A stretch of 38,389 nucleotides of DNA from the NCBI GenBank assembly GCA_012729505.1, contig JAAYDA010000020.1, positions 1 through 38,389 on the forward strand. Direction: 5' to 3'. A program made the translations under genes and the position numbers. Under the pieces are notes generated by a model, which did not search any database, was not told the origin of the DNA, and saw only the letters and a program-made list of their open reading frames with translations. The stretch is from Syntrophomonadaceae bacterium (GTDB lineage Bacteria > Bacillota > Syntrophomonadia > Syntrophomonadales > DTU052). Positions 1 to 38,389 of this stretch are shown here, piece by piece (the first letter of the stretch is position 1; the number at the start of each line of letters is the position of its first letter).

Positions 1-273
1 CCAAAACGCACATGCGTCGATTATATCATTGAAGCTACGCTTCATGATAATGGCTGGGAGTCTTGAAACAGCCATTATATTATTTCAGGCGCGTGCGAAT
101 TTTTGGCCTTCGGCCAAAACGCACATGCGTCGATTATATCATTGAAGCTACGCTTCATGATAATGGCTGGAAGTCTTGAAACAGCCATTATATTATTTCA
201 GGCGCGTGCGAATTTTTGGCCTTCGGCCAAAACGCACATGCGTCGATTATATCATTGAAGCTACGCTTCATGA

Positions 274-275
<2 letters not shown>
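1..275. repeat. 113-bp hairpin-rich tandem repeat, 2.4 copies
   Basis: Copies begin at 1, 114 and 227. The first two full 113-bp units differ by one base (G at 58, A at 171). The third stops after 49 bp, at 275. Each unit carries three inverted repeats: GAAGC-TAC-GCTTC, ATAATGGCTG...CAGCCATTAT, and TTTTGGCC-TTC-GGCCAAAA enclosed by GTGCG/CGCAC across the unit boundary. The array may continue upstream of the window. There are no unique spacers and no open frame, so it is not a CRISPR array or a gene. It could be a MITE/REP-like element or a transcribed structured leader of guaB. Confidence 0.93.
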
Positions 276-1787
<1,512 letters not shown>

Positions 1788-1827
1788 GCTTAATGCTTCT
1801 GCAGAAACATGATCATAGGAGAATAAA

Positions 1828-2313
1828 GTGAGTACTTTGGATACAGTATTGTCCTTGTTTATTGCAGCCTTTGCGGGCACCCTTATAGGCTATCTCAACC
1901 AGCGCCGGGGAGGGGCAGGAGGAGTCCGGACCTTTGGGCTGATCTGCAGTGGAGCAGCACTGGCAGCCATTGTATCCCGGCAGTTTTTTGTGTCGCTTGG
2001 TCTTCCCTGGGCTGCAGATCCCGGAAGGCTCAGTGCTCAGGTTATTCCGGCCTTATTTTTTCTGAGCGCCGGGGTATTCTGGGTGGATCAGGCCAAGGCC
2101 CAAGGTATTTCAACGGTTATAGGTTTGTGGGTGACAGCAATACTGGGACTAATGCTTGGCTCCGGCCTGGGATGGAAAGCAATAGTAATTTTCTCTTTCA
2201 TCATGGGAATATATTTTCTGTTAGATTGGCTTACCGATTATATTTATCGCAGAAATCGAACGGTTGAAGGGGACAAAGAAAATAAAATGGGGTCACAACC
2301 TGATAAAGGCTGA
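1828..2313 (+). CDS. MgtC/SapB-like membrane protein
   Basis: A 161-residue hydrophobic protein with about four predicted membrane segments. Its pattern resembles the MgtC/SapB N-terminal domain: a first helix with GTLIGYLNQRRGG, then GGVRTFGLICSGAALAAIVS, then DPGRLSAQVIPALFFLSAGVFW, then GISTVIGLWVTAILGLMLGSG. The family is linked to growth under low magnesium and to membrane physiology, but its biochemical role is unsettled. The C-terminal tail is short and charged. The start is GTG at 1828 with AGGAG at 1817-1821. It probably follows guaB in the same transcript, and a hairpin overlapping its stop codon may end it. The family call rests on motif resemblance only. Confidence 0.65.
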   Translation: MSTLDTVLSLFIAAFAGTLIGYLNQRRGGAGGVRTFGLICSGAALAAIVSRQFFVSLGLPWAADPGRLSAQVIPALFFLSAGVFWVDQAKAQGISTVIGLWVTAILGLMLGSGLGWKAIVIFSFIMGIYFLLDWLTDYIYRRNRTVEGDKENKMGSQPDKG

Positions 2314-2326
2314 ACCCCATATTTTT
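2287..2326 (+). terminator. Terminator between convergent genes
   Basis: The inverted repeat ATGGGGTCA...TGAACCCCAT, with a loop of about 15 bases and then ATTTTTAG, spans the stop of the MgtC-like gene. It abuts the stop of the minus-strand DUF1858 gene at 2325, so it could act in both directions. Confidence 0.55.
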
Positions 2327-2540
2327 AGTTTAAGTTTTCGGTGTTATTCTTTGCATCCAGATCCTGAAGATCGTTAACCAGCTTTTCTATGTTTACTCCA
2401 TGAATTTGAGCACCCTGCTCAATTGTCTCATATTGAGCGCCGCCTCAACCGACACACCGAATGCCGTGTTGCATAAATACCCTTGCAGAACCTTTTACTT
2501 TCCTGAGTACATCTCCGATTATATCGTTTTTTGATACCAT
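2325..2540 (-). CDS. DUF1858-type redox protein, predicted selenoprotein (in-frame UGA at codon 32)
   Basis: Read through the UGA, this frame gives 71 residues that fit the DUF1858 (hybrid-cluster-associated redox disulfide) domain: start MVSKNDIIGDVL, then MQHGIRCVG-U-GGAQYETIEQGAQ, then HGVNIEKLVNDL. Relatives carry CVGC at this point. Here the second cysteine codon is TGA (2445-2447), so selenocysteine in a C-x-x-U motif is the natural reading. A SECIS-like hairpin begins about 20 nt after the UGA. Similarity, frame and lack of any other lesion continue on both sides. The ribosome site is GGAGGTGA just before the ATG, and a TATACT -10 lies at 2574-2579. The function is probably thiol/selenol redox chemistry in the cytoplasm; substrate unknown. 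UGA ends other genes here (mutL, for example), so the code is not reassigned. The alternative is a nonsense mutation or sequencing error. Confidence 0.8.
2401..2427 (-). promoter_or_regulatory. Bacterial SECIS-like hairpin downstream of UGA
   Basis: In the mRNA sense, TTGAGC (2422-2417), loop AGGGT (2416-2412), GCTCAA (2411-2406) forms a perfect 6-bp stem. It extends by AATT/AATT with one bulged A and an outer ATG/CAT pairing. The GGU-containing apical loop starts 28 nt after the UGA. That fits the known bacterial arrangement, a small loop with G near its start some 16-37 nt after the codon, which SelB recognises. Confidence 0.72.
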
Positions 2541-2597
2541 AAAGTCACCTCCATAAGTATTCTTATCCTTTTTAGTATAACAATAACTAATAATTGA

Positions 2598-2626
2598 CGC
2601 CAGGGAAAACTCAAAATTCCCTGGCG
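2598..2626 (-). terminator. Hairpin between the SASP gene and the selenoprotein gene
   Basis: CGCCAGGGAA and TTCCCTGGCG form a perfect 10-bp stem with a 9-base loop. On the minus strand it is followed by TCAATTATTAG, so the U tract is weak. It probably ends the SASP transcript before the separate -10 (TATACT, 2574-2579) of the downstream gene. Confidence 0.55.
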
Positions 2627-2737
2627 GATGCGCCCTCCTATATTCAACTTTAAATCTGCTTAGGTTTCTGATGAACTAAACTATGCTAAACCCGATATAG
2701 CCACCTTCATGAATGGGATGATTTCAAGCCTGATCTG

Positions 2738-2929
2738 CTACCGAGACTTGGAAATATCTTGGCTGAGACTCTGCTCAGCTCTCATGATCGCCATTTTTAC
2801 AAGGTTGCCACAATCGCGGGAAGTTACTCCACCAAAACCTTCCCGGGCCACGATCTGGTCTACGCCTAATTCTTTGGCTAACTCCCATTTGAGTTCATCA
2901 GACATAATACCGTTACGATTTCGGCCCAT
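2738..2929 (-). CDS. Alpha/beta-type small acid-soluble spore protein
   Basis: A 63-residue DNA-binding protein that coats and protects the chromosome in dormant spores. The sequence MGRNRNGIMSDELKWELAKELG and then GGVTSRDCGNLVKMAI matches the conserved SASP core, closest in style to SspF-like members. The SASP family is also a protease substrate at germination. The ribosome site AAGGAGAG at 2936-2943 fixes the ATG at 2929. A CATAATA sequence (minus strand of 2963-2969) resembles the -10 of forespore sigma-G promoters, but the -35 match is poor. It sits alone between a hairpin and the divergent fur gene. Its presence is strong evidence that the organism makes endospores. Confidence 0.93.
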   Translation of the reverse strand: MGRNRNGIMSDELKWELAKELGVDQIVAREGFGGVTSRDCGNLVKMAIMRAEQSLSQDISKSR

Positions 2930-3033
2930 AGTTATCTCTCCTTACGAGCGGCGCACCAATAGTATTATGTGATTTGTCAGGGTATTATATTAAAAACAAA
3001 TATGGCAATTCCGGCAGGGTAAGGATTTTATTA

Positions 3034-3096
3034 TTTACAGACCCTTTCATATGGGGTACTATTATCTTAAATGATAATCATTATCAATTAGGAGGG
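3034..3096 (+). promoter_or_regulatory. fur promoter with perfect Fur box
   Basis: A -35 TTTACA (3034-3039) and a -10 TACTAT (3057-3062) are 17 bp apart. Directly after lies TGATAATCATTATCA (3072-3086), a perfect 7-1-7 Fur-family operator, then the ribosome site GGAGGG (3091-3096). A bound repressor here would block initiation, so the gene is very likely autoregulated by metal status. Confidence 0.85.
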
Positions 3097-3101
3097 TTAA
3101 G

Positions 3102-3536
3102 ATGTTAGACTCCTACTGCAAAGTCCTTAATAAGAACAGATTCAAGGTTACACGCCAGCGAAAAGCCATCTTAGAAGCAATGGAAAAAGCTCACGGGGTA
3201 CACCTGACGGCTGATGATATTTATATGGATGTAAAGCAGAATTTTCCGGAGATAGGAATATCGACAGTGTACCGTACTCTGGAATTATTGGCACGATTAA
3301 ACATTGTGCATAAGACCAGCTTTGATGAAGGTAAATTTCGCTATGAATTTTGCGAAGACGAAGGTCATTATCACCATCATTTTGTCTGTAACGGGTGTGG
3401 TTCCATAATTGAGGTGGAAGAAGATTTTCTCCACCATTTGGAGAGTGCCCTTGAAGAGCGGGGGTTCATCATCACAGATCACAAAGTACAGCTATATGGT
3501 TATTGCCCGGAATGTCGTGACCGGCATACTGAGTAG
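3102..3536 (+). CDS. fur: Fur-family metal-dependent repressor
   Basis: A 144-residue cytoplasmic transcription regulator. Residues 1-85 form the winged helix (VTRQRKAILEAM; recognition part GISTVYRTLELLARLNIV). The dimerisation and metal-binding half has EDEGHYHHHFVCNGCGSIIEVEE and ends with YGYCPEC. The two CxxC pairs form the structural zinc site, and the HHH run with downstream acidic residues supplies the regulatory metal site. The perfect Fur box just upstream argues for Fur itself (iron) rather than PerR or Zur, but sequence alone cannot exclude those. No iron-uptake gene is next to it. It is transcribed away from the divergent SASP gene. Confidence 0.88.
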   Translation: MLDSYCKVLNKNRFKVTRQRKAILEAMEKAHGVHLTADDIYMDVKQNFPEIGISTVYRTLELLARLNIVHKTSFDEGKFRYEFCEDEGHYHHHFVCNGCGSIIEVEEDFLHHLESALEERGFIITDHKVQLYGYCPECRDRHTE

Positions 3537-3808
3537 TAATGATTACATGCTTTACTTGTTGCTGCAGTTTTTTTGGTCAGTAAGATCAGATGCTGCAATT
3601 GGCAGCAGAATAGTCCGGCGAATTTGTGGTGAGGAGTGCAGTCTTGCTCTATGCTTAAATTCTATTTCACTCAGGCTCTTGACTTTCAAAAATGGTAGTT
3701 CACAATAGAAAATGGTGTTGTATAATAGCTGATTAAGATGTTATTCATATGATAATAGTATCTGCTGTTTAAAGTTGAACCAGGATAATATCGAAATGAG
3801 GGATTAAG
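3537..3808 (+). promoter_or_regulatory. Intergenic region with promoter for the radical SAM gene
   Basis: This 270-bp gap holds a -10 TATAAT at 3721-3726 with a weak -35 TTCACA at 3699-3704 (16-bp spacing). A small hairpin TGCTGC-AATTG-GCAGCA near 3590 has no T run and is not a convincing terminator. The ribosome site GAGGG comes shortly before the ATG at 3809. No gene was seen in the gap. Confidence 0.5.
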
Positions 3809-4687
3809 ATGAGGTACGAAGGGAATATTTTCAGACCGCCAAGTGAGGCGCGTAGTTATATTTTGCAGTGTACGGTCGGGTGTTCTCATAATCGTTGCAC
3901 CTTCTGTGCTATGTATAAAGATAAAAAATACCGGGTTCGCAGCCTGGAGGAGATCAAAACCGACATCCTGATGGCCAAACGCCATTACGGTGATCTGCGT
4001 AAAGTGTTTCTGGCAGATGGCGATGCTTTGGCTATGCCCAGTGAAGATTTGCTGGAAATACTGGCCAGCCTGTATCAGGCTTTTCCCAGTCTTGAACATG
4101 TGGGCATATATGCTGGTCCGGACAGCATTTTGGCTAAGGAAATATCTGAACTTACGGCACTCAAAGCGGCAGGCTTAACTATTGCTTATTTGGGTGTGGA
4201 AACCGGTGACCCGCAACTGTTGGCAGATATCCGTAAAGGGGTCGATTATGACGGCATGGTGGCAGCAGGAAGGAAGGTCATTACATCCGGTCTTGAATTG
4301 TCAGCTATTGTGCTCTTGGGACTAGGCGGGCAGGGGGAAAAATCTTTGGAACATGCCCGTAACACCGCGAAAATATGTAATGACATTGATCCCCAATACT
4401 TGGCGGCCTTAACATTGATGTTGGTTCCAGGCACTGTCCTCTATCGTCAGGCACAAAAGGGTGAATTTGTTCTGCCTGAGCCTTTTGAAATTTTGGATGA
4501 GATGAGAGTCCTGGTAGAAGGATTAGAACTTAGCGGATGCGAATTTCGCAGCAATCATGCTTCTAATTATCTCCCTATTAAAGGCCGGTTGCCCGAGGAT
4601 AAGCAGGAATTATTAAGAGTGATAAACACTATTTTCGAAACTGGTGAAAGGCAGTATCTTCGTCCCGATCATTTACGGGGATTGTAA
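3809..4687 (+). CDS. Radical SAM protein, function unknown
   Basis: A 292-residue enzyme of the radical SAM superfamily, with an N-terminal cluster site CSHNRCTFCAMYK where the cysteines bind the [4Fe-4S] that cleaves S-adenosylmethionine. FLADGDALAMP and YLGVETGDPQLLADI are typical barrel strands, and LGLGGQGEKSLEHA resembles the SAM-binding GG region of Elp3/HemN-like members. There is no second cluster domain or B12 domain. The gene starts at ATG 3809 and lies 25 bp upstream of miaB, so the two are probably cotranscribed. Its substrate cannot be told from sequence; the neighbourhood hints at RNA or cofactor modification but that is weak. Confidence 0.8.
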   Translation: MRYEGNIFRPPSEARSYILQCTVGCSHNRCTFCAMYKDKKYRVRSLEEIKTDILMAKRHYGDLRKVFLADGDALAMPSEDLLEILASLYQAFPSLEHVGIYAGPDSILAKEISELTALKAAGLTIAYLGVETGDPQLLADIRKGVDYDGMVAAGRKVITSGLELSAIVLLGLGGQGEKSLEHARNTAKICNDIDPQYLAALTLMLVPGTVLYRQAQKGEFVLPEPFEILDEMRVLVEGLELSGCEFRSNHASNYLPIKGRLPEDKQELLRVINTIFETGERQYLRPDHLRGL

Positions 4688-4712
4688 TGCAAAGAGGTGC
4701 AAGTAATATTTG

Positions 4713-6062
4713 ATGACAGGAATTGTTCGGGTTGAGACCCCCACTTATATTATCCTTACCTATGGCTGTCAGATGAATGAGAGAGATTCTGAGATAATCG
4801 CGGGGCTGCTGGAAGAATCGGGGTATCATGAAGCATCTTCTCTGGAGGAGGCTGATCTGGTAGTATTAAACACCTGTGGTGTTCGCCATACCGCCGAGAA
4901 CAAGGTGTTTGGAAAATTGGGGCAGATCAAAGTAATTAAATCGAAGAATCCACGGATGAAGGTTGCCTTGGGTGGGTGTATGGCGCAACTGCCTGAAGTG
5001 CGGGGGCGTCTGAGAAAATTAGGTGTGGATCTGATCTTTGGCACCCATAACATTCATGAGCTTCCCAGCCTGCTGGAAAAGTCCGGAACCAAGGGTACTT
5101 TAGTCGGTGTTTGGGATAAGCCGGGTGAGGTAGTGGAGAACCTTCCAGACAGGAGGGCTCCGGGAGTCAGCTCCTTTGTTAACATAATGTATGGGTGTAA
5201 CAATTATTGCTCATACTGCATTGTCCCTTATGTGAGAGGCAATGAACGGAGCCGGGCTTCTGAGGATATTCTTGCTGAAATACGCAGGCTGGTGGAGGAA
5301 GGTGTCCGGGAAGTTACTTTGCTGGGGCAAAATGTTAACTCCTACGGACGAGGTCTGGCTGAGGAAATAGATTTTGCCGACTTATTAACCATGGTCAATA
5401 GGATAGACGGCTTATACCGAATAAGATTCATGACTTCTCATCCTCGGGATATAACCCCAAAGCTAATTAATGCTGTTGGTTCTTTGGAGCGGGTATGTGA
5501 ACATGTGCATGCTCCTGTTCAGGCGGGCAGCAATAAAATTTTGCAGCTGATGAACCGGGGATATAGTGCGGAACAGTATATTGAGTTAACTGAAGCCATG
5601 CGAGCGGGTATTCCCGGGGTTGCTATTACTTCAGATTTTATAGTAGGATTTCCCGGTGAAGAGGAAGAAGATTTTGCTCAGACTATGGAGGTTGTAAAAA
5701 AAGTTGAGTTTGATGCGGCATTTACTTTTATTTATTCACAACGAACTGGAACTAAAGCGTTTACCATGGAAAATCAACTGTCCCGAACAGTGAAAACTGA
5801 ACGGCTGATCCGCCTCAACGAGGTTCAATACAAACTGGCTTTGGAAAAGAACCGCCGACTGGAATCGAAGGTTGTTGAAGTACTGGTGGAGGGGCCCAGC
5901 AAGACCAATCCGGCTAAAATGACGGGGAGGACCCGCTGCAACCGGTTAGTCATGTTTGAAGCTCCCAGCAGTGAAGTCGGAAAGTTGATCCATGTTCACA
6001 TAGATGAGGCTAAAACTTTCAACCTGTTAGGAAGTGTACCGGAAGGAAATAACCTTCAATAA
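4713..6062 (+). CDS. miaB: tRNA-2-methylthio-N6-dimethylallyladenosine synthase
   Basis: Adds the methylthio group to i6A37 of tRNAs reading UNN codons, using two [4Fe-4S] clusters and SAM. All three domains are visible: an N-terminal UPF0004 domain with cluster cysteines in YGCQMNERDS, NTCGVR and GGCMAQ; the radical SAM core with CNNYCSYC at about residues 156-163; and a C-terminal TRAM domain (about 375-440). The length of 449 fits the family. miaA, whose product makes its substrate, lies 9 kb downstream in the same direction. An in-frame TTG at 4710 is an alternative start and has slightly better spacing from AAGAGGTG (4692-4699). The ricA-mutS neighbourhood is the same as in Bacillus. Confidence 0.95.
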   Translation: MTGIVRVETPTYIILTYGCQMNERDSEIIAGLLEESGYHEASSLEEADLVVLNTCGVRHTAENKVFGKLGQIKVIKSKNPRMKVALGGCMAQLPEVRGRLRKLGVDLIFGTHNIHELPSLLEKSGTKGTLVGVWDKPGEVVENLPDRRAPGVSSFVNIMYGCNNYCSYCIVPYVRGNERSRASEDILAEIRRLVEEGVREVTLLGQNVNSYGRGLAEEIDFADLLTMVNRIDGLYRIRFMTSHPRDITPKLINAVGSLERVCEHVHAPVQAGSNKILQLMNRGYSAEQYIELTEAMRAGIPGVAITSDFIVGFPGEEEEDFAQTMEVVKKVEFDAAFTFIYSQRTGTKAFTMENQLSRTVKTERLIRLNEVQYKLALEKNRRLESKVVEVLVEGPSKTNPAKMTGRTRCNRLVMFEAPSSEVGKLIHVHIDEAKTFNLLGSVPEGNNLQ

Positions 6063-6095
6063 AGCGAAATTATTGTGAAAGGGAGGAATAGTTAT

Positions 6096-6479
6096 ATGGA
6101 ACGTGATGCTATTATTAGTTTGGCATTTGCCTTAGGAGGGCACATAGCTGAATCAGAGGAGCTGAAAAAATTTAAAGCAAAACGGGATGCAGCTATGAAT
6201 GATCCGGCCGCCTTTGAACTGATCAGCAAATTTGAAGAAGTAAGGAACAAGGCAGTGGAACAGATGCAGGCCGGTGAGGAACTCTCTGAGGAACAGCAAA
6301 ATGAGCTGCATGCTATCGAGGATGCTATGTATGCAAGTCCGGTTGTTATGGACATGGTTAATGCTCAGGAAAAGTTTAATAACATGATGAGTGCCATCTA
6401 CTATGCCATAGATCAAGCGGTTAACGGCGGATCGGGCTGTGAAGGTGGATGTGGTTCCTGTGGGAGTGGCTGCTGCTAG
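6096..6479 (+). CDS. ricA: RicA (YmcA)/YlbF-family regulator with cysteine-rich tail
   Basis: A 127-residue, mainly helical protein of the YlbF/YmcA (DUF964) family. In Bacillus the RicA-RicF-RicT complex binds Fe-S clusters, partners RNase Y in mRNA processing, and affects sporulation and competence. Helical family features are seen through residues 1-105 (MERDAIISLAFALGGHIAESEELKKF). The end is CEGGCGSCGSGCC, six cysteines in 13 residues, well suited to a metal or Fe-S site. Its place between miaB and mutS matches ymcA of Bacillus, though a YlbF (RicF) identity cannot be ruled out. The ATG at 6096 is preferred over GTG 6075 because GGGAGG (6081-6086) precedes it. A strong terminator follows. 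Confidence 0.8.
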   Translation: MERDAIISLAFALGGHIAESEELKKFKAKRDAAMNDPAAFELISKFEEVRNKAVEQMQAGEELSEEQQNELHAIEDAMYASPVVMDMVNAQEKFNNMMSAIYYAIDQAVNGGSGCEGGCGSCGSGCC

Positions 6480-6518
6480 TAGTCTAACGACAGATATCCC
6501 GGGTGGGGTTGGAGCAAG

Positions 6519-6552
6519 ACCCGGGTCCGATAAACGTGGCCCGGGTTTTTTA
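6519..6552 (+). terminator. Rho-independent terminator after ricA
   Basis: ACCCGGG (6519-6525) and CCCGGGT (6540-6546) form a GC-rich stem followed by TTTTTTATT. It separates the miaB-ricA unit from mutS. Confidence 0.85.
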
Positions 6553-6608
6553 TTCACCGGAGGCAGATAAAAGCGCAGAAATTAACGGACTCGCACGGAG
6601 GCTTATTA

Positions 6609-9173
6609 ATGAGTGGTAATACTCCCATGATAGAACAATACTTGAAGATCAAAAAAGAGTATGCCGACTGCATACTTTTTTTCCGACTCGGTGATTTTTA
6701 TGAAATGTTCTTTGAGGATGCGGAAACGGCATCCCGTGAACTGGATATTGTCCTTACTTCCCGGGATGGCGGCAAATCAAAAGTGCCCATGTGTGGAGTG
6801 CCTTATCATGCTTATGCCAATTATGTGGGCAAGCTGCTGGACAAGGGATACCGGGTGGCGATATGTGAGCAGATGGAAGATCCCCGGCAGGCCAAGGGAA
6901 TTGTGGAACGTGAGGTCATCAGAGTTATAACTCCGGGTACGGCTTTGGATGATGCCTGGCTGACTGAAGATAATAATTATCTGGCGGCTATAGTGGTCAA
7001 TGAAGACAAGGCAGGATTAGCATATGTGGATGTTCTTACCGGTGAGTTTAAAGCTTGTCAGTTGGCAGGTGCCCGGGCCCGCTCCGAGCTGCGGGATGAA
7101 TTGGCCCGCCTTCGTCCGTCAGAATGTTTGATTCCCCGTTGGAGCAGCCAGGAGTTAAAGGACTTTGTAGGAGATGATTTGCCCGGCACTTTGCTGACCG
7201 AGGTTGATCCGGAATTGTTTTTGCTGCCGAATGCCCGGGAAAAGCTTGACCGGTATTTGGGTTTCCAGTCAGAATTGCTCCAGGAACTGGAAAGAATGAA
7301 TGAGCCGGCTATAGCCGCAGGGGCTTTGATCGGCTTTGTTGAGCAGACCCAGCGGATGATGATGAACCATCTATGCGGTCTTTCCTTATACAATAGTTCC
7401 GATTTTTTGGGATTAGACCGTGCCAGCCGCCAGAATCTTGAGTTAATCTGCAACCTGCGCGACGGTTCGCGAGATGGTTCATTATTAGGTCAGTTGAATC
7501 ATACTTGTACCGCTATGGGTTGCCGAAGACTCCGAATCTGGCTTGAACAGCCTCTTATTGATATTACCGCTATAGAAAACCGACTTGATTCAGTTGCCGA
7601 GCTTCTCGAGAATCCTTTACTGCGTCAGGAGTTGCAGGGAGAATTGAAAAAACTTCGGGATATCGAAAGAATTGCCGGGAAGATAGGGGCGGGAGTAGTT
7701 AATCCGCGAGAATTACTGGCCCTCAAGTCGTGCCTCGAAGCTGTTCCTGAACTGAAGGGGATTGGCCGGGAGATAAAAAGCTCCCTGCTGCGAGAGCTTT
7801 TTATGTTGAACGAAATGGAGAGCACCCGGGATTTGATCAGCCGTTCCATCGATGATTCAGCACCGCCTGCCATTCGTGATGGCGGTGTGATTAAGGCAGG
7901 TTATGACCAGCGTGTTGATGAGCTGCGCCACATAGCCTTCGAGGGAGATAGCTGGCTTTTGGCTTATGAACAATCGCAAAAGGAACGAACCCAGATTAAA
8001 TCTTTAAAAGTAGGCTTCAATCGAGTATTCGGCTACTATATTGAGGTTACCAAGGCCAATACATCCCAGGTTCCTGCTGATTACATAAGAAAACAAACTT
8101 TAGTTAATGCTGAGCGTTATATTACTGAGGAATTAAAAACCTTTGAAAATCAAGTGTTGGGGGCGCGAGAGCGCCTGCTGGCGGTGGAAAACCACATTTT
8201 CCAGGATATAAAACTGCTTCTTCAGGACTCTATCGAAGATATAAAGAAGCTGTCTTCCCAGCTGGCTCAAATTGATGCTCTCATTTCTTTGGCAGAGGCT
8301 GCCTTTGTCAACAATTATACTCGTCCTCATATAAAAAAACGCGGTGTTATTGCCATTAAAGGGGGACGCCACCCCATGGTGGAAAAAACGCTTCGTGAGG
8401 TTCGCTTTGTGCCCAATGATTGCACATTAGATCCGGAAGGACACCGGGTGGGGATAGTCACCGGCCCTAACATGGGAGGCAAAAGCACTTTTTTGCGCCA
8501 GGCGGCTTTGATTGTGATTATGGCTCAGATGGGAAGCTTTGTACCTGCTGATGAAGCAGCTATTGGGCTGGTTGATCAAGTTTTCACCCGGGTAGGCGCC
8601 AGTGATGACTTGAGCAGCGGCAAGAGCACTTTTATGGTTGAGATGGTGGAGGTTGCTAATATCTTAAAGAATGCTACCTCCCGGAGTCTAATCATACTGG
8701 ATGAGGTGGGCAGAGGAACCAGTACTTTTGATGGTGTCAGCATTGCCCGAGCTTTGGCCGAATACCTGGCCAATATCGAAGGGATTCGGGTTCTATTTGC
8801 AACTCACTATCATGAGTTGACCGACCTGGCTGAAAATTTTTCAGGGGTCTTTAACTTATGCGTGTCGGTGAAGGAAGTCGGTGAGGAAGTAATATTCCTG
8901 CGTAAAGTTCTGCCTGGCAAGGCAGATAAAAGTTATGGCATTCACGTAGCTAAATTGGCGGGTCTGCCTGCAGAAGTCACTAAACGGGCCGAGATAATTC
9001 TGGATAGCCTGGAGGAGCAGCGGGATAGTCAAACGATCCGGGCACCCCTCCAGCCTAGTTTGTTTAGTGATGAGGAACATCCGGTAATTGATGCATTAAG
9101 AGCGGTTAATACTGATTCCCTTTCTCCTTTGGAAGCGCTTACTCTGCTTTATAGCTGGAAACAAATGCTTTAA
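6609..9173 (+). CDS. mutS: DNA mismatch repair protein MutS
   Basis: Recognises mismatches and small loops and hands them to MutL. The 854-residue protein carries the mismatch-reading GDFYEMF motif near residue 30, connector and lever domains, the core clamp, and the C-terminal ABC ATPase with Walker A GPNMGGKST, signature region DDLSSGKSTF and Walker B LIILDEVGRGTS, followed by ATHYHELTDL. The length and the Phe-x-Glu motif identify MutS1 rather than MutS2. The ATG at 6609 follows GGAGG. It starts a long same-strand run with the hydantoinase-like gene 36 bp downstream; mutL is separated from it by that gene pair. Confidence 0.98.
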   Translation: MSGNTPMIEQYLKIKKEYADCILFFRLGDFYEMFFEDAETASRELDIVLTSRDGGKSKVPMCGVPYHAYANYVGKLLDKGYRVAICEQMEDPRQAKGIVEREVIRVITPGTALDDAWLTEDNNYLAAIVVNEDKAGLAYVDVLTGEFKACQLAGARARSELRDELARLRPSECLIPRWSSQELKDFVGDDLPGTLLTEVDPELFLLPNAREKLDRYLGFQSELLQELERMNEPAIAAGALIGFVEQTQRMMMNHLCGLSLYNSSDFLGLDRASRQNLELICNLRDGSRDGSLLGQLNHTCTAMGCRRLRIWLEQPLIDITAIENRLDSVAELLENPLLRQELQGELKKLRDIERIAGKIGAGVVNPRELLALKSCLEAVPELKGIGREIKSSLLRELFMLNEMESTRDLISRSIDDSAPPAIRDGGVIKAGYDQRVDELRHIAFEGDSWLLAYEQSQKERTQIKSLKVGFNRVFGYYIEVTKANTSQVPADYIRKQTLVNAERYITEELKTFENQVLGARERLLAVENHIFQDIKLLLQDSIEDIKKLSSQLAQIDALISLAEAAFVNNYTRPHIKKRGVIAIKGGRHPMVEKTLREVRFVPNDCTLDPEGHRVGIVTGPNMGGKSTFLRQAALIVIMAQMGSFVPADEAAIGLVDQVFTRVGASDDLSSGKSTFMVEMVEVANILKNATSRSLIILDEVGRGTSTFDGVSIARALAEYLANIEGIRVLFATHYHELTDLAENFSGVFNLCVSVKEVGEEVIFLRKVLPGKADKSYGIHVAKLAGLPAEVTKRAEIILDSLEEQRDSQTIRAPLQPSLFSDEEHPVIDALRAVNTDSLSPLEALTLLYSWKQML

Positions 9174-9209
9174 TCCTGCGAGGATCATAGAGCAAGGGGG
9201 TGAAGAATA

Positions 9210-10886
9210 TTGTATATTGGCATCGATGTGGGCGGCACTTTTACTGATGGAGTAGTGTTATATGAGGGCAGGGTTATCCGTTGGGCGAAAAGCCCTACTA
9301 AAACTGATCGGATAAGGGAGTCCATCGAAGAGGTTCTGGGCCAACTGCTTCCAGAGCAGGAAGGGGGTAAGGTCAGTCGTATAGTCATCAGTACTACTCT
9401 GATAACGAATCTGTTGGTCACAAACCAGATTGAAACCGCCGCGCTGGTATTGATTCCGGGGCCTGGCCTGAATATGCTGGATTTTAGACTGACTGAAAAG
9501 GAATGGATTCTGCAAGGGGGGATCGATTTTCGCGGTCGGGAAATAGAAGCGGTTGATCCTAGCGAAATCAAAGAAGTTGGCGGGCAGATCTATGAACAGG
9601 GAATCCGAAAAGCAGCGGTAGTGGGCAAATTCTGCCAAAGAAACCCTGATCAGGAGATTATGGTCAAGTCCCTTCTGCAAAAAGATTATCCTGATCTGGA
9701 GATATTGATGGGACATGAAGTATCCGGAGAGTTGAATTTTCCAAGGCGTGCAGTAACTACGTATTATACATTGACTACCCGTCAGGAGTGGAGAAAATTT
9801 GCGAAAGAGATTGCTGTGGTTCTGCAGGCCTTGAATATTAGTGTTCCTGTTGTGGTTATGAAGGCTGATGGGGGCACTATGAGTCTGGCGGCATCTCTGG
9901 ATGCACCGTGCCAGACTATATTTTCCGGACCGGCTGCCAGCACTTTGGGTGCTTTTGCACTGACTATGGATGACAAGACTTCAGTGGTGGCTGATATTGG
10001 CGGTACAACTACTGATCTGGCTCTTATTCTGGAGGGCAAGCCGCTCCACGCTTCCAAAGGCGCCAGGATCGGCGATAAATTCACTCATGTAAAAGCTCTT
10101 GCTGTTCGCTCGGTGGCTCTGGGTGGTGACAGCACTGTTCGTATTAAAGAAGGCAAGATTTCTATTGGGCCGGACAGACAGGACAAGGCAGCCTGTTTTG
10201 GCGGCTCAGGGCCCACACCTACCGATGCTTTTAATGTTATTGGCGGAGGCGGAATAGGAAATATTGGGGCATCAAGGACAACTCTGGCCAGTTTGTGTGG
10301 CGGGGAATTGAGCCAAGTTGAAAAGCTGGCTCAAAGTATTGTCGATCACTTTATCGACCGGCTGGAAGAAAATGTCCAGAGCATGATGGCGGCCTGGGAA
10401 CAGGAGCCAGCCTACAAAGTATGGGAAATAGTCAACCGGCGTAAAGTCACGATTGACCGGGTAATCGGAATCGGGGCTGCATCTCCGGCTATAATACCTC
10501 TTTTAGCATTACGGATGGGATGTGAAGGTTTTGTAAATACATATTCCACTGTAGGTAATGCATTGGGGGCAGTTGTGGCACGACCAACTCTGGAGCTGCA
10601 TCTTCATGCCGACACCGGACAGGGGGTATACTGCATTAACGGCCACAGGAGAAAGTTGGAAATGCCGGAGAGTTTTCGTATCTCGGATGCCAAACAGTTG
10701 GCCGAAGAGGAACTGGAGGCCCGGGCAGTTACCCATGGGCTGACCGACTATTTTAAGGACAGGGAATTCTATTTGGAGGAACAATTTAATGTAATCAGAG
10801 GGTGGTCTACCACCAGTCGTATATTTGATCTTGGTATTAGTATTTCTCCCGGAGTTGTGAAGGGGTATAAGGGGGTTAAAGTATGA
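9210..10886 (+). CDS. Hydantoinase/oxoprolinase-family protein (HyuA-like)
   Basis: A 558-residue protein with the N-terminal and catalytic hydantoinase A domains, an actin-like ATPase fold. Visible motifs are MYIGIDVGGTFTDGVV (nucleotide phosphate loop), STTLITNLLV, the second loop ADIGGTTTDLAL, and a C-terminal GIGAASPAIIPLLAL. Known members hydrolyse cyclic amides with ATP, or form the alpha subunit of acetone/acetophenone carboxylases. No HyuB subunit is adjacent, so the reaction is unknown. The start is TTG 9210 with AGGGGGTGA at 9195-9203. Its stop overlaps the HDAC-like gene by four bases, so the two are translationally coupled. The pair interrupts the usual mutS-mutL order. Confidence 0.85.
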   Translation: MYIGIDVGGTFTDGVVLYEGRVIRWAKSPTKTDRIRESIEEVLGQLLPEQEGGKVSRIVISTTLITNLLVTNQIETAALVLIPGPGLNMLDFRLTEKEWILQGGIDFRGREIEAVDPSEIKEVGGQIYEQGIRKAAVVGKFCQRNPDQEIMVKSLLQKDYPDLEILMGHEVSGELNFPRRAVTTYYTLTTRQEWRKFAKEIAVVLQALNISVPVVVMKADGGTMSLAASLDAPCQTIFSGPAASTLGAFALTMDDKTSVVADIGGTTTDLALILEGKPLHASKGARIGDKFTHVKALAVRSVALGGDSTVRIKEGKISIGPDRQDKAACFGGSGPTPTDAFNVIGGGGIGNIGASRTTLASLCGGELSQVEKLAQSIVDHFIDRLEENVQSMMAAWEQEPAYKVWEIVNRRKVTIDRVIGIGAASPAIIPLLALRMGCEGFVNTYSTVGNALGAVVARPTLELHLHADTGQGVYCINGHRRKLEMPESFRISDAKQLAEEELEARAVTHGLTDYFKDREFYLEEQFNVIRGWSTTSRIFDLGISISPGVVKGYKGVKV

Positions 10887-12232
10887 AACCCACGGGAATA
10901 GTTTTTTTCCCGGCATTTGACTGGGGCATCTCACCTACTCATCCTGAAAGAGAGGAAAGGCTTCTTTATACACGGGATCAACTGTTTGAAGAAGGAATAA
11001 TGGATCTCCCCCAAATAGTAGAGTATCAGCCCCGAATGGCTAACGATCGCGATATTGCCAGGACCCACTTTTGTATTCCGGGAGTAGCCGACCAGGCTAC
11101 GGATGCACACCGTATTTCTTGTGGAGGCGCCTTGACTATAGCCGATGCGGTTATGAACGCCCAGATAAAGAACGGTTTTGCGCTGGTGCGGCCGCCCGGA
11201 CACCACGCTATGCGTGTTGCCCATGGCAACCGTGGCTTTTGCAATATAAACAATGAGGCTATAATGGTCGATTATTTGCGCTATCATTATGGACTCAAAA
11301 AAATTGCTATAGTAGATACCGATGTTCATCACGGGGACGGAACCCAAGATATATTCTGGCACGACCCGGATGTACTCTTCATCTCCTTCCATCAGGATGG
11401 CAGGACTCTTTACCCCGGAAGCGGCTTTGTTCAAGAGATCGGTGGTCCCTTAGCCCAATGCAGTACGATTAATATTCCGCTCCCTCCCGGCACTGGCGAT
11501 CAAGGAATCCTTTATGTTTTGGATAATCTGGTTCTTCCCATCCTTCAGGATTTTAAGCCGGACCTGATAGTCAATTCCGCCGGACAGGATAATCATTATA
11601 CTGATCCCTTGGCCAACATGCAGTTTACCGCCCAAGGATATGCCGAGTTAAATCGTCGTCTGGCTCCGGATATTGCGGTTCTGGAGGGTGGTTATTCGGT
11701 GGAGACGGCTTTGCCTTACATCAACATGGGCATAATCATGGCCATGGCAGGAATCAGTTATTCCAACTTATATGAACCCGACTATAAAGGACACCGTTTT
11801 GAAAAACAGAAAGCCGGTTCAAGCATCAAGATGACCGTGGAAAGGCTGCAGAACCTTTGGCAAATTCGGGAAGCATTAATTGATGACACCCGGAAACGCC
11901 AAAAGGAATTTTACCAGCAGCAGAAGTCAATCTATTACGATACCGACGGTATCAACGAACAACAGCTTGAAACGGTGCGCATGTGTCCTGATTGTATGGG
12001 TTATCATACCATCGATTCCCATGCCAGCCTTCATTCCGGAGATGAAAACCATGTGTTTTGCATCAGCATACCGTTAAAGGCTTGTTTGCGCTGCCAGGGG
12101 GATGCCTGGAATTTGTATGAAGACAGGAAAGCCAAGGATGATGTGTATCAAGCTTTATACATGCAAGACAAAGTACAGGACCGCTTTCTTCGTTATTCGG
12201 TAAGAGACGGTCAGGAGATTAGCTTTGAATAG
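10883..12232 (+). CDS. Histone-deacetylase-family amidohydrolase with C-terminal zinc-ribbon-like region
   Basis: A 449-residue protein of the arginase/deacetylase fold, related to bacterial HDAC-like and acetylpolyamine amidohydrolases. The catalytic parts are intact: RPPGHHA (His dyad), CNINNEA, DTDVHHGDGT (zinc ligands), SAGQDNHYTDPL (third ligand Asp) and LEGGYS (catalytic Tyr). After about residue 330 comes a second part with MCPDCMGYH and CLRCQGD, two CxxC pairs that look like a zinc ribbon and are not part of the usual domain. It overlaps the preceding gene (ATGA) and the following mutL (8 bp), so it is embedded in one operon. The likely substrate is an acetylated small amide or protein lysine, but this is unknown. 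Confidence 0.85.
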   Translation: MKPTGIVFFPAFDWGISPTHPEREERLLYTRDQLFEEGIMDLPQIVEYQPRMANDRDIARTHFCIPGVADQATDAHRISCGGALTIADAVMNAQIKNGFALVRPPGHHAMRVAHGNRGFCNINNEAIMVDYLRYHYGLKKIAIVDTDVHHGDGTQDIFWHDPDVLFISFHQDGRTLYPGSGFVQEIGGPLAQCSTINIPLPPGTGDQGILYVLDNLVLPILQDFKPDLIVNSAGQDNHYTDPLANMQFTAQGYAELNRRLAPDIAVLEGGYSVETALPYINMGIIMAMAGISYSNLYEPDYKGHRFEKQKAGSSIKMTVERLQNLWQIREALIDDTRKRQKEFYQQQKSIYYDTDGINEQQLETVRMCPDCMGYHTIDSHASLHSGDENHVFCISIPLKACLRCQGDAWNLYEDRKAKDDVYQALYMQDKVQDRFLRYSVRDGQEISFE

Positions 12233-14018
12233 AATTAAGCTGTTGGATAAGACCTTAATCGATAAGATAGCGGCGGGGGAAGTTGTTGAACGACCGGCAT
12301 CGGTAGTAAAGGAGCTGGTGGAAAACTCCCTGGATGCCGGAAGTCGCCGCATCGAAGCAGAAATTGCCGGGGGAGGTCTGGAGTTAATTCGGGTGGCTGA
12401 CGATGGCAGCGGCATTGCCGAAGCTGATTTGCTCCTGGCTTTTGCTCGTCATGCCACCAGCAAGATATCCGAGGAAAGCCACCTATGGGCCCTGACCAGC
12501 ATGGGCTTTAGAGGGGAAGCCCTCTCTAGCATTGGTGCCGTTTCAAAGGCAGAGATGTGCAGCAATCCAGATCAGGAGGGACATTGTATTCAGGTTGAAG
12601 GAGGCGAAGTCCTTTCTTTGAAGCCGGCATCTTCTCCACCCGGAACGATCATTACAGTTCGGGATCTTTTTTATAATACCCCGGCTCGCAAAAAGTTTGT
12701 TAAATCTGCGATAACTGAAGGTAATCAGGTGTATGATATTATGTTGCGCCTGGCCTTTTCCCACCCGGAAGTGAGCTTCTCCTTCAGCAACGAGCGCCGC
12801 CGGGTTTTTCTCACCAGTGGCAATGGGCGCATTGACCAGGTGGCTTTGGCTGTCTTTGGCCAGGATTATGCCCGCCGCTTGATACAATTCGAACATCAGT
12901 ATGGCACTATCCGGGTACATGGCCTGACAAGCAACCTGGAGCTGACCCGAAAGAATCGCAAAGGACAGATTTTTTTAGTCAATGGAAGGGTAGTGAAAAA
13001 TCCTATACTGTCCGTTGCTATGGAAGAAGCTTATCGTGGTCTTTTGTTAAATCGGGAACGTCCGGTAGGGATCATATATTTGACCATTCCTCCCGGTCAG
13101 ATTGATGTGAACGTTCATCCCCAGAAGACCGAAATCAGATTTGATGATGAAAGAGCTGTGTTCCAGGCGGTAAAGTCCAGTGTTAGAACTGCTCTTTTCC
13201 AACAGAACAATCCCAATATAACCGGTGAGGAATTTTTGGCCCGGCTGGAGTCTGAACAGGCAAATCAATCTTCGCAGAAAGTTCCGTCATATACAAAATA
13301 TCAATCTACACTTCCCCTGAGATATAATTCTCCAGGTGGTGGGGAGTTTAATGAATCAGCTGATAAATGGAGTGATGCAAAAAATGCTGAGATCCTGCCG
13401 GAACCAACTCGTTGGGATGAAACCTGGCAGCAGCTTGTTCCAGAGAATTATGGGTCCGGATCCCGGATCACAATCTTTGGCCAGTGGCAGGATTCTTATT
13501 TGCTCTGTGAATTAGATGAGCGTTTAGTCATTGTTGATCAGCATGCGGCCCACGAACGATTATTGTTTAATCAGCTTAAAAAGAGTGAAAGCCCGGTTAT
13601 CCAACAGGAACTAGCCGTTCCTGTCGCCATTGAGCTGCCTGACGATCTTTTAATGATTGCCGAAGAAAAGAATGAGTTGCTGCAAGGGCTGGGTTACTGT
13701 CTTGACAGATTCGGTGAAAAATCGATGGTTATTCGAATGATACCGGCTATGGCCACTGATCAGGAAGTGGAGACTTTGATGGAAATACTGGAACAACTGC
13801 AGAACAGCTTTCTTGATGATGAACTGTATCTGGATGCGGGTTTAAAAATTCTGGCCTGCAAAGGATCTGTCAAGGCCGGACAACGATTAGGACAGATGGA
13901 GATAACCAGATTGCTGGAGGAGTGGTCTCGAACTGATACACGAGATTTCTGTCCTCATGGCCGACCTGTCTGTATGGTTTTGGAGAAATCAGATTTGGAT
14001 AAACTTTTAAAACGATGA
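12225..14018 (+). CDS. mutL: DNA mismatch repair protein MutL
   Basis: Couples MutS to downstream repair. The 597-residue protein has the GHKL ATPase domain (ELVENSLDAGS, DDGSGI, GFRGEALSSIGAV), the transducer domain (NVHPQKTEIRF) and the C-terminal dimerisation/endonuclease domain. That last part shows DQHAAHERLLFN, where the final Glu of the DQHAx2Ex4E nicking motif is Asn. The other endonuclease-type parts, ACKGSVKAGQRL and CPHGRPV, are present. A nicking MutL is expected in a Firmicute with no mutH. The start is TTG 12225 with AGGAG at 12213-12217; it overlaps the HDAC stop by 8 bp. The next gene overlaps its TGA. Confidence 0.96.
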   Translation: MNRIKLLDKTLIDKIAAGEVVERPASVVKELVENSLDAGSRRIEAEIAGGGLELIRVADDGSGIAEADLLLAFARHATSKISEESHLWALTSMGFRGEALSSIGAVSKAEMCSNPDQEGHCIQVEGGEVLSLKPASSPPGTIITVRDLFYNTPARKKFVKSAITEGNQVYDIMLRLAFSHPEVSFSFSNERRRVFLTSGNGRIDQVALAVFGQDYARRLIQFEHQYGTIRVHGLTSNLELTRKNRKGQIFLVNGRVVKNPILSVAMEEAYRGLLLNRERPVGIIYLTIPPGQIDVNVHPQKTEIRFDDERAVFQAVKSSVRTALFQQNNPNITGEEFLARLESEQANQSSQKVPSYTKYQSTLPLRYNSPGGGEFNESADKWSDAKNAEILPEPTRWDETWQQLVPENYGSGSRITIFGQWQDSYLLCELDERLVIVDQHAAHERLLFNQLKKSESPVIQQELAVPVAIELPDDLLMIAEEKNELLQGLGYCLDRFGEKSMVIRMIPAMATDQEVETLMEILEQLQNSFLDDELYLDAGLKILACKGSVKAGQRLGQMEITRLLEEWSRTDTRDFCPHGRPVCMVLEKSDLDKLLKR

Positions 14019-14824
14019 TCAAACTTGAAGATGGCTGTGTTGTGACTGAGACAAGAACCGGTTTTCCTGATCCGGAAATGCTGATGTTTGCTGCCGGGGC
14101 TGGAATTCCATACAGCCCGCGTCAGGATAGAAGCTTGGCCCGGGTGATGGAAGATGAAAAGGTATCTCGGGTAGTTGTCTGGGAAAGAGAAGGACCTATT
14201 CTTTACGGTGGTGAAGAAAAGTTTTTTTATCATCCCAGCATGGGCAAGAATCGGGTTTCCCGGCTACGCCGGGGCGAAAGTGATCCCTTGGTACAGGCTC
14301 TTGATCTGGCACCGGGGCTGGAGGTGCTTGATTGTACACTGGGACTCGGTGCTGATGCTTTAGTGATTTCCTATGTGGTTGGAAGCGCGGGCCGGGTTAT
14401 GGGTACCGAGTCTTCTCCTCTGGTGGCTGCCATAGTACGTTGGGGGATTAAGAAATACGTGAAAGGACCTGTCTGGCTTCAGGAAGCCTTAGACCGCATT
14501 GAAATTCACACCGGTGATCACTTTGAGATATTGCGGAGTCAGCCCAGTCAGTCCTTTGATATTGTCTATTTTGATCCCATGTTTCGGAATCCGATTGCGG
14601 TTTGTTCCGGAATATCTCCGCTGCGCCCATTGGCTAATCCTGAACCACTGATGGTTGAAGCAGTACAGGAGGCCCGCCGGGTGGCCCGGCGGCGTGTTGT
14701 GCTCAAGGAACGATATCAAAGTCAGGAATTTCAGCGGCTGGGCTTTGAGCAAGTCCAAATGAGCAAGAAGAGCGAGATAGCTTACGGAATTATGGATATT
14801 GAGCCTCAGATCCAGGAAGGATAA
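14015..14824 (+). CDS. Class I SAM methyltransferase, RsmJ-like family
   Basis: A 269-residue predicted SAM-dependent methyltransferase. LEVLDCTLGLGADALVISYV is the SAM-binding loop, MGTESSPLVAAIVRWG the next strand and acidic residue, and FDIVYFDPMFRNP the catalytic D-P-x-F-type motif. The DPMFRNP stretch and overall order recall RsmJ/YhiQ, which methylates a guanine of 16S rRNA. The first 80 residues are extra relative to the core and may bind substrate. It overlaps mutL by four bases and lies 6 bp before miaA, so it is in the same operon. The rRNA role is by family only. Confidence 0.75.
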   Translation: MIKLEDGCVVTETRTGFPDPEMLMFAAGAGIPYSPRQDRSLARVMEDEKVSRVVVWEREGPILYGGEEKFFYHPSMGKNRVSRLRRGESDPLVQALDLAPGLEVLDCTLGLGADALVISYVVGSAGRVMGTESSPLVAAIVRWGIKKYVKGPVWLQEALDRIEIHTGDHFEILRSQPSQSFDIVYFDPMFRNPIAVCSGISPLRPLANPEPLMVEAVQEARRVARRRVVLKERYQSQEFQRLGFEQVQMSKKSEIAYGIMDIEPQIQEG

Positions 14825-14830
14825 GATAAT

Positions 14831-15793
14831 ATGTCGCCGACTTCAGAACAAAATAATTATACTGACAAGCTCAAGCTGGCTGCAGTGGTAGGGCCTACCG
14901 GAGTGGGCAAAAGCAGAATAGCAGTCAAAGTTGCGCAAATGCTGGATGCCGAAATCATTTCCTGTGATTCTATGCAGATTTACCGCAAAATGAATATTGG
15001 AACAGCTAAAATCACTTATGACCAACAAGAGGGGATTCCCCATCACATGATTGATGTGGTCGACCCCGATGAGCCATTTACGGTGGCTGATTTTCAGCGT
15101 ATGGTAAAGAATTTGATTGTGGAAATCAACCTGCGTGGAAAGATTCCAATTCTAGCGGGGGGAACCGGTCTCTATTATCAGGTGGTAGTGGATGACTACA
15201 ACCTGATCCCCAGCCGGGGATCGCCTGCAATCCGAGCTCGAATCGAAGAAGAAGGCAACAGTATAGGCGCTCACGGTTTGCATACCAGGTTAGCTGCCCT
15301 GGACCCCGATGCGGCATTAAAGATTAACCCTAATGATCTAAAGCGATTGGTCAGAGCATTAGAAGCTATAGAAGTTACCGGTCAACCTTTTTCATCCCTA
15401 CAGACCAGAAATACCGGAAAGTACCGATTAGCGTCAGTCGGTCTTAATATGCCTCGTCTTCAGCTCTACCAGCGGTTGGATGAACGAGTTGATCAGATGA
15501 TTGAACAGGGACTGCTAAAAGAGACTGAGGACTTATTAACGGAAGGTTATCGTCCAGAGCTGAACTCTATGCAAGCCTTGGGCTATGCCCAGATGATTCG
15601 ATTTATCCAGGGAAGTCTGGACTGGAACGAAACTATTGATGAGATCAAACGTGACACCAGACGGTATGCAAAGCGCCAATTCACCTGGTTCAAGAAAGAT
15701 CACCGTATACATTGGTCGGATATTTCAGAATATAGTGATGAAGTGAGTTTAATCCCAAGAATTTGCGACTTTATAGGGAGGATAATGGATTAG
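14831..15793 (+). CDS. miaA: tRNA dimethylallyltransferase
   Basis: Transfers the dimethylallyl group to A37 of tRNAs, making the substrate of MiaB, whose gene lies upstream. The 320-residue protein has the P-loop GPTGVGKS near residue 20, the CDSMQIYRKMNIGTAK substrate-binding stretch, PHHMIDVVDPDEPFTVADFQ, GGTGLYYQ, and the C-terminal QALGYAQM and RYAKRQFTWFK tRNA-binding parts. The ATG at 14831 follows an AGGAAGGAT ribosome site. hfq is next, as in many bacteria. Confidence 0.97.
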   Translation: MSPTSEQNNYTDKLKLAAVVGPTGVGKSRIAVKVAQMLDAEIISCDSMQIYRKMNIGTAKITYDQQEGIPHHMIDVVDPDEPFTVADFQRMVKNLIVEINLRGKIPILAGGTGLYYQVVVDDYNLIPSRGSPAIRARIEEEGNSIGAHGLHTRLAALDPDAALKINPNDLKRLVRALEAIEVTGQPFSSLQTRNTGKYRLASVGLNMPRLQLYQRLDERVDQMIEQGLLKETEDLLTEGYRPELNSMQALGYAQMIRFIQGSLDWNETIDEIKRDTRRYAKRQFTWFKKDHRIHWSDISEYSDEVSLIPRICDFIGRIMD

Positions 15794-15839
15794 GATATAG
15801 AATATATTAATTAGATTTGATAATAGGGGGTAACAATTC

Positions 15840-16088
15840 GTGACCAAAAACCAGCTGAATTTGCAGGATGCATTCTTGAATCAAATTCGAAGAGATAAAG
15901 TGCCGGTTACGATATACCTGATGAACGGGTTTCAAATAAAGGGTATAATCAAAGGGTTCGACAATTTTACTGCGATTGTTGAGCAGGAAGGACGACCCCA
16001 GATGGTTTATAAACATGCCATTTCTACTATTGCGCCGGTCCGGCCAATCAGTATTCCCATCATGGAGGGCAGGGTTGAGGAGGATTAA
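15840..16088 (+). CDS. hfq: RNA chaperone Hfq
   Basis: An 82-residue Sm-like protein that forms a hexameric ring and binds A-rich and U-rich RNA. It shows both Sm motifs: [29 protein letters not shown] with FDNF, and [11 protein letters not shown]. The start is GTG 15840, supported by AGGGGGT just upstream and by the usual length of the N-terminal part. It is 46 bp after miaA and is followed by a hairpin with a short T run. Confidence 0.97.
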
Positions 16089-16152
16089 CAGAGTCGCCAA
16101 AGTAGCACCACTTTGAGCTGTTTTGAGTAATATAGTATAGGAATGTTGAAGA

Positions 16153-16184
16153 ACGGATGTCAGACGTGAATGACATCCGTTTTG
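16153..16184 (+). terminator. Terminator after hfq
   Basis: ACGGATGTCA (16153-16162) and TGACATCCGT (16171-16180) form a perfect 10-bp stem followed by TTTT and then GG. It lies 17 bp before the GTG of spoVK, so readthrough or a later promoter must serve that gene. Confidence 0.7.
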
Positions 16185-16200
16185 GATTGGTGGCAGGCGA

Positions 16201-17085
16201 GTGGAGATTTCTTTGCGTTATCTGGATGAACCTCGTAAGCCGATTAACCAGGATAGTGATCTTGTTTCTAATTGGATAGACCATCAGGGACGGGATGCCA
16301 TCTTCGAGCTGCGTTCACTCATAGGTCTTAATCGGGTTAAGCAATTGGTATGGGAGATTTCAGCTTTCGCCTTGGTACAGCGCAAACGAGCCGAAGAAAA
16401 TCTCAAGGCCGAACCTATTGTTTTGCACATGGTGTTTGCCGGTAATCCCGGAACAGGAAAGACTACAGTTGCGCGGATCCTGGGCAAAATATTTAAGGAT
16501 ATGGAATTTTTAACCCGGGGCCACCTGGTAGAAGTTGAACGAGCCGACATGGTGGGCGAATATATCGGTCATACAGCTCAGAAAACCCGGGAACAGGTGA
16601 AAAAGAGCATTGGCGGCATTTTGTTTATTGATGAAGCATATACCCTGGCTCAGGGAGGGGATAAAGATTTCGGGCGTGAAGCTATAGCCACCCTGGTCAA
16701 GAGCCTTGAAGATTTCCGGCAAAACCTGGTGGTCATTATGGCAGGATATGGTGATGAAATGAACCACTTTATTAACAGCAATCCAGGATTAAAATCACGT
16801 TTCCCCCTTCAGGTGGATTTTCCCGACTATTCTTCGGAAGAGATGTTTCAGATTGCGATTCATATGCTGGAGCAAAGGGAATATGAGTTGAGCAGCAGAG
16901 CTAGCTGGAAATTGCGCACCATGATTACTGCTGGTTGCCGGCAGCGTAATGCCCATGAAGGGAATGCCCGATATGTCAGGAATTTGGTTGAGAAAATTAT
17001 CCGCCAGCAGGCGGTTAGACTTATGACGTATCAAAGAGTGGGCCGTCGGGAATTGTTGGCGCTGGAGGAAGCGGACATTTATTAA
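16201..17085 (+). CDS. spoVK: Stage V sporulation protein K, AAA+ ATPase
   Basis: A 294-residue CbbX/SpoVK-type AAA+ ATPase needed for spore maturation in Bacillus; its remodelling target is unknown. Motifs are LIGLNRVKQLVWEI, Walker A AGNPGTGKTTVARILG, VERADMVGEYIGHTAQKT (pore-loop region), Walker B GILFIDEAYTL, sensor VVIMAGYGDEM and the arginine finger region PGLKSRFP. The context, between hfq and hflX, matches Bacillus. The start is taken as GTG 16201, but the ribosome site in front of it (GGCAGG) is weak and a later start is possible. Confidence 0.9.
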   Translation: MEISLRYLDEPRKPINQDSDLVSNWIDHQGRDAIFELRSLIGLNRVKQLVWEISAFALVQRKRAEENLKAEPIVLHMVFAGNPGTGKTTVARILGKIFKDMEFLTRGHLVEVERADMVGEYIGHTAQKTREQVKKSIGGILFIDEAYTLAQGGDKDFGREAIATLVKSLEDFRQNLVVIMAGYGDEMNHFINSNPGLKSRFPLQVDFPDYSSEEMFQIAIHMLEQREYELSSRASWKLRTMITAGCRQRNAHEGNARYVRNLVEKIIRQQAVRLMTYQRVGRRELLALEEADIY

Positions 17086-17101
17086 AGTTATAGTATGATA
17101 A

Positions 17102-17135
17102 GATCTGAATCTGCGGTAAAACGCGGATTCAGATC
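17102..17135 (+). terminator. Long hairpin between spoVK and hflX, no U tract
   Basis: GATCTGAATCTGCG and CGCGGATTCAGATC pair over 14 bp with one G-U wobble and the loop GTAAAA. No T run follows (CGCTGAC). It may be a processing or attenuation structure rather than a simple terminator. Confidence 0.5.
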
Positions 17136-17191
17136 GCTGACAAAGTCAATAAGACGTACATGCTGATGATTAAATGGGAAGGAGGCTGGTT

Positions 17192-18442
17192 ATGTCACAG
17201 AAGTGCCTGCTGATAGGGATCAATGATTCCGGGGAAAACCACGAAGATCTATTGGAGCTGGCTGCTCTGGTCCGGAGTAGTGGCAGTTATGAAATTGCCG
17301 GTACCATGATTCAGAAAAGATCCCGCCCGGATTCCCGCTACTATCTGGGGAAAGGAAAGTTAGACAGCCTCAAAGAAATGGCAGAGATATTGGAAGCTGA
17401 TCTGGTTATTTGTGATGATGAACTTACACCAGCCCAGCAGCGCAATATATTCCGGGTGCTGGAAATCCCCGTAACTGATCGTACCGGAATAATTCTGGAG
17501 ATTTTTTTACAACGAGCCCATACATCCGAGGGAAAAATTCAGGTAGAATTAGCCCGGCTTAAATACGCTTTGCCACGGCTGATAGGTAAGGGGGAGGAAT
17601 TGTCCCGGCTGGGTGGGGGAATTGGAACCAGAGGACCGGGAGAATCCAAGCTGGAGATGGATCGAAGGACGATCCGCAATCGCATCCGGGCTCTGGAAAG
17701 AGAAATAGAACAGATGACCAGGCATCAGGCGGTTACCCGTAAGCGCCGCAACCAGATGGACGTGCCTGTGGTATGTTTAGTGGGATACACAAATGCAGGC
17801 AAGTCCAGTATAATGTCGTATTTAACCAAATCAGACCAGGGCGCCGACAGTCGCCTTTTTGCTACTCTGGCTACTACCGGCCACCGTATAGATTTTCCGG
17901 ACGGTGGACATTTTATCCTGAGTGATACGGTGGGGTTTATTAATAAGCTTCCTCATCAGTTGGTAGCCTCCTTTAGAGCCACTCTACAGGAAGTAAAAGA
18001 TGCCCATCTCCTGCTTCATGTAATTGATGCTGCTCAGGAGGAGATGGATGGAAGGATTAATACGGTGGAACAGGTATTAGAGCAGATAAATGCCGTATCT
18101 GATCAGGCGCTGAGGGTCTATAACAAAGTGGATCTTTTATCTTTTGAAGAGGTTGACAGATTGACCGCCTTATATCCTGAAGGACTGATGGTTTCAGCGG
18201 TTACCGGACAGGGATTGGAGCAGATGGTGGAAGAAATCCGGAATCGGCTTTTCAGTGAAGCCATGGAAATTAAGCTGCTTATTCCTTACAAGCGGGGAGA
18301 ATTAATTGCTAAGCTATACGAACATACCCAGATATTAAGCCGTCTGGACGTGCCCGAGGGGGTTGAGCTGACTGCACGGGGATCGCGTCAAGTCTTGGGT
18401 CAAATAGTACAGGCCTTGGAGGTTGATAACGAGAATGGATAG
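17192..18442 (+). CDS. hflX: GTPase HflX
   Basis: A 416-residue ribosome-associated GTPase that splits or rescues 70S ribosomes under stress in studied bacteria. The N-terminal HflX domain has YYLGKGKLDSLKE and the glycine-rich GGGIGTRGPGESKLEMDRR linker. The G domain has GYTNAGKSSI (P loop), TLATTGHRI (switch), DTVGFINKLPHQLVASFRATLQEV and NKVDLL. The ATG at 17192 is chosen because AAGGAGG (17179-17185) precedes it; an in-frame ATG at 17174 lies before that site. The stop overlaps the next gene. Confidence 0.94.
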   Translation: MSQKCLLIGINDSGENHEDLLELAALVRSSGSYEIAGTMIQKRSRPDSRYYLGKGKLDSLKEMAEILEADLVICDDELTPAQQRNIFRVLEIPVTDRTGIILEIFLQRAHTSEGKIQVELARLKYALPRLIGKGEELSRLGGGIGTRGPGESKLEMDRRTIRNRIRALEREIEQMTRHQAVTRKRRNQMDVPVVCLVGYTNAGKSSIMSYLTKSDQGADSRLFATLATTGHRIDFPDGGHFILSDTVGFINKLPHQLVASFRATLQEVKDAHLLLHVIDAAQEEMDGRINTVEQVLEQINAVSDQALRVYNKVDLLSFEEVDRLTALYPEGLMVSAVTGQGLEQMVEEIRNRLFSEAMEIKLLIPYKRGELIAKLYEHTQILSRLDVPEGVELTARGSRQVLGQIVQALEVDNENG

Positions 18443-19676
18443 AGTCGATATGATAATTGCTGATAGTGAAAAGGAAATCCAATCGGCTTTTCAAAAGATA
18501 GATGAAGTTGCCTGCCATAATCAAAGGCGGGTTTTGGAAGCCTTCAGAACTCACCGGGTATCATCTGACCATTTTACTGTCGGAACCGGTTATGGATACA
18601 ACGACCTGGGCCGAGATACCCTTGAGAGCATGTATGCTGAAATATTTGGCGGAGAAGATGCCCTGGTTCGTTCCCAGTTGATTTCTGGGACTCATGCCTT
18701 ATCAACATCTCTTTTTTCCTTGCTTGAAAGCGGAGATTTGCTGGTGTCGGCCATGGGAGAGCCTTATGATACTCTCCAACGCATCATTTCGGGGAAGAAT
18801 GGTCTTGAAGCCAGAGGAGTAAGATATCAGGCCATTCCCGTAAAGGAAGATGGCGGCTGTGACATGGGCTTGCTGGCTGAGGTTGTGGCCGGTAATCCCC
18901 GAGTAATCTTGCTGCAAAGGTCACGTGGATATAGCAGCATCAGAAAGACCTTGACGATTCAAGACATTGATGCAGTAATTCAACTGATAAAATCGGTTAA
19001 CCCTGAAGTTATTATTCTGGTTGATAATTGCTATGGTGAATTTGTGGAGAAACTGGAGCCAGGCCATGTCGGTGCCGATTTGGTGGCCGGGTCACTCATC
19101 AAAAATCCGGGGGGAGGCTTGGCGGCCGGAGGGGGATATATAATCGGGAAGCGTGAACTGGTGGAGTTAGCGGCCGACCGGCTGATTGCTCCCGGGCTGG
19201 GGAAAGAAATTGGTCCCAGTCTTTATGATATGCGCATCGTTTATCAGGGGCTGTTTCTTGCGCCTCACGTAGTTAGTGAGGCGTTGAAAGGTGCGGTGCT
19301 ATCAGCGCGGGCTTTGGAAAGGCTGGGATTAAAGGTTGCACCTGGGTGGGATGAGGACAGGGGAGATATTGTCCAGGCTATTGAACTTCCCGATCAGTCC
19401 GTATTGACAGGCTTCGTCAGGAAAGTACAGGAATGGTCACCGGTGGACAGCTTTGTTATACCCGAATTCGCTGCTATGCCTGGCTATGATCATCAGGTTA
19501 TTATGGCGGCAGGAACATTTGTCCAGGGATCATCCATCGAGCTATCCTGTGATGCGCCCTTGCGTCAGCCTTATTGGGCATTTTTTCAGGGTGGTTTATC
19601 ATATCAACATATTCGGTTAGTTGTAGCCCAGCTGATTCATTATTTGTTATCCTGTTTATTAGTGGAAAATCGATAA
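18435..19676 (+). CDS. ynbB: YnbB-like PLP enzyme (methionine gamma-lyase family)
   Basis: A 413-residue fold-type I PLP-dependent protein of the YnbB/aluminum-resistance family, related to cystathionine/methionine lyases but of unproven reaction. GYGYNDLGRDTLESMYAEIFGGEDALVR, SGTHALSTSLFSLLESGD, VDNCYGEF and GSLIKNPGGGLAAGGGYI are conserved; the Lys in the last is the expected PLP lysine. The C-terminal RQPYWAFFQGGL is typical. The ATG at 18435 overlaps the hflX stop by 8 bp with GGAGG at 18418-18422, so translation is coupled. The hflX-ynbB-glnA order is as in Bacillus. Confidence 0.88.
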   Translation: MDRVDMIIADSEKEIQSAFQKIDEVACHNQRRVLEAFRTHRVSSDHFTVGTGYGYNDLGRDTLESMYAEIFGGEDALVRSQLISGTHALSTSLFSLLESGDLLVSAMGEPYDTLQRIISGKNGLEARGVRYQAIPVKEDGGCDMGLLAEVVAGNPRVILLQRSRGYSSIRKTLTIQDIDAVIQLIKSVNPEVIILVDNCYGEFVEKLEPGHVGADLVAGSLIKNPGGGLAAGGGYIIGKRELVELAADRLIAPGLGKEIGPSLYDMRIVYQGLFLAPHVVSEALKGAVLSARALERLGLKVAPGWDEDRGDIVQAIELPDQSVLTGFVRKVQEWSPVDSFVIPEFAAMPGYDHQVIMAAGTFVQGSSIELSCDAPLRQPYWAFFQGGLSYQHIRLVVAQLIHYLLSCLLVENR

Positions 19677-19823
19677 AAAAATATGTATAATCTGTTTATG
19701 GAGAAAAATGAAATAGGATTCCAATGAAGCCTGGTTCTGCGTAAAAGCCAAACAATATTGGACATTGGGACTCTTTGCACCACAAAACATGAACTGGAAT
19801 TGACTAGTATTGGAGGGAACGGC
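19677..19823 (+). promoter_or_regulatory. Leader before the DUF456 gene
   Basis: A TATAAT at 19686-19691 with a weak -35 could start transcription of the DUF456-glnA pair, leaving a leader of about 125 nt. No GlnR/TnrA-type TGTNA-N7-TNACA box was found here or before glnA. The ribosome site GGAGGG (19812-19817) decides the ATG at 19824. Confidence 0.35.
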
Positions 19824-20300
19824 ATGGATGTTTTTGCGATTGTTCTGGCAGTATGTGTCATGCTGGTTGGTATTGCCGGAAGTGTTCTGCCCCTTTTGCC
19901 AGGCGTGCCATTATTATTTTTAGCTGTAATAGGTTATGGATGGTATGAGGGATTTAATGTCATCACTGTTCACTATGTGGTTATAGTTGGAGCACTGACC
20001 CTCCTGGCAGTTCTGGTGGACTATTTGGCAGGAGTCTTGGGCGCTCAAAAATCCGGCTCAAGTCGGGCTGGGGTTGTGGGTGCAGCCCTGGGGGTAATAG
20101 CAGGACTCTTCCTTGGACCACTAGGTATTTTGCTGGGGCCGTTAGCCGGAGCATTTATTGGCGAGTACTTGGTGGTACAAGATATTAATATGGCAATAAA
20201 GGCTTCCATTGGAACCATAATTGGCATGATAAGTGGTATTGCTTTTAAGGTAGTACTGGGAGTGGGTATCCTGATTTCGTTTTTGATAATAGTCTTTTAG
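19824..20300 (+). CDS. DUF456 membrane protein
   Basis: A 158-residue small membrane protein with about four to five hydrophobic segments. It matches DUF456 in pattern: GIAGSVLPLLPGVPLLFLAVIGYGW, LVDYLAGVLGAQKSGSSRAGVVGAALG, and FLGPLGILLGPLAGAFIGEYL. The function is not known. The frame continues upstream to 19758, but GGAGGG at 19812-19817 supports ATG 19824 and the hydrophobic start there. It occupies the position where Bacillus has glnR, before glnA. Confidence 0.85.
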   Translation: MDVFAIVLAVCVMLVGIAGSVLPLLPGVPLLFLAVIGYGWYEGFNVITVHYVVIVGALTLLAVLVDYLAGVLGAQKSGSSRAGVVGAALGVIAGLFLGPLGILLGPLAGAFIGEYLVVQDINMAIKASIGTIIGMISGIAFKVVLGVGILISFLIIVF

Positions 20301-20352
20301 TATGATCAGGTTATCTGAATAAAACAATAAGAGAGTTTTAAGGGTGGATGAA

Positions 20353-21678
20353 ATGACGAAAGAAGATGTATTGAAATTAGCTAACGAAGAGAAGATTCGG
20401 TTTATCAGACTGCAATTCACTGATATTATGGGTGTGCCGAAGAATGTTTCCATTACCGTTGACCAGCTGGAAAAGGCTCTTGATGGTGACTTGATGTTTG
20501 ACGGATCCTCAATAGAAGGATTTGTCCGCATTGAGGAATCTGACATGTATTTAAAGCCTGATCCCGATACATTTTCGATTCATCCTTGGGATACTGGTGA
20601 AGACGGCAAGGTAGGGCGTCTTATCTGTGATGTTTATAATTCACAAAATGAACCGTTTCATGGCTGTCCCAGAGTAAATTTAAAGAAAATCATTAACGAA
20701 GCCAAAGCCGAGGGCTTTGAAATGAATGTGGGACCAGAAGCTGAATTCTTTATGTTCTTAAAGGATGCCCATGGTCGTCCCACTCTGGAGACTCATGACA
20801 AGGCCGGATATTTTGATTTGGCACCTGTTGACAGAGGGGAAGCTGCTCGGCGAGAAATGGTTTTGACCCTGCAGCAGATGGGTTTTGAAATCGAGGCTTC
20901 CCACCACGAAGTGGCACCAGGTCAGCACGAGATTGACTTTAAATATGCCGATGCCTTGACTACGGCCGACCGTGTCATTACGTTCCGGATTGTAGTGCGC
21001 ACTATTGCCCAACGTCATGGGTTACATGCTACTTTTATGCCCAAGCCCATCTATGGAATAGCTGGGTCAGGGATGCATTTGAATATTTCTCTTTTCAAAG
21101 ATGGACAGAATGCTTTTTATGATCCGAATAAAGAGAATGGTCTTAGTGATATTGCTATGCACTTTATCGGCGGGGTTTTGAAGCATGCCGCCGCTATTAC
21201 TGCTATTACGAACCCGACGGTTAATTCATACAAGAGACTTGTACCCGGCTATGAAGCCCCGGTATATATTGCCTGGTCGCCGAAGAATCGCAGCCCACTC
21301 ATAAGAGTTCCCACCAGGCGAGGTATCGGGACCAGAATGGAATTGAGGAGTCCGGATCCCACCTGTAATCCTTATCTGGCTTTGGCAGTGGTATTAAAAA
21401 CCGGATTAGACGGCATGAAAAATAAAACGGAATGTCCTGCCTCTGTGGACAAGAACATCTTTGAGATGGATGAATATGCTCGTGAAGAAGCCGGGATTGA
21501 AAGCCTGCCCGGGACACTGAGGGAAGCATTGCGGGAACTGAGGCGTGACCAGGTGGTAAAAGAAGCCATGGGGCCCCATATCTATGGTCGTTTCATGCAT
21601 GCTAAAAGGACAGAATGGGATAAATACCGGGCTAAAGTCCATCAATGGGAAATTGACGAATACCTGACCTTATTCTAG
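20353..21678 (+). CDS. glnA: Glutamine synthetase, type I-alpha
   Basis: Makes glutamine from glutamate, ammonia and ATP; a dodecamer in the cytoplasm. The 441-residue protein has the N-terminal beta-grasp ([14 protein letters not shown]), [20 protein letters not shown], the metal-site [31 protein letters not shown], the flap [18 protein letters not shown] and [19 protein letters not shown]. Arg59 in SSIEGFVRI corresponds to the arginine used for glutamine feedback in Bacillus GSI-alpha, and the C-terminal adenylylation tyrosine region is absent. ATG 20353 follows AGGGTGG (20341-20347); the GTG at 20344 lies inside that site. No glnR is adjacent. Confidence 0.97.
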
Positions 21679-21687
21679 CCACGAAAA

Positions 21688-21734
21688 AAATGACGGCTAC
21701 TCGAAGGATGCAGCATTGTAGCTACATCCTTCGA
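21688..21734 (-). terminator. Terminator between convergent glnA and lexA
   Basis: TCGAAGGATGCAGC (21701-21714) and GCTACATCCTTCGA (21721-21734) form a 14-bp stem with one mismatch. On the minus strand it is followed after about 10 bases by TTTTTTT (21688-21689 onward on the plus strand reads A7). It overlaps the lexA stop and could also end glnA. Confidence 0.65.
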
Positions 21735-22339
21735 ACCAGTCCTGCCACTACCCCAGCGATGGTGAGATTACGGGTAATAATCGGTGCCATAGCTTCGTTT
21801 TCGGGACGTAGCTCCACATGATCAATTTTCTGATAAAAACGTTTTACGGTTGCCTCATCATCCACCAGAGCCACTACGATGTCGCCGTTATTAGCGGCCT
21901 GCTGTGAACGTACTATTACCAGATCGCCATCTAATATTCCGGCGTCAATCATGCTATCGCCATGTACCCTTAAAAGGAAGTGATCGCCTCTGCCCAGAAA
22001 GCTGGCTGATACACTGAAGTGGCCTTCGATATTCTCTACAGCAGTTATCGGCTGTCCGGCCGCAACTCTTCCTACCAGAGGAAGTCTTATGATTTCTTCA
22101 TCATGGTCATTCCCGGTATCGACAAGTATTTCCAAAGCCCGGGGTTTCGAGGGATCTCTTCTAATCCAGCCTTTTTCCTCCATCTGGGTAAGATGAAGAT
22201 GAACAGTAGAGCTGGAACTTAAACCAACTGCCTTACCGATTTCACGAACCGAAGGGGGATAGCCATGGGCTTTCAAATGACTTTGAAGATAATCAAGTAT
22301 TTGCTGTTGTCTTTTGGTCAAATCACCACGATTATCCAT
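21722..22339 (-). CDS. lexA: SOS repressor LexA
   Basis: A 205-residue repressor of DNA-damage genes that cuts itself when RecA is active. The N-terminal winged helix is [51 protein letters not shown]. The cleavage site is Ala-Gly in [10 protein letters not shown]. The catalytic Ser is in [10 protein letters not shown] and the Lys in ATVKRF. CCCTCC (22345-22350 on the plus strand) is its ribosome site. A promoter and candidate LexA box lie just upstream, so it is probably autoregulated. It converges with glnA. Confidence 0.97.
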
Positions 22340-22362
22340 AAAAACCCTCCATTTTTGAATTC

Positions 22363-22398
22363 AGTATACCTCATTAATCAAATCAAAACAAGTGTTCG
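22363..22398 (-). promoter_or_regulatory. lexA promoter with candidate LexA box
   Basis: On the minus strand a -35 TTGTTT (22391-22386) and a -10 TATACT (22368-22363) are exactly 17 bp apart. CGAACACTTGTTTT (22398-22385) resembles the Gram-positive SOS box CGAAC-N4-GTTCG, mismatching in its last bases, and covers the -35. It also overlaps the 3-prime end of the upstream TtcA-like gene. Confidence 0.68.
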
Positions 22399-23114
22399 CT
22401 ATTCCAAAAGCAGTTTATATCTACATTTTCCAGAGCCTTCAGCATATGGCGTTTACTACTTGGGAAAGTATTTTCGATTTGGTCAAGGATTTTCTTTATT
22501 TTTTCGCGGTTGGTATGACCGCTGGCCGGACATGAGCTGGACTTGATCGGCAGATTAAGTTCCGCTACCGCATCTTTAACAATCTTTTCGTCCAAATAAA
22601 TCATAGGCCTTATCAGAGTTAGGTTTGCTCGGCTTAAATAGGTGTTGGGCTGAAAGGTGCGATATTGTCCTTCAAATATCATGGACATCATCAAGGTAAT
22701 TACCGCATCATCAAGGTGATGGCCTAAGGCCACTTTGTTACACCCAAGCCTGCTCGCCTCGCGATTAATTGCACCGGAACGCAAGTTTGAGCACAACGCA
22801 CAAGGATTCGATTCTTTTCTCACCTCAAAGATTAAAGGCCCGATATCAGTTTTTACGATATGGTGGGGCAATCCGAGAGTTGAACAATAAGCAGTGATTT
22901 CCTGCCAATCATCATTCCAACCCTCGTCGATGGAAATCGGTATGAGCTCAAAATCCAAAGGAGAATAAGCATGAAGCAGATCAAGGGCATACAACAGTAT
23001 CATACTATCTTTGCCTCCGGACATTCCTACCGCTATCCGATCTCCGGATTGAACCAGATCGTACTTCAGGTTAGCCTGCTTGATTCTGCGAAAGATGATT
23101 TTGGCTATTTCCAT
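22383..23114 (-). CDS. TtcA-like tRNA thiolation protein
   Basis: A 243-residue PP-loop ATPase of the TtcA/TtuA group, which activates a tRNA base with ATP and inserts sulfur, often using a [4Fe-4S] cluster. It has VGMSGGKDSMILLYAL (PP loop) at about residues 29-44, the CALC cysteine pair in NPCALCSNLRSGAIN, and GHHLDDAVITLMM. The third cluster cysteine may be in SSCPASGHTNR. TtcA makes 2-thiocytidine at position 32; TtuA acts at position 54, and I cannot tell these apart here. The ribosome site GAGGA precedes the ATG. It lies upstream of lexA on the same strand. Confidence 0.82.
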   Translation of the reverse strand: MEIAKIIFRRIKQANLKYDLVQSGDRIAVGMSGGKDSMILLYALDLLHAYSPLDFELIPISIDEGWNDDWQEITAYCSTLGLPHHIVKTDIGPLIFEVRKESNPCALCSNLRSGAINREASRLGCNKVALGHHLDDAVITLMMSMIFEGQYRTFQPNTYLSRANLTLIRPMIYLDEKIVKDAVAELNLPIKSSSCPASGHTNREKIKKILDQIENTFPSSKRHMLKALENVDINCFWNSEHLF

Positions 23115-23332
23115 TATGTGTTCCTCGCCAATTGTAAAGTATCATCATTATTGTAACCTGAATAAGTCATTTTGAAAGCCTTGTTTTTATCAACGGAACG
23201 AACATTCGGAATAAAGGAAATAAACCTCTATAATTCACAACTGAGGTAACTTTTCAAAAAATATCCGGTCATTCAGGCAGGAGTTTGTGATATTGATGAG
23301 GAATAGAATTAATTCAAAGGGGGGCAAGGCAG

Positions 23333-23743
23333 ATGATGAAAGCACTAGAAATGGAATTGGAAACTGGTCATTTTTCCCTTAGTGTCATACAGAACGCAAT
23401 GGCTAATACCGGAGCGATGAAAGCGTGGTACAAAGAATTCGGGGATATAATTAAGAGTGATGGCTATGAGAAATTTCGGGAGATTATTTGGATTCTCTCT
23501 GAAAAAGCAATAATCAGAGCCGATATTCTTACTCCTGATTATGTGGGAATTTCCAGCTATCGCTTGAAAAAGGTGTTCAATATTGATCGGCATCATTCTA
23601 TTCAGGAGATAGATGATTCGGTTAAAGTAACCCTGCAGCAAGTCAAAATAACATTTGACGTAGGGAATGCAATAACCTTGGTTCGTCCTAAAAACCGCAG
23701 CAGTGCTGAGCACTTTGATCTGTTTTGCAATCTTATTGGTTAA
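23333..23743 (+). CDS. Hypothetical protein
   Basis: A 136-residue protein that I do not recognise. It begins MMKALEMELETGHFSLSVIQNAM, is rich in predicted helix through about residue 85, and ends in a more strand-like part (VKVTLQQVKITFDVGNAITLVRP). No signal peptide, membrane segment or cysteine motif is seen. A G-rich ribosome site (AAAGGGGGGC) precedes the ATG, a TATAAT lies at 23229-23234 about 100 bp upstream, and a clear terminator follows at 23798. These make it a real single-gene unit. Confidence 0.6.
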   Translation: MMKALEMELETGHFSLSVIQNAMANTGAMKAWYKEFGDIIKSDGYEKFREIIWILSEKAIIRADILTPDYVGISSYRLKKVFNIDRHHSIQEIDDSVKVTLQQVKITFDVGNAITLVRPKNRSSAEHFDLFCNLIG

Positions 23744-23797
23744 TTTTATTCTAATTTAACCGGGTTTTCACAAATCGAGTTGCGTCACATCCTATTG

Positions 23798-23829
23798 CCC
23801 CACATCAAGGGAATGTGGGGTGTTTTATT
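23798..23829 (+). terminator. Rho-independent terminator
   Basis: CCCCACAT (23798-23805) and ATGTGGGG (23813-23820) pair perfectly, followed by TGTTTTATT. It ends the hypothetical gene before the GIY-YIG gene. Confidence 0.8.
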
Positions 23830-23902
23830 GTCCAATAAGGGCAGATGTGCGGGATAATGTGGCAGAAGGGAGGAGAGGTTCCTGCATCCGGTTACTGCTT
23901 AT

Positions 23903-24133
23903 ATGGTCTACATACTCAGGTGTTCTGACGGAACCCTCTATACCGGAATTACTCCTGATCTGGCGGAAAGACTGGCTAAACACAATCAGGGCAAAGGCGC
24001 CAAATACACCCGGGGGCGAAGGCCGGTTAGCCTGGTCTACAGCGAATCAGTGCCAGACATATCTCTGGCTATTAAGCGCGAAAGAGAAATAAAAAGAATG
24101 AGCCGTTCTCAGAAGCTGGCCCTGTTTGAGTGA
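23903..24133 (+). CDS. GIY-YIG nuclease-domain protein
   Basis: A 76-residue UPF0213/YhbQ-like single-domain protein. It begins [17 protein letters not shown], with the two strands of the GIY-YIG core, then [27 protein letters not shown] and the C-terminal [20 protein letters not shown]. The family has structure-dependent nuclease relatives, but small members lack a proven role. A GGAGGAGAGG ribosome site lies about 23 bp before ATG 23903, which is far; a non-ATG start nearer to it (for example CTG 23882) is possible. Confidence 0.85.
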
Positions 24134-24187
24134 TGAGATATGGAAAGTGATTTTCCGGGCCAATGACCTATATTATCAAAGAATAAC

Positions 24188-24211
24188 CCCGGAGGCCGGT
24201 TGGCCTCCGGG
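24188..24211 (-). terminator. Terminator between convergent genes
   Basis: CCCGGAGGCC and GGCCTCCGGG form a perfect 10-bp stem with loop GGTT. On the minus strand it is followed by GTTATTCTTTG. It ends the acyl-CoA ligase unit and could also serve the GIY-YIG gene. Confidence 0.7.
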
Positions 24212-24223
24212 AGCTGGACGGGA

Positions 24224-25912
24224 TCAGGAGTGGCCGCCTTTGGCCATTTCTTCATCGCGCAGAAGGCGTCGCAGGGCTTTGCCAACACCGGTACGGGGCA
24301 ATGATGCTTTGAACTCTATTTCACGCGGGACTTTGTAAGCGGCCAGTTGTTCCTTACAGTAAGCAATCAGATCAGCTTCTGATACAGTGGCGCCTTCAAT
24401 CAGTTGTACGAATGCCTTGACCATTTCACCACGGTATGAATCAGGGATACCGACAGTTATTACATCCTTTACCTGAGAGTGTTTAATCAGGACCTCATCG
24501 ATGTCACGCGGGTAAATGTTAAATCCGCCTGAAATAATGATATCTTTGGAGCGGTCAACAATAAAGATATAACCGTCTTCATCACGGTAGGCAATGTCGC
24601 CGGTGTATAGCCAGCCGTCCTTTAAGACTTTGGCGGTTTCTTCAGGGTCATTCCAGTATCCCTTCATGACCAGGGGAGAACGCATTACAATTTCACCCCG
24701 TTCACCAATCGGCAGCTCTTCTCCGGTATTGACGTCAATAATTTTAACGTCGGCATCCGGATAAGGAAGGCCAATGCTGCCGTCCTTCTTTTGGCCGATG
24801 TAAGGATTAGTAATCCCCAGGGAAGTGGTTTCACTCATGCCCCATCCCTCGGCCACAAAAATGTTGAGGTCACGGCCCTTTTGAAGCAGTGCCGGCGGAC
24901 AAGGTGCCGCACCGCTATTAAAAACCCCCATTTTTTTGCCTAAATCCAATTCGTTGGCCCGGGGATGATTCAAGACTGCCGTAAACATGGTCGGTACTGC
25001 CGGGAAATAAGTGATTTCTTCGAATAATGACAAAGTCTCCATGACTTCAGCAGGATCAAAACGGGGCAATAATATCTGGGTTGACCTGCTGATGATTCCA
25101 TAACACAGGCAACAGATTTCACCATAAACATGTGAGTAGGGAAGCACACAGAATACGGTCCGCCGGGGAACAGGAATCAGATTGAGAATGCTGCCGGCCC
25201 ATTCGTTCACCGAGTATGCCGCAACAACCAGATTATGATGAGTGAGTATTGCTCCTTTGGGACTGCCGGTGGTTCCGGTAGTGAACTGAATAACCGCCGG
25301 ATCGGAATAATCAATGGGAAGGCCGGGAGGAGTTTCATTGGTGCTGGTCGCCAGGAACTGAGAATAATGATGCCAACCGGGCTCAAGTCCAAGCCCTTCC
25401 GGAGTACTTTCCGGGGCGGCATCCACAAAGTCAGTGACTTTGGTAACTAGTATAAAAGGAAGTCTATATTCCGCTATTAGTTGCCGAATGACCGGCAGGA
25501 CGGTATCGAAGGTGACTATACCTGACATTTCAGTTTTGGTAGCGATTTTCAAGAGGTCATCGGCAGTATACATAGCGTTCAGATTTACGATTATGGCGCC
25601 GGCATGGAGCAATGCCCAGAAAGTTATGACAAACTGAGGACAGTTAGGGAGCATCAGTCCTATTCGGTCGCCTTTCTTAATTCCGGCTGCAATAAAACCA
25701 TTGGCCAGTCTAATGACTTTAAGTTGGAGTTCCCAGAAGGTGATTTCGGTACCATAAAAATAGGTGGCAGATTTCTTTGGTTCTACATTAGCGGCAATTC
25801 TCAGGAGTTCATGGGCTGGAAATCGAGGATAATTTATGGTGGGACGAACATCCGGGTCATGTCCGGCCAGCCAGGGGCGCCGGGCCGCTACTTCAGGAGC
25901 TAATACCGACAT
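24224..25912 (-). CDS. Acyl-CoA ligase (AMP-forming), first copy
   Basis: Activates a carboxylic acid, probably a fatty acid, to its CoA thioester with ATP. The 562-residue protein has the ANL fold: the P-loop-like FTTGTTGSPKGAILTH, the AMP-site EGWGMSETTSLG, the hinge TGDIAYRDEDGYIFIVDRSKDIIISGG and the C-terminal catalytic Lys in PRTGVGKALRR. The family includes FadD-type long-chain ligases; the exact substrate is unknown. ATG 25912 has AAGGAGG at 25921-25927, so an upstream in-frame start at 25930 is rejected. It is the last of three acyl-CoA genes read on this strand, and it has a closely similar relative at 28500-30173. Confidence 0.92.
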   Translation of the reverse strand: MSVLAPEVAARRPWLAGHDPDVRPTINYPRFPAHELLRIAANVEPKKSATYFYGTEITFWELQLKVIRLANGFIAAGIKKGDRIGLMLPNCPQFVITFWALLHAGAIIVNLNAMYTADDLLKIATKTEMSGIVTFDTVLPVIRQLIAEYRLPFILVTKVTDFVDAAPESTPEGLGLEPGWHHYSQFLATSTNETPPGLPIDYSDPAVIQFTTGTTGSPKGAILTHHNLVVAAYSVNEWAGSILNLIPVPRRTVFCVLPYSHVYGEICCLCYGIISRSTQILLPRFDPAEVMETLSLFEEITYFPAVPTMFTAVLNHPRANELDLGKKMGVFNSGAAPCPPALLQKGRDLNIFVAEGWGMSETTSLGITNPYIGQKKDGSIGLPYPDADVKIIDVNTGEELPIGERGEIVMRSPLVMKGYWNDPEETAKVLKDGWLYTGDIAYRDEDGYIFIVDRSKDIIISGGFNIYPRDIDEVLIKHSQVKDVITVGIPDSYRGEMVKAFVQLIEGATVSEADLIAYCKEQLAAYKVPREIEFKASLPRTGVGKALRRLLRDEEMAKGGHS

Positions 25913-25930
25913 ACTTACAACCTCCTTCAA

Positions 25931-26427
25931 AGATTTAATCTTGTTCTCTTATATAGACCAGAATTCTAGCTTTTCACCCCCCTCCAAGAAGACTAAAATA
26001 AGGCCGGAAGTAAACCAGGTAAACATAATGGCTTGCATGGTGGGCAGGTCATTCTAGGTTAATCGAGTATCAGCCGGGAGCAACAGTTCTTTGGTCAAGG
26101 TATTCTTTGGTTGTGGATGTTATGCAATTTGAGTAGAAATAAGAAAAAACTCTCTATAAGCAGTAACGGAAAAAAACCACTTACAGACATGCCGGTAAAA
26201 AAATTGACGGATTGGCGCGTCTATTCACTCAATTCACACAATTAAAAATATTTAAAATACTTATCAATTAATATTTTATATAATTTCAATTAATCCTCTA
26301 TTTCTATAAGAAATATTTTAGAAGGAGAGGCAGGGTCTTGAAGTGGAAAGCCATTATAACCAGATTTACATACCGTAATAGATTTTTGAGCAGGCAGGCC
26401 GGTTGAAGCTACTGTTTGCGCAGCAAT
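25931..26427. other. AT-rich intergenic region
   Basis: About 500 bp with low GC upstream of the first ligase. I see no gene of normal size, no good sigma-54 site and none of the GATNCA-N4-TGNATC sites found elsewhere. The plus strand has a -10-like TATAAT at 26279-26284 ahead of a short candidate frame at 26338. Confidence 0.4.
26338..26406 (+). CDS. Candidate 22-residue peptide
   Basis: A TTG-started frame of 22 codons, beginning MKWKAIITRF and ending in TGA, with a strong ribosome site GAAGGAGAGG at 26321-26330 seven bases before it. A TATAAT is about 55 bp upstream and a hairpin with T run 20 bp downstream. The peptide is strongly basic. It may be chance; only the unusual combination of signals supports it. 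Confidence 0.25.
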   Translation: MKWKAIITRFTYRNRFLSRQAG

Positions 26428-26466
26428 AAAAAAGCTGAGAAGAATATGTTTTCCTCCCAGCTTTTT
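26428..26466 (-). terminator. Terminator after the acyl-CoA dehydrogenase gene
   Basis: AAAAAAGCTG (26428-26437) and CAGCTTTTT (26458-26466) pair; on the minus strand the stem is followed by a T run (TTTTTTATTG). The A/T arms mean it could also work on the plus strand. Confidence 0.75.
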
Positions 26467-26497
26467 GTATTGGTATAGACAAGTGGAAACGATCCTA

Positions 26498-28321
26498 TTA
26501 GTATTCGAATATTTCGATGGGTGCAATGGAAACGGTGTCATCTCCATCCTTAACCAGCCTGGTAATATAAACCATATTAGGCACAACGTTTCTAATGTAA
26601 TAGCGGGCGGAGAGAACTTTGCCGTAGTAAAAATTGTAATCGAAGTGCTCAGGTCCAAGTTCATCAGCTTTCCTTTGGGCAATAAGGGCCTGATCGAGCA
26701 GGAGATATCCGCCATAGAGCTGACCCGTAGCGGTTAGGATCAATCGAGCCAGAACCCTATAGTATGACATCTCTTTGTTGGCCTTGTATTCAGCCATGGC
26801 ACCCATAATCTCCCTGTATGAAGAAAGTGCCTCGGCAAGATTGGCAAATTCCTTCTCAAAGCCTTTCACACTTAGATTAACTGTGATGAATTCCTCGATT
26901 TCTTTCAGGAAATCAGCAAAAGATTCGCCGTTATTCATGGACCATTTACGGTTAATTAAATCCTGAGCCTGTACGAAATTAGTCCCTTCCCAAATGGAAT
27001 AGATTTTAACATCCCGGGCGGCTTGGGCAGCGGGATAATCTTCACAGTAACCATAACCGCCATAAGCTTGAATGGATTCAGAAATCAAATTCCAGGCCTC
27101 GTCACTGGGATAAGCCTTGCATATAGGGGTCAGGATATCAGCTCTGGCGCCGGCCCGGGCGCGCCGGTCTGAATCAGGATCGTTGTGGAAGACATCTTGA
27201 TAATAATAAGCTTTATAAATCATAGCCCGGCAAGCTTCGAGAGTAGCCTTGTTGAGCATTAACATGCGTTTAACGTCATCGTGATAGATGATGGGTACCC
27301 GAGGTCCTTTGGGATCTGAAGGGGAACGGCCCTGCAGTCTTTCCAGACAGTAATTCTTTGCGTTCCAGTAAGCATTAGCTGCTACTGACAGGGCTTGCAG
27401 ACCGGTACCTTTACGTTCTTCGTTCATCATCTGGAACATTTGGGACATCCCTTTGCTGACACCATCTGGTCCAGGGGGATCTCCTAATAGCCAGCCCCGG
27501 GTATTATCATTATCGCCGCAGGCCAGGGCTGCTGTGGGCTGGGCATGCAATCCCATCTTGTGCTCAAGGGCCGTGGTGACCACATCGTTGTCCTCCAGAG
27601 ATCCATCATCATTGACCCAATACTTGGGAACCACAAACAAAGAAATACCTTTGGTTCCGGCTGCAGCTCCTTCGATTCGGGCCAAATAGAGATGAATAAT
27701 ATTGTCGGAAAAATCGCCGTCGCCACAGGTAATAAATTGCTTCGAACCTTTTATTTTATAAATACGGGGGTCGTTGGTAGGATACGCTTTGGACAGAATA
27801 TCGCCTACATCAGTTCCGGCCGTTGCCTCTGTCAAACACATGGTGCCGGACCAGGTTCCATCAAACATCTTCGGTAAAAATTTCTGTTTTAATTCCTCTG
27901 ATCCAAATTCCTGAATAAGATGAGCCGCACCGGTAGTTAAAGCATGAGCACGCATGGAAGGGCAGGATGCCTGAAACATTTCATAGACTGCACATTGAAG
28001 GATTTCGGGTAAAACTCCTTCTGTATCTTCAAGGTTAGAAGTACCCCAGCCATTTTCCTGAATATATTTAAAAATTTTGGCGTAGGATGGATGGACTGTG
28101 GCTTTTCCATTTTCAAACTTTACTCCGAATTCCTCCATTTCATCCCCGGCGGTTCCGAGTACATCAGCGGCTATTTTGTTTACCTGATCGATCATCATGT
28201 CCAGATCATCGATACTGTAATAGCCATTAAACTTGGCGTAGGTAAAGATTTGTTCCAGAGGCAGCCATTCCTTGAGATTAAATTTGATGTCTCGGGTGCT
28301 GTAGGCATAAACTGAGCTCAA
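26498..28321 (-). CDS. Acyl-CoA dehydrogenase
   Basis: Oxidises an acyl-CoA to the 2-enoyl-CoA with FAD, a beta-oxidation step. The 607-residue protein belongs to the long (about 600 aa) class with a C-terminal extension, like DmdC-type enzymes, rather than the 380-residue short-chain form. It shows MCLTEATAGTDVG (flavin/substrate loop), KGSKQFITCGDGD, AYGGYGYCEDYP and IWEGTNFVQAQDL; the Glu of WEGT is the expected base. The extension from about residue 470 resembles the AcylCoA_dehyd_C region. TTG 28321 is chosen because AAAGGAG lies 9 bases before it; the TTG at 28330 touches that site. It sits between two acyl-CoA ligase genes on the same strand. Substrate unknown. Confidence 0.92.
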   Translation of the reverse strand: MSSVYAYSTRDIKFNLKEWLPLEQIFTYAKFNGYYSIDDLDMMIDQVNKIAADVLGTAGDEMEEFGVKFENGKATVHPSYAKIFKYIQENGWGTSNLEDTEGVLPEILQCAVYEMFQASCPSMRAHALTTGAAHLIQEFGSEELKQKFLPKMFDGTWSGTMCLTEATAGTDVGDILSKAYPTNDPRIYKIKGSKQFITCGDGDFSDNIIHLYLARIEGAAAGTKGISLFVVPKYWVNDDGSLEDNDVVTTALEHKMGLHAQPTAALACGDNDNTRGWLLGDPPGPDGVSKGMSQMFQMMNEERKGTGLQALSVAANAYWNAKNYCLERLQGRSPSDPKGPRVPIIYHDDVKRMLMLNKATLEACRAMIYKAYYYQDVFHNDPDSDRRARAGARADILTPICKAYPSDEAWNLISESIQAYGGYGYCEDYPAAQAARDVKIYSIWEGTNFVQAQDLINRKWSMNNGESFADFLKEIEEFITVNLSVKGFEKEFANLAEALSSYREIMGAMAEYKANKEMSYYRVLARLILTATGQLYGGYLLLDQALIAQRKADELGPEHFDYNFYYGKVLSARYYIRNVVPNMVYITRLVKDGDDTVSIAPIEIFEY

Positions 28322-28443
28322 ATATAACAACTCCTTTGTGAAAAATATAATTTAATTACAGTATAAAACAAGCTACACCGGGATGCCAGAGATGGTAGTG
28401 GATTACCTCAGCATGTACCCGGCTAGAATTAATGCAGAGGAAA

Positions 28444-28475
28444 GGACAGTCCAAATGGGTTGGACTGCCCTCGAT
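28444..28475 (-). terminator. Terminator after the second acyl-CoA ligase
   Basis: GGACAGTCCA (28444-28453) and TGGACTGCCC (28461-28470) pair with one mismatch. On the minus strand TTTCCT follows. It lies between the ligase stop (28500) and the dehydrogenase start. Confidence 0.65.
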
Positions 28476-28499
28476 ACTTTGCAGATGTGCTTGATTATT

Positions 28500-30173
28500 T
28501 TAGGATTTTTGGGCTTTGGCGACTTCTTCTTCCCGCAAAATTCTGCGGAGAGCTTTCCCGGTATTGGTGCGGGGGAGTTCAGAACGGGCTTCCCAGAGTT
28601 TGGGAACCTTATAAGCCGCCAGTTTTTCCCGGCATAAAGCTTCCAGTTCCTCGAATGTAACGGTTGCGCCCGGCTTAAGCTGGACAAAAGCCTTTACGGT
28701 CTCGCCGCGATATTCGTGAGGAACACCTACTGCCATAGCATCTACCACATCGGGATGCTGCAGAAGAACTTCATCCACGTCCCGAGGATAAATGTTATAT
28801 CCTCCGGCAATAATCATATCCTTGGTACGGTCAACGATGAAGATATAGCCATCTTCGTCCATATAAGCCACATCGCCGGTTTTTAGCCATCCATCTTCGG
28901 TGATGGTATTAGCCGTTTCTTCAGGATTGTCCCAGTAACCGGTCATGACCGTTGCGCCTCTCATCCATATCTCACCGCGTTCACCCAGAGGTACATCATT
29001 GCCATTGTCATCAACCAAACGAAGTTCCATATCAATATAAGGAACGCCAACACTGCCAACTTTAGGCCGGCCGCCGGGAGTGCTTATTGCCATGGCGCAA
29101 GTTTCACTCATGCCATAACCTTCGTAGAAGTTGAAATCATAGTCACGGCACTTTTGGTACAGAGCAAGTGTGGCTGGAGCTGCGCCAGTACCACAGTAAA
29201 CCATCTTGCGGTGCCAATCGATTTCCTCAACGCGTGGGTTGTAGAACAGTGCCTGCAGCATGGTAGGCACTGCAGGGAAGTATGCCCATTGGTCATAACG
29301 CTCTAAGGTATCAAAGACTTCATCAGGCAGATAACGGGGCAGGATGACCATGGTCATCTGGGCGCGGGCTGCGTATAGAATACAGCAGACTTCTCCATAG
29401 ACATGGCACATGGGGATTACAGCCAGAAGATTTTGGATTTCAGTTGGCTCATTGTCAACCATTTCAATACACCACATTACTACCTGATAGGCTGCAGCAG
29501 TAATATTGAATTGACTCAGAGTGGCCCCTTTGGGAGTACCGGTAGTTCCACCCGTGTATTGGATAACTGCGGGATCGGAATGCTTGATATTGATCTGGGG
29601 CGGTGCCCAGCGTTTGTCGGTTTCAAGAACCTTCGAGAAATGCAGCCATCCCGGCTGAAGACCCAGTGCTTCGTCAGTGCTGATGGTTGCGCTGGGCATG
29701 AAGTCGGCCAAGCTAGTGACCAGTACAGTAGAAATATTAAGTTTCTCAGCCAGGGGCTTTACCAGCGGTACCAGCGCGTCATAAGTCACCAGTCCGGTAA
29801 GACCTGAATCCTTGAAGGAGAATTCCAATTCATCTGATGTATATAATGGGTTAAGGTTTACTATTACTCCTCCCGCCATAAGAATTGACCAGAAGGAAAT
29901 AACAAATTGAGGGCAGTTGGGAAGAAGAATCCCCACGCGATCGCCATGCTTAATGCCATTTTCAACTAACACGTTAGCCAAGCGAGTTACCTTCAGGTAT
30001 AGCTCGTCAAAAGTAATTTTCGCACCGTAAAAATCAATGGCGGTCTTGTCAGGCTGATAAACGCAGGCATCACGAAGAACATAATAGGCCGGGGTCAACG
30101 GATACCTCATTGTAGTTGGTGTCTTCCAATTGTAGGTTTTTGTCCAGAATCGGCTTTCGTAAGGTGATGACAT
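28500..30173 (-). CDS. Acyl-CoA ligase (AMP-forming), second copy
   Basis: A 557-residue ANL-family ligase closely related to the one at 24224-25912. It has the motifs YTGGTTGTPKGATLS, YEGYGMSETCAMA, TGDVAYMDEDGYIFIVDRTKDMIIAGG and the catalytic Lys in PRTNTGKALRR. Its N-terminus differs (MSSPYESRFWTKTYNW). It probably activates a fatty or related acid in the cytoplasm. The ATG at 30173 has AAGGAGGG nine bases upstream. About 350 bp upstream is a near-consensus sigma-54 promoter with three inverted-repeat sites, so, unlike its relative, this copy is predicted to be under the sigma-54 activator. Confidence 0.93.
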   Translation of the reverse strand: MSSPYESRFWTKTYNWKTPTTMRYPLTPAYYVLRDACVYQPDKTAIDFYGAKITFDELYLKVTRLANVLVENGIKHGDRVGILLPNCPQFVISFWSILMAGGVIVNLNPLYTSDELEFSFKDSGLTGLVTYDALVPLVKPLAEKLNISTVLVTSLADFMPSATISTDEALGLQPGWLHFSKVLETDKRWAPPQINIKHSDPAVIQYTGGTTGTPKGATLSQFNITAAAYQVVMWCIEMVDNEPTEIQNLLAVIPMCHVYGEVCCILYAARAQMTMVILPRYLPDEVFDTLERYDQWAYFPAVPTMLQALFYNPRVEEIDWHRKMVYCGTGAAPATLALYQKCRDYDFNFYEGYGMSETCAMAISTPGGRPKVGSVGVPYIDMELRLVDDNGNDVPLGERGEIWMRGATVMTGYWDNPEETANTITEDGWLKTGDVAYMDEDGYIFIVDRTKDMIIAGGYNIYPRDVDEVLLQHPDVVDAMAVGVPHEYRGETVKAFVQLKPGATVTFEELEALCREKLAAYKVPKLWEARSELPRTNTGKALRRILREEEVAKAQKS

Positions 30174-30522
30174 TATAGAGGCCCTCCTTAATTCATAATG
30201 GGTATTGCCAAACTAGGATGAAAATGATGAATTATAATTCCGTTGGTGTTTACGGCAAGTAGTCTTGCATATATCCGGAATATTTAGGATTTAGGCTTGT
30301 ACTTACCTTTGAATGATTCTGACTATATAGAGTGGTGCGGATGATCAAATTTACAGCATAATATGGATGGTGCGATAATTGGGAAACAAGCTCCACCTAA
30401 CAATGCTAAACTAGTTTGCCTGCTTAGGGTTGAATAAGAAATGGATTAAACTAATCGCCTCCTTTTTAATAATTCCACATGAGAATAATTTACATATTTA
30501 AAGTAGGATCATTAACTAGGAA

Positions 30523-30540
30523 ATGCAAAAACCGTGCCAT
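30523..30540 (-). promoter_or_regulatory. Sigma-54 promoter for the second acyl-CoA ligase
   Basis: The minus strand reads ATGGCACGGTTTTTGCAT, which matches TGGCACG-N4-TTGC exactly, with GG and GC elements 10 bp apart. Three inverted-repeat sites lie upstream of it. It directs transcription toward the ligase start at 30173, giving a leader of about 340 nt. Confidence 0.88.
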
Positions 30541-30672
30541 ATAGACGATTATCACTGAAAACAATCATAAAACCCTATTATAAGTGCCGAATAATGGTAA
30601 TAGCCAACTTATTTAATCGACTTTCTAAACAGAAATATTGTGACTTACTGCAGAGTCAAATATAGTCAATTT

Positions 30673-30688
30673 GATGCAAATATGTATC
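30673..30688. promoter_or_regulatory. Activator-site inverted repeat 1 (GATGCA-AATA-TGTATC)
   Basis: A 16-bp site of the form GATNCA-N4-TGNATC, centred about 154 bp upstream of the -12 element at 30523-30540, a normal enhancer distance. Confidence 0.7.
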
Positions 30689-30761
30689 GAGATTGGAGAT
30701 CATCGATAGCTTGTCAAGGTAAAAGCTGAGATTGTCCCGTTTGAATCACATTCTGGAAAAT

Positions 30762-30777
30762 GATTCAAAATAGAATC
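30762..30777. promoter_or_regulatory. Activator-site inverted repeat 2 (GATTCA-AAAT-AGAATC)
   Basis: The same motif with one mismatch in the right half (AG for TG). It lies 89 bp from site 1. A TGAATC half-site is present near 30742-30747. Confidence 0.55.
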
Positions 30778-30836
30778 GATAATTAGATTGTTTTAAAGAA
30801 TCAGGCCAACAAGGCGAGAAGAATGGGATTAAAAGT

Positions 30837-30852
30837 GATTCAATATTGCATC
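30837..30852. promoter_or_regulatory. Activator-site inverted repeat 3 (GATTCA-ATAT-TGCATC)
   Basis: A further good match, 75 bp beyond site 2 and next to the ligase remnant. Confidence 0.65.
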
Positions 30853-30883
30853 GAAATTATATTTAAATTCTAAACATTTAAGA

Positions 30884-30967
30884 TTAAATTACTTCATCAG
30901 GAACACCGATAGTCATCGCATCCATTACTGCAGGGTGGGTAAGCAAAACTTCATCAAAGAATGCGTA
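30884..30967 (-). pseudogene. Remnant of a third acyl-CoA ligase gene
   Basis: Between two stop codons the minus strand encodes DEVLLTHPAVMDAMTIGVPDE, which aligns without gaps to DEVLLQHPDVVDAMAVGVPHE of the ligase at 28500-30173 (14 of 21 identical). No similar reading continues in frame on either side, though weak base similarity may extend upstream. It is the C-terminal domain of a decayed ligase. The fragment sits next to the activator sites. Confidence 0.8.
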
Positions 30968-31029
30968 TTATGGTTACATTCCAGGTCTGGGGACGTCTGG
31001 TCTTTTTCGGTTGGCACATAGTAATACCA

Positions 31030-31073
31030 GCAACCGTGACAATAGATGCAAAACATCTATTGTCCAAGGTTGC
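31030..31073 (-). terminator. Long hairpin downstream of the thiolase gene
   Basis: GCAACC and GACAATAGATG pair with CATCTATTGTC and GGTTGC around a 5-base loop, an 11-bp inner and 6-bp outer stem with a small internal loop. It lies 40 bp past the thiolase stop. There is no T run on the minus strand, so it may stabilise the mRNA end or terminate weakly. Confidence 0.5.
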
Positions 31074-31113
31074 CGTTTACTTAAAAAGTTAAAAAAGGGT
31101 AGTTAGGACAGAA

Positions 31114-32295
31114 TTAAATGGATTCTACTATAAATGCAACTCCCGGACCACCGCTGGCACAGAGAGAAGCACATCCGTATCTAACTCCGCGTCGTTTCAT
31201 TTCATTAATCATAGTGACAATCAAACGGGCGCCGGTGGCGCCAACGGGATGACCGATAGCAATACCGGAACCGACTCCATTAACCTTTTCCAGGTCAATT
31301 TTTAGTTCTCGGTTTACTCCCAGGAATTGAGCGGCAAAAGCTTCATTGATTTCCCAATAGTCTATATCGTTCTGCTCTAAACCAGCAAATTTTAACGCCC
31401 GACGAACAGCTGGAACAACTCCCATGCCCATTATACGGGGTTCGACAGCGCCGGAAGCAGAAGACACCACGCGAGCAATAGGTTTAACACCTAACTCCTT
31501 AGCTTTATCAGCCGACATCATAATCAGAGCGGAGCCGCCATCATTCAGGCCGGAAGCATTGGCAGCAGTGACTGTGCCGCCTTTTTTGAAAGCGGGTTTC
31601 AAACGGGCCAAGCTTTCCAGACTCGTATCAGAGCGAGGATGCTCGTCAGTATCAAACATAAATGATCCTTTGCGAGACTGAACTTCAACTGGAACTATCT
31701 CATCTTTGAACCAGCCTTCTTTAATAGCTTGGCAGGCTCTCTGATGGCTTAGAAGTGCATAGGCATCCTGCTCTTCCCTGGTAATACCATACATTTCCGC
31801 GATATTCTCGGCTGTAACTCCCATGTGATAGCCGACAAACTCACATATTAAGCCGCCTTTCATAAGGCCATCGACGATTTGTTCTCCATTGCCCAATCGG
31901 TAACCTTTGCGTGCTCCAAAGAGAAGATAAGGGGTATTAGTCATACTTTCAATGCCAACCGCAGCCCCCATGTCTATTTTGCCCAGCATAATCTCTTGGG
32001 AAAGAATTTCAGCTGCGCGCATAGATGACGGACATTGTTGGTGAACGGTACAGGCAAACGAATCATCCCGGCATCCTGCTCTTAAAGCAACGTGACGAGC
32101 GCTGTTTCCGGGGGAGGAAGACTGGTTGCAATGACCTGCTATAACTTCATCTAGTTGATTAGCCTCCAGACCGGCTCTTTCCAATGCTCCATTTAGAGCG
32201 AACACTCCCAAATCAATGGGGTTGAATCCCTGCAGTGATCCCTGGAAATCGCCTACCGGAGTCCTGGCGCCACTGACAATGACAACTTCTTTCAT
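31114..32295 (-). CDS. Thiolase (acetyl-CoA acetyltransferase family)
   Basis: A 393-residue thiolase that cleaves 3-ketoacyl-CoA with CoA, or condenses two acetyl-CoA in reverse. Catalytic parts are seen: Cys88 in VHQQCPSSMRAAE, NEAFAAQF, GHPVGATGAR and CASGGPG near the end. The usual NQLCGSG around the nucleophile is changed to HQQCPSS, which may affect the substrate. ATG 32295 follows GGAAGGAGA with 7-bp spacing; the ATG at 32301 is too close to it. The gene ends an apparent operon with the CGGC protein and the 4-hydroxybutyryl-CoA dehydratase-type gene. Confidence 0.93.
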   Translation of the reverse strand: MKEVVIVSGARTPVGDFQGSLQGFNPIDLGVFALNGALERAGLEANQLDEVIAGHCNQSSSPGNSARHVALRAGCRDDSFACTVHQQCPSSMRAAEILSQEIMLGKIDMGAAVGIESMTNTPYLLFGARKGYRLGNGEQIVDGLMKGGLICEFVGYHMGVTAENIAEMYGITREEQDAYALLSHQRACQAIKEGWFKDEIVPVEVQSRKGSFMFDTDEHPRSDTSLESLARLKPAFKKGGTVTAANASGLNDGGSALIMMSADKAKELGVKPIARVVSSASGAVEPRIMGMGVVPAVRRALKFAGLEQNDIDYWEINEAFAAQFLGVNRELKIDLEKVNGVGSGIAIGHPVGATGARLIVTMINEMKRRGVRYGCASLCASGGPGVAFIVESI

Positions 32296-32363
32296 GAACA
32301 TTCTCCTTCCTTAAATTACATATAATTATTTATTAATGTTTAAACCCGTCGGTTTCAAACCGG

Positions 32364-32687
32364 TTATTCCTTAGCAGAATCCAACAGGTCTTTACACTTT
32401 TCAACAGCCCGTTCACTTATCTCAGACTCTTCGACGGGATATCGGTCTACCATAGATCCGCTTACCACAATCCAATCACGGGCCAATTTGCGAACATCCG
32501 GGGTATCAACACAGGCAACCGGACACGCGCACATCATAATACCTATGGCCCAGGGTTCGGGGGTATCTGCAGGTATTACCCCCGCAAACCCTGGAGCGTT
32601 GGCTTTAATTTCTCTTACAATTTTGGATCGGTTAATTTGAGGGTTGCAGCCACCGCAATATTTCACACCAATTTTGGCATCTACCAA
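32364..32687 (-). CDS. Small CGGC-motif protein, function unknown
   Basis: A 107-residue protein with VKYCGGCNPQINRSKIVREIK at the start and MMCACPVACVDTPDVRKLA in the middle. These give two cysteine clusters (CGGC and CACPVAC) that could bind a metal or Fe-S cluster or act in redox. I do not know its family's function. TTG 32687 overlaps the dehydratase stop by 7 bp and lacks a good ribosome site, so translation is probably coupled. Its place inside the dehydratase-thiolase operon suggests a helper role, such as maturation or electron transfer. Confidence 0.75.
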   Translation of the reverse strand: MVDAKIGVKYCGGCNPQINRSKIVREIKANAPGFAGVIPADTPEPWAIGIMMCACPVACVDTPDVRKLARDWIVVSGSMVDRYPVEESEISERAVEKCKDLLDSAKE

Positions 32688-34150
32688 GTTAGATCACAAT
32701 TTTCACGGATGCCACAGAGGGTCTCCGCTAATTCCTTGCGATGATCAAAGTTTACTAGCCGGGAAATCATAATTCTCTGAGCCTGAGGAGAACCGGCTCC
32801 ATGCATGGACTCAGTTAAATAGGCGACTGCACCGGCCCCGATTGTAAGATTTTCGATATAACGCAACATGCGTTGGCGATGTTCTACCGGAATATCGCTG
32901 CGAGTTGCGGAATATTTAGCAACCAGCGATCCAATTTCAGGATTTGTGAAATCCTGGTCAGATGGCATCGTAACCATATAACCACCGGCTATATCCTGTA
33001 CCAGGCGCGAAATCTCATAGGGGAAGCGGGTAACGTTCTGCTTGCAAATATTAGCCAGCAAAAGATCAATCATATAATTCCCGGCAGCAGTCTTATGACC
33101 TTCAGAGGAACAGGCAATTCCACAGGCATACAAGGTCTCATTAAGATGACACATTTCAATGATCTTATCTTTTATGTGAGATGCTTTGGATGCTCCATTA
33201 TATTCGGCAATAGCTTGAGCCGCACCGATTAGAGTATCACCGACTCCCACCTTGCACCCGCCATAACTCTGGCGATGATAACCGGCGAATCTTTCCACCA
33301 GCATAGTGGTAAAATCAGTTTCTCCATCCATAAAAATTCGCTCCAGCGGAACAAAAACATCGTTGAAGATAGCCATTACTTCTTGACCGCCGAAATTGAT
33401 GTTACCCACGTCAACTTTTGTTGGTTCCAGTTTGCGAGTATCACATGACTGACGCCCATAAATGTAAATCATTCCTGGAGTATCTACGGGTATAGCAAAT
33501 GATACCGCCCAATCTTTTTCCGATTCTTTCAAAGAGTTATTGGGCATAACCAAAATCTCATGAGAGTTAATCATACCGGTTTGATGCAGTTTGCAGCCCC
33601 TTACCACAATACCGTTTGAACGCCGTTCGACAACATGCAGGTAAGCATCGGGATCATCCTGGGCACCGGGGGCTTTACTTCGGTCTCCTCGTGCATCAGT
33701 CATACAGCCGTCTACTGTAAGATCATTGTCTTGAACGTACTTCATATACTCTGTGAAACGCTCATGATATTTAGTGCCGTGTTTGGCATCTAATTCGAAT
33801 GTTGTGCTGTATACTGCATTAAAAGCATCCATACCTACACATCTTTGAAAACAGCAGCCGGTCTTCTGTCCTAGCAGCCGTTGCATTTTTACCTTCTTGA
33901 CCAAGTCATCCGCACTTTGGTGGAGATGAGTAAAGCGGTTGACCTTATTGCCCGTTAAATTTGATGTAGCTGTCATGATATCTTCGTACTCAGGCTCCTC
34001 AGCCAATTTGTATGTCATAGCAACAGCGTTTATTGAAGGCCGAATAAGGGGATGATCTGCATAATCCTTAACCTGTTCGCCAAACAACCATAGATTAATG
34101 TCCATTTTTCTAAGATCGCTTATATATTCTTCCGGGGTCTTTAGTGTCAT
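32681..34150 (-). CDS. 4-hydroxybutyryl-CoA dehydratase-type enzyme
   Basis: Members of this FAD and [4Fe-4S] enzyme family dehydrate 4-hydroxybutyryl-CoA to crotonyl-CoA, with vinylacetyl-CoA isomerase activity. The 489-residue protein keeps the cluster ligands: Cys100 and Cys104 in GCCFQRCVGMDA, and His292 and Cys299 in YHRQSYGGCK, the same spacing as in AbfD of Clostridium aminobutyricum. The N-terminal part is HpaB-like. ATG 34150 is chosen for AGAGGTGGG five bases before it. It is first in an operon with the CGGC and thiolase genes. The crotonyl-CoA made could feed beta-oxidation; related enzymes act on other acyl-CoAs, so the substrate is not certain. A sigma-54 promoter lies upstream. 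Confidence 0.9.
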   Translation of the reverse strand: MTLKTPEEYISDLRKMDINLWLFGEQVKDYADHPLIRPSINAVAMTYKLAEEPEYEDIMTATSNLTGNKVNRFTHLHQSADDLVKKVKMQRLLGQKTGCCFQRCVGMDAFNAVYSTTFELDAKHGTKYHERFTEYMKYVQDNDLTVDGCMTDARGDRSKAPGAQDDPDAYLHVVERRSNGIVVRGCKLHQTGMINSHEILVMPNNSLKESEKDWAVSFAIPVDTPGMIYIYGRQSCDTRKLEPTKVDVGNINFGGQEVMAIFNDVFVPLERIFMDGETDFTTMLVERFAGYHRQSYGGCKVGVGDTLIGAAQAIAEYNGASKASHIKDKIIEMCHLNETLYACGIACSSEGHKTAAGNYMIDLLLANICKQNVTRFPYEISRLVQDIAGGYMVTMPSDQDFTNPEIGSLVAKYSATRSDIPVEHRQRMLRYIENLTIGAGAVAYLTESMHGAGSPQAQRIMISRLVNFDHRKELAETLCGIRENCDLTW

Positions 34151-34324
34151 TTCGCCCACCTCTTTCATTTATGATTTTTGATTATTGACACCTAATGAAG
34201 AATAATGGATTCAGGCAAATAAAAGTCTTCTAATAACAGAATAGCTTGGCTTCATGCAATAGGCAACACCTGAAAGTAATCTGCCCCAAAGCAAAAAGCA
34301 TACAGACGGTTGTGGATCTAAGAA

Positions 34325-34342
34325 ATGCAAAAGACGTGCCAT
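34325..34342 (-). promoter_or_regulatory. Sigma-54 promoter for the dehydratase operon
   Basis: The minus strand reads ATGGCACGTCTTTTGCAT, an exact match to TGGCACG-N4-TTGC with GG and GC 10 bp apart. It lies about 175 bp before the ATG at 34150. Confidence 0.9.
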
Positions 34343-34485
34343 TTAACAGGTTCGACCTCAAAATAAATCTGTAAACTAGGGCAACAATGGCGAAAAATTG
34401 GGGTTAATGAAGGTAAAGATATTTAGTGAATAGGAATGACGAAGGATAATATCTTCAATGAATAGCATAAAAGATCATGGCGACC

Positions 34486-34501
34486 GATTCAGTAATGCAT
34501 C
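34486..34501. promoter_or_regulatory. Activator-site inverted repeat 4 (GATTCA-GTAA-TGCATC)
   Basis: A GATNCA-N4-TGNATC site centred about 165 bp upstream of the -12 element at 34325-34342, nearly the same spacing as at the ligase promoter. Confidence 0.7.
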
Positions 34502-34636
34502 GATATATAAAATAATACTAATAAGGTTAAGAAAAAGCTCAATTTGGCCATACTTAAGGTATTCTCGTGGTGATACTAAAAGGAATCGGAGAATTAAGTG
34601 GGATTCGGAATTGACAAGGGTATGATTAATCTATGC

Positions 34637-34676
34637 AGGTTAGGAGGTGATACAGTACTGTATCACCTCCTAACCT
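34637..34676. repeat. Perfect 40-bp palindrome
   Basis: AGGTTAGGAGGTGATACAGT is followed immediately by its exact reverse complement. It contains AGGAGGTGA and TCACCTCCT, the Shine-Dalgarno and anti-Shine-Dalgarno sequences. It lies 57 bp past the chemoreceptor stop. It may be a terminator without U tract, or a protein site; as DNA it could form a cruciform. Confidence 0.9.
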
Positions 34677-34732
34677 ACTGGTAGCTGGCTAATAGCAACT
34701 CGATCAAGGAACGACTTCGACCGTGATCCCGG

Positions 34733-35872
34733 TTATATGGATTGGGCCACCTTGTCAAGCCTCTCGGCAACTTTAGCAATTTCTTGAACAGTAGCAGAAA
34801 TCTCTTGAGTAGCCGCGGCTTGTTCTTCACTGGAACGCATGGTCTTGTCGCTGATTTCACTGGCATTATTCAGCTGGTCCTTAATCTGAACGGTCAAATC
34901 GCGAATGGTTATTACTGTATCCCGGGATTGATCAGAAAGCTTGCGAATTTCTTCAGCCACAACGCCGAAGCCGCGTCCGACTTCACCTGCCCGAGCAGCT
35001 TCAATAGCTGCATTGAGCCCCAGCATCTTTGTCTCGGCGGCAATCTGGTTAACAAAGCCAATTACTTCATTTATATTTTCCGAAACTTCATATACCTGAG
35101 AGATGGTCTGATTGAGTTGACCCTCATTGCCGGCTATGTCGGAAGCTGTAGCGGCCAACTGCTGTACAACGGCAGCAATCTCGGTAATACTCTTTTCCAT
35201 TTTATCAGACATATTGCGCAGACGCGTAGCATTGCGACGGGGGGTTAAGAATCCAAAACTACCCGCTATTTTGTCCGGATCATCAATATCAAAAATTGGG
35301 TAGCCGGTGGATTGAATGGGAATACCATATTCTTTGGCATCCAGTTCAACATTTATAGGTTTTTTTGTGTCCAGTATCTGCTGAGCTAAGGGGGCGGGAG
35401 GATCGCCAATTTTAAAATTCGGCACCTGGAATTGAGGTGAATCCTGGAGGCCGACGTTTTTCTTAGTATCGGTTAGCCACAAAAAAGCACCTTCACCGTA
35501 CATTTCGGCTACGATTGGAGCAAAGGCAGGGAAGGCGGGAAAGAGCGGATGAACTCGGGGTTGAACCACTCGAAAGGTGCCGACAACTTGATTGTCCTCA
35601 AAAATAGGTGCAGTCGTAACCAGTACACGGCCTCCCTCTCCGTCTTCGAGAATAACGGTGATAGTCTTTCCTGTTTTAATCGTTTGATCTGCAGCACCCC
35701 CGGCACTAAATTTGCTTCCCACCTGAAAACGGGCCATATCAAATGATTGTGAAGCTAATTTCCAGGTATATTCTTCAAGATTAGTTGTGCCAAAAATGAC
35801 ACCGCCAGGAACCAAATCGACCAGCATCGGAGCAATTTGTTTAAAGTGTTCTACGGTCTCTTTACTTATCAC
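34733..35872 (-). CDS. Soluble methyl-accepting chemotaxis-type protein
   Basis: A 379-residue receptor with no membrane segment or signal peptide. The first 215 residues form an unidentified sensing region ([39 protein letters not shown], then [16 protein letters not shown]). The C-terminal 160 residues are the MCP signalling coiled coil, with the kinase-binding tip [22 protein letters not shown]. No CheB/CheR tail peptide is seen. It probably signals to CheA from the cytoplasm. Start GTG 35872 with GGGAGGG at 35881-35887. It is divergent from the sigma-54 activator and beside the acyl-CoA genes; I infer it senses a related internal cue. Confidence 0.87.
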
Positions 35873-36111
35873 AATAATTTCCCTCCCAGGATGTCACCGT
35901 TTTCAATCCGGCGACAGTATTTTATAATCATTGGAATGCCAACAGACACCGCCAGGCAGTTCGCTATCCAAGCAAACTATTCAACAATGAAATACATTTT
36001 CCTGGCAAAAAGACTAAATTGCTTGCTTGTTTTACATTATAATACATTGGAGAAAAGATTTTAAGTATCAATATAGGATTTTAGGACTAAATTTTTTGAA
36101 AAATTACACCT

Positions 36112-36186
36112 TTGCTAAAACACTAATCGACTGATACAATAAAAACAAAACGATACAATAATGTATCAATACTAATGAGGTGACTT
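36112..36186 (+). promoter_or_regulatory. Activator promoter with its own inverted-repeat site
   Basis: A -35 TTGCTA (36112-36117) and a -10 TACAAT (36135-36140) are 17 bp apart. GATACA-ATAA-TGTATC (36152-36167), a perfect inverted repeat of the activator-site motif, lies just after the predicted start. A half-site GATACA (36133-36138) overlaps the -10. GAGGTGA (36177-36183) is the ribosome site. This layout suggests autorepression. Confidence 0.7.
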
Positions 36187-36187
36187 A

Positions 36188-38344
36188 ATGTCCAAAACCT
36201 TTGAAAAAATCGAGTTGGGTGAATCAATTGCCGGGGAACTAATGGATAGCGGAACTACCATAATCGTAAAAAGCTCTTTAAAAGTCCGGGATTTTATGCG
36301 CCAGCCCTTGACCCTGACAGTCAAAAATACTCTTCAGGACGGCCTGGACATTATTATAGATCATCGCATCGATGGTGTTCCTATTCTTGACGACCGAGGC
36401 GCCTTGGTAGGATTAGTAACCAAGACGCTGGTTTTGCGGGAGTTAGCGAAGGGAACCCCGGTGAACCGACCCGTCGGGGAGATGATGATAACCAATGTAG
36501 CCATCACCGATCCCGATGAGGATGTTTCCACACTTATTGCCATTAGCGTTGCTAATCTGCCCGTGGTTGATAAAGACGGTGCAGTAGTGGGAATCGTAAC
36601 TCTATCGGATACAATCAGAGCCTATTTCAGCTCTGTATTAAAACTTGAACAAGAGTTAAACACCATAATCAACTCAATGCATAACGGGCTCATTTCAGTA
36701 AATGAAGAAGGATTGCTGGTCCTCATCAATTCGGCCGCCGAAAGTATGCTGGGTGTATCCAGTGATCAAGTAAAGGGCAAACCTTTGTCAATATTAAATA
36801 TCGAAACGAAATTGATGGATGTGTTGAATACCGGTGGCCAAACCTCCGGCAAGTTTATCTTAAATGGCAAATCATTTATCTCCAACCGAACTCCAATAAA
36901 ATCTAATGGGAGAATAATTGGAGCAGTAGCTGTATTCCAGGACATATCTGAACTTGAAATGATATCTGAAGAACTGGATTATACAAAAAGAATGAAAGAA
37001 GAACTGGACGCTATCATTGAATCGTCTTTTGACGGGATATTCGTAAGTGACGGAAATGGAAAACCTTTGCGGGTCAACGAAGCCTATAGCAGAATCACTG
37101 GGATTCCTCATGAGATGATAATGGGCCAACCGATAGAAGGATTGATAAATCAGGGCTTTTTCAAAGAATCTGCTACCTTAACCGCCCTGGAGAGGCGGGA
37201 AAGAGTTACTATTTCTCAGGAAATCCAGAATGGCAACACCATTCTTGTCACCAGCAACCCCGTTTTCGATGAATACGGCAACATAGTTCGGGTCGTAAAT
37301 AATGCTCGCGATATCTCAGAATTAGATCGGCTGCGGGACAAACTCGTGCAAGCCCAAACTCTCAGCCAACATTTCCAGGAAGAATTAAACAAATACAAGA
37401 TAAAAGACGATTATGTTATCCATTCTCAAAAAATGAAGGATCTGATGAGCCTGAGCATGAGATTGGGTCAAGTGAATACCACTGTTCTCATTCAGGGGGA
37501 GTCCGGGGTTGGTAAGGAAATTATTGCTCGTACAATTCATGGATACAGCCATCGCAATGATAAGCCGATGATAAGTATTAATTGTGCGGCCATCCCTGAG
37601 AGCCTGCTGGAATCCGAGTTGTTCGGTTATGCTCCGGGGGCATTTACCGGTGCAAAAAAACAGGGAAATGCAGGGATACTTGAAATAGCTCATGAGGGAA
37701 CATTATTTCTGGACGAGGTAGGCGAGCTGCCTCTTAATATGCAAAGCAAATTGCTCCGGGTCCTTCAGCAAAGAGAGATAACCCGGATCGGCAGTACAGA
37801 ACCTATCAAGATTAATGTGCGCCTTATCGCGGCCACCAATCGAGATCTCTGGGAAATGGTATTGCGCAAAGAATTCCGTCGGGATCTTTTTTACCGCTTA
37901 AATGTAGTTCCGATTATGGTTCCGCCGTTAAGGGAGAGAAGGGAAGAGATACCTTTCCTTATTGCTTTCTTTTTAAAACGGTTTAATGAAAAATACGGAT
38001 TCAGTAAAAGGATTGACGATAAAACCATTGGCATCCTTTTAGATTATGATTGGCCCGGTAACGTTCGCGAGCTGGAAAACTTGATTGAAAGACTGGTGGT
38101 TACGTCGGTAGGTAACACTATACGGGAAGCAGGCCTGCCGGGAGCTGAGCATCAAACCAGTATCAGCATCAAGCTGGATAAATCCTTCAACCTTAAAGAT
38201 GCAGTGGCAGAACTTGAAAGAGAGCTGATCCAGGATGCAGTAAACAGGCTGGGAAGCTCTCGCAAAGTTGCAAAGGTCATGGGGGTCAGCCAACCTACAA
38301 TAGTGCGTAAAGCCGCCCGATATGGGATAAATCTGGGAGAATAA
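36188..38344 (+). CDS. Sigma-54-dependent activator, CBS-CBS-PAS-PAS-AAA+-HTH
   Basis: A 718-residue enhancer-binding activator of sigma-54 RNA polymerase. Residues about 30-150 are two CBS domains (VRDFMRQPLTLTV, GVPILDDRGALVGLVT, LPVVDKDGAVVGIVTLSDT), which often bind adenosyl ligands. Two PAS domains follow at about 155-265 and 275-390. The AAA+ domain (about 405-640) has Walker A GESGVGKE, the sigma-54-contacting GAFTGA in APGAFTGAKKQG, and Walker B GTLFLDEVGELPL. The Fis-type HTH is at about 670-718 (SSRKVAKVMGVSQPTIVRKA). No receiver domain is present, so it senses small molecules directly. It is likely to act on the two sigma-54 promoters in this window through the GATNCA-N4-TGNATC sites. 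Confidence 0.93.
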   Translation: MSKTFEKIELGESIAGELMDSGTTIIVKSSLKVRDFMRQPLTLTVKNTLQDGLDIIIDHRIDGVPILDDRGALVGLVTKTLVLRELAKGTPVNRPVGEMMITNVAITDPDEDVSTLIAISVANLPVVDKDGAVVGIVTLSDTIRAYFSSVLKLEQELNTIINSMHNGLISVNEEGLLVLINSAAESMLGVSSDQVKGKPLSILNIETKLMDVLNTGGQTSGKFILNGKSFISNRTPIKSNGRIIGAVAVFQDISELEMISEELDYTKRMKEELDAIIESSFDGIFVSDGNGKPLRVNEAYSRITGIPHEMIMGQPIEGLINQGFFKESATLTALERRERVTISQEIQNGNTILVTSNPVFDEYGNIVRVVNNARDISELDRLRDKLVQAQTLSQHFQEELNKYKIKDDYVIHSQKMKDLMSLSMRLGQVNTTVLIQGESGVGKEIIARTIHGYSHRNDKPMISINCAAIPESLLESELFGYAPGAFTGAKKQGNAGILEIAHEGTLFLDEVGELPLNMQSKLLRVLQQREITRIGSTEPIKINVRLIAATNRDLWEMVLRKEFRRDLFYRLNVVPIMVPPLRERREEIPFLIAFFLKRFNEKYGFSKRIDDKTIGILLDYDWPGNVRELENLIERLVVTSVGNTIREAGLPGAEHQTSISIKLDKSFNLKDAVAELERELIQDAVNRLGSSRKVAKVMGVSQPTIVRKAARYGINLGE

Positions 38345-38389
38345 AATGGAGAGCAGGAGCCGGAATTTGAAACGGTCTCAGGCGGGAGG
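38345..38389. other. Window end
   Basis: Forty-five bases after the activator stop. An ATG at 38346 opens a frame to the window edge, with no clear ribosome site, so a next gene cannot be judged. Confidence 0.3.

Follow-up and report, generated by a model that had tools for sequence, protein, structure and literature searches.

A DUF1858 domain-containing protein (PF08984, WP_012065717.1) with the motif CxxU has been listed in a table of a 2022 review (PMC9312934), and the same CxxU entry appears under "Predicted with high confidence" in a 2026 review (PMC13188914); in their main texts, the papers cited by these reviews for DUF1858 do not name the family. The Cys form of the domain has been described as TIGR03980, the hybrid cluster protein-associated redox disulfide domain, and solved as 2k53 and 2k5e. 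Another described system is that of the RIC proteins ScdA and YtfE, which have an N-terminal domain (ScdA_N, PF04405), a CC pair and a di-iron hemerythrin-like domain. Published context includes Bradyrhizobium, where a DUF1858 gene belongs to the NnrR denitrification regulon (PMC6710368), DrpB of Thermus, which is encoded with nitrate respiration genes (PMC6282519), and Leptospira, where a DUF1858 gene was changed in a perRB mutant (PMC8638851); the passages concerned in these papers deal with regulation or context, not chemistry.

The gene studied here is located on the minus strand of a stretch of 38,389 nucleotides from a Syntrophomonadaceae bacterium (contig JAAYDA010000020.1 of assembly GCA_012729505.1), the whole of which is called the window. 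Judged by sequence comparison, it almost certainly codes for a selenoprotein of 71 residues that belongs to DUF1858/TIGR03980, with UGA at the second position of CxxC, a bSECIS and the full Sec machinery in the genome. The following features have been assigned.

2325..2540, minus strand: predicted selenoprotein coding sequence, DUF1858/TIGR03980, 71 residues with Sec at residue 32 (read-through translation and profile matches)
2540-2538, minus strand: start codon ATG (sequence)
2545..2552, minus strand: Shine-Dalgarno GGAGGTGA (read directly from the sequence)
2445..2447, minus strand: in-frame UGA, predicted to be read as Sec, at the second CxxC position, C29-V-G-U32 (TGA or Cys at this codon in homologues)
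2406..2422, minus strand: predicted SECIS hairpin UUGAGC-AGGGU-GCUCAA, loop 2416-2412 (retention in TGA homologues and covariation)
2327-2325, minus strand: stop codon TAA (sequence)
2287..2320, minus strand: strong hairpin followed by UUUUAUUU directly past the stop codon, a probable terminator (fold)
2738-2929, minus strand: gene for a small acid-soluble spore protein (SASP), immediately upstream of the selenoprotein gene and in the same orientation

The read-through translation is MVSKNDIIGDVLRKVKGSARVFMQHGIRCVG-U-GGAQYETIEQGAQIHGVNIEKLVNDLQDLDAKNNTENLN*, with 31 codons before the UGA and 39 sense codons between it and the TAA, and plain calling of open reading frames recovers only the 31-residue fragment. 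The sequence-only reading, which had not named the strand, is thus borne out in its account of an intact start with a ribosome site, a normal stop past the UGA and a gene missed by ordinary callers. The probable terminator, which is absent from the output of a consensus terminator scan, overlaps the end of the convergent mgtC gene, and the fold of 2280-2330 has an energy of -19.3 kcal/mol (z -4.4). A sigma-70 promoter scan near the gene and an Rfam scan of the window gave no match, and no second selenoprotein was apparent among the other long TGA-interrupted frames of the window (a script list judged by eye). Elsewhere in the window, positions 24224-32301 of the minus strand carry genes for fatty-acid activation and beta-oxidation (two AMP-binding enzymes, an acyl-CoA dehydrogenase and a thiolase), which is consistent with a syntrophic fatty-acid oxidiser.

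Membership in the family, which had also been proposed from the sequence with CVGU in place of CVGC, is supported by two profiles: the read-through product scores 56.2 bits against PF08984 (E 3.6e-15; curated cut-off 32.2 bits) and 71.3 bits against TIGR03980 (E 4.9e-20; curated cut-off 44.95 bits), and the TGA falls on the second cysteine of CxxC. A PF08984 search of its own genome found this locus as the sole DUF1858, with one internal TGA. An AF2 model, computed from 35 sequences with Cys substituted for Sec, gave a confident four-helix fold (pLDDT 93.8), with residues 29-32 on the loop that links helix 2 to helix 3. Among solved structures, the DUF1858 proteins 2k5e and 2k53 come closest, followed by the YtfE N-terminal domain; the four-helix fold of 2k53 and 2k5e is matched with TMq 0.80 and 0.77.

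In a search of 121 genomes, the best matches outside its own genome were to four members of its family, at 62-65% identity, and in each of these a single internal TGA stands at the codon concerned; many other Bacillota also have TGA at the second CxxC codon, and other relatives have Cys. Among 54 homologous loci read out for codon comparison, TGA is found at the second CxxC position in 36 (in a few of them at the same place within an altered motif) and at the first cysteine in 3, while 15 have Cys; relatives without TGA at this codon have a Cys codon that is intact, and one of the checks suggested at the outset had concerned this point. Across the order (63 genomes), 32 of 56 DUF1858 matches have an internal TGA. 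None of the best 150 matches listed in a phylum-wide survey has an internal stop, so that the survey yields no Sec fraction for the phylum. Past the TGA, the median dN/dS is about 0.25 over 45 usable pairs, a rough value since the sequences are short, and differences cluster at third codon positions; this part of the gene is under purifying selection and evolves as coding. The gene order guaB - mgtC - selenoprotein gene - SASP is common to the family members and several other genomes of the order, so that the homologues are probably orthologues, and the pairing of SASP with the selenoprotein gene is also kept in relatives. Homologues in phage and plasmid records are distant (<60% identity), and the one that was read (H9) has Cys. 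Two family members have a second, distinct Sec-DUF1858 paralogue, GVRCFGUGVQ..LTIEQAARDRGENLDE (L073 and L077, at G004:C158 and G001:C61), a type which the PF08984 search did not find in the genome of the window.

The proposed hairpin UUGAGC-AGGGU-GCUCAA starts 22 nt past the UGA. Published limits for a bSECIS are a loop of 3-9 nt starting 16-37 nt past the UGA, a stem of 4-16 bp, a G in the first two loop positions and a minimum free energy of -7.5 kcal/mol or lower. With its loop AGGGU starting at 28 nt and its 6-bp stem, the hairpin lies within these limits on loop, G position, stem and spacing, and its energy is -7.4 kcal/mol for 31 nt, slightly outside the energy limit, and -6.6 for the 17-nt hairpin. 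The minimum free energy fold of the 81-nt stretch past the UGA prefers a competing hairpin, GCUCAAU/AUUGAGC (z -1.2), which was rejected as the SECIS in spite of its lower predicted energy because comparison singles out UUGAGC-AGGGU-GCUCAA. Folding pointed to the wrong hairpin and would not by itself have been enough for a SECIS; comparison decided. Taken alone, the hairpin of the window is modest, about 9% of synonymous versions having a 6-bp stem by chance, and the case for the SECIS thus rests on the comparison.

As the conserved EQ(G/A)A is encoded where the hairpin lies, synonymous codons served as the control (2000 draws), and a sequence was counted when its 5-nt loop was flanked by 4 bp or more of uninterrupted stem. 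The hairpin was found in 32 of the 36 TGA homologues, against 4.6 +/- 2.0 by synonymous draws (maximum 13), and in 0 of the 15 Cys homologues (1.0 expected). When 34 TGA sequences are aligned, pairing holds in 94.1% of cells and 14 cells are changed on both sides, and the covariation score is higher than in all 500 shuffles, which ignore relatedness; the same measures for the Cys sequences are at the shuffled mean. The SECIS claimed to follow the UGA is accordingly regarded as real on comparative evidence, although the hairpin is the second of two competing ones. One of the four TGA exceptions, L084, has another perfect stem in place (GCCGC-AGGU-GCGGC); the other three (L082, L088 and L089, of one genus) keep the TGA and have an A.C mismatch with no perfect stem. 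Among the genomes of these three, G043 has selA, selB and tRNA-Sec all detected, in G056 selB lies at a contig edge and tRNA-Sec is present, with selA not found, and G022 has no selA, with selB and tRNA-Sec not over the cut-off; decay of a Sec gene or assembly gaps may be the reason in this genus.

The genome of the window (2.45 Mb in 80 contigs, estimated 100% complete) has selA (564 bits), selB (340 bits, or 362.6 with a C-terminal piece), selD (378 bits) and a tRNA-Sec gene, selC, with anticodon TCA (72 bits). All four genes, whose presence had been named as a check, are found within about 10.5 kb of one contig (C49). The selD gene has its own in-frame TGA in the N-terminal active-site motif KAAGUAAK and is therefore a second, independent UGA-Sec gene in this organism.

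About 85,000 species genomes were scanned with a DNA pattern (Cys-x-Gly-UGA, 21-24 free bases, GAGCAGG(C/G)TGCTC), and 47 stretches were obtained, 45 of which code for DUF1858 by eye. The source records bear the names Syntrophomonadaceae, Lutispora, Caloramator, Fonticella, Anaeromonas, Desulfosporosinus and several uncultured Bacillota, and one bin each is labelled Chloroflexi, Calditrichales and Sumerlaeota (all names taken from the records); Caloramator quimbayensis and Fonticella tunisiensis are among the species matched. The remaining matches, L190 and L191, were set aside as chance matches. A genome-wide protein-pattern scan for the Cys version gave no matches. A UGA together with the near-fixed hairpin GAGCAGG(G/C)TGCTC thus picks out Sec-DUF1858 genes almost without false matches.

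The three loci with TGA at the first cysteine (L072, L076 and L083, at G020:C100:23216, G031:C2:498563 and G037:C161:20301) would have the motif UxxC (GULGC). They come from three genomes of two genera, all with selA, selB and tRNA-Sec, and their closest relatives have Cys at this position; since no single hairpin is convincing across all three, UxxC is treated as a candidate only. Other odd motifs among the homologues are CU (L091), YxxU (L089), CLDU (L053 and L081) and FGU with one residue missing (L078). It appears fairly probable that the Sec position varies within the redox motif of this one small family, from CxxU to the candidate UxxC and the odd cases. The UxxC arrangement is apparently not in the published catalogues, whose entries for DUF1858 give CxxU only. 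If it is real, the attacking role would be open to either cysteine and the domain would provide a natural series for comparison.

The gene might instead be a Cys DUF1858 gene broken by a change of TGC or TGT to TGA, either natural or introduced in assembly: TGA is one base from the Cys codons, errors occur in MAG-like assemblies and many relatives have Cys. We regard this explanation as exceedingly improbable, in view of the TGA in all four same-family members and in 36 read-out loci overall, the absence of the hairpin from Cys forms, the coding-type evolution past the TGA and the sel genes in the genome. Sequencing error in particular, which had been raised as a concern, can be all but dismissed, since the TGA recurs in independent genomes together with a covarying hairpin. 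Decoding of UGA as Sec is always in competition with release, and it is on this ground that the UGA might be a real stop and its read-through a minor or regulatory event, with the 31-residue peptide as the main product and the full-length Sec protein made only when selenium is plentiful. Such a peptide would make up roughly half of the fold, without helices 3 and 4, and the part past the UGA is strongly conserved, which leaves a real stop very improbable.

With Sec insertion accepted, SelB carrying Sec-tRNA-Sec would bind the hairpin and Sec would be inserted at residue 32, where it could serve as the attacking group with Cys29 as the resolving thiol. We lean slightly to a function of the CVGU pair as a reversible selenenyl-sulfide/selenol-thiol switch of this kind in a small cytosolic reductase; the model with CxxU in a loop was counted in its favour, and in the literature found, there is no experiment showing redox activity of any DUF1858 protein. 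The protein might instead be mainly a metal or Fe-S/NO-handling partner, its Cys/Sec pair binding or handing on a metal or a sulfur/NO ligand, as thought for the RIC N-terminal domain. Kinship in sequence and fold with the Fe-S repair proteins ScdA and YtfE (N-terminal domain), a SufT-DUF1858 fusion on record (PMC4982691) and the DUF1858 gene placed within a denitrification regulon (PMC6710368) speak for such a partner, whereas Sec in CxxU is usually taken as a redox signature, the selenoprotein offers no evidence of a metal site and no Fe-S or NO gene adjoins the locus. A role as metal or NO partner thus seems possible but rather unlikely.

Comparison with the described systems places the protein as follows. 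The ScdA_N profile gives 21.7 bits, below its cut-off of 32.5, the fold similarity to the RIC N-terminal domain is TMq ~0.72, and ScdA was also matched by phmmer, with its CC pair aligned near CxxU; on this weak sequence similarity, the selenoprotein is kin to the RIC/ScdA_N domain, not a member of it, and it has CxxU and is without the di-iron hemerythrin-like domain. Against TIGR03980, the whole domain scores above the cut-off and the fold is the same, and the difference from the Cys form is that Sec replaces its second Cys; among the neighbours examined, none of the genes beside the selenoprotein gene is for a hybrid cluster protein. With the catalogued WP_012065717.1, which was predicted from Sec/Cys pairs, it shares PF08984, CxxU and one Sec, and the genome and lineage are new here. 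The sequence-only reading had supposed that Sec-DUF1858 proteins were perhaps not well described; as CxxU is already in the 2022 and 2026 reviews, the finding is right, but this kind of protein was known before. The present analysis adds a SECIS consensus and the observation that Cys forms lack it, neither of which is given in the main texts of these reviews. A family in which Sec forms have the hairpin and Cys forms do not can serve as a clean test set, both for SECIS rules and for what DUF1858 does in anaerobes, syntrophic fatty-acid oxidisers among them.
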